Assembly (NCBI GenBank): GCA_018829205.1
Contig: JAHJUE010000035.1
Location: 1-64,000 of the forward strand
DNA: 64,000 nucleotides
DNA from: Bacteroidota bacterium
GTDB lineage: Bacteria > Bacteroidota > Ignavibacteria > Ignavibacteriales > Melioribacteraceae
Direction: 5' to 3'
Below, one piece after another: positions 1 through 64,000 of the stretch. Each line of letters begins with the position of its first letter. The first letter of the stretch is position 1. The notes beneath the pieces were generated by a model that was given only the letters and a program-made list of their open reading frames with translations, made no database searches and had not been told where the DNA came from. A program made the position numbers and the translations under genes.

Positions 1-705
1 GCCGGAATGACAATTTCACATTTTCAGATTCCGGCAAAAAAACCGCCGGAATGACAATTTCACATTTTCAGATTCCGGCAAAAAAGCCGCCGGAATGACA
101 ATTCGAAAATTCAGATTCCGGTAAAAAAGCCGCCGGAATGACAATCTCAAAATTTCAGATTCCGGCAAAAAAGCCGCCGGAATGACATCTCGAAAATTCA
201 GATTCCGGCAAAAAAACCGCCGGAATGACAATTCAAAAATTCAGATTCCGGCAAAAAAACCGCCGGAATGACATTTCAGAATTTCAGATTCCGGCAAAAA
301 AGCCGCCGGAATGACAATTTCACATTTTCAGTTTCCGGCAAAAAAAGCTGCCGGAATGACATTTCAAAATTTCAGATTCCGGTAAAAAAGCCGCCGGAAT
401 GACAATTCGAAAATTCAGATTCCGGCAAAAAGCCGCTGGAATTACAATTTCACATTTTCAGATTCCGGCAAAAAGCCGCTGGAATTACAATTTCACATTT
501 TCAGTTTCCGGCAAAAAAACCGCCGGAATGACATTTCAGAATTTCAGATTCCGGTAAAAAAGCCGCCGGAATGACATTTCAAAAATTCAGATTCCGGCAA
601 AAAAACCGCCGGAATGACAATTCAAAAATTCAGATTCCGGCAAAAAAGCCGCCGGAATGACATTTCAAAAATTCAGATTCCGGCAAAAAAGCCGCCGGAA
701 TGACA
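1..705. repeat. Tandem array of about 16.5 hairpin-forming 43-44 bp units
   Basis: Units begin with GCCGGAATGACA at 1, 45, 89, 132, 176, 219, 262, 305, 350, 393, 435, 478, 522, 565, 608, 651 and 694 (the last is partial), so the period is 42-45 bp. Each unit carries GCCGGAAT and ATTCCGGC, which can pair across the unit, or across the short A-rich junction to the next unit (ATTCCGGC, 9 nt, GCCGGAAT). Only the AT-rich middle varies. There are no unique spacers, so it is not CRISPR. The array starts before the window and stops 4 bp from the stop codon of the SRAP gene. Copies at 435 and 478 share the same variants (GCTGGAATTAC), which suggests recent unit duplication. The role is unknown. Confidence 0.95.
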
Positions 706-708
706 ATC

Positions 709-1305
709 CTAAAATTCCGCCTCTTCTAATTCCATTGGAATATCATCAGCCAATGGTCTGCACATTTCTATATTTGCTTCAAAATCATTTTCAAAAAAAT
801 CTACAATACTTTCTTTATTCAGTATTACCGGCATACGGTGATGTATATCCTTCATAAATGCGTTCGGCTCCGTTGTTACAAGCGAAACAAATTTTTCATT
901 ATTAATATACGCGGCCAATGCGGGTACAAAAAACATCCCCTCATCGGGCAGATATATTTTATACGGAATTTTCTTCGTGCCCGATTTCTTCCATTCATAA
1001 AATCCCGTCATAGGCACAAGACATTTATTCTTGGTAAATAGACTTTTCCAGTAAGGTTTTTCTTTAATGGTTTCAATACGCGAATTAAATATTAACGGCG
1101 AGCCGGGTTTAAACTTTATTCCCCAATTAGAAATATCAAAAATAAGCGTCTCTTCTTTTTGGGATATATTAACAATCAAATCGGTGGGAGCGATATTTTC
1201 TTTTTTGATTTTCTGTTTTAATAATTCATTATAGAACTCTATACTTAAGCCCAGGCTTTCAAGAAGCGATTCAAGCGACATTTTATTTTCGTATCTACCG
1301 CACAA
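709..1305 (-). CDS. SRAP domain protein (YedK/HMCES family), abasic-site DNA-protein crosslinker
   Basis: This family covalently traps abasic sites in single-stranded DNA through the N-terminal cysteine and shields them from cleavage. The protein starts MCGRY, so Cys2 is exposed after methionine removal. The other active-site elements are present: Asn74 in FNSR, Glu104 in GFYEW and His155/156 in HHRMPV. At 198 residues it is slightly shorter than typical YedK proteins but spans the whole domain. It lies 15 nt downstream of the glycosyltransferase gene on the same strand and is probably co-transcribed. Transcription would run directly into the hairpin array, which begins 4 bp past the stop codon. 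Function is assigned from family knowledge. Confidence 0.93.
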   Translation of the reverse strand: MCGRYENKMSLESLLESLGLSIEFYNELLKQKIKKENIAPTDLIVNISQKEETLIFDISNWGIKFKPGSPLIFNSRIETIKEKPYWKSLFTKNKCLVPMTGFYEWKKSGTKKIPYKIYLPDEGMFFVPALAAYINNEKFVSLVTTEPNAFMKDIHHRMPVILNKESIVDFFENDFEANIEMCRPLADDIPMELEEAEF

Positions 1306-1320
1306 ATTAAGTCCCGCTGT

Positions 1321-2295
1321 TTATTTCCAATTAGGCCGAGTTACTGAACCGTAAATATAATGAACAATTAGAAATATTTCGTAAATAATCTGCAAATAAA
1401 TTATTTCTAATGGATTAAAGGAGTATCCGTATTTTTTCTGATTTAATTTTACCGCGGTTATATCAAAAATTATTTTAAGCAGAAAAGGGATTAAAAATAA
1501 TAAAGAAACAAATAAAAGGAGGGGGGAGAATAAACATAACATGTTAATCAAATGCCAGCCGACTAATAAAAATTTATGTTTTAATAAATAATAATTCGAC
1601 GTGGATACATGCCGCGCTTTCTGCCGGAAATATTCCCGGTATGTTTTTTTTGTTTTTGAATAGACAAAACTATTCTTCTCCTCAACGGTGCCGATTTTTA
1701 ATTTATTCCTCACCGCCTCGCGTAATAATAAATCATCGTCGCCGCTTAATGTCTGGGTTGTATTGCCGTATCCGCCTATTGAATAAAAAGCCTGCTTATC
1801 AAACCCGAAATTACGCGCCGCGGCGGAATAAGGAATATTAAACCGCGCAGCGGTAAAGGTAAGCATATGCGAACGCAGATTTTCAAAACACGATATTTTA
1901 TTAACAATATTTTTTTCCTGTTTAAAAGGGGCTATACCGAAAAGAAATAAATAACCTTCTTCAAATTTATTAGAATATGCTTTAAGCCAGTCCTTCTGAG
2001 GTCTGCAGTCGGCGTCGGTAATTAATATATAATCGAATTTTGAACGGCTTATTGCAATTTCAAGCGCGCCCCGTTTGCCTTCGTGTTTTTTATCAACCGC
2101 TTTAATTACGGAAAAATTAACTATCTCTTCGGTTAGATCAGCCGCTTTTTGATAGGTGGAATCGTTTGAATTGTCGTCGACAATAATTACTTCAAAATGA
2201 TCGGCGGGATACTCCAATTTCAGAAATGAATCAATTAAAAAGGGGAGATTCAATTCCTCATTCTTCGCCGCGGTTATAATTGATATCTTTTTCAT
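1321..2295 (-). CDS. Family 2 glycosyltransferase, membrane-anchored
   Basis: This is a GT-A fold sugar transferase with a C-terminal membrane anchor. It has the N-terminal nucleotide-binding strand and Asp40-Asp41, a DxD-type metal motif in TDADC (Asp94/Asp96), a GDDD acceptor/catalytic motif at 185-188, and a QxxRW-like RQKARH at 224-229, which is typical of processive or polymer-forming family members. Hydrophobic segments at roughly 237-280 and 300-318 place the C-terminus in the inner membrane. The substrate cannot be told from sequence. The next gene on the strand (SRAP) follows by 15 nt. The 324-residue length is normal for this group. Confidence 0.88.
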   Translation of the reverse strand: MKKISIITAAKNEELNLPFLIDSFLKLEYPADHFEVIIVDDNSNDSTYQKAADLTEEIVNFSVIKAVDKKHEGKRGALEIAISRSKFDYILITDADCRPQKDWLKAYSNKFEEGYLFLFGIAPFKQEKNIVNKISCFENLRSHMLTFTAARFNIPYSAAARNFGFDKQAFYSIGGYGNTTQTLSGDDDLLLREAVRNKLKIGTVEEKNSFVYSKTKKTYREYFRQKARHVSTSNYYLLKHKFLLVGWHLINMLCLFSPLLLFVSLLFLIPFLLKIIFDITAVKLNQKKYGYSFNPLEIIYLQIIYEIFLIVHYIYGSVTRPNWK

Positions 2296-2363
2296 TTAAA
2301 TCAAATTTAGTGATTTATTCTTAAAATTGTTGATTTTCTTCGGACCGGGGAGAACAGGATAGA

Positions 2364-2467
2364 GATTGATTGATTGGATGATTGGTTCTTAGTTCGTAGT
2401 TGCTTAGTTCTTAGTTCGTAGTTGTTTAGTTTGTCAGGCGGCGGATTGATTGATTGGCTGATTGGTT
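2364..2467. repeat. Short direct repeats in the 2296-2703 intergenic region
   Basis: A 24-bp word beginning GATTGATTGATTGG occurs at 2364-2387 and 2444-2467 with one mismatch. Between them TTCTTAGTTCGTAGTTG occurs twice (2387 and 2408, period 21). Downstream, 2485-2515 has repeated CTTGATACTTGATACTTG wording. The region is the divergent promoter space between the glycosyltransferase and the small protein at 2704. No open frame or clear promoter was identified in it. Confidence 0.6.
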
Positions 2468-2703
2468 GTATGGCGACAAAGGTTTTTGTCTTGATTCTTG
2501 ATACTTGATACTTGCGTCTAGCGGCTTTAGCCTCAAGGAAAAGTCTTTAAAACTAAAGAATTAAATATTATATTAATGACAACTAAACATGCTTAAGTGA
2601 AATAATAAATTAATATTTCTATTTAAGATGTTTGGTTTTTACTGTCATAACAATGCTGTTCTCCATAATAAATTAATTTAATATTTAATTAATAGGAGGA
2701 TTT

Positions 2704-3186
2704 ATGCCGGTAGATAATCTTGTTTCAATCCAGATACCGCAGGAGACCTTTGATGAGGTTAAAACCGCGGTTGATTTAATTGTAACAAAACTTCAGCCGT
2801 TTATTGTAGCTCTTTCAGCAGATGAAAGGAAAAATCTTGCTAAGATGAGCGATAAAACAATTCCTTTTGTAGAAAAAACTCTTAATTACGCCGAAAGCGA
2901 TCCCGAATTCGCGCCCGCTTATCTTAATGTGGATGAATTAAAAATAGATATGAAAGCGGTGGGACAGTTAAAAGCATTCTTTTTACCGCTTGAACAGCTT
3001 AATGCGAATCTCGACGATACAATCCTTCTTGCCGGTAGCGAAGCGTACGTAGCGGCGCTGGCTTATTATAATTCGGTTAAACAAGCCGCTAAAATGAATG
3101 TGCTTAAGGCTAAAACCATCTACGAGGATTTAAGTCAGCGTTTCCCCGGCAGAAAAGGAGGTGCTAAACCGCCCGCACAGGAGTAA
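2704..3186 (+). CDS. Conserved-looking helical protein of unknown function
   Basis: 160 residues, predicted almost entirely alpha-helical, with no signal peptide, no membrane segment and no cysteines. A strong AGGAGG ribosome-binding site lies at 2694-2699, 4 nt before the ATG, suggesting high expression. The middle (about 45-135) looks like a four-helix bundle with regular heptad-like hydrophobics. The last 12 residues are a basic, Gly/Pro-rich tail (GRKGGAKPPAQE). I do not recognise the family. It is monocistronic: a divergent region precedes it and the 42-bp repeat block follows. It marks the left edge of the accessory island, and its codon use matches the host genes rather than the island. 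Confidence 0.8.
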   Translation: MPVDNLVSIQIPQETFDEVKTAVDLIVTKLQPFIVALSADERKNLAKMSDKTIPFVEKTLNYAESDPEFAPAYLNVDELKIDMKAVGQLKAFFLPLEQLNANLDDTILLAGSEAYVAALAYYNSVKQAAKMNVLKAKTIYEDLSQRFPGRKGGAKPPAQE

Positions 3187-3302
3187 ATAAACAATATTTC
3201 CTGTCCAAAGTATATTTTAATATATAAATAGACGGGATTTTGTTTCTTTTTATACCGGCTTTGTTTCTCCGGGAAGGAATTTTCTCTCTTTTTATATCTA
3301 AT

Positions 3303-3600
3303 TTCCTTTCCGGAGTATATTTTTAAATATGTTTTGATAGAAATTTCCTGTGCGGAGAGTATTCTTTGATTCGTTTTGAATTTAAATTCCTGCCCGGAGA
3401 ATATTTTTTGATTCGTTTTGAATATAAATTCCTGTCCAGAGAATATTCTTTGATATGATTAGAATATAAATTCCTGTCCGGAGAATATTTTTCGATATGT
3501 TTTGAATATAAATTCCTGCCCGGAGAATATTTTTTGATTCGTTTTGAATATAATTTCCTGTCCGTAGAGTATTCTTCGATATGTTTTGGATATAAATTCC
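3303..3600. repeat. Tandem repeat with an exact 42-bp period (seven full units)
   Basis: Units start with TTCCT at 3303, 3345, 3387, 3429, 3471, 3513 and 3555, each exactly 42 bp apart, with a partial unit at 3597. Diverged relatives lie at 3198 and about 3264. The consensus contains TTCCTGTCCGGAGAATATT. The period is 14 codons. On the + strand one frame reads as a 14-residue repeat but is broken by stops at two units. On the - strand the frame reading LYSKHIEKYSPDRN-like units is open through six copies but has no ATG. No gene is called. The remainder of the 3187-3927 gap is AT-rich and otherwise empty apart from the boundary element at 3797. Confidence 0.9.
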
Positions 3601-3796
3601 TACCGTAATAATATTTACCAGCCCGTAATAAATTATGTTGAAATTAAAAATAATTTATTAAATAATAATTTTGTCCGATTATAATAAAAGACTTGAATAG
3701 TTTGAATTGTTACAGTACATTAAAACTGCAATTTGGAGAAAGCAGGTGATTGATTCCTCTTACGGCAATTCTTTTTATACATTCCTTATACCTTTC

Positions 3797-3864
3797 GGTA
3801 GATTTAATATAGATTTTGGTTTAATAGAAATTAATAAATGTTTCATGATAATTATTAGTTAGGT
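3797..3864 (+). other. Cassette-boundary element, family 2 (attC-like right half)
   Basis: This stretch begins GGTAGATTTAATAT and ends in GTTAGGT (3858-3864), which fits the integron core consensus GTTRRRY. It is clearly related to 7943-8011: the first 14 bases are identical and most of the rest aligns. Both precede an unrelated + strand gene. I cannot find a convincing left arm. It is interpreted as the right end of a recombination site marking the start of the first cassette. Confidence 0.35.
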
Positions 3865-3927
3865 GCTGCAAAGTCTAATGTATAGAATATTATTAATTAG
3901 CAAAATAAAAAATAAAAGTGAAATTGT

Positions 3928-4896
3928 ATGCAAAAGTTAGAATTACGCCAGAACTTAAAAGAAATTATTGAAAAAACAAAAAGTAAACTAATAACTGAGT
4001 TTTTTAACAATAACAAACAGGAACCAAACACATACAGAGCAGCTTTATTAAAACTTATCATTGATTCAAAAGCTGGCTATGACCAGGCAATTATTGATGA
4101 GAAACAAAGTAGAATATTAAATCTATTTAGTGCGAATGATCTTTATAAAACAGATTATTATAGTAGTATTATACAATTCATATCAACTAATAATTATGAC
4201 TTGCCAGTATCATACTTGCAAAATTCGAAACAAATTAATTCCTTTTATACATATCATAATACATTAATCACATCATATAATTTAATAAACGATTTATTAT
4301 TTCAGGATGACAAACTTCAAGAATCTTTAGAGCTAGAGAATTATATCGAAGCAGAGAATAATGGTTTTTTATCATTTGAAATTACCTCAGAAAATAATAT
4401 AGATTTTAAAAGCTTTTCTGTAGTTGTATCAAATATAGACGAACTAGCAAAACTTGTTACAGAAATTATTTCCACAATTGATAAAATAAAGTTCAATGAA
4501 AACCCTAAACTTATTCTTGCAGATTCTGGAAGCAATACTGTTCTATCTATAAAGCTTCCTAAGGAAATCTCAAAGTCTATTTCTAAAATTATTGATGATG
4601 CATGGTTGTACTTTACAAACAAATCAAGGTATAACCTAGCAAAAATTAATAGTAATCTTAGCGAATCACTAGAAATTATTGCTAAAATTAAAAAAGCTGA
4701 AGTGGAAAAAATAGTTTCTCCTGAACAAGCTGAATTGTGGCGCAGAGGTATTATCAATTCTACTGAGGCAATAATTATGAATAATACTTTAACGAAATCA
4801 AAAAGTGAAGAGATAGTAATTATTTCAAATCAAAAATTATTACAGGAAACTAGCACTAAATTATTAACTGAAGGTAAAGATGAAATTAGCTCATAA
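3928..4896 (+). CDS. Unknown 322-residue accessory protein (cassette 1)
   Basis: I do not recognise a domain. The protein is Lys/Asn/Ile-rich, mostly helical in its N-terminal third and C-terminal 100 residues, with a more beta-like centre (about 140-225, including FLSFEITSENN and LILADSGSNTVLSIKLP). There is no signal peptide or membrane segment, so it is probably cytoplasmic. The ribosome-binding site is weak (AAAAGTGAAATTGT before the ATG). Codon use is strongly AT-biased, unlike the gene at 2704, which suggests horizontal transfer. Its stop codon (4894-4896) overlaps the first arm of the attC-like site, as is usual in integron cassettes. By neighbourhood it may take part in phage defence, but that is inference only. 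Confidence 0.75.
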   Translation: MQKLELRQNLKEIIEKTKSKLITEFFNNNKQEPNTYRAALLKLIIDSKAGYDQAIIDEKQSRILNLFSANDLYKTDYYSSIIQFISTNNYDLPVSYLQNSKQINSFYTYHNTLITSYNLINDLLFQDDKLQESLELENYIEAENNGFLSFEITSENNIDFKSFSVVVSNIDELAKLVTEIISTIDKIKFNENPKLILADSGSNTVLSIKLPKEISKSISKIIDDAWLYFTNKSRYNLAKINSNLSESLEIIAKIKKAEVEKIVSPEQAELWRRGIINSTEAIIMNNTLTKSKSEEIVIISNQKLLQETSTKLLTEGKDEISS

Positions 4897-5106
4897 CAAG
4901 CAAATCGACACGCCCGAGAGACAAAGCGGTCTGATTGCTTCGCTAAAGAGTAGTGAAAAAGTAAGTAAGCTTTTAAATGTAGTTATAATAAATAATTAGT
5001 TTCACCACATTTTCCACGAAAGTGAAACGTGGCTACAAATTCTCGGTAGTTGCGACAAAGCCGCATTGCAGTTCTAGGCGGTGAGTTATTTGCAACGTCG
5101 TTATAT
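4891..5106 (+). other. attC-like recombination site A
   Basis: The left arm TCATAAC-AA-GCAAAT (4891-4905) pairs with the right arm ATTTGC-AACGTC-GTTATAT (5088-5106): ATAAC against GTTAT, and GCAAAT against ATTTGC, with unequal spacers as in attC sites. Inner arms ACGCC/GGCGGT extend the imperfect palindrome. The right 54 bases (5053-5106) match 5940-5993 at 41 of 54 positions, and 43 bases match 12024-12066 at 34 positions. At about 215 bp it is longer than most attC sites. The next gene begins right after it. Confidence 0.5.
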
Positions 5107-5129
5107 TGTTTCAAATTGAGGTCATAAAA

Positions 5130-5831
5130 ATGAACTATGCAAGTTTCACATTTGATATTTTGTGGTTGATCTCAGTTGTTGTTCTTCCTCTCATTAAGTT
5201 AATTCTTGACAAATTAAATTCTAGAAAACAAGATGAAAAGGTCGAAGCAGCTGAGAAAAAAGCATTTGAATTATCTTCTGATGATATAGATAAGATAATA
5301 GAAAAATTTAATACTTCGCAACAAAAATTAGAAACACAGACTTCCGAAATATCAAAAATAATTGATGATACTAAGGATTCTATTAGAGTTGGTAGATTAT
5401 TTAATTTATACAGTAAACAAATTGAAAAATATCAAAAGGAAACTCAGTCTAGGGCTAGTTGGTCATTTATTTTCGCAATAATTGCAATGGTTTCTGGTTT
5501 AGGATTTGTTTTTTGGGGTGGGACAAACATTATTTTAAAAGCAGGCTGGACTAATATAGTGGCTGGTTCTGCAATTGCCTCAATTGGAGGTGCAGTCAGT
5601 GCATATATAACTAAAACTTTTTTAAATGTTCACAAATTATCATTAACACAACTTAATCGTTATTTCAAGCAACCTGTATTAAATGAAAATATTCTTACTG
5701 CTCAAAGATTGGCTGATTCTATTGATGATAAGGAATTTAAATTAAAATCATATGCAACTATTATAAATAGTATATCTCAAATTATCACTAGCGATTTATC
5801 TGAAGATGGGAAAGATGATAGAAAAGTTTAA
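5130..5831 (+). CDS. Membrane protein resembling the TRADD-N-associated 2-TM domain (cassette 2)
   Basis: A 233-residue protein with one N-terminal hydrophobic segment (about 5-25), a charged coiled-coil stretch (about 30-100), then FNLYSKQIEKYQKETQSRAS leading into two transmembrane helices (about 108-128 and 137-160), and a helical tail. The YxxQIExYQ...A..S(F/W) entry followed by two helices resembles the membrane domain reported with TRADD-N and death-like domains in bacterial immunity proteins. I place it there by pattern recognition only. The longer open frame starts with TTG at 5106 inside the recombination core; the ATG at 5130, with GAGG 10 nt upstream, is chosen instead. It could act as a membrane-permeabilising immune effector; this is inference. 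Confidence 0.6.
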   Translation: MNYASFTFDILWLISVVVLPLIKLILDKLNSRKQDEKVEAAEKKAFELSSDDIDKIIEKFNTSQQKLETQTSEISKIIDDTKDSIRVGRLFNLYSKQIEKYQKETQSRASWSFIFAIIAMVSGLGFVFWGGTNIILKAGWTNIVAGSAIASIGGAVSAYITKTFLNVHKLSLTQLNRYFKQPVLNENILTAQRLADSIDDKEFKLKSYATIINSISQIITSDLSEDGKDDRKV

Positions 5832-5874
5832 GTTAAAAATTATTTCTTGTATTTTTTAGTGAGTAAGAAATAAA

Positions 5875-5993
5875 CAATATAATAAGCAAATCAACCAGCC
5901 CTTTTCGTTAAGCGGGGAAGTTGCTGTTCTTTAGTATTATGACTAAGCCACATTTCAGTTCTGGGCGACGGGTTATTTGCAACAATGTTAGCT
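5875..5993 (+). other. attC-like recombination site B
   Basis: The left arm CAATATAA-TAA-GCAAAT (5875-5891) and right arm ATTTGC-AACAAT-GTTAGCT (5975-5993) form an imperfect palindrome of about 115 bp. CAATATAA is the exact reverse complement of the first eight bases after the preceding core (TTATATTG, 5101-5108). That is expected if cassette 2 once circularised with this site: its own core is split, with TT... at the cassette start and the complementary arm at its end. Inner arms CCAGCCC and GGGCGACGG also pair partially. Confidence 0.55.
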
Positions 5994-6026
5994 GTTTTAA
6001 TTCAAAAAAATAGGATAGGTAAGAAA

Positions 6027-7331
6027 ATGGAAATGTTTTATCTCAATAACTTTAGAGGATTTCATAATACCTTTTTGAATTTAGAAAATGTTAATTTTTT
6101 TGTAGGGGAGAATAGTACAGGAAAGACATCAATCCTTTCGATCCTCAAAATATTTTCGGAACCAACATTTTTGTTTGAAGCAAAATTTAATACAGATGAC
6201 ATTGAACTTGGATACTTTAAAGATATTGTATCTAGAGCAACCAAAGGAGAAAAATACTTTGAAGTAGGTGTCCTGCCTAACCAATATGATGTTCAACTAA
6301 AAAATGGGATGGGCGCATATTTTATGCGATTCTATGACCATGAAGGAAGGCCAAAATTAAGGGAATTCATTTTTGCAACTCACAATAAAACTATTAAAGT
6401 AATATTTAAAGGAAAAAGTATTCAGTATGATGTAGATGATTTTTCTTTGCCAGTTACAAAAACAACCGAAGATAAAATTAAAGTATTTAAAACATGGATT
6501 GAAAAAGCGAATACACCTTTACAAAAATTTCATAAACTCAAAAATAAGTTTCCGGGTATTCCTCCTTTATATCTTGTCCGAATGGAAATTGAAACCGAAT
6601 TAAACAAAGATAATGAAAAGTCGGAAAAATACTTAGGTGGATTCGGATGGCCTGTAATATTAGGGCCATATTTTACATGGATTGCACCAATAAGAGCTAA
6701 ACCACAAAGATTATACGAACAATTTCGCGAAAAACATACACCTGAAGGTGAACATATGCCAATAATGATAAAAACGATATTGAAGAATAAAAATGAAAAT
6801 TTAATAAAATCATTAAACAATTTTGGTCTGGAAAGTGGTCTGTTTGATGAAATAAAAATTAAAGAACTTGGACGGGATAAAACTTCTCCATTCGAAATAC
6901 AAATAAGATTAAAAAATATGAGTTTTAGAATTTCTAATGTTGGTTATGGCGTATCTCAAATTTTGCCATTAATTACTGAGATCTTAATGGCGGACAAAAA
7001 TCAATGGATAGCTATCCAACAGCCGGAGGTACATCTTCATCCTAAAGCACAAGCGGCATTTGGTGAATTTTTGTTTGAAGCTTTATCAGAAAATCAAACT
7101 AATTTTATAATTGAAACGCACAGTGATTATACAATTGATAGGTTTAGACTAAAATATAAGCGAGATAAAAAGAAAATTGGGAAAGCACAAGTGATATATT
7201 TCGAAAGAAAGGAAAATAAAAACATTATACATCATATTCCTATCCTAGACGATGGCTCTTATTATAATTTGCAACCGGACTCATTTAGAAAATTTTTCAT
7301 AACTGAAGAACTAAATTTATTGGAAATCTAA
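6027..7331 (+). CDS. AAA/ABC-type ATPase (OLD/DUF3696-like) of a two-gene module
   Basis: A 434-residue ATPase with Walker A GENSTGKTS at 27-35, an ABC-like signature in SNVGYGVSQ (about 307-315), Walker B/D-loop in WIAIQQPEVHLHP starting at 327 (Glu334 catalytic) and the H-loop His365 in ETHSDY. The C-terminal layout resembles AAA ATPases with a DUF3696-type end, which work in many defence systems as sensors of invading DNA. The longer frame starts at an ATG (5985) inside the recombination core; the ATG at 6027 has AGGATAGG upstream and begins with the canonical first strand (FYLNNFRGF). The PIN gene starts 1 nt after its stop, so the two are probably translationally coupled. Confidence 0.82.
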   Translation: MEMFYLNNFRGFHNTFLNLENVNFFVGENSTGKTSILSILKIFSEPTFLFEAKFNTDDIELGYFKDIVSRATKGEKYFEVGVLPNQYDVQLKNGMGAYFMRFYDHEGRPKLREFIFATHNKTIKVIFKGKSIQYDVDDFSLPVTKTTEDKIKVFKTWIEKANTPLQKFHKLKNKFPGIPPLYLVRMEIETELNKDNEKSEKYLGGFGWPVILGPYFTWIAPIRAKPQRLYEQFREKHTPEGEHMPIMIKTILKNKNENLIKSLNNFGLESGLFDEIKIKELGRDKTSPFEIQIRLKNMSFRISNVGYGVSQILPLITEILMADKNQWIAIQQPEVHLHPKAQAAFGEFLFEALSENQTNFIIETHSDYTIDRFRLKYKRDKKKIGKAQVIYFERKENKNIIHHIPILDDGSYYNLQPDSFRKFFITEELNLLEI

Positions 7332-7332
7332 T

Positions 7333-7854
7333 ATGTGTATAATAATTGATACTAATTCTTTTAATTGTGTTTTTAATTCTTCATCTATGAATCATAAAGA
7401 ATTTAAACCCATATTGGATTGGGTAATAAAAGGTAATGGTAATATAGTATATGGGGGTACAAAATATTTTAATGAACTTAAGAATTCACTAAAATATTTG
7501 AAAATATTTATTGAATTAAAGAAAATCAAAAAAGTTATTAAAGTTGACGATAAAAGCGTTGATGATCTGTCAAGGAAAATACTTTCTGACTGTAATGAAA
7601 AAAAACTAAATGATGAACACATAATTGCAATTGTAATATTATCAAAGTGTAGAATTGTCTGTACACAAGATAAATCTTCATTCCCTTTTCTAAAAAATAA
7701 GAAATTTTATCAAAATGGAGTTAAACGTCCATCTCTGTATACAAGTAGTAAAAATTCAAATTTATTGATTGATTCTAATATTGTTGAGTTTTGCAAACCT
7801 TGTGTTAAGCTAAAAAAAGAAATTTCTGAGAATTTCTATGTGGCCTTAAATTAA
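7333..7854 (+). CDS. PIN-like ribonuclease paired with the ATPase
   Basis: 173 residues that fit a PIN nuclease fold. Acidic residues fall at the classical positions: Asp6 in IIIDTNSF, Glu48 in YFNEL, Asp94 in LNDEHIIA and Asp113 in CTQDKSSF. That spacing and the order strand-Asp, helix-Glu, NDEH, TxD match metal-dependent PIN RNases. The family usually degrades tRNA, mRNA or rRNA as a toxin. Here the gene directly follows an ATPase (1 nt gap), so an ATPase-sensor plus nuclease-effector module is the simplest reading. I do not recognise this exact pair as a named system. The stop codon lies 1 nt before the left arm of attC-like site C. Confidence 0.72.
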   Translation: MCIIIDTNSFNCVFNSSSMNHKEFKPILDWVIKGNGNIVYGGTKYFNELKNSLKYLKIFIELKKIKKVIKVDDKSVDDLSRKILSDCNEKKLNDEHIIAIVILSKCRIVCTQDKSSFPFLKNKKFYQNGVKRPSLYTSSKNSNLLIDSNIVEFCKPCVKLKKEISENFYVALN

Positions 7855-7855
7855 A

Positions 7856-8011
7856 CAGCTAACCTTTTAAATAAGTAAAGAGTTACCGTAAAAAAGGCGG
7901 GGCGGAAAATAAAAAGAATAATATTTTTAAGTTATATCACAAGGTAGATTTAATATAAATTTTAATTTGAGAGAAAGTAATCAAATGATTTGACTTAACT
8001 AATAGTTATAC
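7856..8011 (+). other. attC-like recombination site C
   Basis: It starts CAGCTAAC (7856-7863), the exact reverse complement of GTTAGCTG at 5987-5994 where this two-gene cassette begins. Its right end reads TTAACTAATAGTTATAC (core GTTATAC, 8005-8011). The arm TAACCTTTTAAATAAGT matches the reverse complement of the right arm (TAACTATTAGTTAAGT) at about 12 of 16 positions. The right half (7943-8011) belongs to the same repeat family as 3797-3864. Confidence 0.55.
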
Positions 8012-8030
8012 TGCTTTTTAAAAGGTACAT

Positions 8031-9998
8031 ATGAATATCATTGAAAATTATATTATTAAAAAGGTATTAGATACATCATGGAATCTTCTTTCAAAGAGAG
8101 TAAAACGAAGTAAATATAAGTTGAAGAACAATAAAGATGATTTAGAAGATTCATTGAATTACCATATGAAGAGTATAAATAACTTTTGTACTAGTATTAA
8201 TTTCAAAAGATCAAATATTATAAAGAAATTAAGTGATTTATATATTGATGTTGACATTTTGTTAAACCCGCATCATCTAAGCGCAGATAACTATGACTCA
8301 AGCATAAGTTCAAGCGAACTTATAAAAAGTATTAATACTAACCTAATTATTTTTGGACAAGCTGGTGCAGGTAAGACAACATTATTAAAGAAAATATGTT
8401 CGAATCTTCTATTTGACACTGAAAATGTTTCAAAGAATTTTAACTTCCCAATTTTGATTGAACTTAATACACTTGAAGATTTCTATTCACCTTTGACAAA
8501 GTATTATACAACCGCTGGTCCATTAACAGAAAAGTTATTAGATATTACAGGTCTAAGAATCGATTTTATTGATGAAGATATTGAAGGTAATGAGAAAACT
8601 ACAAAGACAGTAAATGCAAATTCATTTAGGACATTTAAGGAAAGATGCATCGTTGAATTATTAGATAATATAAGTCCTATAATATTGTTAGATGGCTTTG
8701 ATGAAATATTCGATTATGATTTAAGGGATAGACTAATAAAAGATATAATAAAACTGACTAAGCATTTTGAAAGTACAAAAGTATTATTAACTACAAGAGT
8801 TGGTGAATTCAATTATTATTTGGATAATACTCTGCAATATGAAATTTCTCACTTAACTTCTTTTCAGGTTAAAACCTTTGTTCACAATTGGTTCAATAAT
8901 GATAAAAATTTATCAAACAAGTTTTTAGAAAAATTGTACGAATCTCCATTCAAGGATACCTCAATTAAACCACTGACTATTGCTCATTTGTGTGTTGTAT
9001 TCAAAAAATACAAATCTTTCCCCGATAAACCGTCAGATCTTTATAAAAGAATTGTTAATCTTTTAATAGAAGATTGGGATTATGAGCGAAATATTACTAG
9101 AAAGTCACAATTCCCAGGATTTTTAAATGAAGAAAAATTCAGATTTTTATGCCATTTATCATACCATCTATCAACTAATTATTATTCTCTTGAATACACA
9201 CACGATGAATTTCTTAGTAGCTATTTATTAATACATGATTATTTTAACCTTCCTAAATCTGCTTCCAAAAAAGTTGTTAATGAAATTGAATCACATACAA
9301 GCTTATTTGTTCAAAGTTCAGAATATAAGTTCAAATTCTCTCATAAATCTATTCAAGAATACCTAGTTGCAGAATATATTAAAAGCGCTACAAGATCATT
9401 AGAATACCTATCGCTTTGGAAATTACCTTATGAAATTGCAATTGCAATTTGTCTTTCAATGAATAATCTACATTCATTTTATGAACAAACTATATTAATA
9501 TTGTATAAATGCGATTTTACTTTCTTAATTAAATTTCTACAGAGATTATATGAGGAAAAACCCGTTTTTGTCATTAATAACGATCATGAAAAGAAATTAC
9601 TTATAACTAGCTTGATAAATATTATTAGCTCATTTTGGTATAGCAGATTATCAGGTTTAAATATCATAAAGGATATAAAAAATTATACACCAGATGATCT
9701 GTTGTTTAGTACCTTTAAAAGGCTTAATCAATCTACTCAAAAATGGAATATAGATGATGAACATAAGATTAAAGAAATAGAAGTGTTACTTAAAAAGATT
9801 ATTAAACAAAGTTCTAAGGATTTTGCTCCGGTATTAAATATTAGGCTAGAAATAGTTAATCGTGTTACACTTAATGATGGAAGAATATTAAATCTTTTTA
9901 TGAATATATCACCAGGAACAAATCTTAAATCAAATCGAAAGTATTTGATAGCAGAAAATAATTTTTTGACTGAACATTGCAAAATATCAGTTGAATAA
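8031..9998 (+). CDS. NACHT-domain STAND NTPase (bacterial NLR-like)
   Basis: 655 residues. A short helical N-terminus (1-80) is followed by a NACHT module: Walker A GQAGAGKTT at 109-117 (Lys115), Walker B LLDGFDEIF with Asp221/Asp224/Glu225, a sensor-like VLLTTRVGEF, then the helical winged-helix/STAND arms (LTSFQVKTFVHNWF and FKFSHKSIQEYLVAEYI, the latter being the conserved end-of-NACHT motif). The remaining 180 residues show no recognisable repeats or effector domain. Bacterial NACHT proteins act as phage sensors and trigger cell death or dormancy. No partner gene lies within the cassette, so it may act alone. The start has AAAAGG 5 nt upstream. Confidence 0.88.
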   Translation: MNIIENYIIKKVLDTSWNLLSKRVKRSKYKLKNNKDDLEDSLNYHMKSINNFCTSINFKRSNIIKKLSDLYIDVDILLNPHHLSADNYDSSISSSELIKSINTNLIIFGQAGAGKTTLLKKICSNLLFDTENVSKNFNFPILIELNTLEDFYSPLTKYYTTAGPLTEKLLDITGLRIDFIDEDIEGNEKTTKTVNANSFRTFKERCIVELLDNISPIILLDGFDEIFDYDLRDRLIKDIIKLTKHFESTKVLLTTRVGEFNYYLDNTLQYEISHLTSFQVKTFVHNWFNNDKNLSNKFLEKLYESPFKDTSIKPLTIAHLCVVFKKYKSFPDKPSDLYKRIVNLLIEDWDYERNITRKSQFPGFLNEEKFRFLCHLSYHLSTNYYSLEYTHDEFLSSYLLIHDYFNLPKSASKKVVNEIESHTSLFVQSSEYKFKFSHKSIQEYLVAEYIKSATRSLEYLSLWKLPYEIAIAICLSMNNLHSFYEQTILILYKCDFTFLIKFLQRLYEEKPVFVINNDHEKKLLITSLINIISSFWYSRLSGLNIIKDIKNYTPDDLLFSTFKRLNQSTQKWNIDDEHKIKEIEVLLKKIIKQSSKDFAPVLNIRLEIVNRVTLNDGRILNLFMNISPGTNLKSNRKYLIAENNFLTEHCKISVE

Positions 9999-10034
9999 GA
10001 CTTTTTTAATATTGATTCATTATATGGTTCTGAC

Positions 10035-10138
10035 GTATTATAACCTCTTTAATATGTAAAAAACACGCGCAAAGAACGCGGTGCAGACATGAAGAAAATA
10101 GAATATCAGAACAGTCACATAATAATATAAAGTTGTGG
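10035..10138 (+). other. Possible attC-like site D
   Basis: The left arm GTATTATAAC (10035-10044) partly matches the reverse complement of the cassette start at 8005 (expected GCAGTATAAC). A central hairpin CACGCGCAAAGAACGCGGTG follows, and a right arm ACATAATAATATAAAGTTGTGG ends near 10138. The right core (GTTGTGG) does not match the start consensus well, so this site is weak. The space between it and the next gene (10139-10188) is AT-rich with nothing else seen. Confidence 0.25.
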
Positions 10139-10188
10139 TATAAAAGAGTCTTTTGCACTTTTATAGTAAGTAAATATTTGAGGTGAAA

Positions 10189-11991
10189 ATGAGTAATAAA
10201 AAAATTGAAGTCGGAAAAGCAGAAGCACATTATAATGCTAATTTTTCTCGCATTTTAAAATATTCAGTAGAAATGTATCATAATGGATTAAATGAACATA
10301 AAATAATGTCAGCGCCTGAGCTTGATATGCTTCAAAATAAAGTTAATCTCCAAGTAGAAAAATGGAATGAGAAATGGGATAAAATTGAATCAAAGAGAAT
10401 TCAAAATGAGGAAAAAGAGGCTAATATTGAAGAAGCGACGGAAAGAACGGAAGAAGCTCAAAGATCATTAAAAATAATTGATGATTTATTAATTCATACT
10501 CTCAATATTGATGATACCATAGAATGGAATAGATTAAAATCAAGAAAAAAATTTACTGAACAAAATCCAAAAGAATTATTACAGCTAAAAATTAATGATA
10601 TTAAAAAACCAATTAAAAATGAAATAATAGAATTACCCCCAAAACCAGATTCATCATCACCTGTATTTACTCCACAATTAACATTTCTTGATAAAATATT
10701 TTCTTCAAACAGAACTAAGAAAGAAAAGCTTGCGAAAGAAAAATATGTAAATGCTTTCCGTATTTGGGAAAAAGATTGTAATAGGATTAACGATGATAAT
10801 TCGAAATATGCATTGGAATATGAATCAGAATTAAACGAATACATTAAAAAAATTGAAGCGATAAAATTAGAAAATGAAAAAGATGTTGCTGAATGGGAAA
10901 AAAGAAAAGAATTATTTTTCAATAAACAAGCAGAGTTTAATGCAAAAATTGATGAGATGAAAAACAGATATTTTGAATTAGATCAAAGCTCAATATTGGA
11001 ATATTGCGAAATGGTATTAAATAATTCTGAGTATCCTGATTCTTTCCCTAAAAGTTTTGAATTAGAATATAATCCAGAAAATAAAATTTTGATTGTTGAA
11101 TATAATTTGCCTCCTATTGAATCTTTCCCAAGAATTAAAGAAGTAAAATATGTTGCATCGAAAAATGAGTTAAATGAAGTTTATATTTCTGATGTTCAAC
11201 TAAATAAAATGTTTGATGAATCAATGTATAAAATTGCATTGAGAACAATTCATGAATTATTTGAAGCAGATAATGCAGGAGCATTAGAAGCAGTTTCATT
11301 TAACGGTTGGGTGACTTCAATAAATAAAGCAACAGGCAAAAAAGAACATAATTGTATTCTAAGTATTCAAACAAAAAAAAGTGAATTTATTGAAATAGAT
11401 TTATCGAATGTTGATCCCAAAATATGTTTTAGAAATCTAAAAGGTGTTGCTAGTAGCAAATTAAGTACTCTTACTCCAATTCAACCTATTTTGCAAATTA
11501 GCAAATCAGATAAAAGATTTGTTGATGGTTATAATGTTACCAATGATATTGATTCTTCAACAAACATAGCAGCTATGGATTGGGAAGATTTTGAGCATTT
11601 AATAAGGGAGTTATTTGAAAAAGAATTCCAATCAAATGGTGGTGAAGTAAAGGTTACTCAAGCAAGCAGGGACGGTGGTGTTGATGCAATTGCATTTGAC
11701 CCTGATCCAATTCGTGGAGGTAAAATAGTCATCCAAGCTAAAAGATATACTAACACTGTTGGCGTTTCTGCAGTCAGAGATTTGTATGGCACTGTTGTTA
11801 ATGAAGGCGCTACGAAAGGAATACTTGTTTCAACTGCTGATTATGGACCAGATGCTTATGAGTTTTCAAAAGGTAAACCATTAACATTATTGAATGGTTC
11901 TAATCTTTTACATTTACTTGAAAAACATGGGCATCACGCGAAAATCGATTTAAAAGAGGCAAAGCTTATTTTTAAAAATAAGCAAGGCTAA
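10189..11991 (+). CDS. Coiled-coil protein with C-terminal Mrr-type restriction endonuclease domain
   Basis: 600 residues. The first 280 are dominated by charged, Glu/Lys-rich coiled coil interrupted by a Pro-rich stretch (about 145-165). The 290-455 region is a globular domain I cannot name. The final part (463-600) is an Mrr/PD-(D/E)xK nuclease: DFEHLIRELFE, then DGGVD with Asp499, then QAKRY with Gln516-Ala-Lys518. It is predicted to cut DNA, possibly modified or invading DNA. The longer frame starts with GTG at 10183; the ATG at 10189 has GAGG 5 nt upstream and is preferred. It is a single gene between boundary elements with AT-rich codon use. Some Mrr proteins with long coiled coils are stand-alone type IV-like systems. 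Confidence 0.82.
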   Translation: MSNKKIEVGKAEAHYNANFSRILKYSVEMYHNGLNEHKIMSAPELDMLQNKVNLQVEKWNEKWDKIESKRIQNEEKEANIEEATERTEEAQRSLKIIDDLLIHTLNIDDTIEWNRLKSRKKFTEQNPKELLQLKINDIKKPIKNEIIELPPKPDSSSPVFTPQLTFLDKIFSSNRTKKEKLAKEKYVNAFRIWEKDCNRINDDNSKYALEYESELNEYIKKIEAIKLENEKDVAEWEKRKELFFNKQAEFNAKIDEMKNRYFELDQSSILEYCEMVLNNSEYPDSFPKSFELEYNPENKILIVEYNLPPIESFPRIKEVKYVASKNELNEVYISDVQLNKMFDESMYKIALRTIHELFEADNAGALEAVSFNGWVTSINKATGKKEHNCILSIQTKKSEFIEIDLSNVDPKICFRNLKGVASSKLSTLTPIQPILQISKSDKRFVDGYNVTNDIDSSTNIAAMDWEDFEHLIRELFEKEFQSNGGEVKVTQASRDGGVDAIAFDPDPIRGGKIVIQAKRYTNTVGVSAVRDLYGTVVNEGATKGILVSTADYGPDAYEFSKGKPLTLLNGSNLLHLLEKHGHHAKIDLKEAKLIFKNKQG

Positions 11992-12023
11992 AGTTCTAAA
12001 AATATTGTAATAATAAAATAATA

Positions 12024-12066
12024 TATTGTAGTTATAGGCGGCTGGTTATTTGTAACGCCGTTATAA
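12024..12066 (+). other. attC-like site E (right half)
   Basis: TATTGTAGTTATAGGCGG...TTATTTGTAACGCCGTTATAA is homologous to the right ends of sites A (34 of 43 identical bases) and B. Its core GTTATAA (12060-12066) sits directly at the start of the retron effector gene. No convincing left arm is visible between 11992 and 12023, so the site may be eroded. Confidence 0.45.
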
Positions 12067-12968
12067 TGCTAATGAAAAACCTAATATTAATATCGAAAAA
12101 AATTATCATATTTTACAAGAAAGAAATACAATCAAATGATATAGCTATATTTCTTTGTGGCGGTGCATCAGATGAACAAATTAAATTTAGGTTCATTCTG
12201 GGAAACCAATTAGAACTTAGGAAATCTCAGTATATTTATTCGATTTATTATCCCGAAACATTATTCAGTGAGATTTTACTTGGATATAGCGATATTGATT
12301 TACTTAGCTTAGAAAATTTATTAGCAAAAAGTGTTAATGTTGTTGTAGTCCCGCTTCAGAGTGTTGGCACATTCACCGAATTGGGTGCATTTGCTAATCA
12401 CCCTATGTTGAAAGATAAATTAATAATTATCATTGATCCAAGATATAGTAAATCTAAAAGTTTTATTAATTCAGGCCCAATAAAATTATTGAAGAACAAA
12501 ACAAATAGTCACATTATTTACAATGAGATGAAAGTTTCTGATATAGAAAAAATATCATATAAGATTTCTGAGGCTGCTCGAGATATTTCTGAAAAGACTC
12601 CTCTCAAGAAAGATTTAACAAATCCACTTTCTTCAACATTATTGTTTCTGTTTTTAATATATGTTTTCGATCCCATAGAAAAAAATACTTTTGAAAAATT
12701 AGTATCTAGCTTAGGTTTAAATGATCCACTAGAGATAAATTCAGCGACAATAGTCAATTCACTAATAAATAGTGGAAATATAAAACTTCAAAATAATTAT
12801 TATTTATCATTTGTTGAGGAAGGATTTGAAAACATTCTTGAGAAAAAAGGCTATAACGATACGCAAGTCATTAAAATAAAAAATAACTTATCTAAGTTTC
12901 GAATACATGCATTAAACATTTATTATAGAAAAAGAGGGTTATATTCAAAAGGAAGAGTAAGTCCATAG
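12066..12968 (+). CDS. Retron effector: NDT-like N-glycosidase with winged-helix C-terminus (Ec86/type II-like)
   Basis: 300 residues related to the Ec86 (Retron-Eco1) effector. Shared blocks include IFLCGG near the N-terminus, YPETLF, LLSLENLLA, the catalytic-loop motif TFTELGAFAN with Glu105, and KSKSFINSGPIKLL. The nucleoside deoxyribosyltransferase-like domain covers about 20-170; the C-terminal 100 residues (about 205-275) look like a winged helix. In characterised relatives the toxin is held inactive in a filament with RT and msDNA and attacks a nucleotide cofactor such as NAD when released; here that is inference. The usual PESPGS-like segment reads PLQSVGT. The start may be the ATG at 12066 or 12072. 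The last codons and the stop form arm a1 of the retron ncRNA. Confidence 0.88.
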   Translation: MLMKNLILISKKIIIFYKKEIQSNDIAIFLCGGASDEQIKFRFILGNQLELRKSQYIYSIYYPETLFSEILLGYSDIDLLSLENLLAKSVNVVVVPLQSVGTFTELGAFANHPMLKDKLIIIIDPRYSKSKSFINSGPIKLLKNKTNSHIIYNEMKVSDIEKISYKISEAARDISEKTPLKKDLTNPLSSTLLFLFLIYVFDPIEKNTFEKLVSSLGLNDPLEINSATIVNSLINSGNIKLQNNYYLSFVEEGFENILEKKGYNDTQVIKIKNNLSKFRIHALNIYYRKRGLYSKGRVSP

Positions 12969-13123
12969 ACAGTTGCTTTGGCAACGTGGTAGAGCATTCT
13001 CTGCCCAGTAAATAAGCTCTGCATTTGTTGAATTAAATTTATTTCATAAATTTAATTCACATATGCAATAATCCTCATCGGATTATTGCATATGTCCTCT
13101 CCAAGGGTATGGACTTCTCTTCC
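12951..13123 (+). ncRNA. Retron msr-msd noncoding RNA
   Basis: Inverted repeat a1 (12951-12967) pairs with a2 (13108-13123): AAGTCCATA with TATGGACTT (9 bp) and GGAAGAG with CTCTTCC (7 bp), with one bulged T. Inside are two msr-type hairpins, GTTGC-TTTG-GCAAC (12972-12985) and GGTAGAG-CATT-CTCTGCC (12988-13005), then two perfect msd hairpins: a 13-bp stem 13030-13042/13046-13058 with loop TTC, and a 16-bp stem 13059-13074/13080-13095 with loop TCATC. G12968, the last base of the effector stop codon and the first base after a1, is the best candidate for the branching guanosine. The reverse transcriptase ATG follows a2 by 10 nt. Confidence 0.87.
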
Positions 13124-13133
13124 TAATATTATT

Positions 13134-14066
13134 ATGAGCACAACAGAACTATTAAGGCTAAGAGATCTACCTGTTTTCGATAATATAGAGGAATTTGCTT
13201 CCTTATGTCATATTTCGAAAATTGATATTAGTGCAATACAATATAATGCATATCCTTTCTATCGTAGATACCCTATGCTAAAAAAAAATGGTAAGATTAG
13301 AATAGTCTATCAACCAAATCCTACCGTAAAAGCAATACAGTGCTGGATTTTAAGGCACATTCTAGACAAAGTGAACCCTTCTGAATACTCCACAGCTTTT
13401 AGAAAGAATAAATCGACTTTAGATAATGTTTCTCCGCACAAACACAATCGTTTTTTTTTTCGCACTGATATTGTTGATTTTTTCCCAACAATAAATCGTT
13501 CAAGGGTATTTTTCTTATTTAAAAACATTGGTTATGATACAAAACAAGCAATATTATTAGCACGATTATGTACATGCAGTAATTTACTTCCACAAGGAGC
13601 AGTTACATCACCTTCAATATCCAATTTGGTTGTAAATAAAATGGATAGACGTCTAGCTGGATATGCAAATAAAAAAAATATAGTATATACACGTTATGCT
13701 GATGATCTTACATTCTCTTCTAATAATCGAAGTGTACTGAACAATTCTATAAGATTAATTAAAAGGATAATTGAAGAAGAAGAATTTATAGTAAATCTTG
13801 AAAAGACAAATTTCATTGGTCCAAGTAAATCATGCAAGATAACTGGATTAATTAAAAATACCTCTGAACCCTCGTTTGGTATAGGTAAGAAAAAAAAGAA
13901 TAGGATGAGATGTGTCATGTATTATCATATTGTAAAGAAAATAACAATAGATCCTAATTATTCGTCTGATAATTCGATAATCGGCTGGCTCAGTTTCTTA
14001 AATTCAGTTGATAAAGCATCGTTTAAATACATGAATAATTATTGGCTGTCATTAAAAGCTTTATAA
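13134..14066 (+). CDS. Retron reverse transcriptase
   Basis: 310 residues carrying the retron RT blocks in order: NGKIRIVYQPN, the retron-specific region X as NVSPH (canonical NAxxH), TDIVDFFPTI with Asp112, LPQGAVTSPSISNL, catalytic YADD at 188-191, and region Y as ITGL (canonical VTG). It would prime from the ncRNA branch G and copy msd into msDNA. An open frame extends upstream to 13086, but that ATG lies inside the second msd hairpin, so the ATG at 13134, 10 nt after a2, is chosen. No clear Shine-Dalgarno sequence is visible. The stop codon overlaps the left arm of boundary site F. Gene order is effector, ncRNA, RT. Confidence 0.93.
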   Translation: MSTTELLRLRDLPVFDNIEEFASLCHISKIDISAIQYNAYPFYRRYPMLKKNGKIRIVYQPNPTVKAIQCWILRHILDKVNPSEYSTAFRKNKSTLDNVSPHKHNRFFFRTDIVDFFPTINRSRVFFLFKNIGYDTKQAILLARLCTCSNLLPQGAVTSPSISNLVVNKMDRRLAGYANKKNIVYTRYADDLTFSSNNRSVLNNSIRLIKRIIEEEEFIVNLEKTNFIGPSKSCKITGLIKNTSEPSFGIGKKKKNRMRCVMYYHIVKKITIDPNYSSDNSIIGWLSFLNSVDKASFKYMNNYWLSLKAL

Positions 14067-14140
14067 CCAACCAAACTAACGGCCAACATATTTGCATTTA
14101 ACATTTATTTTAAGGTCGACGGGTAATTTATTTAACTTTT
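14061..14140 (+). other. attC-like site F, right end of the cassette cluster
   Basis: TTATAAC (14061-14067) overlaps the RT stop codon and matches the reverse complement of the retron cassette start (12060-12067) in 7 of 8 positions. The right half GGTCGACGGGTAATTT (14115-14130) resembles the GGGCGACGGGTTATTT of site B. No intact GTT core follows, so the outer end appears degenerate. Beyond it, host-like sequence resumes. Confidence 0.35.
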
Positions 14141-14155
14141 ATAAATCAATAAATT

Positions 14156-14593
14156 ATGGAAGAAAATAATTACATAAATCAAAATTATAATTTAATCCGG
14201 CTTAAGAAATATCTTAATTATGAAGTGTCGGGTTTGGTATTATTTATTTTATCATTTCAGGTATTCATATTTATTTTTTTAGCATCGGCGGCGGTTTTAA
14301 TATTTACTCCATTCATGCTTTATGTATTATACACAGAAAAGAAAAAAGGCTGGCTGATTCTATTTATAATAATTGTTTTTATTCCGCTTATGGTGCTTAT
14401 TGTTTCGTTTATTTTTATTGAATTCAGCAGACCGATGCTCTTTATTTCAATAGGTTTGTTTTATTTTTACTTTTTTTTACTGCGTTTTGATGTTAATGAA
14501 TGGGTACGTGAAGCGGGCGCCAAAAACCAATATCTTAGGGATAAAAAGAAAAGGGAATTAGAATTAAAATCATTTACTGATAATTTTAATTAA
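14156..14593 (+). CDS. Small integral membrane protein, unknown function
   Basis: 145 residues with about four hydrophobic segments (roughly 24-50, 62-85 and 93-112, the first probably split into two helices) and a charged C-terminal tail (KKRELELKSF). No signal peptide or recognisable domain. It is the first gene after the accessory island, and codon use returns to the more GC-tolerant pattern of the chromosome. No strong ribosome-binding site is visible. I do not recognise the family. Confidence 0.65.
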   Translation: MEENNYINQNYNLIRLKKYLNYEVSGLVLFILSFQVFIFIFLASAAVLIFTPFMLYVLYTEKKKGWLILFIIIVFIPLMVLIVSFIFIEFSRPMLFISIGLFYFYFFLLRFDVNEWVREAGAKNQYLRDKKKRELELKSFTDNFN

Positions 14594-14694
14594 TAACTTA
14601 TTTATTCTTACCCGATAGAAGCGGTTCCGCAATAAATCTGCTGTATATACATGTTATTTATTAAACTGATGCACAATAAATCAAACTATATTAA

Positions 14695-15225
14695 ATGGAA
14701 ACTGTTTTAGAAAATAAATTAATGACCTCTTACAAAGATGAGATGATTTCATTTTTAAAATCTCATCCTGAATATTTTGAAGAAGCGGTGCAGCTTGCAA
14801 TTTCGGATAAACAGCCGTATTCATGGCGCGCGGCTTTTTTATTATACGGCTGTATTGAAGAGAATGACAAACGAATTCAGAAACATATTAAATCAATTAT
14901 AAATTGTATTCGTGATAAGAAGGACGGACATCAAAGAGAATTGCTTAAAATTCTTTATAAGATGAAAATCAGCTCGAAATATGAAGGATATATTTTTGAT
15001 TTATGTATGAATTTATGGGAGCAGATAAATAAAAATCCCTCGGTGAGAATAACGGCGTTTAAGTTTATTGTAAAAATAACAAAGCAACACCCTGAATTAT
15101 ATGAAGAAATTACTTACCTTACGCAGGATCATTATCTGGAAACATTATCTCCCGGTGTAAAAAATTCTATAGAAAGAATAATAGAAGAATTAAACGGGGG
15201 GAAGGTTGTATATCAGTCCGGTTAA
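14695..15225 (+). CDS. HEAT-like alpha-solenoid protein, unknown function
   Basis: 176 residues, all-helical, soluble, with paired-helix periodicity such as SWRAAFLLYGCIEENDKRIQ and RITAFKFIVKITKQHPELYE that resembles HEAT-type repeats. Such proteins usually act as protein-interaction scaffolds. There is no catalytic motif, signal or membrane segment. It stands alone between two unrelated + strand genes with gaps of about 100 and 160 bp. Family assignment is by helix pattern only. Confidence 0.65.
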   Translation: METVLENKLMTSYKDEMISFLKSHPEYFEEAVQLAISDKQPYSWRAAFLLYGCIEENDKRIQKHIKSIINCIRDKKDGHQRELLKILYKMKISSKYEGYIFDLCMNLWEQINKNPSVRITAFKFIVKITKQHPELYEEITYLTQDHYLETLSPGVKNSIERIIEELNGGKVVYQSG

Positions 15226-15383
15226 GCGTATGCCGTTTCCGCATTAGTAATTATTGTTTTACCTGCTTATTTCCGATCAAAAAAAAGTTCTTAAACATAT
15301 CTATTTAACAAATCCGCAATAGCGTTTTATTTTTGAATAAATAAACATAATTCAAATTTAGAAATAATAAGGGAGAACCTACC

Positions 15384-16694
15384 ATGAAAGCAATTATCTT
15401 TTTAATTTGTTTTCTGTCTGCCTTTATTTCTACTATTTACGCGCAATGGGCAGTTCAGGAAACTTCTTTTTCAAAAACATTGTATTGTGTGTATTTTGCG
15501 GATGAAAATAACGGCTGGATATGCGGCGACGCGACTATAATGAGAACAAGCAATGGCGGATTAGATTGGTCCGCTACGGGAAACTTAAACAGATTAGGCC
15601 ATGTACTTTACTCCATAGCTTTCGCGGATAATGACAGCGGCTACGCCTGCGGAGTAAAAATCATTCCGGACTTTGATCCAAGCCTCACAATTTATTTACC
15701 CAGTTACGCTAAAACCTGCAATTGCGGAGAGACGTGGGAATTCCCGAGCGCATGGGGAAACACTCAGGGAAGGTGGAAGTCCGTCTGCTTTGTTAATAAT
15801 ACAACAGGATGGCTGGCCGGTTATACGGGCAGTGCGGGAAAAATTTATAAAACTACAAGCGGGATTAATAATTTTACTTTTCAAGCCCAGTTCCCGAAAG
15901 CAATTTATTCATCCTGTTTTATTGATGAAAATATAGGATGGGTCTGCGGCAAGGACGGTTATATGTCAAGGACTTCAGACGGAGGGGAGAGCTGGACGGA
16001 TCAAAATACGGGGACTCAATTAGACTTAAACTCCGTTAAATTCACAGACGCGCATAACGGTTTCGCGGCAGGTTATAAGTATATATCCGGCAGTCTTGAA
16101 GGGGTTGTATTAAGCACCTCGGACGGGGGAGAAAACTGGATTGTTTTAAATCTACCTGGCCGGTTATTAAATACTGTTTTTGCAATTGATAAAAATACCG
16201 CATGGCTTGGAGGATCAATTCAAACATCGGGGGGGAATAAAGGAATTATTTATTATACATCCGACGGCGGTGTTAATTGGGAACCGCAATACACAAGCGA
16301 AACTTCGACATCAATTTATTCAATCCATTTTATTAACGCTTCAATAGGCTGGGCAGTCGGCAGCGGAGGCGAAATAATAAAAACTACCACGGGAGGAGTA
16401 ACATCTATTTATGATGGGACGGAAGAATTAAATTCATTCAGACTATTACAAAACTATCCCAACCCTTTTAATCCAAATACTAAAATAAATTATTCAATTC
16501 CTAAAACATGTTTTGTTACTCTTAAGGTTTACGACTTATTAGGCAAAGAGGTTTTATACCTTGTAAATGAAGAAAAACCCGAAGGTTATTATGAAGTTGA
16601 ATTTAACGGTGCGTTACTTTCAAGCGGAGTTTATCTTTACAGTATTCAAGCCGGAAACTTCAGCGATACAAAGAAATTTATTCTGTTAAGATGA
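15384..16694 (+). CDS. Secreted Ycf48/BNR-like beta-propeller protein with T9SS sorting domain
   Basis: 436 residues. A signal peptide (1-20, ending in IYAQ) is followed by repeated blades with the Ycf48-type signature: GWICGDATIMRTSNGGLDW, GWVCGKDGYMSRTSDGGESW, GEIIKTTTGG, in five to seven copies. The last 80 residues form a Por-type C-terminal domain with NYPNPFNPNT, FVTLKVYDLLGKEV and SSGVYLYSIQAG, so the protein is exported by the type IX system and attached to or released from the surface. The GGGAG-rich leader AAGGGAGAACC lies just upstream of the ATG. Propellers of this type bind proteins or glycans; the ligand is unknown. Confidence 0.9.
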   Translation: MKAIIFLICFLSAFISTIYAQWAVQETSFSKTLYCVYFADENNGWICGDATIMRTSNGGLDWSATGNLNRLGHVLYSIAFADNDSGYACGVKIIPDFDPSLTIYLPSYAKTCNCGETWEFPSAWGNTQGRWKSVCFVNNTTGWLAGYTGSAGKIYKTTSGINNFTFQAQFPKAIYSSCFIDENIGWVCGKDGYMSRTSDGGESWTDQNTGTQLDLNSVKFTDAHNGFAAGYKYISGSLEGVVLSTSDGGENWIVLNLPGRLLNTVFAIDKNTAWLGGSIQTSGGNKGIIYYTSDGGVNWEPQYTSETSTSIYSIHFINASIGWAVGSGGEIIKTTTGGVTSIYDGTEELNSFRLLQNYPNPFNPNTKINYSIPKTCFVTLKVYDLLGKEVLYLVNEEKPEGYYEVEFNGALLSSGVYLYSIQAGNFSDTKKFILLR

Positions 16695-16703
16695 GAATGC
16701 TTC

Positions 16704-16728
16704 CCGGGTATTTGCAGCGGTGTTATAC
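16704..16728 (+). other. Isolated attC-like right-half remnant
   Basis: CCGGGTATTTGCAGCGGTGTTATAC, just downstream of the propeller gene, resembles the right ends of boundary sites A, B and E (GGTTATTTGCAACGTCGTTATA). No left arm and no complementary cassette-end motif were found. It may be chance or a trace of an older cassette boundary outside the main cluster. Confidence 0.2.
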
Positions 16729-16783
16729 TTCCGGTTTAGTCTTAAAAGTAATTTATTTAAAATCATTCTAAGGACGAAATCTT

Positions 16784-17472
16784 ATGAGTATAAATATTAA
16801 ATCTCAAAAAAAACTTGCCAGACTAGCCGGCGGGTTGTTTTTTATTTGGATACTTACAGGTATATACGGCATTTTTTATATCCCGTCTCAAATAACTATG
16901 ACCGGTGAGGCTAAAACCGTCGCGCAAAATATATTATCTAATGAATTTCTATTTCGAACCGGCATAATAAATAACCTTATCAGCAGTTTAATTTGGATAA
17001 TTATGGTATTGATTTTTTATCGATTATTTAAATCGGTAAATGAACGCCATGCAAAACTTTTAGTCGCGTTTGTTATAGTGCAAATTCCCGTCGTTATTAT
17101 ATCGGAGGCATTTAATATTACATCCCTTATGCTCTTCAAAGGTGAAATATTGAAAGCATTTGAACTTAGCCAGAGACAGGAACTGGCAGTTCTATTTCTT
17201 AATATTAATGATTACGTAGTATCGGCATTAATATTATACTGGGGATTATGGCTATTGCCCCTAGGGAGCCTTGTTTACAAGTCGGGTTTCATATTGGAAT
17301 ATGGCTTCTGATTAACGGCATAGCTTATTTGGTTATGAGCTTTACAGGTATAATGCTGCCGGACTATAAGGAATTGGTCTACAAAATAATCTTCCCGGCA
17401 ATGTTTGGTGAGGTAATTTTAATGCTTTGGTTATTAATTAAAGGAATAAAAATAGAGGAGAAAGATTTATAA
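16784..17472 (+). pseudogene. DUF4386 family membrane protein, frameshifted
   Basis: Two overlapping frames give the two parts of one DUF4386 protein. Frame 1 (16784-17311) covers residues up to WGLWLLPLGSLVYKSGF and then runs out-of-frame to a stop. The shifted frame resumes at GIWLLINGIAYLVMSF and ends at 17472. In the family these segments are continuous, with a few residues between SGF and the next helix, so a small deletion near 17290-17300 is likely. Six or seven transmembrane helices would be present in the intact protein. The function of DUF4386 is unknown. The break may be a real pseudogene or a sequencing or assembly error in a single position. Confidence 0.75.
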
Positions 17473-17538
17473 TTAATTAAAATGTTATAAACATTTTAAT
17501 GTATCACAGTTTATATTGTAGGAAAAGAAAACAGATTT

Positions 17539-17706
17539 ATGAAAAAGAAAATAAAATACAGTAACGAAGTTATCGGTAAGTTAGAAATAGTAAAAGACTT
17601 TCTGCCGAAACCCGAAGATTTAGTTTTTAAGGAAGACACTGTAAAAGTAACTCTTAATTTGAGTAAATCCGATATTGATTTCACAAAGAAAATCAAAAAA
17701 AACTAA
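17539..17706 (+). CDS. Truncated CopG/BrnA-like antitoxin
   Basis: 55 residues, MKKKIKYSNEVIGKLEIVKD then FLPKPEDLVFKEDTVKVTLNLS. This resembles the N-terminal part of a small ribbon-helix-helix-type antitoxin family in which DFLP-PE-LVFKE-TVKVT-SLSK is followed by a helical SxxFFKKxAKKH segment. Here the protein stops after DFTKKIKKN, before the final helices, so it is probably decayed. No toxin gene lies next to it. The following gap (17707-17873) has only a 29-codon GTG frame (17755-17844, ending VNVRASAGG), which may be another gene remnant. Confidence 0.55.
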   Translation: MKKKIKYSNEVIGKLEIVKDFLPKPEDLVFKEDTVKVTLNLSKSDIDFTKKIKKN

Positions 17707-17873
17707 AGTTAATTTTAAATGTGAAACAGTGTTCAGAAATTTTTATCCTAAGCCGTGGATAAAAAAATAAATATTCATGTAAAGAACCCGGATTTAGGAA
17801 ACAAATTTATTCCGGTTAATGTAAGAGCTTCTGCCGGCGGTTAAAACATTGTAAAAAAATAAAGGGATTAATT

Positions 17874-18461
17874 TTGAAACTACTTAAAAATTTCGACAAT
17901 TCTAAAATGACCGATAATAAAATTTGCCTCTCTTTACATTCATTAAAATCCGCGTTTCTATTTATTTTATTTCTTCCGTTATTAGGCATGCAGAATAAAG
18001 GCGGGGGAGGCTGGGATCCCGGCGATTATATTTTCGCTTTTCTTCTTATCACTGGCATCGTTTTATTATATAAACTTGCGCTTAGGAAGTCTGCAAACAT
18101 AGAGTACCGCGCGGCTGTTGTAAATATGCTCGTGACTGTGTTTATCATTATTTGGGTAAATCTCGCCGTCGGCATAATAGGCAGCGAAGGCAATGCCGCC
18201 AACCTGATGCTTTTTGCTGTTACGGCAATCGCAATCATAGGCGCGGTAATAGTTAGGTTCCGTACCTTATTGATGTTTCGCGTATTAATTGTTACCGCCG
18301 CAGCTCATACTCTTGTAACCTTAATCGCACTTTTCGGGGGAATGGGATATCCGGAAAGCGGACCTGTTGAGATCGTTGCACCGAATTTAGTTTTTATAAG
18401 TATGTGGGGTCTATCGGCGTGGCTGTTTTATAAATCCGTTAAAAAACAGGAAGCAGTTTAA
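17874..18461 (+). CDS. Multi-pass membrane protein, unknown function
   Basis: 195 residues with about five transmembrane helices (roughly 24-42, 52-66, 77-100, 108-125, 135-155 and 165-185, some short). The start is TTG at 17874 with AAAGGGA 8 nt upstream. An ATG at codon 10 (MTDNK) is an alternative. A Gly-rich loop (QNKGGGGWDPGDY) follows the first helix. No conserved catalytic residues are apparent and I do not recognise the family. It is monocistronic. Confidence 0.65.
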   Translation: MKLLKNFDNSKMTDNKICLSLHSLKSAFLFILFLPLLGMQNKGGGGWDPGDYIFAFLLITGIVLLYKLALRKSANIEYRAAVVNMLVTVFIIIWVNLAVGIIGSEGNAANLMLFAVTAIAIIGAVIVRFRTLLMFRVLIVTAAAHTLVTLIALFGGMGYPESGPVEIVAPNLVFISMWGLSAWLFYKSVKKQEAV

Positions 18462-18605
18462 TCAACTTATTAAAGCAGAATAGTTTTAGTTTGATTATTT
18501 TATCATCAGGAAATTATGCCGTTCGGACAAATCTTGTTTGTATTAACATGTTAATAAACTATAGTTATTTTAAAATATAACATAACGGCTGTACAAAAAT
18601 TACTA

Positions 18606-19028
18606 ATGAAATTAAACGTAGAATTAAAAGTTTCATTAATTGCCCCGTGCGGAATGAATTGCGGATTATGTTATGCTTTTCAGCGGAACAAAAACAAATG
18701 CGCCGGATGTAATTCATTCAGTCCGGCCAAACCGAATCACTGCCGAAATTGCACAATAAAAAAATGCGTACACCTCAAAAACTCCGGTTCCAAATACTGC
18801 GTCGACTGTGAAATATATCCATGCGCGCGTTTAAAATCTCTCGATAAAAGATACAGAACAAAATACGGTATGAGTTTGATTGAAAATCTAAACGCAATTA
18901 AAAGGGACGGAATAAGAAAGTTTACACAAAATGAAAAAATAAAATGGAAATGTTATAACTGCGGAAATATAATTTGTGTCCATGATGAATTATGTCCCGT
19001 CTGCGGCATTGTTAAAAATAAATTCTAA
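18606..19028 (+). CDS. DUF3795 cysteine-rich protein
   Basis: 140 residues with the DUF3795 signature: APCGMNCGLCYAF, CAGC, CRNCTIKKC, YCVDCEIYPC. It adds an unusual C-terminal zinc-ribbon-like pair, CYNCGNIIC...CPVCG (residues about 116-135). Together there are some 17 cysteines, so metal binding (zinc or Fe-S) is likely. The biochemical role of the family is not established. The protein is soluble, with no signal peptide. Confidence 0.85.
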   Translation: MKLNVELKVSLIAPCGMNCGLCYAFQRNKNKCAGCNSFSPAKPNHCRNCTIKKCVHLKNSGSKYCVDCEIYPCARLKSLDKRYRTKYGMSLIENLNAIKRDGIRKFTQNEKIKWKCYNCGNIICVHDELCPVCGIVKNKF

Positions 19029-19141
19029 TCTTTTCCGCCATTACTATTCCGTTAAACCGGCATTAGCTCCTTTTACAAACATGTTAATTTCAATTCTTTT
19101 TATTATAATAAACATTAGAAATCATAAGCTTAAAAAAAGAT

Positions 19142-20422
19142 ATGTATGAAATTGTAATTATATTAATTCTAATATTAATAAACGGTCTGCTCGCTATGAG
19201 TGAAATCGCGTTTGTATCCTCCAAACGATTTAAATTGGAAGAGAGCGCGCGGAAAGGGAATGAGGCCGCTAAAAAGGCTTTGCTGTTATTAAAAGAGCCC
19301 GAAAAATTTTTATCCGCCGTTCAGATAGGCATTACATTAATCGGAATACTCGCAGGCGCGTTTGGCGGCTACGCTATGGCGGAGGATTTAAATCCGTTTA
19401 TTGAAAAAATAGATTACCTGAGGCCGTATTCAATTGAAATATCATTTTTTATAATTGTCGCTTTAATTACATACCTTTCGTTAGTTATAGGCGAACTGGT
19501 TCCCAAAAGCGCCGCGATGAATAACCCTGAAAAAATAACATTGCTAACCGCGCCGCTGATGTATTTTCTTACAAAGATTTTTACCCCGCTTGTAATATTT
19601 TTAAGTCTTTCCACAAAACTAGTTTTGTTTTTTTTGCGTATTAAAAAGAACGAAGAACCGCCCGTCACTGAAGAAGAACTTAAATCCCTATTAACACTCG
19701 GAACCCGGCACGGGACAATTGAAAAAGAAGAGTCCGAAATGATTAAAAGGATTTTTAGTTTTAACGATAAAAAAGTAACCGCGGTAATGATTCCAAGAAA
19801 TGAAATTGAATGGATTGATGTTACATTGACGAATAAAGAAATCTTTACATTTATTTCCTCCCATCATTATTCAAGGTATTTTGTATGCGATAAAAACATA
19901 GATAATCTGCTGGGATATATTGATGTTAAGGAATTTTTGATAAAATACAGTATTAAACATGATTTTGATTTTCGTACAATTATAAATGAAGCGCTTGCTG
20001 TGCCTGAACATTTTTACTCTATTAACCTGCTCGATAAATTCCGCGCGCGTAAAACAAACCTTGCATTAATTATCGATGAATACGGCGGATCAAAAGGAAT
20101 GATTACACTGCACGATTTGATTGAGGATATATTCGGCGACCTGCCCGAAAAACATGAAGCGCCGGAACAGAACATAATTAAAAGAAAGGACGGATCGTTT
20201 TTAATTGACGGCTCGACCGATATAATTAAAATATCTTCTCTGCTTTCGATTGAAATAGAAGCTGATAATTTTTCTACCTTAAGCGGATTTATTATGTTTC
20301 ATCTTGATAGAATTCCTAAAGAAGGAGACATATTTAATTACGGCATGTATGATTTTGAAGTAATAGATATGGACGGCAGAAAAGTCGATAAAATACTTGT
20401 GAAAAAATCTGCGGAAAATTAG
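19142..20422 (+). CDS. HlyC/CorC (CNNM) family transporter with CBS domains
   Basis: 426 residues. An N-terminal DUF21/CNNM membrane domain (about 1-175, with helices near 1-22, 60-80, 95-120 and 130-150) contains the conserved SEIAFVSSKRFKLEE and GELVPKS motifs. A CBS pair (about 200-325) follows, and then a CorC_HlyC domain (about 340-420, ending DFEVIDMDGRKVDKILV). Relatives export Mg2+ or Co2+ or regulate Mg2+ homeostasis; older annotations call them hemolysins. EEELKSLLTLGTRHGTIEKEE is the typical linker. It is a single gene. Confidence 0.92.
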   Translation: MYEIVIILILILINGLLAMSEIAFVSSKRFKLEESARKGNEAAKKALLLLKEPEKFLSAVQIGITLIGILAGAFGGYAMAEDLNPFIEKIDYLRPYSIEISFFIIVALITYLSLVIGELVPKSAAMNNPEKITLLTAPLMYFLTKIFTPLVIFLSLSTKLVLFFLRIKKNEEPPVTEEELKSLLTLGTRHGTIEKEESEMIKRIFSFNDKKVTAVMIPRNEIEWIDVTLTNKEIFTFISSHHYSRYFVCDKNIDNLLGYIDVKEFLIKYSIKHDFDFRTIINEALAVPEHFYSINLLDKFRARKTNLALIIDEYGGSKGMITLHDLIEDIFGDLPEKHEAPEQNIIKRKDGSFLIDGSTDIIKISSLLSIEIEADNFSTLSGFIMFHLDRIPKEGDIFNYGMYDFEVIDMDGRKVDKILVKKSAEN

Positions 20423-20560
20423 ACGCTCGTCTATGGCAGAAATAATTTATAAATATTCCGGTTAATTAATTCTATTTAATAAAATCTATTTCATAAATTC
20501 GAAATAAACTTTTAATATTTGTTAACTCCTATTTCTATAATACTATAAAGACAAAACTTT

Positions 20561-21409
20561 ATGAAGAAAATTAAAGGACTTTTTAATTTAATACGGTTTG
20601 AACTGCCGTTTTCTGCCGGAGTATGCGTTGTAATGGGGCAGATGCTGGCGCTTGGAAATTTCCCTTCAATTTATTTAACTCTTGCGGCTTTTTTCGCCGT
20701 GTTTTCAATATCGGCTTCCATACTCGTATCAAATGATTATTATGATATCGAGACAGATAAAATAAACGCGCCTTTTCGTCCGCTCGCTTCTAATACCGTT
20801 ACTCTTAACGAAGCGAAAATTTTATCAATATTTCTATTAACTGCCGGACTATTCCTAAGTTATTTAATTTCATTTGCCGCGCTGCTTATTTCAATTATTT
20901 TAATGATTATAGGATTTATGTACAACCGCTATTATAAGAAAAGCGGTTTGCAGGGTAATATAATGGTAAGTTTTTCAGTCGGGATGACTTTCATTTACGG
21001 TGGTGTATCTGTCGGACAGCCGTTTCATAAAGCTGTAGTGTTCTTCGCATTAATCGCCGCGCTTATAGATTTAGGGGAAGAAATCGCCGCCGATGTAATG
21101 GATATGGAAGGGGATTTGCTTATAAATTCAAATTCGGTAGCGATAAAATACGGCAGGGATACAGCGCTTAAAACAAGCGTATTTATTTTTTTACTTGTAG
21201 TACTTCTTTCATTTATTCCGTTTATAATGAAGTGGTTTCCAGTTATTTATTTGATTCCAATTTTAATCATGGACTTTTTCATTTTATACCCGGCGGTAAA
21301 GTTATTAAAATCCGGTAATGAAAACGGACGAAAATATATACGCACAATATATTTAGGCGCGACGCTGGGATTGGTGATTTTTCTAGTTATGAGAATGTTT
21401 TCTTTATAA
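20561..21409 (+). CDS. UbiA-family prenyltransferase
   Basis: 282 residues, eight to nine transmembrane helices. The two Asp-rich motifs of the UbiA superfamily are present: NDYYDIETDKINAPFRPLAS near residues 64-83 and DLGEEIAADVMDMEGD near 168-183. These bind the prenyl diphosphate through Mg2+. The overall pattern is closest to geranylgeranylglycerol-phosphate or chlorophyll/quinone-type prenyltransferases of the Bacteroidota. The aromatic or glycerol acceptor cannot be read from sequence, and no quinone or heme genes flank it. The polyprenyl diphosphate synthase at 59743 could supply its donor. Confidence 0.88.
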   Translation: MKKIKGLFNLIRFELPFSAGVCVVMGQMLALGNFPSIYLTLAAFFAVFSISASILVSNDYYDIETDKINAPFRPLASNTVTLNEAKILSIFLLTAGLFLSYLISFAALLISIILMIIGFMYNRYYKKSGLQGNIMVSFSVGMTFIYGGVSVGQPFHKAVVFFALIAALIDLGEEIAADVMDMEGDLLINSNSVAIKYGRDTALKTSVFIFLLVVLLSFIPFIMKWFPVIYLIPILIMDFFILYPAVKLLKSGNENGRKYIRTIYLGATLGLVIFLVMRMFSL

Positions 21410-21501
21410 AATAAATTTTATCTTCATTCCAACATCCGAGAATTTCAAATCCGTGTTTAAAAAATATCAGTATTTCAAAATATCTTATGGAGCAATAGAA
21501 T

Positions 21502-22056
21502 ATGAATAAAATATATTTTACCGTTTTTAATATTTTACTTTTGGTCTTATTTCTATTTTCTGAACCTATAGTTTCAAAATATAAATTTGATGTAAGTCAG
21601 GCCGATTCATCATCTGAAAGCGAAAAAATATTAAACAACGCTGAACCGAAGGTAACCGGGATTGGGGGAATATTTTTTAAATCGAGAAATCCGAAAGATA
21701 CTAGGGAATGGTACGGAAGAAATCTTGGTCTGGCTATTGATGATTTCGGATCACCGTTTGAATTCAGAAACGCTAATAACCCGGAAGAAATAAATTATCT
21801 TAGATGGAGTCCCTTTGATGAAGCGACAGATTATTTCGCGCCTTCTGATAAGGATTTTATGATCAATTACAGGGTGCAGAACTTAGAGGGACTAATAAAA
21901 ATACTTAAAGAAAACGGCGTTAATATCCTGGATGAAATTGCCGAGTATACATACGGAAAATTTGTTCATATTATGGATAACGACGGTAATAAAATTGAAT
22001 TATGGGAACCGGTGGATAGTGTATTGACGAATATGGGGGGAGCGACTACTAAATAA
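21502..22056 (+). CDS. Membrane-anchored or exported VOC (glyoxalase-like) protein
   Basis: 184 residues. A hydrophobic N-terminus (1-25) is followed by a linker and one VOC module (about 50-172): FKSRNPKDTREWYGRNLGL, MINYRVQNLEGLIKILKENG and the C-terminal metal-ligand region KFVHIMDNDGNKIELWEP. Cytoplasmic relatives without the leader are common; here the leader suggests a periplasmic or membrane-tethered form. The VOC fold supports dioxygenases, lyases or binding proteins, so the reaction is unknown. A second leader-bearing VOC protein occurs at 38864. Confidence 0.85.
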   Translation: MNKIYFTVFNILLLVLFLFSEPIVSKYKFDVSQADSSSESEKILNNAEPKVTGIGGIFFKSRNPKDTREWYGRNLGLAIDDFGSPFEFRNANNPEEINYLRWSPFDEATDYFAPSDKDFMINYRVQNLEGLIKILKENGVNILDEIAEYTYGKFVHIMDNDGNKIELWEPVDSVLTNMGGATTK

Positions 22057-22077
22057 AAATTCGTGCAGACTCGAGAA

Positions 22078-22175
22078 CACACCCCTGCCGCTCCGCGGCT
22101 TCCCCTCCTGCCTACCGGCAGGCAGGCTTGAGAGGGGAAGAAGCTGCGCGCGCAGCACGCGACGAAAGGGGTGTG
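22078..22175. repeat. GC-rich nested palindrome (REP-like element)
   Basis: CACACCCCT (22078-22086) pairs with AGGGGTGTG (22167-22175); inside it CTTCCCCTC (22099-22107) pairs with GAGGGGAAG (22132-22140), and CCTGCC (22107-22112) with GGCAGG (22117-22122). A self-complementary CTGCGCGCGCAG lies at 22144-22155. The block is far richer in G+C than its surroundings. It sits in the 226-bp gap between the VOC gene and the convergent helicase gene and could also terminate transcription. It is most likely a dispersed genomic repeat. Confidence 0.7.
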
Positions 22176-22282
22176 TGCAATGCTGCGCAATAGCAATAAC
22201 TTAAGTAGAATATTGCAAAGTATTGGATAAAATTGAAACTTGGATAAAAAATAATGCTGAACTTCCAGTGTAGCAAAGAACC

Positions 22283-24283
22283 CTAATATTCATCCTCCAG
22301 CAGCCATTCTTCGGCTAAGTCTTCTGTTATATTATCGATAAAACGGGATGGTTTGCTGTATGTAACGCCTTGATATCTGTCGAATATATTCATCGGATAT
22401 GAAATATATAAATTCTGCTTCGCGCGTGTTGAAGCAACATACATTAATCTTCTTTCTTCTTCAATCGTTTCTGTTTTATTAAATGACTGCGACGAAGGGA
22501 AAAATCCTTCCACTGCGTGTATAATAAAAACCGAATGCCATTCCAATCCTTTTGCCGAATGGATTGTGGATAATGTTAAAAATTCTTTTTCTTTATCGGT
22601 GCCTTCAATATCAATAACACTGTCGCTCGGCGGTTCAAGCGCCATATCCGAAAGAAATGAATCCATGCTTTTATAATTCTGAGAAATATTCATAAATATT
22701 TCAAGATCTTTTCTGCGTTTGTGGAAATCATCATATTTTTGAACAAAAAGCTGTTCATAATATTCCATTGCAATTTCCGCTTTTTCATAGGGAAGAGGAT
22801 GTTTTGTATAAAGCTCGTTTAACAATTTGAAAAGATTATATATTCTGTCGTTGTATTTTTTTCCTATTTCTTCTTCGGGTTTCGCTTCTCTTGAAAATCT
22901 AAAAAGACTAATTTCATCCAAAATCTGCTGAGCTTTTTTAGGTCCAATCCCTTCATGAAGCAGAAGCACCCTGTACCAGCTTACAAAATCTTTAGGATTA
23001 GCGGCGATTCTTAAAAACGCAAGTAAATCTTTTACATGCGAAGCTTCAATAAATTTCATACCGCCGAATTTTATAAAAGGGAGATTCGCTTTGTTTAATT
23101 CAATCTCAAGATCAAATGAAAAATAAGAGGACCTGAATAATACGGCTATTTCATTAAGAGGAACTCCTTCTTCACGAAGTTCAAGAATACGGTCGACAAT
23201 AAATTTGGACTGCATATTTTCCGTGGTAGCCGAAATTATAGCAGGCAGTTCTCCGTTTTCTCTGCGGGTATATAAATATTTAGGATATTTCTCAATCGCG
23301 TGCGCAATTATATGATTCGTAAGATTTAATATTTCCGGAGTGCTCCTGTAATTTTCCTCGAGTTTAATAAGTTTTGCCCCGGGGAATAGACTAGGGAAAT
23401 CCATAATGTTTTTAAAGTCGGCGCCGCGGAAAGAATAAATTGACTGGGAATCATCCCCGACAACCATAACATTATTATTTATTTGAGCGAGTCCCCGTAC
23501 AATATCAGCCTGAAGATTATTTGTATCCTGGTATTCGTCGACCATAATAAATCTAATTGTAGAAAGGAGAGATTTAGCGGCAGCGCTTTTTTCCCACAGA
23601 AATTTTTTCAGGTAAACAAGAAGATCGTCGTAATCCAGCAATGAGTTCTTCTTTTTATAATTTTCATACAGGTTATTTATTTCAAGAAACTTATCAAGAT
23701 ACTGCGAATAATGAGGATACTCATCGTTAAGTATATCTTCTATTGAGTCGCCAGTGTTAACGTGCAGACTTAAAACTTTCAGAATAGTTTTTTTATTCGG
23801 GAAACGTTTTTTCATTTCACCGAGATTAAGCTGACCGCGGATTAAATTAATAACATCCTCGCTGTCGCCCTGATCTAAAATTGTAAAAGCCGATTCTAGT
23901 CCGATTGCTTTTGCGTATTTGCGTAATGTAAGATTAGCAAAAGAATGGAAGGTCCCGCCGTTTATTTTAGAGCATCTGTTATCAAGCAGTAAGGCGGCGC
24001 GGTTCATCATTTCGCGGGCGGCTTTTCTAGTAAATGTTAAAAGCAGAATTGATTTTGGATCGATTCCCATTTCAACAAGCCGTGCGACTCTATAAACGAG
24101 CGTTCTTGTTTTCCCGGTGCCTGCTCCGGCAATAACAAGATAAGCACCTTCGGCTGCAGTAGCGGCTTCAAATTGAGCGTCGTTTAATTGTGATCGGTAG
24201 CTGATTTGAAAACGGGCCTCGTCCGCATTTTCGGTTAGAAGGCCCGTTTTATTAATCTTCTTTAGTACATATTTTTTAGTCAT
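22283..24283 (-). CDS. UvrD/PcrA/Rep-type superfamily 1 DNA helicase
   Basis: 666 residues, a 3'-5' SF1A helicase. The motifs appear in order: Q-like LNDAQFEAA, motif I GAGTGKTRTLVYR, LTFTRKAAREM (Ia), TFHSFANLTLRKY, motif II VDEYQDTN, motif III VGDDSQSIYSFRGAD, motif IV LEENYRSTPEIL, motif V TIHSAKGLEWHSVF and motif VI EERRLMYVASTRAKQNLYI. It is shorter than UvrD because the C-terminal tail is missing, resembling a compact UvrD/PcrA paralogue. It is likely to work in repair or replication-fork maintenance. Its ATG overlaps the stop of the upstream small membrane protein gene by 1 nt (TAATG), so the three - strand genes form an operon. Confidence 0.94.
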   Translation of the reverse strand: MTKKYVLKKINKTGLLTENADEARFQISYRSQLNDAQFEAATAAEGAYLVIAGAGTGKTRTLVYRVARLVEMGIDPKSILLLTFTRKAAREMMNRAALLLDNRCSKINGGTFHSFANLTLRKYAKAIGLESAFTILDQGDSEDVINLIRGQLNLGEMKKRFPNKKTILKVLSLHVNTGDSIEDILNDEYPHYSQYLDKFLEINNLYENYKKKNSLLDYDDLLVYLKKFLWEKSAAAKSLLSTIRFIMVDEYQDTNNLQADIVRGLAQINNNVMVVGDDSQSIYSFRGADFKNIMDFPSLFPGAKLIKLEENYRSTPEILNLTNHIIAHAIEKYPKYLYTRRENGELPAIISATTENMQSKFIVDRILELREEGVPLNEIAVLFRSSYFSFDLEIELNKANLPFIKFGGMKFIEASHVKDLLAFLRIAANPKDFVSWYRVLLLHEGIGPKKAQQILDEISLFRFSREAKPEEEIGKKYNDRIYNLFKLLNELYTKHPLPYEKAEIAMEYYEQLFVQKYDDFHKRRKDLEIFMNISQNYKSMDSFLSDMALEPPSDSVIDIEGTDKEKEFLTLSTIHSAKGLEWHSVFIIHAVEGFFPSSQSFNKTETIEEERRLMYVASTRAKQNLYISYPMNIFDRYQGVTYSKPSRFIDNITEDLAEEWLLEDEY

Positions 24284-24849
24284 TATCTAAGCAGATCATT
24301 ACCGCGCCGGCGGTAAGCTTTCGGTTTATTCAATATATCGGCAATAATTATTGAGTCTTTTACTGATTTTTTATTTTTTAGAATTCTTTTTAATGCAAGA
24401 GCTCTTTTATTAACAATTGTTCCGCTGCTGTTGTTATTCAAAATTAAAAAATCATAACGTTCTTTAGATACTACGGATTTATCATAATCAATTTTAGAAA
24501 GTTCGTCAAATCTTTTCTGTCTAGCTTTCATTTCCGAAATCTTCAAATTTTCTTTATCGGAAAAATCATCTTCCGGGTTCCATGAAGAATCCTGATAACC
24601 GTACCCGGTATTTTGAGCAGACGGTTCATCAAAAGGATCGGGGGATTTTGAATTATCCTTTTTCAGTCCGAAAATTTCCTGAAGCAGGTCAATCTCATTT
24701 TCCGGAACCCTTTTTCTTGCCGGAGCAGGGGAATCCGCGTTTCCGGTATTTTCACTTTCTACGCGTCCCTTTTTCTTTTTGCCGAACAAAGCATTTAATC
24801 CGCTTAAAACAAAAACAATAAGAATTATTATTTCAAATAAATTTTCCAT
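24283..24849 (-). CDS. Single-pass membrane protein, unknown, in floA-helicase operon
   Basis: 188 residues with one N-terminal transmembrane helix (about 5-20), a Pro/Ser/Asn-rich low-complexity region (30-100) and a charged helical C-terminus (105-188) with RALALKRILKNKKSVKDSII. There are no catalytic motifs. It overlaps by 1 nt (TAATG) both the FloA gene before it and the helicase gene after it, so translation is probably coupled. Its position next to floA suggests a membrane-domain partner, but that is inference. I do not recognise the family. Confidence 0.75.
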   Translation of the reverse strand: MENLFEIIILIVFVLSGLNALFGKKKKGRVESENTGNADSPAPARKRVPENEIDLLQEIFGLKKDNSKSPDPFDEPSAQNTGYGYQDSSWNPEDDFSDKENLKISEMKARQKRFDELSKIDYDKSVVSKERYDFLILNNNSSGTIVNKRALALKRILKNKKSVKDSIIIADILNKPKAYRRRGNDLLR

Positions 24850-25844
24850 TATTTATCTTCTTTTGTGTCTTTCGGATTTTCAGGTTTAGCTATTGAATTT
24901 CTCATATCTGTATCTGATTGAATATTTTTAAGATTATAATAATCCATAATTCCTAGATTTCCGCTTCTGAAAGCTTCCGCAATCGCTTTCGGAACTTCAG
25001 CCTCTGCTTCAACAACCTTCGCGTTCATTCTTACAACTTCCGCTTTCATTTCCTGTTCAAGAGCAACTGCCGCGGCTCTTCTTTCTTCGGCTTTCGCGCG
25101 CGCGACTTTTAAATCTGCTTCGGCCTGATCTGTCTGAAGAATAGCGCCGATATTTGTACCTACATCAACATCGGCTATATCAATTGACAAAATCTCAAAA
25201 GCTGTTCCGGCATCCAAACCTTTTGCTAATACGACCTTTGAAATTGAATCGGGATTTTCAAGCACTGCTTTGTGTGAAGCGCTTGAACCGATTGTAGAAA
25301 CAATACCTTCGCCGACTCTAGCAAGAATTGTCTGTTCGGTAGCTCCGCCCACAAGTCTTTCAATATTTGCGCGCACCGTAACCATGGCTGTAGCTTTTAA
25401 TTGAATACCGTCCTTTGCAACCGCCGCAACAAGGGGAGTCTGGATAACTTTAGGGAGCACCGACATTTTAACTGCTTCAAGCACATCTCTTCCGGCAAGA
25501 TCAATTGCCGCAGCTTTTTCAAAACTTAGATCCAAATTAGCTTTATTAGCTGAAATTAATGCTTGAATAACCTTAATTACGTTTCCGCCTGCTAAATAAT
25601 GAGCTTCAAGTTTACCGATATCCATAGGAATTCCGGCTTTTGAAGCGGTTATTTGACTTCTTACTATAACTACCGGCGGCACCTTTCTTAAGCGCATTCC
25701 TACTAAATCTTTAAAAATCTTAACTTTTACGCCGGAAAAGTAAGCTGTAATAAATAAATTAACCGGTATAAAATAGAAAAACAGAAGTAATATAAATATT
25801 GAGCCTATAATAATAAAAACGGATAATCCTGCTGCTGCATCCAT
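24849..25844 (-). CDS. floA: Flotillin-like protein FloA
   Basis: 331 residues, of the bacterial FloA (former UPF0365) type. It has an N-terminal membrane-inserted hairpin (about 5-32), the PHB/SPFH-like domain (35-210) with [18 protein letters not shown] and [24 protein letters not shown], then the flotillin Glu-Ala-rich coiled coil (235-300, [19 protein letters not shown]). It scaffolds functional membrane microdomains. Its usual partner NfeD is not adjacent. It is the first gene of the three-gene - strand operon. The 290-bp region to clpC (25845-26134) is the divergent promoter region; a TTGACA lies at 25943, but no well-spaced -10 was found. Confidence 0.94.
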
Positions 25845-26134
25845 GGTTTTCTCCCAAAAAATAAATAAATATGAGTCTTTTAATAAGTTTCAAATTAAAG
25901 ATTAAAAAAGACTATTACAATCAAATTGTTAATTTGATTTATTTGACAATTATTTTACATTGTGTCTGAATATAAATTTTTAATATTGCTTTAAGTAAAA
26001 GTAGAAACTACTTTATTTTACAAATATTTAGGCATTTTATTCGTCTTGATTACAGAAGTGCCTTTATATATATTTATTGAAACAAATTATGCATATTCTG
26101 TGTTTACGAAAGAAATTATAAGAAGGAGTAAATA

Positions 26135-28663
26135 ATGGACGGAAATTTTTCAGAAAGAGTCCAAGAAGTTATAAGATTAAGCCGTGAAGAAGCTTTAAGA
26201 TTAGGTCACGATTATATTGGAACAGAACACCTTTTGCTGGGAATTATAAGAGAAGGCCAGGGTGTGGCCGTAACTATTCTCCGCAACCTGGATTGTGATT
26301 TGATAAAGCTTAAAAAGGCGATTGAAGATACCGTGCGTACTTCGGGCGGTACATTAACTATTGGAAATATACCTCTTACAAAACAAGCGGAAAAAGTATT
26401 AAAGATTACCCAAATAGAATCAAAGATTTATAAATCGGATGTTATCGGAACCGAGCATATTCTTCTTTCATTGTTAAGGGATGAAGATAATATAGCGACA
26501 CAAATTCTTCACCAGTTTAATGTTACTTATGAAAGCGCTCGCGCCGAATTAAATAATATTTTAAGCAGCAAGTCCTCGGGCGAAAAACCTAAAATGAAGG
26601 TTCCGCAGCCTAAAAAAGTGGAAAAAACAAAAACTCCCGTTTTAGATAATTTCGGGCGCGATTTGACTAAACTTGCAATTGACGATAAACTTGATCCTGT
26701 AATCGGAAGAGAAAAAGAGATAGAAAGAGTTGCGCAAGTTCTTTCAAGAAGAAAGAAAAACAATCCCGTTTTAATCGGCGAACCCGGAGTCGGTAAAACT
26801 GCTATTGCCGAAGGACTGGCGCTTAGAATTATTAATAGGAAGGTGCCGAGAATTCTTCAGGAAAAAAGAGTAGTTACTCTTGATCTTGCCGGACTTGTTG
26901 CAGGCACTAAATACCGCGGACAGTTCGAAGAAAGAATGAAAGCATTAATGAATGAACTTGAAAAAGCCGAAGACGTTATTCTGTTTATTGACGAACTTCA
27001 TACAATCGTAGGAGCGGGAGGAGCTTCGGGATCTCTCGACGCTTCGAATATGTTTAAACCCGCTTTAGCCCGCGGCGATATTCAATGCATCGGCGCTACA
27101 ACTCTTGATGAATACAGGAAATTCGTTGAAACCGACGGCGCTTTGGATAGAAGATTCCAGAAAGTAATGGTCGATCCTCCTTCGGTGGATGAGACAATTA
27201 AAATTCTTGAATATATTAAATTCAAATACGAGGAACATCATCATGTGAAATATACTAATGAAGCAATCGAAGCATCGGTTAAGCTGAGCAATAGATATAT
27301 AACCGACAGGCACTTCCCCGATAAAGCTATTGATGTTCTGGACGAAGCCGGTTCACGAGTACATATGGGAAATTTTAATGTGTCCGAGGAAATATTAAAA
27401 CTCGAAGAAGAAATAGAAAACGTAAAGAAAGAAAAAATTCAGGTCGTAAAACAGCAGGATTATGAAGAAGCGGCTAGATTAAGAGATAAGGAGCGCACGC
27501 TGCAGTCAGATCTTGAAATAGCCAAACGCGAATGGGAAAGAGAAACCCAGGATGTTGTTTATGACGTAACCGAAGAAGATATTGCTACCGTTGTCGCGAT
27601 GATGACGGGAATTCCTGTAACAAGAGTTGTTCAGGCCGAATCAGAAAAATTAATGAAAATGGGTGAAGCCTTAACAGCAAAAATTGTAGGACAGGATGAA
27701 GCCGTAAGCAAACTTACAAAAGCAATACGCAGAACCCGCGCGGGATTAAAAAACCCTAATAAACCAATAGGAAGTTTTATCTTTTTAGGCCCTACGGGCG
27801 TCGGTAAAACCGAACTTGCAAAAGTTCTGGCGAGATATTTATTTGACTCGGAAGACGCGCTTATAAGAATTGATATGAGCGAGTACATGGAGAAATACGC
27901 CGTATCAAGATTAGTAGGAGCTCCTCCGGGATACGTTGGATACGAAGAGGGCGGACAGCTTACCGAAAAAGTAAGACGTAAACCTTATTCGGTTGTATTA
28001 TTCGATGAAATTGAAAAAGCGCATCCTGATGTGTTTAATATTCTGCTTCAGGTGCTTGACGACGGACAATTAACCGACAGTCTCGGCCGCAGAGTTGATT
28101 TCAAAAATACAATTATTATTATGACCTCGAACGTAGGAACTAAAGAAATTAAATCAACAGGCGGATTCGGATTCGGCGGTGAAAACAGTTCGGATAAATA
28201 TGAACATTTAAAAAGCACCGTGGAAGACGCGCTTAAACGTCTTTTTAATCCTGAGTTCTTAAATAGAATTGATGAAACAATTGTATTCAGAAATCTTGAT
28301 CTGAATGATATCAAACAGATTATTAATATCGAAATGCGGGATTTAATTACCAATATTAAAGAAAACAAAATGACGATCGAATTGGATGAAACAGCTCACG
28401 AATTTCTTGCAACAAAAGGATTTGATGAGAAATACGGAGCGCGTCCTTTAAGAAGAGCTATTCAGAAATATGTTGAAGATCCGCTTGCGGAAGAATTACT
28501 GCTCGGGCATTTTAAAGAAGGCAATAAAATTTTAGTTAAGCACAAACTTGATACCGAAGAAATATATTTCGTGCTTGATGAGAAAATTGAGAAAGCCGAA
28601 GCGGCGCCTGCGGCAGACGCTCATCCGGAAGACTCATCCGATGCCAAACATTCGGACGAATAA
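26135..28663 (+). CDS. clpC: ATP-dependent Clp protease ATP-binding subunit ClpC
   Basis: 842 residues of the ClpC class of Hsp100 unfoldases. Two N-terminal Clp repeats (about 2-145, [29 protein letters not shown]), an AAA module D1 with Walker A GEPGVGKT at about 215, the UVR/M-domain coiled coil (about 420-470, [12 protein letters not shown]), AAA module D2 with Walker [10 protein letters not shown] at about 552, and a C-terminal D2-small domain. A GFGGE loop after about residue 680 ([11 protein letters not shown]) matches the ClpP-docking region. It feeds regulatory and misfolded proteins to ClpP, which is not in the window. AGAAGGAG precedes the ATG. The short C-terminal Asp/Ser/Ala-rich tail is extra. 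Confidence 0.97.
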
Positions 28664-28681
28664 ATAGAAAGGATAAAGATT

Positions 28682-28954
28682 ATTTTACCTCCCGAAACAA
28701 TCAAAAATAAACTGAAAGAATTAAACGGATGGAGTTATGAAAATAACTCCATCCATAAAGAATATGTGCTGGCCGACTTTTCGTCTGTTCTTGCTTTTAC
28801 AGTTAAAGTAGGAATAGAATCCGAAAAAATGGATCATCATCCAGATATATTTATTCATTCATGGAATAAATGTAAAATTATCATTTCAACTCACAGTCAG
28901 GGCGGTGTAACCGAAAAAGATATAAGCCTTGCTCACGCTATCGAAAAGGTATAA
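28682..28954 (+). CDS. Pterin-4a-carbinolamine dehydratase (PCD/DCoH) with apparent ATT start
   Basis: About 90 residues. It dehydrates 4a-hydroxytetrahydrobiopterin; relatives also serve in folate or Moco-related pterin metabolism. Family features: LKELNGWSYENNSIHKEY, MDHHPDIFIHSWNKCKII and STHSQGGVTEKDISLAHAI, which hold the catalytic His-His...His. The frame is continuous with the clpC stop, and no ATG, GTG or TTG precedes GTG at 28766, which would remove the first helix and strand. AAAGGA (28668-28673) is 8 nt before ATT at 28682 (5 nt before the preceding ATT), so a rare ATT initiation is the best fit. It is 18 nt after clpC and probably co-transcribed. Confidence 0.82.
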   Translation: MLPPETIKNKLKELNGWSYENNSIHKEYVLADFSSVLAFTVKVGIESEKMDHHPDIFIHSWNKCKIIISTHSQGGVTEKDISLAHAIEKV

Positions 28955-29053
28955 TGTTTTTTAAAAAATCTTAAAGTTTTCTTCAAATCAAAAGGCATTT
29001 CTCTATTTTTAAGATTAAATTTAACAGTCGAAAAATATTATTTAAGGGGTTAA

Positions 29054-30319
29054 ATGAAGCTATTTCTAATATTGATTTTATTATCATGTTCAATTTTCGG
29101 ACAAATAAAATTTGACGATTATTTTTTAAGTAAAACATTAAGAGTTGACTATTTCCATTCCGGCAATAAAACAGAAGAATGGATGACTTATTCAAAACTT
29201 ATTGAAGAACCTTATTGGGGAGGTTCTAGGATTAATCTGGTTGATACGCTAAACCTCGGCAATTTTATGGTAAAAGTGTTTGACGCTACGTCGGGAACAT
29301 TGATTTATTCAAGAGGATTTTCTTCCTTGTTTCAGGAATGGCAGACAACCGATGAAGCCAAAAAAGTAAATAAAACATTTCCGGAAAGCGTGATAATCCC
29401 TTTTCCTAAAAACAAAATTAAATTGCAAATTGACGGCAGGGACGATAAAAACAATTTTGTTAAAATATGGGAATATGATATTGATCCTACAAGTTATTTT
29501 ATTTCAAAAGAAATGAAACATAAATTTCCTAATATGAAAATTCATTACTCCGGCGATCCCGCTGTTAACTATGATATAGTTCTGCTTGCCGAAGGATATA
29601 CAAATGATGAGATGGAAGATTTTATAGAATCATGTAATTTTTACGGCGAAGCCTTGTTTAAGTATGAGCCGTTTAAAGAGTATAAAGATAAAATTAATAT
29701 TTGGGCGGTGCTTTCGCCTTCCAAAGAATCAGGTTCCGATATTCCGGCAGATTCAGTTTGGGTAAACACAATTATGAATTCATCCTATTATACCTTCAAC
29801 AGCGAAAGATATGTAATGGTTGAGGATTTTCAGGGTGTTAGAGATATTGCCGCAAACGCGCCTTATGACCAAATTTATATTTTAGCGAATAATGATAAGT
29901 ACGGCGGCGGGGCTATTTATAACTTTTACTCAATTACCGCAATTAAAAACGCCGCGGGAGAAAAAGTTTTTATTCATGAATTGGGACACGGATTAGTCGG
30001 ACTGGCCGATGAATACGTTGATAAATATACTTATAACGAATATTACAAACTTGACGTCGAACCATGGGAACCTAATATTACCACGCTGGTTAACTTCGAC
30101 GAAAAATGGAAATATTTATTGGACGAAGATGTGCCGGTTCCAACGCCAAATGAAGAAAGGTATAAATCAAGATTAGGTGTTTTTGAGGGGGGCGGGTATG
30201 TAGCAAAAGGTGTTTACAGACCTACATTCGACAGTATTATGAATACTCTTGCTTCGGGAAAGTTTAATTTACCTTCGCTGCTTGCAATTAAAAAAGTTTT
30301 GGACTTTTATTCAAAGTAG
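29054..30319 (+). CDS. Secreted peptidase M64 (IgA peptidase-like metalloprotease)
   Basis: 421 residues. A signal peptide (1-17, ending in IFGQ) is followed by an N-terminal beta domain (18-150) and the M64 catalytic domain, with YDIVLLAEGYTNDEM near 175 and the zinc motif HELGHGLVGLADEY near 302-315. The third ligand probably lies in LADEY. Relatives cleave host or environmental proteins; the substrate is unknown. No T9SS sorting domain is present at the C-terminus (it ends KKVLDFYSK), so it is likely periplasmic. AAGGGG precedes the ATG by 6 nt. The DUF4032 gene begins 5 nt after its stop. Confidence 0.9.
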   Translation: MKLFLILILLSCSIFGQIKFDDYFLSKTLRVDYFHSGNKTEEWMTYSKLIEEPYWGGSRINLVDTLNLGNFMVKVFDATSGTLIYSRGFSSLFQEWQTTDEAKKVNKTFPESVIIPFPKNKIKLQIDGRDDKNNFVKIWEYDIDPTSYFISKEMKHKFPNMKIHYSGDPAVNYDIVLLAEGYTNDEMEDFIESCNFYGEALFKYEPFKEYKDKINIWAVLSPSKESGSDIPADSVWVNTIMNSSYYTFNSERYVMVEDFQGVRDIAANAPYDQIYILANNDKYGGGAIYNFYSITAIKNAAGEKVFIHELGHGLVGLADEYVDKYTYNEYYKLDVEPWEPNITTLVNFDEKWKYLLDEDVPVPTPNEERYKSRLGVFEGGGYVAKGVYRPTFDSIMNTLASGKFNLPSLLAIKKVLDFYSK

Positions 30320-30324
30320 AATTT

Positions 30325-31554
30325 ATGACTGATGAAAATATTGTATATAATTTGTTCCGCCCCTATCAGGAAGAATTGATGGGTCTGCCGTGGGATAAAC
30401 CTTTATCGAAATGGAATAATAAATCGGTTGAATTTATTGACGTTAGAAAAGGTAAATCAAAACATGCGGTTAAATTTATAAGAACAAGGAGTTACTCATT
30501 CGCGGTAAAACAGACCTCTCCAATTAACGCTTATTTTGAAGTCGATACATATAACAAACTTCTGGAAATGGGAATTCATACATTAATTCCCGCCGGTTAT
30601 GTAATTTATCAAAACGAGCTATTCGCTTCAAAAGAATACTCGGCCGCAGATAAGAATAAAAGAAAAGAACACGCGTTTATTGTCACAGTATTAAACCACC
30701 GAACAATTCCGCATTCAATATTATTTAAATGGGATTTTTCCGAAAGAAACAGGCAGACAATTTATAAATCTATCGCGGAACTACTAGCCCAACTTCATTT
30801 TAATAATATTTTTTGGGGCGATGCCTCGCTAACAAATAACTTAATTAAGTTTGTTAAAGAGAGAGACGAAAAAGGTAATACAAGAACAAAATTGAAAGCA
30901 TTTTTGTCGGATGCGGAAACTGTTAAAATTCTCCCGGAAATATCGAAAGATCTTTTATCCGAGGATATAAGTCATTTCTATCAATCGCTTGAACAATATA
31001 ATAATACATACCTTAAAGAGGATTTAAATAGAACCGGGATATCTATCACGGACGATAAAAAATATTTTAAAGAGCAATACGACGAGCATTATTCACTTCT
31101 TAAAACTATAAAAGAATTTGAGGAAAATACGGGGCTTAATGTACATAAACATTTCTTCGAGGTAAACGATAAGTATTCTTTGGATTCGATATACAAACAA
31201 ATTGAAGAACATAAATGGTACTTAAGCGAAAAGCAAGGGACAGAAGTTACGATTCAGAAATCGGCGGATAACTGGATTAAAAATGTTTATAGACCAATTA
31301 TAAAAGAATTCGAAGAATCTAAAATTTCCGATTTCTTTCCGCATACTAATTCCGTAAGTTTATACGTTCAAATAATGGCCCACAAATATTACCTTAGTCT
31401 TGAGAACGGGGTTGATGTTGGAATAAGTAAATCAATTAGAAGTTATTTAGAAAAGTATTCAACAGCTGATTATAATACCGATAAGCCGGAAAATGTTTTA
31501 CAGCTATTGATAAAAAGAATCTTAAATATTTTCCCAGTTAATCACAAAGTATAA
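30325..31554 (+). CDS. DUF4032 kinase-like protein
   Basis: 409 residues. The N-terminal 200 residues follow a protein-kinase or lipopolysaccharide-kinase-like layout: VKFIRTRSYSFAVKQ as the nucleotide-binding lysine strand, AELLAQLHFNNIFWGDASLTNNLI as the catalytic loop with Asp in WGD, and AFLSDAETV as a DFG-like Asp. The C-terminal half carries two repeats of HKWYLSE-like and HKYYLSLENG-like segments typical of DUF4032. Substrates are not known. It lies 5 nt after the M64 gene and 4 nt before the SpoIIE phosphatase gene, so the three probably form one operon. A kinase-like/phosphatase pair hints at a signalling switch. Confidence 0.8.
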   Translation: MTDENIVYNLFRPYQEELMGLPWDKPLSKWNNKSVEFIDVRKGKSKHAVKFIRTRSYSFAVKQTSPINAYFEVDTYNKLLEMGIHTLIPAGYVIYQNELFASKEYSAADKNKRKEHAFIVTVLNHRTIPHSILFKWDFSERNRQTIYKSIAELLAQLHFNNIFWGDASLTNNLIKFVKERDEKGNTRTKLKAFLSDAETVKILPEISKDLLSEDISHFYQSLEQYNNTYLKEDLNRTGISITDDKKYFKEQYDEHYSLLKTIKEFEENTGLNVHKHFFEVNDKYSLDSIYKQIEEHKWYLSEKQGTEVTIQKSADNWIKNVYRPIIKEFEESKISDFFPHTNSVSLYVQIMAHKYYLSLENGVDVGISKSIRSYLEKYSTADYNTDKPENVLQLLIKRILNIFPVNHKV

Positions 31555-31558
31555 AATT

Positions 31559-32794
31559 ATGGAACAAAGAAAAGTATTAAAAATTATAGAATCGTTAGCA
31601 TCAAAACCTTTAATATCATTCAGAGAATTGCTAAGTGAAGTCGTTACCGAAATTGTAAATAATGATCAAATAAATGTTACCGGCGGAAGAGTATGGAAAC
31701 TTGACGCCGAGAATAAAGGATATAGACTTTTATTCCAGACAGGCAACCTTCAGAGAATTGAAGATAATTTTCTTCTGCCGCTTATAGAAAATCCTATTTT
31801 TGAGGTTCTCACACGCGAAAGAACTATTCTTGCCGACGAGACAAACGAGGAGTTAATCAAACGCGGCATTTTTAAATACAGCGCTTCAGGTGTAGGTAAT
31901 AAAACTAAAGTTGACGGTAAGAATTTCTATCAATATCTTTTGGCGGTTAACAGCGATTTAATTGACGATGAATTAAGATATACGTTAAATATCGTTGCTA
32001 CTGTTTTAACCCAAAAACTTAAAGAAAGAAATTTATCGGTAAAACAGAAAACTCTTGTCGCAGATATTGATAAAGCTAAAGCGCTTATAAAAAGTATTCT
32101 CCCGGAGCATGAATATTCATTCCACGGATATGATTTATTCGGAATTACGCTGCCGGCAGAATATTTAGCGGGAGATTTTTTTGATTATGTAAAAATTGGG
32201 AATAACGAAGAAAGATTAGGCATTGTTGTCGGAGACGCCGCGTCAAAAGGTTTAAGCGCAGCGGCCGAAGCAATGTATATTTCCGGGGCCGTAAGAATGG
32301 CCAGCATTTTCCAGATTAAAATATCACCTTTTATGTACAGGGTTAATCAGCTTGTTAATAAAATATTCAGCGACGACAGGTTCTGCTCTTTATTTTACGG
32401 TGAAATCTCCGCTGATAAAAAAGGATTATTTTTATACGCAAACGCCGGGCATAATCCACCTATATTTATAAGCAGCAAGGATAAAAAAATATCCTATCTT
32501 GAAGCTACAGGCCCGCTGCTAGGTCCGGCCCCTAATTCCAAATTTGAAACAGACAGCATAAATTTTTCCAAAGGCGATGTGCTTTTAATTTATTCGGACG
32601 GTATAACAGAAGCGGCCAACGATAAATTTGAATTTTTTGAAGAGCAGAGACTCGAAAAACTTCTTATCGATAATATTGATCTATCTCCCCGCGAAATTGT
32701 ATATAAAATATTAGAGAGTGTAAATACATTCTCAACCGATAACAGTAAATATCAGGATGATAAAACCTTGGTAGTAGTAAAACGTAAAGGATAA
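31559..32794 (+). CDS. GAF-like plus SpoIIE/PP2C serine phosphatase (RsbU-type)
   Basis: 411 residues. A GAF-like sensor (about 20-165) leads through a short coil to a PP2C/SpoIIE domain (about 195-410): GYDLFGITLPAEYLAGDFFD (metal Asp), LGIVVGDAASKGLSAAAEA, YANAGHNPPIF and DVLLIYSDGITEAAN...QDDKTLVVVKRK. It would dephosphorylate an anti-sigma-antagonist (STAS) protein in a partner-switch circuit. A STAS protein is encoded at 36689 and could be its substrate; this is inference. It is embedded in a tight + strand run with DUF4032 upstream (4 nt) and the Fe-S protein downstream (6 nt). Confidence 0.92.
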   Translation: MEQRKVLKIIESLASKPLISFRELLSEVVTEIVNNDQINVTGGRVWKLDAENKGYRLLFQTGNLQRIEDNFLLPLIENPIFEVLTRERTILADETNEELIKRGIFKYSASGVGNKTKVDGKNFYQYLLAVNSDLIDDELRYTLNIVATVLTQKLKERNLSVKQKTLVADIDKAKALIKSILPEHEYSFHGYDLFGITLPAEYLAGDFFDYVKIGNNEERLGIVVGDAASKGLSAAAEAMYISGAVRMASIFQIKISPFMYRVNQLVNKIFSDDRFCSLFYGEISADKKGLFLYANAGHNPPIFISSKDKKISYLEATGPLLGPAPNSKFETDSINFSKGDVLLIYSDGITEAANDKFEFFEEQRLEKLLIDNIDLSPREIVYKILESVNTFSTDNSKYQDDKTLVVVKRKG

Positions 32795-32800
32795 GAATTA

Positions 32801-34117
32801 ATGTCGTTATCTAAAAAAATATTTGATGCAGGAGTTGTTGGAGCCGGAGGCGCCGGATTCCCGACACATATTAAAGCTAATTCAAAAGTAGAGTTTGTGC
32901 TTGCCAACGGGGCCGAATGCGAGCCTCTTCTTCATAAAGATTATGAAATAATGGTTAATTTCGCGCCGCAGATTATTGACGGTATGGAATTGATGATTAA
33001 AAATACTTCCGCTAAAAAAGGAATATTCGGAATTAAAACCAAGAATACCGGTGCAATTGAAGCTGTTGAAAAAAATCTAAATAACAGAAATATTGAAATG
33101 AGTTTTCTCGGTGATTTTTATCCGTCCGGGGACGAGTATGAGCTAGTTTATCACGCGACAAATAGATTAATTCCTCCTCACGGATTACCTTTAGATGTAG
33201 GATGTGTAGTAAATAACGTTGAAACATTTTATAATGTGGCGAACGCCGTAAACGGAATTCCGGTAACTCATAAATTTATATGTGTCGCAGGATGCGTAAA
33301 AACCCCTTCAACTTTTTGGGTGCCTGTAGGTACATCAATTGAGGATGTACTTAAATTCGCGGGCGGAACAACAATAAAGGATTACGGCATATTCGTAAGC
33401 GGTCTGCTTATGGGAAAATTAACTTATGATATTTCCGAACCGGTTACAAAAACAACAGGCGGGTTAATAGTACTTCCCAAAGATCATTACTTAATAGACA
33501 GAAGCGACAGGCCTATTCAGGATATGAACAGGATCGGTAAATCGGCATGCGATCAATGTTCATACTGCACTGAATTTTGTCCCCGTTATTTATTAGGCTA
33601 CGACGTTCAGCCTCATAAGGTTATGCGTTCGTTGGTATTCTCGACAACCGGAGAAGCTGTTTGGAATCAATACGCTGATTTGTGCTGTTCGTGCGGTTTG
33701 TGTTCTTTGTACGCGTGTCCCGAGGACTTATATCCCAGAGAAGCGTGCAATCAAGGCAAAGCGGAATTAAAAAAACAGGGTAAACGTTATGAACAGTCTA
33801 AACCTGTAAAAGTTCATCCTATAAAAGAGGGAAGAAGAGTACCGCTTAGACAATTAATGAAACGCATGAATGTTCTTCAATATGAAACAAAAACTCCGTT
33901 TATAAAAAATGAATTAAATCCATCTGCCGTAAAAATTAATTTAAAACAACATGTTGGATCCCCGGCATTTTCTGTCGTTAAGATTGGGGATTATGTGAAA
34001 AAAGGAGATTTAATTGGTGATCTGCATGAAGGAGAATTAGGCGCGAAAGTTCACGCTTCGGTAAACGGTCAGGTTACCCATGTTTCGGATGAGTTTATAC
34101 GCATTTCAGCAAATTAA
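32801..34117 (+). CDS. PduS/RnfC-like Fe-S flavoprotein
   Basis: 438 residues. The N-terminal RnfC/NuoF-like domain starts GVVGAGGAGFPTHIK (NADH/FMN-binding glycine loop, residues 10-24). An SLBB region follows (about 165-225, VPVGTSIEDVLKFAGG). Two 4Fe-4S motifs follow: CDQCSYCTEFCPRYL near 250 and CCSCGLCSLYACPEDLY near 300. The C-terminus (about 365-438) has a barrel-sandwich domain. This architecture is PduS, an NADH-dependent cobalamin reductase of microcompartments. It stands 30 nt before a PduT-like shell gene, supporting a microcompartment electron-transfer role. Alternatively it is an RnfC-like subunit, but no rnf genes are nearby. Confidence 0.87.
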   Translation: MSLSKKIFDAGVVGAGGAGFPTHIKANSKVEFVLANGAECEPLLHKDYEIMVNFAPQIIDGMELMIKNTSAKKGIFGIKTKNTGAIEAVEKNLNNRNIEMSFLGDFYPSGDEYELVYHATNRLIPPHGLPLDVGCVVNNVETFYNVANAVNGIPVTHKFICVAGCVKTPSTFWVPVGTSIEDVLKFAGGTTIKDYGIFVSGLLMGKLTYDISEPVTKTTGGLIVLPKDHYLIDRSDRPIQDMNRIGKSACDQCSYCTEFCPRYLLGYDVQPHKVMRSLVFSTTGEAVWNQYADLCCSCGLCSLYACPEDLYPREACNQGKAELKKQGKRYEQSKPVKVHPIKEGRRVPLRQLMKRMNVLQYETKTPFIKNELNPSAVKINLKQHVGSPAFSVVKIGDYVKKGDLIGDLHEGELGAKVHASVNGQVTHVSDEFIRISAN

Positions 34118-34147
34118 TATAAAGAGTATAATTAGGAAGGATTTAAA

Positions 34148-34699
34148 ATGGCAATGAATTCACTTGGATTAATAGAAATGACAAGTATAGCCGCGGGAAT
34201 GCAGGCGGCGGATATAATGCTGAAAACAGCTAATGTTGAACTAGTTTTATCAAGAACAATCTGTTCGGGTAAATATATGGTTCTTATCGGCGGCGATGTT
34301 GCCGAAGTTCAGTCGGCGGTTGACGCGGCGGCAAGTCAAATTGATTTTGCGATTATAGATACATTTGTTATAGCGAATGTTCATCCGGATATTTTCCCCG
34401 CGCTTTCAGGCCATTCCGATGTAGGAGAATTGGAAGCATTAGGAATACTCGAATCATTTTCGGTCGCATCATTAATTGAAGGAGCCGATGCGGCTGTCAA
34501 ATCCGCAAATGTTCGTATTATTGAAATCCGTTTAGCGATGGCCTTGGGCGGCAAAGCATTCTGCACAATTACAGGGGAAGTATCCGCTGTTCGAAGCGCG
34601 ATTGATTCAGGCGCACTTGTAATTTCGGAAAAAGGACTGCTTGTGAATAAAGTTGTAATCGCTCAGCCGAGAAAAGAATTATTAAGTGAAATGATCTAA
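34148..34699 (+). CDS. Tandem-BMC microcompartment shell protein (BMC-T, PduT-like)
   Basis: 183 residues made of two BMC domains, about 4-88 (LGLIEMTSIAAGMQAADIML) and 96-180 (ELEALGILESFSVASLIEGADAA). Such proteins form trimeric shell tiles with a pseudohexameric outline. The first domain has VLSRTICSGKYMVLIGGDV, with the Cys that in PduT ligates a 4Fe-4S cluster at the three-fold pore. Next to a PduS-like reductase this suggests electron transfer across a shell. No other shell protein or enzymatic core is in the window, so it would be a satellite locus. The ribosome-binding site is AGGAAGG. A strong terminator follows the gene. Confidence 0.92.
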   Translation: MAMNSLGLIEMTSIAAGMQAADIMLKTANVELVLSRTICSGKYMVLIGGDVAEVQSAVDAAASQIDFAIIDTFVIANVHPDIFPALSGHSDVGELEALGILESFSVASLIEGADAAVKSANVRIIEIRLAMALGGKAFCTITGEVSAVRSAIDSGALVISEKGLLVNKVVIAQPRKELLSEMI

Positions 34700-34723
34700 A
34701 ATATTTTATTTATATATCTAGTT

Positions 34724-34754
34724 AAATGATTCCCGAAAAAGCGGGAATCATTTT
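34724..34754. terminator. Bidirectional rho-independent terminator
   Basis: AAATGATTCCCG (34724-34735), loop AAAAAG, CGGGAATCATTT (34742-34753) form a perfect 12-bp stem followed by a T run on the + strand and by an A-rich start that gives a T run on the - strand. It lies between the convergent BMC-T and MscS genes. Confidence 0.85.
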
Positions 34755-34785
34755 AATAGATCCCCGCCTAATTAAATTATTCCGA

Positions 34786-35598
34786 CTAACTATTATTTTG
34801 AAACAGATGTACATCTCTTTGTGGGAAAGGGATTGAAATTCCGTTTTCGTCAAATTTTTTCTTTATAGTTTCAGTCGTTTCAAAATAAACGCTCCAGTAA
34901 TCAGCAGTATTTACCCATGGGGCGACTTTAAAATTAACGCTGCTGTCTGCTAATTCAGTAACGGCTAGCAGCGGAGCAGGATCTTTTAAAATTCTTTCAT
35001 CGTTTTCTAAAACAGATTTAATTACATTTCTTGCTTTGTCAATATCATCACCGTATCCTATTCCGAAAACCATATCAACTCTGCGAGTATCCTTGGTTGA
35101 ATAATTAACAATATTATCGCTTAGTAGTTTTGAGTTTGGCACAAATATTATTTTATTATCCGGTGTTTTAAGTATTGTAACAAAAATGCCGATTTCTTCA
35201 ACTGTCCCTGAAGAACCGCCGCCTTCAATAAAATCACCTGCCTTAATTGGTCTGAAAATAATAAGCATAATTCCGGATGCGAAATTCGACAATGAACCTT
35301 GAAGAGCGAAACCTACTGCAAGTCCGGCAGCTCCAATTACGGCAACAAATGAAGTTGTTTCTACTCCCGCCTGGTCAATTGCAGCGATTACAACAAAGGC
35401 AGAAAGTGAGATTTTTACTATATTAACAAAAAACTTAGTTAAAGTAGCGTCGATATTTTTACGCGTTAAAATTTTCCCTAAGGTATTCGATAGAACTTTG
35501 GACAGCCAAATTCCTATTATAAGTATTGCCGCTGCTCCAATAATTTTTATTCCGTATAATGTTAAATAATCCTGCATCTGTACAAGAATATTATCCAT
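34786..35598 (-). CDS. Small-conductance mechanosensitive channel (MscS family)
   Basis: 270 residues with three transmembrane helices (about 15-32, 55-75 and 85-110). TM3 has the Ala/Gly-rich pore pattern GAAGLAVGFALQGSLSNFASGIM, followed by the beta domain with FIEGGGSSGTVEEIGIFVTIL and VPNSKLLSDNIVNYS, and the C-terminal alpha-beta cap. It opens under membrane tension during hypo-osmotic shock and releases solutes. The length and motifs match minimal MscS channels. It is monocistronic, with AAGGAGAAG before its ATG. Confidence 0.95.
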   Translation of the reverse strand: MDNILVQMQDYLTLYGIKIIGAAAILIIGIWLSKVLSNTLGKILTRKNIDATLTKFFVNIVKISLSAFVVIAAIDQAGVETTSFVAVIGAAGLAVGFALQGSLSNFASGIMLIIFRPIKAGDFIEGGGSSGTVEEIGIFVTILKTPDNKIIFVPNSKLLSDNIVNYSTKDTRRVDMVFGIGYGDDIDKARNVIKSVLENDERILKDPAPLLAVTELADSSVNFKVAPWVNTADYWSVYFETTETIKKKFDENGISIPFPQRDVHLFQNNS

Positions 35599-35700
35599 AA
35601 CTCTTCTCCTTATTAATTGTAAGTATCTTTACTAGTATACTGTATTTGAATTGTTAATCAGCGGAACTGATATTCGTTTAAAAATTATAAGTTCGTTAAA

Positions 35701-36384
35701 TCAAATAATTTTCAGTCTTTTCATCAATGAAGTTTTGTAAGAAGCGCCGATTGGAATAATCTTTTTATTTACTAATAAATTATTATCCTCGATATCCGTA
35801 ATGTTTTTGATATTGACAATATATGACCTGTGCACCCTGACAAAATTGTTGTTTTTAATTTTATCCTCCAATGCTTTCATTGTTGAATAAACAGTTATAT
35901 TTTTTTCGGTGGTTGAGATATTAACATAATCGCCGTTTGCTTCAATATAATTAATATATGAAGTGTCAATTTTTATTAGTCTTGAATCAACCTTAGCGAA
36001 GATAAAATTATCTGAAGATACAGTAACATTTCCTTTTAGAGTTTCGGATACTTTATTTACGGCTTTCAGAAATCTTACATATGTGGGAGGTTTTACAATG
36101 TAATCAATTACGTCATATTCAAACGCTTCGGCCGCATATTTATCCTTAGAAGTAACAAGAATTATAGCAGGTTTTTCATTCATTGTTTTTAGAAGATCGA
36201 GTCCGCTAAGTCCCGGCATTTCAATATCAAGAAGTATCAAATCAATTTTATCATTTCGTAAAATTTCAGAAGCTTCATTTGCGTCCTTGCATGAACCTGC
36301 AAGTTCTAAATCATTAGTCTTTCTTACAAATTCTTCCAATATTTTTCTTGCAATAGCTTCATCGTCCACAATTAAGCATTTCAT
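35701..36384 (-). CDS. LytTR-family response regulator
   Basis: 227 residues. The receiver domain (1-120) has the acidic pair Asp7/Asp8 and phospho-acceptor Asp53 in LLDIEMPG, plus a Lys in the VKPP motif near 99. The DNA-binding LytTR domain covers about 130-227, with IDTSYINYIEANGDYVNI, TMKALEDKI, FVRVHRSYIVNI and the ending SYKTSLMKRLKII. It is expected to bind promoter direct repeats when phosphorylated. No histidine kinase lies adjacent. Upstream of it (36385-36540) is AT-rich divergent promoter sequence. Confidence 0.95.
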   Translation of the reverse strand: MKCLIVDDEAIARKILEEFVRKTNDLELAGSCKDANEASEILRNDKIDLILLDIEMPGLSGLDLLKTMNEKPAIILVTSKDKYAAEAFEYDVIDYIVKPPTYVRFLKAVNKVSETLKGNVTVSSDNFIFAKVDSRLIKIDTSYINYIEANGDYVNISTTEKNITVYSTMKALEDKIKNNNFVRVHRSYIVNIKNITDIEDNNLLVNKKIIPIGASYKTSLMKRLKII

Positions 36385-36540
36385 AAAGCAATCCTAAAAA
36401 ATATTATAATAATTAACGGGCAAATTAAATAGTTCATCGGGCAATATATTCGATTCATCTAAAAAATCAAAATATTCCTCATAAATACGAAATATTATAA
36501 GTGAAGATAATAATAATTAATTAATGTTTTGATAATTATA

Positions 36541-36668
36541 AACGGCTGGGCACCAATAATTATTAAAACGTAATAATAACGGCGGTGATTTGGTCGTGCT
36601 GGGCAAATCATGATGCGGCTAAAAAACTAGGGGCACCGATAATGTAAACAAGCCGCATCACCCGCCGT
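36541..36668 (+). ncRNA. Three-way-junction leader RNA of unknown class before a STAS gene
   Basis: Three perfect helices meet with almost no linker: P1 ACGGCGG (36579-36585) with CCGCCGT (36662-36668), P2 TGATTTG (36586-36592) with CAAATCA (36604-36610), and P3 TGATGCGGCT (36611-36620) with AGCCGCATCA (36651-36660). GTGC in the P2 loop (36596-36599) is complementary to GCAC in the P3 loop (36633-36636), so a loop-loop contact is possible. GGGCACC plus a related AATAAT/GATAAT occurs upstream at 36548 and again in the P3 loop at 36631. P1 ends 7 nt before the AAAGAGG ribosome-binding site. It does not match a riboswitch class I know. Confidence 0.6.
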
Positions 36669-36688
36669 ATAAATTAAAGAGGAATATT

Positions 36689-37006
36689 ATGTGTTATTCA
36701 AAACAAATTGAAGGGAAGGAGTATTTAATAATTACTCCCGGTTACATAAGCATCGACGCGTCAATTTCAATGGAGTTTAAAGAAAAGTTAGTTAATATAA
36801 TAGCTCAAGAACATTATCATATATTAATCGATCTTGTTAATGTAAGATATATTGACAGTATAGGGCTTGCAACAATTATATCTGCGTTAAAAGAACTTAA
36901 AAATAAAGGAGATATTGTTCTTGCAAATTTAAATGCGGCCGTTAATACATATTTTAAGCTAACAAGAATGGACAGGGTGTTTTCGATTATTGAACTGGAA
37001 GAATAA
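36689..37006 (+). CDS. STAS-domain anti-sigma factor antagonist
   Basis: 105 residues, a stand-alone STAS protein (SpoIIAA/RsbV type). The phosphorylation-site region reads LVNVRYIDSIGLATIISALK, with the conserved Asp-Ser at about 54-55. In partner-switch circuits a kinase phosphorylates this serine and a SpoIIE phosphatase reverses it to free a sigma factor or other target. The phosphatase at 31559 is a candidate partner. A structured leader RNA lies directly upstream, and the ribosome-binding site AAAGAGG is 6 nt from the ATG, so translation may be controlled by that RNA. Confidence 0.92.
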   Translation: MCYSKQIEGKEYLIITPGYISIDASISMEFKEKLVNIIAQEHYHILIDLVNVRYIDSIGLATIISALKELKNKGDIVLANLNAAVNTYFKLTRMDRVFSIIELEE

Positions 37007-37024
37007 ATAAATATTAGATTTAAT

Positions 37025-38044
37025 TTATTCTGAATATAGTAACTCCACTAAAACTTCTCCTACTTGCTTTAAACTTTCATGTGAACATTTATCCGGCGTA
37101 TCTTCAAGAGTATGCCAGTAATCCGGAAAAGGCTGCTGTATCAAATCTACAACCTTTATTCCGCGTTTTAAAAAATGCACATGGTCATCCATAATGCCTT
37201 CTCCAGTTTTATCAATAAATACCGGCGAGTTTATTTTATCGGCGGCATCCCAAATAAGTTTTATAATATCAGGCGCGGAGTAATATGAGTTGGCTTCTTT
37301 TACAATGCTGAGATTTTTATCGCCGACCATGTCAAGCAATATCCCGTATTTAGGTCTGTAATTTCCCAAATTATTTACAAAATACTCCGAGCCAATACAA
37401 TAAGGATTTCCGTTTCCAGAACTGTATGTTTTCTCATTATCTCCTATATCTTCCAAATCAAACAGGATAATGTCAATTCCCGTATTCGTGCTATTCTCTT
37501 TAAGTATTCTGGCAATTTCCAAAAGCACCGCTACACCGGATGCTCCGTCGTTCGCACCTGGAATTGGAGTAGACCATTTGCTTGAGTCTTTTTCTTCATC
37601 CGCGAAAGGACGTGTATCCCAATGCGCAGTAAGCATTATTCTGCCGGGATCTTCAGGTTCAAGATTAAAAGATGCTATAATATTTGTGCCGTTATATTTA
37701 ATTAATGAATCGCGTTTATCGTGATAAACGAAATTCTGTTCAATTACTCTATCGGCATATCTTTTAAGTGTTTTAATAAGATAATCTTTAGCGCGGCTAT
37801 GTCCGGTCGAGCCCGGATTTCTTGGGCCGAAAGCTACCTGATCCAATAAGTTCTGAAATGATTTGTTTGAATCAAATGTGGGTTTATTTTTCATATTAAA
37901 CAGAATAACAGCTGCCGCAATTATGAGAATGACGGCGATTAGGAAATATTTTTTATTAGACTTAATAATTATTTCTTCTATATTTTTGATATTATAACTT
38001 ATGAATAATAATGAGGATAATATTAGGAATAATTTATTCATCAA
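37025..38044 (-). CDS. M28 zinc peptidase, glutaminyl-peptide cyclotransferase-like
   Basis: 339 residues. Two hydrophobic N-terminal stretches (about 3-18 and 31-50) anchor or export it. The M28 core follows: FGPRNPGSTGH, LTAHWDTRPF (zinc His and Asp), PGANDGASGVAVLLEIARIL, the acidic FDLEDIGDNE, LLDMVGD and the final zinc His in DDHVHFLKRG. The fold and the GxxxxWHTLEDTPDKC ending match glutaminyl cyclotransferase-type M28 proteins, which cyclise N-terminal glutamine, although simple aminopeptidase activity is possible. The start at 38044 lies 41 nt from the SDR start on the opposite strand, once that gene is trimmed. Confidence 0.87.
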   Translation of the reverse strand: MMNKLFLILSSLLFISYNIKNIEEIIIKSNKKYFLIAVILIIAAAVILFNMKNKPTFDSNKSFQNLLDQVAFGPRNPGSTGHSRAKDYLIKTLKRYADRVIEQNFVYHDKRDSLIKYNGTNIIASFNLEPEDPGRIMLTAHWDTRPFADEEKDSSKWSTPIPGANDGASGVAVLLEIARILKENSTNTGIDIILFDLEDIGDNEKTYSSGNGNPYCIGSEYFVNNLGNYRPKYGILLDMVGDKNLSIVKEANSYYSAPDIIKLIWDAADKINSPVFIDKTGEGIMDDHVHFLKRGIKVVDLIQQPFPDYWHTLEDTPDKCSHESLKQVGEVLVELLYSE

Positions 38045-38085
38045 AAAAGAAAATAATAATTTTGATTTCAGTATATTTTAAACCG

Positions 38086-38889
38086 ATGAAAAATTATAAG
38101 GATAAATACGGTCCGTGGGCGCTTATAACCGGCGCTTCTTCGGGAATAGGTGAAGAATTCGCACGTAAATTGGCGTCATTAAAATTTAATCTTTTTCTAA
38201 TTGCCAGAAGAAAAAACTTATTAGAAAACTTAGCGGCTGAACTGGAATCAGAATTTAGTATAAAAGCTATTGTTATCTGCGTTGATTTGTCGGATGATAA
38301 TTTCCTGGAAGAGATAAAAAACAAAACAGCCGGCAATGAAATAGGTTTGTTAATTAATAATGCCGGATTAGGTTCGGTAGGGGAATTCGCGGTACTTAAC
38401 CCGGATGATGAAATAAAAATGATAAAGGTAAATTGTCTTGCCCCCGCAATATTAACTCATCATTTTATAAATAAAATGCTAGAACGGAAAAAAGGGGGAA
38501 TAATATTCCTCGGTTCTCTATTGTCATTTCAGCCTACTCCTTTTTCTGCCTCGTATTCGGCGACAAAAGCGTTTAATTCATTTTTAGGCGACGCATTATG
38601 GTATGAAATGAAAAAACATAATATAGATGTGTTATCGTTAAATCCCGGGGGAACTGACACGGGATTTATAAGATTGTCCGGAAAATTTAATAACAGTTCA
38701 TTAATTAGAACGACTGAAAACGTAGTTGAAACAGCTTTAAAAGCAATTGGAAGAAAACCGTCCGTAATAGACGGTTTAATAAATAAAATATTAGTTTTCG
38801 GAGGAAGACTACTTCCAAGGAAAACATTAATAAATTTAAGCGGATTAATTTCGGGGAAACTTCATGAACATAGAGAAAACAACAAATAA
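38086..38889 (+). CDS. Short-chain dehydrogenase/reductase (SDR)
   Basis: 267 residues with the classical SDR features: TGASSGIGEEFA for NAD(P) binding, ARRKNL with an arginine suggesting NADP preference, NNAG, SLLSFQPTPFSASYSATKAF with the catalytic Ser and YxxxK, and NPGGTDTGF. Family members of this type often act on acyl or sugar-lipid ketones, but the substrate is unknown. An open frame extends to 38011 and would overlap the divergent M28 gene; the ATG at 38086 (MKNYKDKYGPWALITG) is the normal family start. Its 3' end overlaps the VOC gene by 26 nt. Confidence 0.93.
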   Translation: MKNYKDKYGPWALITGASSGIGEEFARKLASLKFNLFLIARRKNLLENLAAELESEFSIKAIVICVDLSDDNFLEEIKNKTAGNEIGLLINNAGLGSVGEFAVLNPDDEIKMIKVNCLAPAILTHHFINKMLERKKGGIIFLGSLLSFQPTPFSASYSATKAFNSFLGDALWYEMKKHNIDVLSLNPGGTDTGFIRLSGKFNNSSLIRTTENVVETALKAIGRKPSVIDGLINKILVFGGRLLPRKTLINLSGLISGKLHEHRENNK

Positions 38890-39397
38890 AAAAAGTATAG
38901 TCCGCGGTTTTCTATTTCTAATTCTTGCGTTTTTTGTATTGGCATTAATTTGGGCTGTGATAGGCAACTTAACATTTACTAAAAAAAATATTTCGGAAGA
39001 AAAAGGGGTACCAATGTATAAAAAAATAACAGCTAATTTAATGGTAAAAAGCGTTAATGAAACCGCCGATTTTTACGAAAAATACTTCGGATTCAAAACT
39101 ACTGTAACAGTACCTGACAGCGGCGAATTTGATTTCGCCATTATTATTGGCGACGAAGTGGAATTAATGATTCAGAAAATTGAAAGTCTGGGGGATGATG
39201 TTCCGTATCTTTCCAATACGCCTATCGGGGGTTCCTTTACATTGTTTATAGAAGTTGAAAATGTGGAAGAGATTTATAACAAGATAAAAGGAAATGTAGA
39301 AATCCTTGTAGATTTAAAAACAACATTTTACGGTATGAAGGAAGTTACAATAAAGGATTTAAATGGATACGTTCTTACTTTCGCTGAAAAAATATAG
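38864..39397 (+). CDS. VOC-domain protein with N-terminal membrane anchor
   Basis: 177 residues. One N-terminal transmembrane helix (about 14-36) is followed by one VOC/glyoxalase-fold module (about 50-177): ITANLMVKSVNETADFYEKY, AIIIGDEVELMIQKIE, SFTLFIEVENVEEIYNKI and the ending MKEVTIKDLNGYVLTFAEK. An internal Met (MYKKITANLM, about residue 51) matches the start of ordinary cytoplasmic relatives, so a shorter product is an alternative. It overlaps the SDR gene by 26 nt in another frame, implying co-transcription. The reaction is unknown. Confidence 0.82.
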   Translation: MNIEKTTNKKSIVRGFLFLILAFFVLALIWAVIGNLTFTKKNISEEKGVPMYKKITANLMVKSVNETADFYEKYFGFKTTVTVPDSGEFDFAIIIGDEVELMIQKIESLGDDVPYLSNTPIGGSFTLFIEVENVEEIYNKIKGNVEILVDLKTTFYGMKEVTIKDLNGYVLTFAEKI

Positions 39398-39414
39398 AAC
39401 ATTAATCCGAATTA

Positions 39415-41100
39415 TTAAAAATCTTTATTTAATGATCTTTTCGCTATAAAGAAAAATAGAACCGATATTATTACAGATACTAAGGCGATAAGAAAAGACA
39501 TATAATAAAATTGAATATTGGATTGAGATATATTTCTGTACTGCATGTAAAATAATTGATTGATCGGTATAAGCTGAACTACCACAACAAACAGCATAAA
39601 AAGAACACATAAAAGAAATGTTAATGAAGCACCCTGCGAAGAAGCTATTCTTATAGGGTTTTTCTCTTTGTAATTAGCGTATAAAGCTCCCATACCGAAA
39701 TTCATCATTATAATAGCAGTAGAAATAAAAAATGTTATAACCCCGGAAAATACAGCTAATTCGTACGAGAATTTATATACTGTTAATATGCCGAGAATCT
39801 CCGCGGTGAATAAAATTATTATTATCCATGGCAGAAGCCTTATCCACATATAATTGTTATTACTAATAGGTGCGCTTTTAATTTTCCAGAATGATTTTCC
39901 TTCGAGACTAATTAGAGGAAAAACAAAACGCAGTGAAAGAGTTGTGATAAGAAGCAGATTAAACAATTGTATTACGAGATATATAATTGTTTTTATATAA
40001 CTGTTGTACATTCCTTTTAAATAAATACCTTTTAATGAAACAACAAAAACAATTATAAGAAAAGCTAATACTGCAATATGTATTACTTGCGCCGGTTCCC
40101 GAAGGAAGGTAAATAAATCTTTTTTAAATATTGAATCGTGCGCGGGTTTAAAATATTTACCGTTGGAAAAATTCAGATTACTTTTCTGAAACCGCATGAT
40201 TTTCTTTTTCCTGTTTCGCAAATCCAAAACAAGAAGCCATGTTTTATGATACCATTTGTATCCTGCGAATAAGGCCAGACTAAATAAAAACAAAGAAAGA
40301 ATAATCTGATAAAAAATATATAAAATAGAATCTTCAATCTTTCCCGATGAAATCCAGTAAAGCGATTCGGATAACCAATGATTAGGAAGGTATTTTATAA
40401 TACCCGGCACTAAATCACCGAAGTACTGATTTACATTCGGGTAATATTTCATTACATCAGCTACAAGTTGGGCGGGGGATATAATATTAAAAAATAGTAT
40501 AATTGAAGATAAATACAACCCGGCTAAAATATAAAACACAGGACGCACCCCAATTCTGGAAGCAAGTTTAATTAATAAAAGAAGTATAATTACTCCCAAA
40601 GAACCGGCGGAAACCATAAAAGGAATTAAGTCAAATAAAAATATTATCAAAATTAAGTATGGTGAGATATTAAAATAAACCGAATACCCGGCTAACAGAG
40701 CAAGCAGAAACATCATCATTGTAGAAGAACTGTAAAAGAAATTATCCAAAAATTTTATTAAAAATATTTTTGCCGGATTTACGGGTTTTGTCAACAAATA
40801 ATAAACTTCATCGGATTTATATAATGTAGAAAATGAAACAATTATATTGCCGGCGTTGATTGAAAGAAAAAATATAAATAATCCAGTAGCAATAAATTCA
40901 TGCAGCAGAAACATTCCTATTTTTGCCGTTACAAGCAGATATGCAATTAAACTTTTGGAAAAGTAAAAGGCTCCTACCGCGAACCCGCCGTAAACAACCA
41001 AAGATGCTAATTCTTTCAAAAATGAAACTAATGAAAAACGGGCGCTGGTTTTAAAGAAAGCGATAAACTTATATTTTAATATATGAATGAGCTGACTCAT
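39415..41100 (-). CDS. ABC exporter permease, multi-pass
   Basis: 561 residues with about twelve transmembrane helices in two halves separated by a cytoplasmic segment (about 285-330, RNRKKKIMRFQKSNLN). The LTKPVNPAKIFLIKFLDNFF region resembles the cytoplasmic coupling loop of ABC-2-type permeases. It is the second gene of an operon: the ATPase gene ends 2 nt upstream. The cargo is unknown; such pairs are often annotated as general exporters. Convergent with the VOC gene (17 nt). Confidence 0.87.
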   Translation of the reverse strand: MSQLIHILKYKFIAFFKTSARFSLVSFLKELASLVVYGGFAVGAFYFSKSLIAYLLVTAKIGMFLLHEFIATGLFIFFLSINAGNIIVSFSTLYKSDEVYYLLTKPVNPAKIFLIKFLDNFFYSSSTMMMFLLALLAGYSVYFNISPYLILIIFLFDLIPFMVSAGSLGVIILLLLIKLASRIGVRPVFYILAGLYLSSIILFFNIISPAQLVADVMKYYPNVNQYFGDLVPGIIKYLPNHWLSESLYWISSGKIEDSILYIFYQIILSLFLFSLALFAGYKWYHKTWLLVLDLRNRKKKIMRFQKSNLNFSNGKYFKPAHDSIFKKDLFTFLREPAQVIHIAVLAFLIIVFVVSLKGIYLKGMYNSYIKTIIYLVIQLFNLLLITTLSLRFVFPLISLEGKSFWKIKSAPISNNNYMWIRLLPWIIIILFTAEILGILTVYKFSYELAVFSGVITFFISTAIIMMNFGMGALYANYKEKNPIRIASSQGASLTFLLCVLFMLFVVVVQLIPINQLFYMQYRNISQSNIQFYYMSFLIALVSVIISVLFFFIAKRSLNKDF

Positions 41101-41102
41101 TC

Positions 41103-41831
41103 TTATAATTCTTCGTTTGTTAATTCAATAAATAATTGTTCAAGATTATGATTCTTATCCGATTTAAGTTTTTCGAGCTCCGCAATAGAATCATTAAATA
41201 TAATATTCCCGTTATTAATTATTCCTACGTGGTTGCAGATTTCTTCAACAACATTTAGACTATGAGTTGACATAAAAACAATTCTGTTCTCTTCGGCTTT
41301 TTGTTTCAGCACTTGTTTAATAATATGCGCGCTTTGCGGATCTAGTCCTACCATCGGTTCGTCAATTACAATAAGTTCGGGGTCATGAAGAAACGCAGAT
41401 GCAATTGTAATTCTTTGTCTCATGCCCTGGGAGTATTCTTCGGTTCTTTTATCAAGCCAGTCCTTAATCTTAAGCAGTTCAACAAGTTCATCTATTTTAT
41501 TTTTAAGGAATGATTTAGGCAGATTAAAAAGTCCTCCGCTGAAATATAAAAACTCTCTTCCGGTTAATTTATCGTACAGAAACGGGTTGTCAGGTATATA
41601 CCCAATTTTCATTTTTGCTTTTAAGGGATCATTTATTACATCAATTTCATTTAATTTTATTGAACCGCCGTTAAGCGAATATAAACCGGCTATCATTTTT
41701 ATTGTTGTTGTTTTTCCGGCTCCGTTGGGTCCGAGGAAACCGTACAGATAACCTTTGCCGATATTTAGATTTATTGAATTAACGGCTGTGAAATCGCCGA
41801 ATTTTTTTGTAAGATTTTTCAGTTCAAGCAT
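41103..41831 (-). CDS. ABC transporter ATP-binding protein
   Basis: 242 residues of the ABC-2 exporter type. Walker A GPNGAGKTTTIKMIAG (about 34-49), Q-loop IGYIPDNPFLYDKL, signature YSQGMRQRI (about 134-142), Walker B LIVIDEPMVGLDP (about 154-166) and H-loop His in FMSTHSLNVVEE are all present. It powers the permease encoded 2 nt downstream. It lies 26 nt after the large AAA gene on the same strand, so all three may be co-transcribed. Confidence 0.95.
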   Translation of the reverse strand: MLELKNLTKKFGDFTAVNSINLNIGKGYLYGFLGPNGAGKTTTIKMIAGLYSLNGGSIKLNEIDVINDPLKAKMKIGYIPDNPFLYDKLTGREFLYFSGGLFNLPKSFLKNKIDELVELLKIKDWLDKRTEEYSQGMRQRITIASAFLHDPELIVIDEPMVGLDPQSAHIIKQVLKQKAEENRIVFMSTHSLNVVEEICNHVGIINNGNIIFNDSIAELEKLKSDKNHNLEQLFIELTNEEL

Positions 41832-41857
41832 AGAATATATTCTGGCAGGTTTAGAAA

Positions 41858-44800
41858 TTAATAATCGTTTTCCGATACTTTTTCAACATCTTCAAAAGTA
41901 ATTGTCATAAGAGCATTATCATCCAGGTTATACATATTGGTTATTCTTTCTTCCTGATTGCTAATAGCTTTGTACAAAATATTTCTTGCGGTTCTGGCGT
42001 TGCCGAAATTTTTATCTCTTGCTTCGTAAAGATTTGTATACATTTCAAGAAGCAGCTGAAGTGCGCCTTCGTCAAGTTTATAGCCGCTGGAATTTGAAAT
42101 CTGATCAGATATTTCGAGCATTTGCCGCGGAGTATAATCCTCGAATAAAAAATAATTTGAGAAACGTGATTGAAGACCGGGATTTGTATCTAAAAATCTT
42201 TTCATATCGTCGGGGTATCCTGCAACGATACATATAAACTGACCGCGAAGGTCTTCCATTTTTTTAAGAAGTGTGTCAATAGCTTCCTGCCCGAAATCAT
42301 TACCGCCGCGGGCAAGAGTATATGCTTCATCAATAAATAAAGTACCGCCGATAGCCTGCTGAATGATTTTATCTGTTTTTATTGCTGTTTGCCCCTGATA
42401 ACCGGCAACGAGTTCAGATCTGTCTACTTCAACCAAATGACCTTTTTCAATAAGTCCGAGTTCTTTATAAAGATTCGACATTAATCTGGCAACAGTAGTT
42501 TTGCCGGTGCCTGGATTTCCCATAAACACTGCATGCAGACTTTTCTCAACTACTTTAAGTCCGCGTTCTTTTCGGAGTTGAGCTACTTTTAAACCGCTTA
42601 TTAATTTATCAACGGAACGTTTTACCGAATCAAGTCCGGTTAAATCATAAAGTTCTTTTTTATACTGCTCAAGTTTTTCCGGGTCGCCTTTGGCCTGATA
42701 CGATTGTTTCTCAACTTTAGGCATAATCTGATCGCGCAGATCATCAAGTGTCATCATTTTTGTAATTTCTTCTGTTCTTCCTTTCTGCGGTATATCGGCT
42801 AATCTTAAAAGCATTTTCTGCTGAGCTTTATCAATTAAATTTCTTACAATTCTTGCATTGCCGAAATTCTTGTCCCTTTTTCTATAAATATCGTTATAGT
42901 ATCTTGCCAGCTGAGAACGCGCTTCATCTTCAAGCTTCATCTCTTTACCGCCTAATATTCTATCGGTAATTTCCATAAGCTCATCGGGAGTATAATCTTC
43001 GAATGTAAAAGATTTAGTAAAACGCGACTGCATTCCGGGATTAGATTCAATAAATGCTTTCATTTCATTTGTATATCCGGCGGCAATTACAATAAATTTT
43101 CCTCTGTCGTCTTCCATTCTTTTAAGAAGGGTATCAATCGCTTCTTTTCCAAAATCTCCGCCGCTGCCTTCTTTAACTAATGCATAGGCTTCATCGACAA
43201 ATAATGTACCTCCGATCGATTTATCGATCATTTGTGTTGTCTGTATTGCCGTTTGTCCAACATGCGAAGCGACAAGTCCCTGTCTATCCGTTTCAACGAG
43301 ATGTCCTTTAGGCAATATTCCCAACGCGGCGTAAATTTTCCCCATAATTCTGGCTACGGTAGTTTTGCCTGTACCCGGGTTTCCCAAAAACAGGACATGG
43401 GAAGTAAATTTATCCTTAACGTCTTCACCCTGTTCAATATAATAACGCGCAAGTTTTACCATATCGCGCACATCATTTTTAACGGAACCGAGACCTGTTA
43501 ATTTTTCGAGGGCATTTAATCCCTCACTTAACATTTCTTCATTAATCGGAAGTTTAACATCCTTTTCTTTATCTTTTTCAAGAATAGATTTAATATCTTC
43601 CGCGGTAATAGTGGTCATCGCTTCTTTTGTTTTTTCAGCGTCTGAAAGTTTTATTACTCTTCTGCTAAGCTGCATTTTAGAGTCTTCAAAAAATTTACGA
43701 GCTAATCGTCCGTTGCCGAAAGTTTTATCCCTTGCCCGGTATAGATTTATAAATTCTTTGTTAAGAAGATTTTTAGCTTCGTCTGTAATTTTATACTCTT
43801 CTTTTTTCAAAAACATGTCAATAATTTGAAGAAGTTCATCGGGAGAATAATCCTCAAAATTAAAAAAGTGAGTAAATCGGGATTTCATTCCAGGGTTAGA
43901 AGAGAGGAAGGTTTCCATATTATCGGGATAGCCAGCGGCAATAACAACAAACTGACCTTTTTTATCCTCCATTCTTTTAAGAAGAATATCAACTGCTTCC
44001 TGCCCGAAATCCTGACCGCCTCCGCCTTCTTTAACCAATGTATATGCTTCATCAATAAAAAGGATTCCGCCCATGGCATCTTCAATTATTTTATCTGTCT
44101 TCTGCGCTGTTTCGCCCACATACTGTCCAACAAGTGCAGAGCGGTCGACTTCAATAATATGTCCTTTGGGAAGGATTTTCATAGCTTTAAAAATATCGCC
44201 TACAACACGCGCTATAGTAGTTTTACCTGTTCCCGGATTACCAAGGAATACGGCATTAATTGCAAGTCCGTCAGAAGATTTTAATCCAAGTTTTTTTCTT
44301 TCCTGCATAAAATTTAGATAATCAACAAAATCGCGCATTGATTTTTTTACACTATTTAAACCAATGAATTTATCCAGTTCTTCAAGCAGTTCTTGCAATG
44401 ATTTCTCTTTTTCTGCTTTTGGATCGTCTGCTTTTGAGGATTCTTTTTCTATCTGCTCCTTGGTTTTAACAACTTCCATTTTATTATCTTTTTTAGGAAT
44501 TTCTGGCGGGGGAGCGGGGGCTTTGATTTCTTCTTTTACAGCTTCGTCATTTAATACAAACCATTTTTGACAAACCATTTCATTGTTAACAAATAAATCC
44601 ACCCGGCCTTGACCGTATTGCCAAAATCCGTTTTGGTTTGAACCGCAAGTCTGAGCGAAAATAACCGAATCCCAATCGTTTTCGACATTCAGACCGAAAT
44701 CGTTGGAAGCAATTTCATAATCATTTAAATACCAGACCGCGCGGCATGGGTAAGAACGGTTTTCCATCCTGAAATAAGGGTTATTAAATATTACTTCAAC

Positions 44801-45868
44801 GCCGATATTTCTAATTTCGTTTACATTAAAATGAATGTAGAAGATTCTTTTACCTGTTCGTTTTTCCTCTTCAACATTAAAAACTTTGGCTGAAAATACT
44901 TCCGCATCGTCGTTAATTAAATATACAGAATCGCTGCGTAAATTCTCTGTTTCAAAGCTTGTCTGCTTTGGTGGTTCTGCATAGGTTTTGTCTTCAACCT
45001 TTGCAACAGGTTTTTGATATGATTCTTTAGTATCATTTTGAGGAGTTTTATTAATTGGTTTTTCAAATACTTCTTCGTCACGATCGGCGTTCTGAATTTT
45101 AAGAAGCTGGTTATAAATACTTGTGAATTTTTTACTGTCGGCGAATTTATTTTTTAGTTCATTTGCTTTTTTAAGGGCGGGTCTAATCTGAAATAAATGA
45201 AGCATCGCTTCAAGATTTAGAAGTTCTACTTCATCATTTTCTTTTTTTACCCTGTCGCTTTCCAAAATTTTGTTTGAGACATAAAGAGCAAACCAATGAT
45301 CCTTAGTTTTTATTGCTTCCTGTCCCATTTCAAGGAGCACTGATACTTCTTTATCTTTAACTTTAATTTTTCCCCGTTCAATTTCCGAAGCGGTTTCATA
45401 CCATTTACGGGATTTTTTCCAATTTTCATTTCTATTATTATTAATTAAAAGAGCCAGTTCTAATGTTTTATGCCCCTCTTCAAACTTTCCCATTCCGGCA
45501 AGAGTGCGGGCTTTATTTATATAAGTAAACGCAAGGAAATCTTTCTGCTCGGAAATTGATTTATCAAAATCGTCAATAGCTCCTTCAAGAATAGACATTC
45601 TCATCAAAAGGTAACCGCGGTACATACGGGCTTTTGTAGCACCGCCGCTTAATTCAACGGCAAGATTCGCGTAATCCATTGCTTTGGCCGGGCTTCCATT
45701 TTCTAACAATGCCCATGCAAGACATAATGCCGCTTCACTATCATCGGGTTTTTGCTGAAAGGCGTTTTTAGCTGAGGTTAACGCCATTCTAAATCGGCCG
45801 TTCTTCAAATGATCGTTTGCGTCGGCAAGATGATCATGAGACATTGTATTAGATTGCTGATTTCTCAT
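41858..45868 (-). CDS. Giant TPR protein with three CbxX/CfxQ-type AAA modules
   Basis: 1,336 residues. A TPR region (about 8-265, ADANDHLKNGRFRMALTSAK and similar) precedes a beta-rich domain (about 310-440, YFRMENRSYPCRAVWYLNDY). Three tandem AAA modules of about 287 residues follow, each with GNPGTGKTT (near 542, 828 and 1115), a GG(I/T)LF(I/V)DEAY Walker B, and a PGMQSRFT-like sensor motif. All three sites look intact. CbxX/CfxQ (Rubisco activase-like) and EccA/SpoVK relatives normally have one or two such modules and remodel protein complexes. The substrate is unknown; the TPR end probably recruits it. It heads a - strand operon with the ABC exporter. Confidence 0.9.
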   Translation of the reverse strand: MRNQQSNTMSHDHLADANDHLKNGRFRMALTSAKNAFQQKPDDSEAALCLAWALLENGSPAKAMDYANLAVELSGGATKARMYRGYLLMRMSILEGAIDDFDKSISEQKDFLAFTYINKARTLAGMGKFEEGHKTLELALLINNNRNENWKKSRKWYETASEIERGKIKVKDKEVSVLLEMGQEAIKTKDHWFALYVSNKILESDRVKKENDEVELLNLEAMLHLFQIRPALKKANELKNKFADSKKFTSIYNQLLKIQNADRDEEVFEKPINKTPQNDTKESYQKPVAKVEDKTYAEPPKQTSFETENLRSDSVYLINDDAEVFSAKVFNVEEEKRTGKRIFYIHFNVNEIRNIGVEVIFNNPYFRMENRSYPCRAVWYLNDYEIASNDFGLNVENDWDSVIFAQTCGSNQNGFWQYGQGRVDLFVNNEMVCQKWFVLNDEAVKEEIKAPAPPPEIPKKDNKMEVVKTKEQIEKESSKADDPKAEKEKSLQELLEELDKFIGLNSVKKSMRDFVDYLNFMQERKKLGLKSSDGLAINAVFLGNPGTGKTTIARVVGDIFKAMKILPKGHIIEVDRSALVGQYVGETAQKTDKIIEDAMGGILFIDEAYTLVKEGGGGQDFGQEAVDILLKRMEDKKGQFVVIAAGYPDNMETFLSSNPGMKSRFTHFFNFEDYSPDELLQIIDMFLKKEEYKITDEAKNLLNKEFINLYRARDKTFGNGRLARKFFEDSKMQLSRRVIKLSDAEKTKEAMTTITAEDIKSILEKDKEKDVKLPINEEMLSEGLNALEKLTGLGSVKNDVRDMVKLARYYIEQGEDVKDKFTSHVLFLGNPGTGKTTVARIMGKIYAALGILPKGHLVETDRQGLVASHVGQTAIQTTQMIDKSIGGTLFVDEAYALVKEGSGGDFGKEAIDTLLKRMEDDRGKFIVIAAGYTNEMKAFIESNPGMQSRFTKSFTFEDYTPDELMEITDRILGGKEMKLEDEARSQLARYYNDIYRKRDKNFGNARIVRNLIDKAQQKMLLRLADIPQKGRTEEITKMMTLDDLRDQIMPKVEKQSYQAKGDPEKLEQYKKELYDLTGLDSVKRSVDKLISGLKVAQLRKERGLKVVEKSLHAVFMGNPGTGKTTVARLMSNLYKELGLIEKGHLVEVDRSELVAGYQGQTAIKTDKIIQQAIGGTLFIDEAYTLARGGNDFGQEAIDTLLKKMEDLRGQFICIVAGYPDDMKRFLDTNPGLQSRFSNYFLFEDYTPRQMLEISDQISNSSGYKLDEGALQLLLEMYTNLYEARDKNFGNARTARNILYKAISNQEERITNMYNLDDNALMTITFEDVEKVSENDY

Positions 45869-46068
45869 TTAATAATAGATTACTTTCAGAATTGAGGTTT
45901 ATAATACAAAAAATAAAAATAAATTACAGTCGTGAAAAAAATAATAAATTATTCTTAATAATCTAAATATGTTTTTCCTGCAAAGTTGTGCGATGAAATT
46001 AAGACTTTAAAAACTGTAACTATTATGAAAAACTATACGTCTAAACCTCACAACACAACGAGGAATCT

Positions 46069-46716
46069 ATGAAAACAAAAATAATATTTCTTCTTTTAAT
46101 ATTTATAATATCGCTTTCAGGATGCAGGTTTTGGGGTGTAAGAGGATCAGGAGATATTGAAAGTGAAAACAGAGATTTAGAAGTATTCGATGCTATTGAA
46201 GCATCTGGTGCGTTTAATATTGATGTCTCTGTAGGAGACGAACAAAGCATTATTATTACAGCAGACGATAATTTGCTTAAGTACATAGTTACAAAGGTAA
46301 GAGGCGGAAAATTAATTATTGATTCAAAAAGAAATCTGAATCCTAAAAAAGAGATATTAGTTAAAATAAAAGTAAAAGAACTGAACTATATTGAATCGAG
46401 CGGAGCTTGCGATTTCTATATTGACGGAATTAATAGTGAACATTTTAAGGTTAATGCCAGCGGCGCTAGCGATCTGACATTAAAAGGAAATTGTGACAAA
46501 TTTTATATTTCACTTTCCGGGGCGGGCAATGTTAAAGCACGTGATTTTATCGCAAAAAATGTTAAGGTTGATATTAGCGGCGCATCTGACGCGGATGTTT
46601 TTGCGTCGGAGTCATTGGACGCTGAAGTATCAGGTGTCGGGTCAGTGAATTATTACGGCAATCCGGATAAGGTATCAAGCGATATTTCCGGCGTTGGATC
46701 AATAAATAGAAAATAA
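46069..46716 (+). CDS. DUF2807 (head-GIN) lipoprotein
   Basis: 215 residues. A lipoprotein signal peptide ends with the lipobox LSGC (Cys at about 18). The rest is a repetitive right-handed beta structure of the head-GIN/putative auto-transporter adhesin family: FDAIEASGAFNIDVSVGD, YIESSGACDFYIDG, VNASGASDLTLKG, ISLSGAGNVKARDF, VDISGASDADVFA, EVSGVGSVNYYG and SDISGVGSI. These proteins are common in Bacteroidota envelopes; their function is not established. A good terminator follows at 46803. Confidence 0.92.
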   Translation: MKTKIIFLLLIFIISLSGCRFWGVRGSGDIESENRDLEVFDAIEASGAFNIDVSVGDEQSIIITADDNLLKYIVTKVRGGKLIIDSKRNLNPKKEILVKIKVKELNYIESSGACDFYIDGINSEHFKVNASGASDLTLKGNCDKFYISLSGAGNVKARDFIAKNVKVDISGASDADVFASESLDAEVSGVGSVNYYGNPDKVSSDISGVGSINRK

Positions 46717-46802
46717 TAGCAACGACTAATTTCTAAATTCGTACATTTTATGAATTTAGAAATTAGTAATCATGCAATTTTGCAATCTTTTAATATTTTT
46801 AT

Positions 46803-46843
46803 AGCGGGGAAGAATCCTTATAAATTCTTTTCCGCTTTTTTTT
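46803..46843 (+). terminator. Rho-independent terminator after the DUF2807 gene
   Basis: AGCGGGGAAGAAT pairs with ATTCTTTTCCGCT (about 12 bp with two G-U pairs) and is followed by a run of eight T residues. Confidence 0.8.
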
Positions 46844-46924
46844 GTTAATAAACTTTTCTTATAAGTATTTTGTTCTTATTTTTGATTTGAAAACATTTTG
46901 AATCTAATAATCGAAAGGGAATAA

Positions 46925-47416
46925 ATGTCAGATAAAATTCTTGTCGGAATAATTATGGGAAGCGACTCCGATTTACCCATTATGCAGAAAGCAGGAGATG
47001 TTTGCAAAGAATTCGGTGTAGGTTATGAAATGAAAATATTATCAGCTCACCGCACACCTGAAGAACATGCTATATATTCGAAATCGGCAAGCGGACGGGG
47101 ATTAAAAGTAATAATTGCCGCTGCCGGAATGGCAGCTCATTTGCCGGGTGTAACCGCGGCACAAACTATTTTGCCTGTTATTGGTGTGCCGATGAAGGGA
47201 AAAAGTTTTGAAGGAATGGACGCGCTTCTTTCTATTGTTCAAATGCCGCCGGGAATACCTGTCGCAACCGTTGCTGTCGACGGCGCAAAGAATGCCGCAA
47301 TTTTAGCTGTTCAAATTATTGCCACCGGAGATAAAGACCTTTCTAAAAAGCTTGATGAATATAAAAAGTCAATGGCAGAGGAATCTATTAAAAAAAATGA
47401 AAAGCTTAATTCGTAA
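46925..47416 (+). CDS. purE: N5-carboxyaminoimidazole ribonucleotide mutase PurE
   Basis: 163 residues of class I PurE. MGSDSDLPIMQKA forms the nucleotide-binding loop, LSAHRTPEEH contains the catalytic His, and AGMAAHLPGVTAAQTILPVIGVP completes the active site. It converts N5-CAIR to CAIR in purine biosynthesis. purK is not adjacent. Clear start (ATG after CGAAAGGGA). A terminator follows 20 nt after the stop. Confidence 0.97.
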   Translation: MSDKILVGIIMGSDSDLPIMQKAGDVCKEFGVGYEMKILSAHRTPEEHAIYSKSASGRGLKVIIAAAGMAAHLPGVTAAQTILPVIGVPMKGKSFEGMDALLSIVQMPPGIPVATVAVDGAKNAAILAVQIIATGDKDLSKKLDEYKKSMAEESIKKNEKLNS

Positions 47417-47436
47417 ATAGATTTTTAGTTAATACA

Positions 47437-47466
47437 AAAAAACCGGGTCTTTATCCGGTTTTTTTT
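47437..47466 (+). terminator. Rho-independent terminator after purE
   Basis: AAAAAACCGG (47437-47446), loop GTCTTTAT, CCGGTTTTTTTT (47455-47466). The remaining gap to 47728 is AT-rich with no further feature seen. Confidence 0.9.
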
Positions 47467-47728
47467 ATATAGTAGTAAAGTAAAAACATTATATGCCGGA
47501 AAATATTATAGTCTGAAATTATAGAATTGATATTGAAAATTCCTCGGCCGGCAAAACCATCATTATTATTAAGTGAATTTATTATAATAATTCTTAATTA
47601 TAGTCACTAATTATTACCCTAAACTTATTTACCGCTTACTCGTCAAACATAATTATCAAATGTAGTTAATTGGGCTTTTACGAAATATTTGTTCTTAAAA
47701 TAATTTATTAATATTTAGGGGAAGGAAT

Positions 47729-48808
47729 ATGAAACTAATTAGTACAAAGTCAGTAATTTCGTTCTTTTTATTTTTTATTTTTTCACTGCAATTAAACGCG
47801 CAGACCAATCTTCCGTTTCTAAGAGTCAGTCCTAAAGCAAAAGTTGTTCAGTATATTGAATTTGCAAGCATCGAAATCGATTACAGTCGTCCCGGAGTTA
47901 AAGGAAGAGAAATATGGGGAACGTTAGTCCCATACGGTTTAGCCCCTAATCCATTCGGAAACGGAAAACCTATGCCGTGGCGCGCGGGGGCAAATGAAAA
48001 TACGGTTTTCACATTAAGTCATGACGCAACAATTAATGGCCAAAAACTTTCTGCCGGAACTTACAGTCTTCATATGCTTGTGCACGAAGACGAATGGACA
48101 ATAATTTTTAATAAAGATCACAATGCATGGGGCAGTTTCTTTTATGAAGATAAAAATGATGTAATCAAATTTAAAGTTAAACCTTCTGAAGCTCCTTTTG
48201 AAGAATGGCTTGTTTACGGTTTTGATGATATAACACCTAATTCATGTAATGCATATCTCCATTGGGGTTCGGTTAAAGTTTCTTTTAAAGTTGAATTCGA
48301 CAGACATAAACTGGTTTTAGATACGTATAAAAATTTATTAACCGGCCTAGCCGGGTTTAATCAAGCGGCTTGGGCAGCAGCCGCAAATTATTGTTTAAAT
48401 AATAATGTGAATCTTGATGAAGGATTGTCATGGATTGAAAAAGCATTAGGTATGAACGGAGGAAATAATTTTGCCAATACTGCTACTAAATCCGGCTTCT
48501 TAAGACTAATGGGTAAAACTGCTGAAAGTGACAAACTAATCGCAGAATCAATTAGTACTTCTACGGAAGCGGAATTAAATATTTACGGATATCAATTAAT
48601 GAATCAAGGCCGAATTGATGAAGCAATTAAAATGTTCGAGCTCAATATTAAAAGATTCCCGGAATCATGGAATACATATGACAGTTTAGGCGAAGCTCTT
48701 AACAATAAAGGGGATAAGAAAGGAGCTAAAGAATTTTATGAAAAAGCTTATGAAATGGCTCCTGCAAATCAAAAGGGAAGAATCGAAGGTATATTAAAAA
48801 CATTGTAA
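47729..48808 (+). CDS. Exported DUF2911 protein with TPR-like C-terminus
   Basis: 359 residues. A signal peptide (1-24, ending in LNAQ) is followed by DUF2911 (about 30-190) with IEIDYSRPGVKGREIWGTL, PWRAGANENT and the family ending DITPNSCNAYLHWGSVKVSF. TPR-like repeats end the protein (about 215-355, YGYQLMNQGRIDEAIKMFEL, WNTYDSLGEALNNKGDKKGA). The DUF2911 function is unknown; it is abundant in Bacteroidota and probably periplasmic. GGGGAAGGAA precedes the ATG. Confidence 0.92.
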   Translation: MKLISTKSVISFFLFFIFSLQLNAQTNLPFLRVSPKAKVVQYIEFASIEIDYSRPGVKGREIWGTLVPYGLAPNPFGNGKPMPWRAGANENTVFTLSHDATINGQKLSAGTYSLHMLVHEDEWTIIFNKDHNAWGSFFYEDKNDVIKFKVKPSEAPFEEWLVYGFDDITPNSCNAYLHWGSVKVSFKVEFDRHKLVLDTYKNLLTGLAGFNQAAWAAAANYCLNNNVNLDEGLSWIEKALGMNGGNNFANTATKSGFLRLMGKTAESDKLIAESISTSTEAELNIYGYQLMNQGRIDEAIKMFELNIKRFPESWNTYDSLGEALNNKGDKKGAKEFYEKAYEMAPANQKGRIEGILKTL

Positions 48809-48824
48809 TTTTATAATTCCTATA

Positions 48825-48863
48825 AATTCACGGCGGATATTTGTTAAAATCCCGCCGTGAATT
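48825..48863. repeat. Perfect 12-bp inverted repeat
   Basis: AATTCACGGCGG (48825-48836) and CCGCCGTGAATT (48852-48863) form a perfect hairpin in the gap between the DUF2911 and PIG-L genes. No T run follows, so it is a weak terminator or an operator-like or processing hairpin. Confidence 0.65.
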
Positions 48864-48906
48864 ATATTAAAGTTTTCATTTAATTATTTTATACCGGAGA
48901 TTTAAC

Positions 48907-51393
48907 TTGAATAAAAATAATCCCTTCTTTAAAAATTCCGAAAAGTTTCTTTTTATTGTGTTTCTTTTTTTTATTACTCCGATTACTCTATTGCCGCAGA
49001 ATAAAATATTTTCCTCGTCAGAAATATATTTGGCAATTAAAAAATTGAATGTACTCGGCAGCGTACTCTATATTGCCGCTCATCCCGACGATGAAAACAA
49101 CGCGATACTTTCTTATATGTCAAAAGAGAAACTTGTGAGAACAGGATATTTATCCCTAACAAGAGGCGACGGAGGGCAGAACTTACTTGGGAGTGAAAAA
49201 GGAGATTTATTAGGTGTTATAAGAACACAGGAGCTATTAAGCGCAAGAAGAATTGACGGCGCAGAACAATTTTTTTCCCGCGCTATTGATTTCGGATTTT
49301 CCAAAACGCCTCAGGAAACTTTCAATAAATGGGACAGAAATTTAATTCTCGGAGATATTGTAAATGTAATAAGAGAATTTAAACCTGATATAATAATTAC
49401 AAGATTCAGCAATACCTTGGGCGGACACGGTCATCATCTGGCATCTGCGATTCTCGCAGAGGAAGCATTTTATGCCGCGGCTGACCCGAATATGTTTCCC
49501 GAACAGTTAAAAGAACTTTCTGTATGGAAAGCTAAAAGAATTGTGTGGGATTCATTTGTACCGGACCAAAATTCACTTCCGTTGGATATTGGTTTATTCA
49601 ATCCTGTAATTGGAAAATCATACAACGAAATTGCCGGCGAAAGCCGCACCATGCATAAAACTCAAGGTTTCGGAGTTGCATTATCCCGCGGTACTCAAAT
49701 TGTACAGTTTAATCATACTGCAGGCGACACCGCAAAGACTAATCTATTCGATGATATAGACTTAAGTTGGAATAGAATTAAATCCTCCGATAATATTCAA
49801 ATCCTTATTGATGAACTAATCTCAAACTATAATTATGATAAGCCTGAAAATAGTATAAAACTATTAACAAATTTATATAACCGGCTAAATGAATTAAAAA
49901 ATAATTATTGGGCATTTGTTAAAAAGAATGAAGTTAAAGAATTAATTAGAATGTGCGCGGGTTTATGGCTGGAAGCAATTGTTTGGCAGCCGGGAATTTC
50001 ACCCGGCCAAAATATCGATATCCGCTCAATGTTACTTAACAGATCCGATATTAATATTAGTTTAGAAAAAATAAAATTTACATACTCAAAAAATGATACA
50101 GTGATTAATAAAACATTAACGAAAAATATTCCTCTTCAAATAAAGTATACTATGTTGATTGATAAAAGAGCTCCATATTCTCAGCCCTTCTGGCTTGAAA
50201 AAAAGAATAACGGAAAAATATTTGATTTGTCTGAAATGAAGCAAACTGGTTTAGCCGAAAACGGGCCGGCAATTACAGGGAGTTTCTATCTGAAAATTGA
50301 AAATAATGTTTTTGAATTTAATGTGCCGGTAGTTTACAGATTTACAGATGCGGTAGAAGGCGAAAAATATAAACCATTCGTAATTAGACCAAAATTAAGT
50401 TTAAAGGTAGAACATCAGACATATGTTTTCCCCGACAATAATTTTCGAGAGATATCAATTCAAATAGAATCAAAAGAAAAAAATCTGACGGGAGTATTAG
50501 TTCCGGCAGCTCCGGAAGGATGGATAATAGAACCTGCGTCATACAATTATTCTTTGCTTGACGCGGGAGATGTAAATATATTTTCATTTAAGGTTACCCC
50601 GATTAATAACGCATTGGACGGTGAATTGGTATTTAAGGCAAAATCAACGGATGAAGAATTTACTCATCAAATAATAGAAATTGAATATCCGCATATTAAA
50701 AGTCAGACAGTTCTAATAAAAGCAAAAACAAAACTTGTTAAACTTAATATTAACGTCGATCCGAGAAAAATAGGATATATAATGGGATCGGGAGACGATG
50801 TTCCGGTTGCGTTAAGTCAGCTGGGTTATAATGTTGAGCTTTTAAGCGACCACGATTTGGACAACAAGGACTTGTCGAATTATGATGTAATTATAACCGG
50901 CGTAAGAGCTTTTAATGTTAGAGAAGATTTGGACAGACAGCAGAAACGGATTATGGAATTTACAGAAAACGGCGGTACATGGATTGTCCAGCATAATACT
51001 AGATTCGGTAAACAGGTTCAGCAGATTGGACCATATCCATTTCCTACCGCAGGCAGAGATAGAGTAGCTGAAGAAGATGCGGCAATTCAAATCCTAATAC
51101 CTGATCATAAAATATTTAACTATCCGAATAAAATTACTCAAAAAGATTTTGAAGGATGGGTACAGGAACGTGGTGTAAGTTTTGCAGATAACTGGGGCGG
51201 AAAACTCTTCCCTTTATTAAGCTGCAGCGATGCCGGTGAACCGGCAAAACTAGGCGGATTATTATACGCAAGGTATGGTAAAGGGGTATTTATATATACT
51301 TCTTATTCATGGTTCCGTCAATTGCCCGAAGGTGTTGAAGGCGCTTATAGAATGTTTGTAAATATTGTTTCATCAAAACAGAAGAGCAAATAA
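48907..51393 (+). CDS. Large secreted PIG-L family (LmbE-like) deacetylase
   Basis: 828 residues. A signal peptide (about 14-34) is followed by the PIG-L/LmbE domain with HPDDE at 59-63 and GHGHHLASAILAEEAF carrying further zinc histidines. These zinc hydrolases remove N-acetyl groups from GlcNAc-type sugars. The middle (about 290-600) is beta-rich, and the C-terminal 190 residues (LLSDHDLDNKDLSNYDVIITG onward) resemble a type-1 glutamine-amidotransferase-like or ThuA-like domain that ends such large homologues. The start is TTG at 48907 with GGAG 7 nt upstream; no in-frame ATG occurs before the signal peptide. Confidence 0.92.
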   Translation: MNKNNPFFKNSEKFLFIVFLFFITPITLLPQNKIFSSSEIYLAIKKLNVLGSVLYIAAHPDDENNAILSYMSKEKLVRTGYLSLTRGDGGQNLLGSEKGDLLGVIRTQELLSARRIDGAEQFFSRAIDFGFSKTPQETFNKWDRNLILGDIVNVIREFKPDIIITRFSNTLGGHGHHLASAILAEEAFYAAADPNMFPEQLKELSVWKAKRIVWDSFVPDQNSLPLDIGLFNPVIGKSYNEIAGESRTMHKTQGFGVALSRGTQIVQFNHTAGDTAKTNLFDDIDLSWNRIKSSDNIQILIDELISNYNYDKPENSIKLLTNLYNRLNELKNNYWAFVKKNEVKELIRMCAGLWLEAIVWQPGISPGQNIDIRSMLLNRSDINISLEKIKFTYSKNDTVINKTLTKNIPLQIKYTMLIDKRAPYSQPFWLEKKNNGKIFDLSEMKQTGLAENGPAITGSFYLKIENNVFEFNVPVVYRFTDAVEGEKYKPFVIRPKLSLKVEHQTYVFPDNNFREISIQIESKEKNLTGVLVPAAPEGWIIEPASYNYSLLDAGDVNIFSFKVTPINNALDGELVFKAKSTDEEFTHQIIEIEYPHIKSQTVLIKAKTKLVKLNINVDPRKIGYIMGSGDDVPVALSQLGYNVELLSDHDLDNKDLSNYDVIITGVRAFNVREDLDRQQKRIMEFTENGGTWIVQHNTRFGKQVQQIGPYPFPTAGRDRVAEEDAAIQILIPDHKIFNYPNKITQKDFEGWVQERGVSFADNWGGKLFPLLSCSDAGEPAKLGGLLYARYGKGVFIYTSYSWFRQLPEGVEGAYRMFVNIVSSKQKSK

Positions 51394-51510
51394 TATATTA
51401 GCAATAACCGCCGGAATTATTTTCTAAATGACTTATGGTTGTTATTTAATCTTAAATATGGTTTTCTTATTTTTGTTCTGTATATATTTTAAATAAACAT
51501 TGCCGGCATT

Positions 51511-52122
51511 ATGAAAAATATTTTATTCAAGATCCTTTTCCTGTTAATTATACAAATGAGCTTTTCGTGCACTCCTACCAAATTTCATATAAAAGAATTT
51601 ACCTCTCCTGAATTTAAGAAAGAAGTTATAAGAACTGTCGCCGTTTTTGATGTAAAAGGGGATGAACTCTCTAAATTTGATAAAAGGCAGATAACCGATA
51701 TGTTCTTTTCTAAAATAAAATATAATGAAGTCGCTCTTTTTGATTATTCTGATTTTTACAATGAAGAAAACAATGAATCATATTTAAGTTCATGGGATAT
51801 TTTCTGGAATAATTATCTTAATTCTAAAGAGGTTGACGCGGTAACATTATTTGAAATTTCGGAAAAGATAAAAACAAACGCTGTTCTGCAGATTGCAGTT
51901 GTTGATGTTGAGAAAATATTCGGTCAACATAGGAAAACTATTGGACAGACGACCGCGAATTTAAAACTTGCCCTCTTTTCCTTAAAAAGCGGAAAGCTTT
52001 TATGGGAAGCTGATGTTACAGGCACTCAAGCAAATGTGCACAGCGATCAAGTTATACCTAAACTTATTGAAGCCGTAAATGTTGCGATTATTAATATCGC
52101 GGATAAACTTCCTTTTAACTGA
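51511..52122 (+). CDS. Lipoprotein, LpoB/GNA1162-like
   Basis: 203 residues. A signal peptide with lipobox MSFSC (Cys at about 20) is followed by one alpha-beta domain: KEVIRTVAVFDVKGDELSKF, VDAVTLFEISEKIKTNAVLQ, TANLKLALFSLKSGKLLWEA and VIPKLIEAVNVAIINI. The strand pattern and LxWxA motif resemble small outer-membrane lipoproteins of the LpoB/GNA1162/CsgG-like group, which help to assemble envelope complexes. The assignment is by pattern only. It is monocistronic. Confidence 0.75.
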   Translation: MKNILFKILFLLIIQMSFSCTPTKFHIKEFTSPEFKKEVIRTVAVFDVKGDELSKFDKRQITDMFFSKIKYNEVALFDYSDFYNEENNESYLSSWDIFWNNYLNSKEVDAVTLFEISEKIKTNAVLQIAVVDVEKIFGQHRKTIGQTTANLKLALFSLKSGKLLWEADVTGTQANVHSDQVIPKLIEAVNVAIINIADKLPFN

Positions 52123-52306
52123 AATGTTTATCTGCCGCACTTAATGAAAATTATTGGTTTCTTTCTAAAAATATATTCCTATAATTTATATCATTTCAGC
52201 TTCTTAAAATTATATTCCGGTGTAAATATTTACTTTAGTATGCTTATTTTGATTTGTACATTAATAAGCATCAAAAAAATATTATTAATTATTGGAAAGG
52301 AGAGAC

Positions 52307-52834
52307 ATGGCCGCATATGAACCTGCTTTCGAAAAAATGATAATTAACGAAGGCGGATATAAACTTGTTAATATCCCCGGTGATTCGGGAGGACAAACAT
52401 TTGCCGGCATTGCCAGAAATTATCACGGTTCGTGGAAAGGATGGAATTATATTGACTCTAATGATTTGACAAATCCCAAATTAATTAATTCTGTAAAGTC
52501 CTTTTACAAATCTAAATTCTGGAATTTGATTAATGGCGATAAAATTAATAATCAGAAAATAGCCGAATTTATTTTTGATTTTGCCGTGAACGCGGGAGTA
52601 AGAACTTCTGCTAAAATTGCGCAAGGTATTATTAACGCTGAAATGGATGGAGTTATCGGTCCAAAAACCCTGGCTAAATTAAATAATTATGATTCTGAGA
52701 AATTTCTATTAAAATTTGCTTTAGCAAAGGTTTCCAGATACGCACAGATTTGTAACAAAAATAAAACTCAGTCAAAATTTCTGTTAGGATGGATTAACAG
52801 AACTATCAAAGAAATTGACCTTAATGTAATTTAG
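52307..52834 (+). CDS. GH108-type N-acetylmuramidase (lysozyme-like)
   Basis: 175 residues. The N-terminal catalytic domain has KMIINEGGYKLVNIPGDSGGQTFAGIA, where the Glu of EGGY is the expected catalytic acid, and a PG_binding_3-like C-terminus has DGVIGPKTLAKLN. Enzymes of this fold cleave the glycan strand of peptidoglycan and are common as phage endolysins and secretion-associated lysozymes. There is no signal peptide. No other phage gene lies nearby. An open frame extends to a TTG at 52292, but the ATG at 52307 follows AAAGGAGA and is chosen. The next gene starts 8 nt later. Confidence 0.87.
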   Translation: MAAYEPAFEKMIINEGGYKLVNIPGDSGGQTFAGIARNYHGSWKGWNYIDSNDLTNPKLINSVKSFYKSKFWNLINGDKINNQKIAEFIFDFAVNAGVRTSAKIAQGIINAEMDGVIGPKTLAKLNNYDSEKFLLKFALAKVSRYAQICNKNKTQSKFLLGWINRTIKEIDLNVI

Positions 52835-52842
52835 ATGAAATC

Positions 52843-53313
52843 ATGAGTGAAATACTAAGGAAAATGCAGTTTAAGAATAACCGGCAAATTCTTCTATTAA
52901 ATGCTCCGTCGGATTTTAATAATCATTTAAAGGAAATTTCTCAAATAACAAAAGTATATTCAAGATGTAAGAATGAAAGCGGTGATAAATTCGGCTTTAT
53001 TTTAATTTTTGTTCAAAGCAGTGTTGATGTTAAAAACTATATGGAATTAACGAAAAATAGTCTGGAGTCCGACTGTAATTTATGGTTTGCCTATCCCAAA
53101 AAATCATCAAAGAAATATAAAGCAGAAATTACAAGAGATTTAGGCTGGGAGTTTTTAGGCGAACTAGGATTTGAAGTTGTAAGATCGATTTCTATTGATG
53201 AAAATTGGACGGGACTGCGTTTCAGGCATTTAGATTACATAAAAAATATTACAAGAAATAATGAACGATTATTAAGCGTCAAGGAAAGTAAGAATAATAA
53301 AATTTCAAATTGA
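52843..53313 (+). CDS. DUF3052-like cytosolic protein
   Basis: 156 residues, soluble. The pattern LLNAPSDFNN..., CNLWFAYPKKSSKKYKAEIT, RDLGWEFLGELGFEVVRSIS and IDENWTGLRFRH matches the small DUF3052-type protein family seen in Actinobacteria and Bacteroidota, whose role is unknown. It begins 8 nt after the muramidase gene and is followed 13 nt later by the M24 peptidase gene, so the three may be one operon. Confidence 0.7.
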   Translation: MSEILRKMQFKNNRQILLLNAPSDFNNHLKEISQITKVYSRCKNESGDKFGFILIFVQSSVDVKNYMELTKNSLESDCNLWFAYPKKSSKKYKAEITRDLGWEFLGELGFEVVRSISIDENWTGLRFRHLDYIKNITRNNERLLSVKESKNNKISN

Positions 53314-53326
53314 AAATGGATGAACA

Positions 53327-54661
53327 ATGAAAAAATCATATTTTTCTCAACTCTTTATAATATTATTATTTATTACACTACTTGCGTCATGCGGAAAAAA
53401 TGAAAAAGTTTCTTCATTGCCTTTTCCAGACGAAAATAATCCATGGCGGCAAATTCGAAAAGATAGAATTGAGAAATTATTGCCTATTGCAATGCAGCGT
53501 TCAAATGTAGATTCTTGGATTGTTATCTGCCGCGAAAATAATAATGATCCATTAGCTTTTCATATAGGCGGTGAAAATTCCGGGGGAACGGCAGCCTTTC
53601 TCTATTTTTTAAAAGGTGATAATGTTAAATCAATTGCGGTTTCTCCCGAAGGAGAAGCGGATGCTTTGGCAGAAACAAATGTTGCCGATACTGTAATAAA
53701 AATTGAACGCGGTTATAATATCTGGGAAAAAGTTAAAGATATTCTGGAATTTGAAAATCCAAATAAGATCGCTATAAATTCATCTCAATATTCAATTGCA
53801 GACGGACTTTCTTATACGCAAAAAAATGAACTTGTTTTGGGATTGGGTAAAAAGCTTTCGGAAAAATTTGTTTCATCTACCGATTTGGTAAATGAATGGC
53901 TTTCGGTAAAACTTCCCGCAGAAATTGAAATTATGAAAAAAGCGGCGGAAATAACTTCTAATCTTCAATATGAGGCTTATAAAACTGTTGTTCCCGGTGT
54001 AACTAAGGATTCTGATGTAGCAAAATATCTGAAGAAAAGAATGGCTGAACTTGGCGTAAAAGACGGGTGGGCGGCAGATCAAAATCCCAATGTAAATTCC
54101 GGTCCCGATAGAGGCCATTCTCATGCCACCGAAAAAGTTATTATGCCGGGTGATGTAATACAAACAGATTTTGGAATTAAAGTATTTGATATTTGGGTAA
54201 CAGATATACAGCGGTTTGCGTACGTTTTAAAACCTGGTGAGACAGATGCTCCCGATGAAATTCAAAAATACTGGAAAAATTCAATTAAAGGGCATCGAAA
54301 AGTACTGGCTTCAATGAAGCCCGGCATAACAGGCTGGGAAGTTGATAAAACGCAAAGAGACTGGATGAATGAAGTTGGCTCTCTCCCTGTTATGTGGGGA
54401 ACAGGTCATCCTATAGGTTATTGGGCTCACGATGCCGGCCCTGCATTAAGCGGCGCGGCCAGATCCGATAAACCAATTGGAAACTCGGCTAGATTACTTC
54501 GTCCGGGTCAAACATTTGCATATGATGGATTTTTTAAATGGCGTACCGAGAACGATACAACTAAAACAATATCGGTTGAAGAAATGGCGGTTGTTACAGA
54601 AACGGGGGCGGAATATATGACAGCGCCGCAGGAAGAATTGATTTTAATAAAAGGGAATTAA
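53327..54661 (+). CDS. M24 family metallopeptidase lipoprotein (Xaa-Pro aminopeptidase-like)
   Basis: 444 residues. A lipoprotein signal with lipobox LLASC (Cys at about 22) is followed by an N-terminal creatinase-like domain (30-190) and a pita-bread M24 domain. Putative metal ligands and substrate residues: TDFGIKVFDIWVTDIQRFAY (two Asp), GTGHPIGYWAHDAGP (His) and VSVEEM plus VVTETG (Glu). The first Asp lies in IQTDFG, and the second Asp in VTDIQ. It removes N-terminal residues from Xaa-Pro peptides in the periplasm, presumably for peptide use. All ligands appear to be present. Confidence 0.88.
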   Translation: MKKSYFSQLFIILLFITLLASCGKNEKVSSLPFPDENNPWRQIRKDRIEKLLPIAMQRSNVDSWIVICRENNNDPLAFHIGGENSGGTAAFLYFLKGDNVKSIAVSPEGEADALAETNVADTVIKIERGYNIWEKVKDILEFENPNKIAINSSQYSIADGLSYTQKNELVLGLGKKLSEKFVSSTDLVNEWLSVKLPAEIEIMKKAAEITSNLQYEAYKTVVPGVTKDSDVAKYLKKRMAELGVKDGWAADQNPNVNSGPDRGHSHATEKVIMPGDVIQTDFGIKVFDIWVTDIQRFAYVLKPGETDAPDEIQKYWKNSIKGHRKVLASMKPGITGWEVDKTQRDWMNEVGSLPVMWGTGHPIGYWAHDAGPALSGAARSDKPIGNSARLLRPGQTFAYDGFFKWRTENDTTKTISVEEMAVVTETGAEYMTAPQEELILIKGN

Positions 54662-54669
54662 AAGTTTTT

Positions 54670-54915
54670 ATGGAATATAAACCAATAGCTTGCGGTCTGT
54701 ATGATGAATTGGAATTACTAGCTTTAAAAAATGTAAAAGTATTGATAAAATTTATTGATGAACACGGGAAAATAATAAAATGCAATTCCGTAATAAGCGA
54801 ATTATTTTCCGAAAATAAAGTAGAATACATAAAACTTACAGAAGGCCAGGTTATTAGATTAGATAACCTGGTTGACGTGAACGGGAAACAATTCGGCAGC
54901 TCATGTAAAGATTAA
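54670..54915 (+). CDS. Rof-like Rho-binding antiterminator family protein
   Basis: 81 residues. The Sm-like Rof/YaeO pattern is visible: MEYKPIACGLYDELELLALKN at the N-terminus and YIKLTEGQVIRLDNLVDVNG at the C-terminus. In Escherichia coli Rof binds Rho and inhibits termination. In Bacteroidota many Rof-domain proteins are unstudied, so the regulatory role is inference. It starts 8 nt after the M24 gene stop, so it is probably co-transcribed. The 255-bp gap that follows (to 55169) has no further recognisable feature. Confidence 0.75.
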   Translation: MEYKPIACGLYDELELLALKNVKVLIKFIDEHGKIIKCNSVISELFSENKVEYIKLTEGQVIRLDNLVDVNGKQFGSSCKD

Positions 54916-55169
54916 TAAAATAATATTAAACTTAAATTTTAATCGATTATCTTATACATAAATCGCTTATCAGATTTTGAAAGTCCAAATATCCTGCCTC
55001 ATTAATTAGCTTAATATCATTTCGAGACAATAAACATTTCTTAAAAACTCAGAATAAGAGTTAAAAAATAACATTTCAGTGTGGCATCCTTTTTGGCCTA
55101 TCAGTATGTGCAAATTAAAAGGGAGAAGACCCTATTAAGAAAGATTTATAACATATTGAAAGGTATCAA

Positions 55170-58100
55170 ATGAAAAAGGCAGCGGTATGTCTTGCAGAGA
55201 AATTGTTCTTTGCATCAGTACTATTATTCTTTTTCTCGGCTTCAGTCCTGTTTTCACAGAATAGTATATTCACAAATCAAGTACCAACGGGTACTGGAAA
55301 CGACAGCGATTATGAGTTGGGAATGAAATTTTCTACATCTCAAGTCGCCGGCATAACTAAAATTAAATATTATAAAACTCCTGGTGAGAACGGACTTCAC
55401 ACAGGTAAAATATGGAACGACAGCGGGGTCAAGTTATTAGAAGTAAATTTTGATAATGAATCCTCGTCAGGTTGGCAATACGCGGAATTAAATACTCCGT
55501 TTATGATTTTTCCGGGGACTACCTACATTGTTTCCGTTAATGCAAATAGCGAATACGCTATAACTCAAAATGAGTTAGCTTCCTCAATTTCAAATGGTAT
55601 TTTAAGTACAATAGCAGATAATAATAACGGTGTATTTAACGATACTCCTGAATTATTCCCGGCTCAATCTTTTAATAATTCAAATTACTACAGAGATATA
55701 GAAGCTGTTGAACTTAACAGTATTTTTACTACCGAATTACCTGCCGGAGAATTTAACGATGGTCCATATGAAATGGGAGTAAAATTTACAGCTTCACAAG
55801 CTGCGAAAGTAAGAGCTATAAGTTATTACAAGTCTGCCGGTGAAAGCGGCGCGCATACAGGTAATTTATGGACGAGTACCGGAACATTAATAGCTTCTGC
55901 TAATTTTACAAATGAAACAGCTTTAGGATGGCAATATGCTTTTCTTTCAACACCGGTAAATATTCCGGCAAATACTGTATATGTTGTTTCGGTTAATTCT
56001 AATACCGCATATGCTCCGTCAGCTAACGAAGCATTGGCATCTTCCGTTTCAAACGGAATTTTAAGTACTGTGGCTGATAATAATAACGGTGTTTTTAGCG
56101 GTTTACCAAATACTCAGGGAATTTTTCCAACTATCTCATATCAGAACACAAATTATTTTAGAGATGTTATTGTCGAGCCTATTGATGTTCCTGATTTGCC
56201 TATATTAATTACTCCGGCGGATAATGCGACAAATGTTTCAATTGAACCTACATTAAACTGGTCGTCGGCAATAGGTGCGGAAACATATACTCTTGAACTG
56301 GCTACGGATGTAAATTTCTCAAATCTTGTTTTCAGTTCGTCTGGTTTAACCGTTACTTCATATTCATTTACAGAGTTATTGAATAATCAGAATTATTACT
56401 GGAGAGTAAGCGCGGAAAACTTTGCGGGCACAAGCGGATACTCAACAGGTACATTTAAAACAGTGCAAGCTTATCTCCCATATTTGGCATTCCCTACAAA
56501 TAATGTTAAAGTTTATACAAACCCGATTGTTTTTACATGGTATTTAACATCCAACTTTATCGGGATAAAATATGATTTAATTTATTCAACCGATCCGGGA
56601 TTAAATTCTCCTACTGTTATTACAAATATTGGTTCACTTTTTTATTCAATAAGCGGATTGGATAAGGGAACAACTTATTATTGGAGAATCAGAAGCAGAA
56701 CAGCAAACGGAGCAGTAGCTTCTTATTCATCAATAAATAGTTTTATAACTTCCGGCGAGGCGGTAACACCAATACCCGCGTATCCAATTAATAGTGAAAT
56801 AGTTTATACGTATTCACCAACATTGTACTGGTATCTTGGGTCATTTGGAGTCGGATTTACTTATGAAATTGAATTTGTTCAGGGTGATACAACTAATTTA
56901 ATAGGGATACCTACATCGAATAATATTAATAATTTCAGTTATTCGGTTACAGGATTAGACCCTGATACAAAATATTCATGGCAAGTTAGATCTAAATCAG
57001 GCAGCACATATTCTTCATGGTCAAATAAAGTCTCATTCAAAACTGTGCAAGGCGCTACGGGTCCGGTTAAACCGATTTTAGCATGGCCTATTAATGATGC
57101 CGTTGTTTATTCAACCGCAACCGCACTTCATTGGTTTATTGAGACTGACGGGACCGGATTAACGTACGAATTAGAACTAGTTGAAGGTGAAAGTTTTGAC
57201 TTAACCGGGACTCCTAATTTCCTTAATATCAATGCCTTATCGAAAACAGTTGCAGAATTAGAAAACGGTAAAAGATATTCTTGGTCTGTGCGTTCGACTA
57301 ACGGTATCGTTTTTTCACCTTGGTCGGATCCGGGTACTTTTGAAGTCGTTGGAAGTGTAATAACTCCCACAATACCGATTTTGTCCTATCCAATTGGCGG
57401 AAATACGGTTTATATGAATAAAGTTAATTTGAACTGGTATCTGGCTTCAAGTTATACTGGATTGACTTTTGATATTGAGTACGGAACCGGTCCGTTAACA
57501 GGAACTCCAACTGTTACTGGAATTACAAAAGGGAATTATGAAATATCAAATTTAACAGCCGGTTCTGTTTATTACTGGAGAGTTCGTTCTTCAAACGGAT
57601 TAACAAATTCAGATTGGTCCGATACCGAAAGTTTTACTACTTTAACAAGCGGCAATAATACTGTAAGTGTTCCATTACTGTCATGGCCGATTGGAGGAGC
57701 GACTGTTTATTCAACTTCACCAAAACTATTCTGGTATTTGAACAATATAGGTACAGGTTTAACATACGAACTGCAATATTCTACTCACTCAAATATGAGT
57801 TCGCCAATTACAGTTCCGAATATTTTAAGCAAGGATTATACATTGAGCGGATTATCTCACGGTACTATTTATTACTGGAGAGTTCGTTCTTATAACGGAT
57901 TAATTTATTCGAACTATTCGTCAATTGAAGCATTTGTAACATCGGCGGCCTTCAGCTGGGCAGTACCAATTGCCGCGGCTCCGATGGGTGGTGCTGAAAT
58001 TTCTTCTTCATCTCCGCAATTATCCTGGTTTATACCTACAAAAGCTTCCGTTTCTGCTTATGAAATTGAATTCTCAAAAAATTCAGATATGAGTAATTCA

Positions 58101-58541
58101 TCATATATTGAAAGCTCTGAAAATTCAAAAGTTATCAGCGGTTTGGAAATCGGAGAAAAGTATTATTGGAGAGTTCGTTCTAAAAACAATAGAGGCGAAG
58201 CTTCGGAGTATAGCGAAATAGAAAATTTTGTAATGCCTTCCCAAGTTACATCTGTAGATAGTGAAACCGGTGTGCCTTTGAGTTTTAATCTAATGCAGAA
58301 TTATCCAAATCCATTTAATCCGGCAACAACATTTGAGTTCAGTATAGCGGAAGCGGGATTATATACGTTAAATGTTTATAGTATACTAGGAGAAAAAGTC
58401 GCTACATTAATTGATAGTGAAATTTCTGCGGGAATACATAAAATAAATTTTGACGCCGGTAAATTATCATCTGGAATTTATATATACACATTATCCGGTA
58501 ATAATTTATTCTTATCAAAAAAAATGATGCTGTTGAAATAA
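55170..58541 (+). CDS. Giant secreted DUF4082/fibronectin-type III protein with T9SS sorting domain
   Basis: 1,123 residues. Signal peptide (1-29). Two DUF4082-like beta modules (about 35-180 and 185-340) with closely similar sequences (ASQAAKVRAISYYKSAGESG, HTGNLW, LGWQYAFL, YVVSVNSN). About seven fibronectin-III-like repeats follow (about 345-1040), each with (Y)YWRV(R)S and LxWPIxGATVYS-type signatures. The C-terminal T9SS type A domain has NYPNPFNPATTFEF, YTLNVYSILGEKV and SSGIYIYTLSGN. It is probably a surface or cell-adhesion protein. The tandem repeats are similar at DNA level, so copy number may vary between strains. Confidence 0.92.
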   Translation: MKKAAVCLAEKLFFASVLLFFFSASVLFSQNSIFTNQVPTGTGNDSDYELGMKFSTSQVAGITKIKYYKTPGENGLHTGKIWNDSGVKLLEVNFDNESSSGWQYAELNTPFMIFPGTTYIVSVNANSEYAITQNELASSISNGILSTIADNNNGVFNDTPELFPAQSFNNSNYYRDIEAVELNSIFTTELPAGEFNDGPYEMGVKFTASQAAKVRAISYYKSAGESGAHTGNLWTSTGTLIASANFTNETALGWQYAFLSTPVNIPANTVYVVSVNSNTAYAPSANEALASSVSNGILSTVADNNNGVFSGLPNTQGIFPTISYQNTNYFRDVIVEPIDVPDLPILITPADNATNVSIEPTLNWSSAIGAETYTLELATDVNFSNLVFSSSGLTVTSYSFTELLNNQNYYWRVSAENFAGTSGYSTGTFKTVQAYLPYLAFPTNNVKVYTNPIVFTWYLTSNFIGIKYDLIYSTDPGLNSPTVITNIGSLFYSISGLDKGTTYYWRIRSRTANGAVASYSSINSFITSGEAVTPIPAYPINSEIVYTYSPTLYWYLGSFGVGFTYEIEFVQGDTTNLIGIPTSNNINNFSYSVTGLDPDTKYSWQVRSKSGSTYSSWSNKVSFKTVQGATGPVKPILAWPINDAVVYSTATALHWFIETDGTGLTYELELVEGESFDLTGTPNFLNINALSKTVAELENGKRYSWSVRSTNGIVFSPWSDPGTFEVVGSVITPTIPILSYPIGGNTVYMNKVNLNWYLASSYTGLTFDIEYGTGPLTGTPTVTGITKGNYEISNLTAGSVYYWRVRSSNGLTNSDWSDTESFTTLTSGNNTVSVPLLSWPIGGATVYSTSPKLFWYLNNIGTGLTYELQYSTHSNMSSPITVPNILSKDYTLSGLSHGTIYYWRVRSYNGLIYSNYSSIEAFVTSAAFSWAVPIAAAPMGGAEISSSSPQLSWFIPTKASVSAYEIEFSKNSDMSNSSYIESSENSKVISGLEIGEKYYWRVRSKNNRGEASEYSEIENFVMPSQVTSVDSETGVPLSFNLMQNYPNPFNPATTFEFSIAEAGLYTLNVYSILGEKVATLIDSEISAGIHKINFDAGKLSSGIYIYTLSGNNLFLSKKMMLLK

Positions 58542-58570
58542 AGCGGATGTTAGTTTTATTGTTTTTTATG

Positions 58571-58600
58571 AAAGGGATGATTTATCATCCCTTTTTTATT
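58571..58600 (+). terminator. Rho-independent terminator after the T9SS protein gene
   Basis: AAAGGGATGA (58571-58580), loop TTTA, TCATCCCTTT (58585-58594), then a T-rich tract. Confidence 0.9.
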
Positions 58601-58698
58601 TTAAATTACGGTTAATTCCGTCTAAAATTGTCATTATATAAGAAATATTTCATTTTTTTTTATATCTTCATTTCAACTTTTAACTAATATTTCTTTTT

Positions 58699-59742
58699 AT
58701 GGCAAAAGATCCGCATTTAACTTCCAAAAGAAAAAAAGAACATATAGAATTATGTTTAAACGAAGATGTGGGTTTTAAAAATAAAACAAACGGATTCGAT
58801 AAATATGAATTTATACATAATGCCGTTACTGAAATAAATTACGAGGAAATAGATTTATCTACGAAATTTTTCGGAAGTAAAATATCTTTGCCCTTTTTAA
58901 TATCCTGCATGACAGGCGGAACAATAGAAGCCCAGTCAATAAACGCCAATCTTGCCACAGCCGCAAATGAAATTGGAATTCCAATCGGGGTCGGGAGTCA
59001 AAGGCAAGCATTAGAAAACTCTAAATATCACATTTCATATAAAATTATTAGAAAAAACGCGCCTGATGTGCCGGTACTCGGTAACATCGGAGCGGCTCAA
59101 GCGGCTGATAAAAATAATTTAGATAAAATTCAGATGCTGATTGATTTGATAGAAGCAGACGCTCTTGTAATACATTTAAATCCCTTGCAAGAATTAATTC
59201 AAAAAAACGGCGAGCCAGATTTTTCAGGCCTGCTAAAAAACATTGAAAAAATTGCAAAGAAAATTAAACTTCCCATTATTGCAAAGGAAGTCGGGTCAGG
59301 AATAAACAAATCTTCAGCAAGAAAATTGTTGGAGGTTGGAGTTAGGGGAATTGATGTTGCAGGTGCAGGCGGAACCAGCTGGTCGGGAGTGGAATATTTG
59401 AGAAATAAAGACAGCATTAATCAATTTTGGGATTGGGGCCTGCCTACAACATATTGTATTAAAGATGTGAACAAATTAAAAAAATCTAATTATTTTACAC
59501 TTATTGCTTCCGGTGGAATTAGCAGCGGGGAAGAAATCGCAAAAGCAATTGCGCTGGGCGCTGATTTAACAGCTTCGGCTAGACCTGTTTTAAAAGAAAT
59601 TTCAGTAAATGGAATTGAAGGCGTGAAATATTTAATAAACTCTTGGTTTGATACAGTTAAAAAAATTATGTATTTAACAGGAGTTAATAATATAGATGAA
59701 TTAAAAAAGATAAAATTATTAAGAAAAGAGGAATTGTATTAA
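58699..59742 (+). CDS. fni: Type 2 isopentenyl-diphosphate delta-isomerase
   Basis: 347 residues, FMN- and NADPH-dependent IDI-2. Its TIM-barrel has KRKKEHIELCL at the start, PFLISCMTGGT, VGSQRQALEN, NIGAAQ, the substrate-binding HLNPLQELIQ, IAKEVGSGINKSSARKLLE and AGAGGTSWSGVEY phosphate-binding loop. It interconverts IPP and DMAPP. It is followed without a gap by a polyprenyl diphosphate synthase gene (stop TAA then TTG start), so the pair forms an isoprenoid operon that continues into HPr and Enzyme I. Confidence 0.96.
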   Translation: MAKDPHLTSKRKKEHIELCLNEDVGFKNKTNGFDKYEFIHNAVTEINYEEIDLSTKFFGSKISLPFLISCMTGGTIEAQSINANLATAANEIGIPIGVGSQRQALENSKYHISYKIIRKNAPDVPVLGNIGAAQAADKNNLDKIQMLIDLIEADALVIHLNPLQELIQKNGEPDFSGLLKNIEKIAKKIKLPIIAKEVGSGINKSSARKLLEVGVRGIDVAGAGGTSWSGVEYLRNKDSINQFWDWGLPTTYCIKDVNKLKKSNYFTLIASGGISSGEEIAKAIALGADLTASARPVLKEISVNGIEGVKYLINSWFDTVKKIMYLTGVNNIDELKKIKLLRKEELY

Positions 59743-60723
59743 TTGGGTAATCCGGTAAAATTTTATGAAAAAGAAGTAAATAAAATTGAGAATAAATTTT
59801 CCGTTTTATTTAAAGGCAGAAAACCTAAATCACTATATGAACCGTGTTCATTTATAATGCAAAGCGGAGGTAAAAGACTTCGCCCATTTTTAGTAGTAAT
59901 TTCTAATTATGCAGTCAGCGGTAGATTGTCGGGTGCTTATAACGCCGCCGCCGCGGTAGAGCTTCTGCATAATTTTACATTGGTTCATGATGATATTATG
60001 GATAATGCGGATAAAAGACGAGGAAGACCTACACTTCATATAAAGTATAATCTAAGCACCGCAATTTTAGCGGGGGATAATTTAATCGGACTGGCTTACG
60101 AATACTTGTTAAAAGACTGCAAAGATAATGATAAAAAGGTTTTGCAGACTTTTACAAAAGGAATGATAGAAGTTTGTGAAGGTCAAAGTATGGATACAGA
60201 TTTCGAATCCCAGAAAAAAGTTACAATCCCCGAATATGATTTAATGATTAGTAAAAAAACAGCTGCTCTTGCCGAAATGTGCTGTTCTATCGGCGCTCAA
60301 ATAGGAGGCGGAAATAATATTGAAATTAAAGCTCTTGCCGACTATGGAAAGTATCTTGGTATGGCTTTTCAGTATCAGGATGATCTTCTTGATATAATGG
60401 GGGATGAAACTGAATTCGGAAAAACCGTCGGCGGTGATTTGGTCGCCGGGAAAAAAACATATCTTTTTTTAAGAGCTCTTGAAAAGGCCAAAGGTCCGCA
60501 AAAAACCGCGCTTCAAAAAGTAATAAAGAATAAAGGCATACGCAGAAATCAAGTCAAAAAATATAGAGAGATTTATGTAGATTTAGGCGTATTGGTTGAC
60601 GCGCAGAAAGAAATTAAAAAATACACAGACAAAGCATTAAAATCTTTAAATAAATTAACTAATCATGAAGCTAAAGAAATATTAATTTGGCTGGCAAACG
60701 CACTAATAAAAAGAAATAAATGA
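59743..60723 (+). CDS. Trans-polyprenyl diphosphate synthase (all-E, IspB/GGPP synthase-like)
   Basis: 326 residues. The first aspartate-rich motif is DDIMD (about 84-88) in LLHNFTLVHDDIMDNADKRRG. The second is DDLLD near 212 in GMAFQYQDDLLDIMGD. FIMQSGGKRLRPFLV matches the IPP-binding GGKRxRP motif. It condenses IPP onto allylic diphosphates; the chain length cannot be read safely. The start is TTG at 59743, immediately after the fni stop, since no ATG lies before the GGKRxRP region. Its stop overlaps the HPr start (ATGA). Confidence 0.95.
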   Translation: MGNPVKFYEKEVNKIENKFSVLFKGRKPKSLYEPCSFIMQSGGKRLRPFLVVISNYAVSGRLSGAYNAAAAVELLHNFTLVHDDIMDNADKRRGRPTLHIKYNLSTAILAGDNLIGLAYEYLLKDCKDNDKKVLQTFTKGMIEVCEGQSMDTDFESQKKVTIPEYDLMISKKTAALAEMCCSIGAQIGGGNNIEIKALADYGKYLGMAFQYQDDLLDIMGDETEFGKTVGGDLVAGKKTYLFLRALEKAKGPQKTALQKVIKNKGIRRNQVKKYREIYVDLGVLVDAQKEIKKYTDKALKSLNKLTNHEAKEILIWLANALIKRNK

Positions 60724-60986
60724 TAGAAAAAAAAGTCAGAATTATAAATGACGCCGGACTTCATACAAGGCCTGCGGCAACAATTGTAAAATTAGCAGCT
60801 AAATTTAAATCCGAGTTTTTTATTGTTAAAGACGGTATAAGCATTAACGGAAAAAGCATTATAGGTGTAATGACTCTTGCTGCTGAAAAGGGTTCCGAAG
60901 TTATCCTTTCGTTTGAAGGTGATGACGAATTTGAGGCATCTGAGGTTATATTAGACTATTTTAATAGAGGATTTGACGAAATGTAA
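60720..60986 (+). CDS. ptsH: PTS phosphocarrier HPr
   Basis: 88 residues. The active-site motif GLHTRPA has His15, which receives phosphate from Enzyme I. Ser46 is also present, in NGKSIIGVM, so HPr kinase control is possible, as in Firmicutes and some Bacteroidota. The N-terminal VRIINDAGL and the C-terminal EASEVILDYF are typical. The gene overlaps the polyprenyl synthase stop by four nt (ATGA) and is followed 2 nt later by Enzyme I. Confidence 0.96.
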   Translation: MIEKKVRIINDAGLHTRPAATIVKLAAKFKSEFFIVKDGISINGKSIIGVMTLAAEKGSEVILSFEGDDEFEASEVILDYFNRGFDEM

Positions 60987-60988
60987 TT

Positions 60989-62737
60989 ATGGTAAAAAAA
61001 GCAGATAACATATTAAACGGAATAGCGGCGGCTCCAGGTATAGCAATCGCAAAAGCGCATCTTTATTTAAAAGAAATTTATGAAATTAATGGCGATCCTA
61101 TAACGGACGTTGATGAAGCAATTGAAAGTCTAAATGCGGCGCTGGAAAAATCAAAAAAAGAATTAGGAAAGGTTTTCAGTCTAGCTTACGATAAACTGGG
61201 AGAAAAACGAGCGGCAATATTTGAAGCTCAGATAATGATTCTTGATGATCCGGTTCTGATTGATAATATTTCAAAAAGAATTAAGAAAGAAAAAAAACAA
61301 CCGGAATATATTGTTAACGATGAAATATCGAAATATCAGGAATTGATGAATTCCTCAAAAGAACCTTATATGAAGGAAAGGTCGCACGATATTGAGGATA
61401 TTAAAAACAGAATTATAAGAAACCTAAAAAAGAAAAAACTTCAATCCAGAATTAAGGAAGACGTAATAATTGTTTCCGAAAACATAACTCCCGCCGATAC
61501 TGTTTTGTTCTCAAGAGTAAACGCATTGGGTTATGTTACAAATTTCGGGGGACTTACTTCTCATGCCGCGATTGTTGCAAGATCGCTTAACATTCCCGCC
61601 GTTGTCGGGGTTCATGACTCTACCAATAAAATAAAAGACGGCGATACTTTAATTGTTGACGGATTTCACGGTGAAATTATTGTAAATCCGGATGCCAAAC
61701 AGTTAATATTTTACAATAAAAAAATAAAAAAACTTACCGAGTACGATACAGAACTCGCAAAATTAAAAGACAAACCTGCTGTTACTTTGGACGGCAGGGA
61801 GATTATAATTCAGGGAAATTTAGATTTGATTGATGAACTTGGATTAACTATTCAAAACGGCGCCAGAGGTTTAGGCCTTGTTAGAACTGAACAATTATTT
61901 CAGGAATTTGACGGTTTCCCGGATGAAGAAGAACAGTATAAATATTATAAAGAATTGTCGGAAAAAGTTTACCCTGAGTCAATTACAATAAGGGCTTTTG
62001 ATATCGGCGGCGATAAAGTACTTCCGTTTGACGTTAAAGAGCCAAATCCTTTTTTAGGCTGGCGGGGAATCAGATTCCTTCTCGATAACAAAAAATTATT
62101 CGTATCTCAAATTAGAGCGATACTGCGGGCAAGCGTTAATAAAAATATCAAGTTTCTAATTCCAATGATAACTTCTATGAAGGAGATTAGAACATTTAAA
62201 AGTATAATAGAAGATTGCAAAAATGATCTTTTAAAAAATGATATTGCTTTTGATAATGATATGAAAATCGGCATTATGATTGAAGTTCCTTCAGCCGCTG
62301 TTTTAGCGGGTGAATTCGCCGAGGAGGTAGATTTTTTAAGTATCGGCACAAACGATTTAATTCAATATCTTCTTGCGGTTGATAGAGGCAATGATATTGT
62401 ATCTGAAAGTTATCAGGAATTTCATCCGGCAGTCGTACGTACAATATCCCACATTATCATACATGGTAAAAACGCAGGCGCGGAAGTTAGTCTTTGCGGT
62501 GAAATGGCCGCTGATATACTCGCCGTACCTTTATTAGTAGGACTTGGTTTGGATTCTATTTCAGTATCGGCTTCAGCTATACCTTACGCTAAAAAAATTA
62601 TTAGAGGCATATTATACAGTGAAGTAAAAGAAATTGCCGAAAAATGCCTTAAAATGAAAACGGAAAATGAAATCAGCTTATTACTAAAAAGCTTTTTGGA
62701 AACTCATCTTAAAACCGAATCGCAAAATTTATTCTGA
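60989..62737 (+). CDS. ptsI: Phosphoenolpyruvate-protein phosphotransferase (Enzyme I)
   Basis: 582 residues. An N-terminal HPr-binding and phosphohistidine region has FGGLTSHAAIVARS with active His192. A PEP-binding TIM barrel has RTEQLF, RAFDIGGDKVL, GWRGIRFLLD, GIMIEVPSAAVLA, SIGTNDLIQYLLAVDRGND and LCGEMAADILAVPLLVGLGLD. It phosphorylates HPr from PEP. No sugar-specific EII components are in the window, so the PTS here may be regulatory. It lies 2 nt after ptsH. Confidence 0.96.
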   Translation: MVKKADNILNGIAAAPGIAIAKAHLYLKEIYEINGDPITDVDEAIESLNAALEKSKKELGKVFSLAYDKLGEKRAAIFEAQIMILDDPVLIDNISKRIKKEKKQPEYIVNDEISKYQELMNSSKEPYMKERSHDIEDIKNRIIRNLKKKKLQSRIKEDVIIVSENITPADTVLFSRVNALGYVTNFGGLTSHAAIVARSLNIPAVVGVHDSTNKIKDGDTLIVDGFHGEIIVNPDAKQLIFYNKKIKKLTEYDTELAKLKDKPAVTLDGREIIIQGNLDLIDELGLTIQNGARGLGLVRTEQLFQEFDGFPDEEEQYKYYKELSEKVYPESITIRAFDIGGDKVLPFDVKEPNPFLGWRGIRFLLDNKKLFVSQIRAILRASVNKNIKFLIPMITSMKEIRTFKSIIEDCKNDLLKNDIAFDNDMKIGIMIEVPSAAVLAGEFAEEVDFLSIGTNDLIQYLLAVDRGNDIVSESYQEFHPAVVRTISHIIIHGKNAGAEVSLCGEMAADILAVPLLVGLGLDSISVSASAIPYAKKIIRGILYSEVKEIAEKCLKMKTENEISLLLKSFLETHLKTESQNLF

Positions 62738-62879
62738 TAGATATTTATATTTCAGAATTAATTTATAAAAAGAATATCTGTAGAATAATTTTTACATTGT
62801 TTAAGAAAATGCATTTGTTAATTTGAACGCGAAATAAACTAAACTTTGTAAATTCTCTTAACCAGAATAAAAGAATATC

Positions 62880-64000
62880 TTGCTTATAAAATTCTTAAAA
62901 TATATATCCGCTATTCTTATTTTAGCTTCAACTATTGTTCAAGCTCAATTCTATTTTTTCGGCCGTAATAAAGTTCAGTATGAAAAATTTGATTGGAAGG
63001 TTTTAAAGACTGAGCATTTTAATATTTATTATTACGGCGATTTCGAAGAAATAGCTGAAATAGGTGCTAAATATGCCGAAGAAGCATATGAAGAACACAA
63101 AGTTAAATTTAACAATGTAGTTACCCGAACAATTCCTCTTATATTTTATAATACACATACACATTTTCAGCAGACAAACACAATATCTGGTTTTATTCCC
63201 GAAGGCGTAGGAGGTTTTTTTGAGTTTATTAAAGGACGTGTTGTTATACCGTTTTTCGGTTCTCTGAATCAATTCAGGCATGTTATAAGGCACGAACTTG
63301 TTCATGTATTTATGACTAACAAGGTTTATAATGTACTTAGGGACAGGCGTTTCCAGACAGCTCAATTGCCTCATCTATGGTTTACGGAAGGACTTGCGGA
63401 ATATTGGTCGACGGATTGGGATACGCAGGCAGAAATGGTTTTGCGCGACGCAGTTTTAAATAATGTATTAGTACCGCTTGAACATCTTTATCTGTTGGGC
63501 GGATTTTTAATGTATAAAGAAGGGCAGAAATTTCTTGAGTTTGTATCGCAGGAATACGGTGAAGAGAAAATATTATTAATACTCGAAAATATTTGGCGCT
63601 ATACCGATTTTTATAAAGTAATTGAATTTACTCTTGGCGAGAGTATTGAAAGAATCAGCGCAAAGTGGACGCATAAATTAAAACAGGAATATTATCCTTT
63701 AATGCAGGATAAAATACCTTATGATATCGTAACTCAAAAAATTACGGAAGACGGATTTAATTTTTCTCCCAGGTATTATAAAAACGATGATAAGAATGAA
63801 ATATATTATCTGGCTAACTTGGACGGTTATACATCAATATACAAATTAGAAATTGACAGTTTATTTAAACCGCTCGGCTCGCCAGATTTGATATTAAAGG
63901 GAGAAAAGGATGAGGAGTTCGAGACATTTCACCTGCTTGAGAATTCTATTGACGTAAATGATGATAAACTTGTTTTTGTATCTAAGTCGGGAAAATCAGA
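62880..64000 (+). CDS. MA-family (M1-like) metalloprotease with C-terminal propeller-like region, partial
   Basis: The gene runs off the right edge, leaving at least 373 codons. The start is TTG at 62880 (LIKFLKYIS...); no in-frame ATG precedes the signal sequence. A signal peptide ends near VQAQ. The zinc motif HELVHVF (nt 63291) and WFTEGLAEYW (third ligand Glu) match the peptidase-MA superfamily. The following DGFNFSPRYY and SIYKLEIDS segments suggest a TolB/WD-like propeller after the protease domain. Such fusions are common in Bacteroidota and Chlorobi. No clear ribosome-binding site is seen. Confidence 0.82.
   Translation, partial: MLIKFLKYISAILILASTIVQAQFYFFGRNKVQYEKFDWKVLKTEHFNIYYYGDFEEIAEIGAKYAEEAYEEHKVKFNNVVTRTIPLIFYNTHTHFQQTNTISGFIPEGVGGFFEFIKGRVVIPFFGSLNQFRHVIRHELVHVFMTNKVYNVLRDRRFQTAQLPHLWFTEGLAEYWSTDWDTQAEMVLRDAVLNNVLVPLEHLYLLGGFLMYKEGQKFLEFVSQEYGEEKILLILENIWRYTDFYKVIEFTLGESIERISAKWTHKLKQEYYPLMQDKIPYDIVTQKITEDGFNFSPRYYKNDDKNEIYYLANLDGYTSIYKLEIDSLFKPLGSPDLILKGEKDEEFETFHLLENSIDVNDDKLVFVSKSGKS

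Follow-up and report, generated by a model that had tools for sequence, protein, structure and literature searches.

The STAS gene and its leader

The window analysed here (64,000 nt of contiguous DNA) carries a STAS-domain gene and a divergent response regulator with a LytTR DNA-binding domain, separated by a 304-bp intergenic region (Table 1). An M28 peptidase and an MscS channel are the other neighbours of the STAS leader, and a SpoIIE-type phosphatase encoded about 4 kb away (31559-32794) would be compatible with partner switching. Only 1 of the 20 LytTR loci retrieved at E 1e-40, the window's own, had a STAS match in the fetched stretch, and the two best LytTR relatives (53% and 52% identical) have different neighbours. 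An operator common to LytTR relatives was thus rejected, because the window's locus alone among the 20 places a STAS match near LytTR. A retron-like RNA would be expected to have a reverse transcriptase gene beside it, but none adjoins the leader or occurs among the 21 window proteins scanned. On the minus strand, a 25-codon ORF (36381-36458, MNRIYCPMNYLICPLIIIIFFRIAL) has a stop codon that overlaps the LytTR gene start and is a possible leader peptide.

Ahead of the STAS gene, three perfect stems meet in a compact three-way junction. A first-pass annotation had described stems of 7, 7 and 10 bp with 0-1 nt linkers, and direct reading of the sequence bore this out: P1-P3 consist of Watson-Crick pairs throughout, the linkers are 0, 0 and 1 nt, and C36661 is the sole linker base. 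That annotation also placed the junction just ahead of the STAS ribosome-binding site, and we found that 10 nt separate its end from the GAGG of the STAS gene (P1 ends at 36668, GAGG begins at 36679). The repeat it reported before P1 and inside the P3 loop is likewise present at both sites. In the 4.59-Mb assembly, GGGCACCNATAAT has two exact copies only, both in this leader, and 15 more with one mismatch.

Table 1 Features of the STAS locus
Feature	Position	Strand	Description
Response regulator with LytTR DNA-binding domain	35701..36384	-	divergent, other side of the 304-bp intergenic region
Anti-Shine-Dalgarno	36471..36480	+	AATATTCCTC, perfect complement of 36679-36688
Upstream hairpin A	36524..36571	+	16 pairs, of which two are G-U in the plus-strand RNA; loop AAACGGCTGGGCACCA
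Repeat copy 1	36548..36560	+	GGGCACCAATAAT, exact match
Three-way junction P1/P2/P3	36579..36668	+	24 perfect pairs, one unpaired junction base
P1	36579-36585 / 36662-36668	+	7 bp, ACGGCGG / CCGCCGT
P2 hairpin	36586..36610	+	7 bp, TGATTTG (36586-36592) / CAAATCA (36604-36610); loop GTCGTGCTGGG
P3 hairpin	36611..36660	+	10 bp, TGATGCGGCT (36611-36620) / AGCCGCATCA (36651-36660); 30-nt loop containing repeat copy 2
Repeat copy 2	36631..36643	+	GGGCACCGATAAT, exact match, in P3 loop
Shine-Dalgarno and spacer	36679..36688	+	GAGGAATATT, before the ATG
STAS-domain gene	36689..37006	+	105 aa, ATG at 36689, Pfam STAS E 7e-14

An overlapping coding sequence, which might have accounted for the junction, was rejected. 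ORFs of at least 20 aa across it are just 38, 29 and 20 aa long, none of them gene-like, and the STAS frame, open for 66 nt upstream of the ATG and reaching P3, contains no ATG, GTG or TTG there. The first-pass description of a structured STAS leader is a fair reading. No intrinsic terminator was found in 36385-36720, and a search of the plus strand of the leader region turned up no two-box promoter-like site. A TATAAT hexamer lies upstream at 36405, and such hexamers are hardly commoner upstream of window genes than in shuffled sequence (17 versus a mean of 14.3, sd 3.4); promoter typing of 34 upstream regions revealed no clearly enriched pattern. GGGCACC resembles the -24 box of sigma-54 promoters. 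A sigma-54 promoter was rejected, as neither copy has GC at the -12 position by eye.

Rarity of the junction and the larger predicted fold

The three-way junction is thus confirmed as an observation at the level of predicted fold, and it is rare. A strict scan of the 64-kb window (P1, P2 and P3 each at least 7 bp, total 24 bp, linkers of at most 1 nt, Watson-Crick pairs only) returned 36579-36668 as the sole match, and none of 100 dinucleotide-shuffled windows contained one. Relaxing the scan (P1 at least 5 bp, P2 and P3 at least 7 bp, total 19 bp) returned the same sole place, with a match in 4 of 100 shuffled windows. The signal was weaker when G-U pairs were permitted: the window then held 5 junctions, and 27 of 100 shuffles held at least one. 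The 4 further junctions start at 3218-3436, within or adjoining a tandem repeat. In an intergenic region at 3299-3601, a 42-bp unit with TCCTGTCCGGAGAATATT forms an array of about 7 repeats. Another array, 16.5 copies of a 43-bp unit, occupies 1-716 and begins at the window's first base.

By folding energy, the leader, at present a single sequence, folds above chance. The 90-nt junction alone reaches -37.0 kcal/mol (z -3.7) and the 261-nt leader -66.1 kcal/mol (z -5.0), values matched by 0 of 200 shuffles in each case. With AT-rich flanks included, the signal for 36541-36700 is weaker (z -2.5), and 2 of 200 shuffles fold as low. When 150-nt windows were slid along the sequence (1278 in all, 20 shuffles apiece), the leader stood 7th by z on the plus strand (-5.4) and 11th on the minus strand (-5.2). 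Because the minus strand and the DNA form of the leader fold about as well as the plus-strand RNA, folding alone does not single out the plus-strand RNA as the functional form. At a GC content of 0.53, versus 0.29 for intergenic DNA, the junction comes second in GC among the separate intergenic places of the window. The window's intergenic sequence (8.2 kb) contains nine perfect stems of at least 10 bp, including P3. The sliding scan reached its minimum z (-9.6 with 20 shuffles; -6.2 for 46680-46900 with 200) in the stretch around a very strong intergenic hairpin at 46725-46767, with 16 perfect Watson-Crick pairs followed by a second, terminator-like hairpin. Two strong adjoining hairpins also occur at about 13030-13095, in the gap before an ORF called from TTG at 13086 and running into it.

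The predicted fold is larger than the first-pass annotation described, which included neither hairpin A nor the anti-Shine-Dalgarno match. Most of the first repeat copy sits in the loop of hairpin A and the remainder in its 3' arm, and the fold predicted for the 261-nt leader unites a closing helix, hairpin A and the junction in one structure. We performed ensemble calculations for nine transcript starts from 36440 to 36579. With starts at 36440 or 36465, the closing helix had a mean pair probability of 0.98 and GAGG had no free probability; with the seven starts at 36490-36579, the first three GAGG bases were 87-97% free. In these models, the ribosome-binding site would be buried in the predicted fold of a transcript that begins upstream of about 36471. 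Among 5000 shuffled upstream regions, 10 produced a 10-mer complementary to a stretch that includes GAGG, an after-the-fact figure, as the match was noticed post hoc, and a 10-nt upstream complement to the start region accompanies 3 of the 52 window ORFs compared, the STAS ORF included. No competing pairing able to free the Shine-Dalgarno was identified by eye.

Two finer proposals about this structure fared less well. The suggested pairing between the P2 and P3 loops exists as a GTGC/GCAC match, but it does not exceed chance expectation: among shuffles of the same composition, a 4-nt Watson-Crick match arises between the P2 and P3 loops in 49% and between the P2 and upstream loops in 55%. The suggested switch between two partners is unsupported, since the competing P1 strand (from 36542) becomes relevant only when the RNA begins near 36541. 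Its pairing probability is about 0.34 at that start and 0.05 at 36530; the five tested starts at 36523 or farther upstream, with which the longer hairpin forms, give 0.

Relatives and known RNA families

The leader has one full-length copy in the 4.59-Mb genome, itself, and the remaining matches, up to E 10, are short; a mobile repeat element would be expected in multiple copies per genome. Its own genus is represented by one genome in the searched set. A DNA search of 79 family genomes with the junction returned itself and 7 matches of 17-34 nt at E 0.1. In the order-wide DNA search, the matches listed (4 candidates scored per genome) include 13 weak ones outside the leader's own genome: 12 fall within the AT-rich tract (query 62-158), 1 falls at the Shine-Dalgarno region (287-314), and none of these 13 covers the junction (query 195-284). 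A single-sequence covariance model, run with Infernal's stricter filters on overlapping order, class and phylum samples, retrieved itself alone from 391 class genomes and from 395 phylum genomes at E 0.02 (at most 11 candidates scored per genome among the matches listed in these two runs). In 164 order genomes at E 0.1, it retrieved itself and one weak hit, which falls within a coding sequence whose product looks by eye like a biotin-carrier domain.

Leaders of other STAS genes gave the same picture. We compared 39 other STAS loci: 29 from the family search, two of which are additional STAS genes of this genome, and 10 from the class search and from genome contigs. The covariance model matched nothing among them at E 5. 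Upstream DNA is present for 38 of the 39 (all except L073). None of these 38 stretches contains a three-way junction (P1, P2 and P3 at least 5 bp, total 17 bp) or GGGCACC, both of which the window's own leader contains. Identity to the STAS relatives is just 29-48% across the aligned part, and the set may therefore contain no true orthologues. Viral contigs contain 17 stretches with one shared 15-mer, none with the fold at E 1; no STAS relatives were found in them, and phage and plasmid records gave no match to the leader.

In the genomes sampled, sequence comparison thus provides no evidence that the leader is conserved. Homologous STAS leaders with compensatory changes, whose lack the first-pass annotation had named as refuting its reading, were not found in the order, class or phylum samples, and no compensatory changes could be seen because no homologue was found. 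Since close relatives of the locus are missing from the sample, the absence of covariation does little to refute that reading.

Comparison with known families also left the leader on its own. No Rfam family reaches its gathering score in the window, and the leader has three sub-threshold matches (E 1.6 to 9.3), so the earlier statement that it matches no familiar riboswitch holds. One is the preQ1-I riboswitch (RF00522): AAAAAACUA in the P3 loop resembles the tail of the Rfam PreQ1 consensus, but at 13.6 bits (E 2.9) the match falls short of the gathering score, 39, and the gene downstream is STAS rather than a queuosine gene. Likeness to HDV-like, hammerhead and c-di-GMP-I RNAs, judged by eye against consensus sequences, was rejected for want of Rfam support.

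By description, the nearest published parallel in kind is the dauA motif (SRC-36-1) of Streptomyces, which PMC11109978 presents as a three-stem junction and a proposed riboswitch before a STAS gene. Both are three-stem junctions in a STAS leader, placed at the Shine-Dalgarno. In dauA, as described there, the junction itself includes the putative Shine-Dalgarno; here that element lies 10 nt beyond the junction, which on this point sets the leader outside the motif, and would be covered by a separate long-range helix. The dauA motif has 57 unique representatives versus one here, a comparison of descriptions rather than sequences, and most candidates in that source are stated there as proposals without experimental test. 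The asfR motif (PBC-36-1), a Streptomyces protein-binding candidate from the same paper, shares a three-stem junction and a repeated element that might be recognised by protein. Its repeats lie in P1a and P1b, whereas those of the leader lie in the P3 loop and in the loop and 3' arm of the upstream hairpin, and the gene context differs. In the literature collection searched, PMC11109978 was the only paper to mention the dauA motif together with riboswitches, and a search on long-range Shine-Dalgarno sequestration returned no paper matching 5 of 6 terms. By term search of a review of STAS-only proteins (PMC8256260), the words "riboswitch", "leader" and "untranslated" are absent, and "post-transcriptional" appears once, concerning BtrV of Bordetella.

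Candidate functions of the leader

The most economical functional reading, to which we give a probability of about one in three, is that this DNA encodes an orphan 5' leader of the STAS mRNA, structured and cis-acting, whose fold conceals the ribosome-binding site and so limits translation. The sequences, their complementarity and the predicted fold are properties of the leader as observed. In the proposed mechanism, the anti-Shine-Dalgarno at 36471-36480 would pair with the Shine-Dalgarno stretch at 36679-36688, and hairpin A and the compact junction would act as rigid spacers that join both ends and keep the site closed. A protein, a small RNA, temperature or a loop-held ligand could open the closing helix and turn translation on. 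We infer that the transcript starts upstream of 36471 and that the same fold would form in the cell, where it would affect STAS expression. Should the leader gate the STAS gene, it would add an RNA layer to anti-sigma/anti-anti-sigma control; a similar layer exists as a proposal only, for a Streptomyces STAS gene. A more elaborate version, which we regard as doubtful, is a single-genome leader class in which the anti-Shine-Dalgarno, a palindromic hairpin and a junction with near-zero linkers gate a partner-switching STAS protein while the two GGGCACCNATAAT loops contact a regulator.

Where transcription starts bears on a passive alternative. With a start at about 36520-36579, hairpin A would be partly promoter DNA, and the junction would be a 5'-terminal structure that stabilises the mRNA or offers protein-binding loops. 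The junction still forms for starts at 36515-36579 (P1 0.91-0.98, except 0.63 at 36541), the first three GAGG bases remain largely free for those starts, as given above, and the junction stops short of the Shine-Dalgarno as a stabiliser could. However, the plus strand there has no detectable two-box promoter-like site, and the anti-Shine-Dalgarno match would become a coincidence; we consider this alternative unlikely. A ligand-binding riboswitch, as the first-pass annotation proposed, is not supported and in our view very unlikely. A compact junction adjoining the ribosome-binding site speaks for it, as does the riboswitch proposal for three-stem junctions before STAS genes in Streptomyces (PMC11109978), but no convincing relative was found in the order, class and phylum samples, let alone conserved representatives with covariation, the loop pairing is no better than chance and the PreQ1 match is sub-threshold. 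No curated riboswitch model of any class matched at gathering score in the window, and with one unpaired junction base there is little room for a pocket in the junction.

Structure without an RNA function has also to be weighed. The nested hairpins might act as DNA rather than RNA, as what remains of a mobile or invertible element whose ends are marked by an imperfect inverted repeat at 36461-36486 / 36673-36698. The repeat (26 nt, 77%) has a perfect core of 10 bp and encloses 186 bp. Such an origin would fit the similar folding of both strands and of the DNA form, and another GC-rich nested inverted repeat lies at 22077-22176. Against it, the sole full-length match in the genome is the leader itself, and among the 21 proteins scanned, a subset of those encoded in the window, none has a recombinase or transposase as its best family, IstB and TniB being only weak ATPase matches in AAA proteins. 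We consider this reading, too, unlikely. That the fold is neutral, a by-product of intergenic inverted repeats, is also unlikely in our view: other long perfect intergenic stems in the window and the lack of a conserved copy in the genomes searched are consistent with neutrality, but three adjoining perfect stems are rarer than such stems, appearing in 0 of 100 shuffles.

The inverted repeat at 22077-22176 forms an island of high GC content (0.72 in its top 90-mer) within an AT-rich genome. The island is bounded by a perfect inverted repeat of 10 bp (ACACACCCCT/AGGGGTGTGT), with hairpins nested inside, and three other places in the genome also contain its inner 24-25 nt (query 38-62). This island may be a mobile-element remnant.
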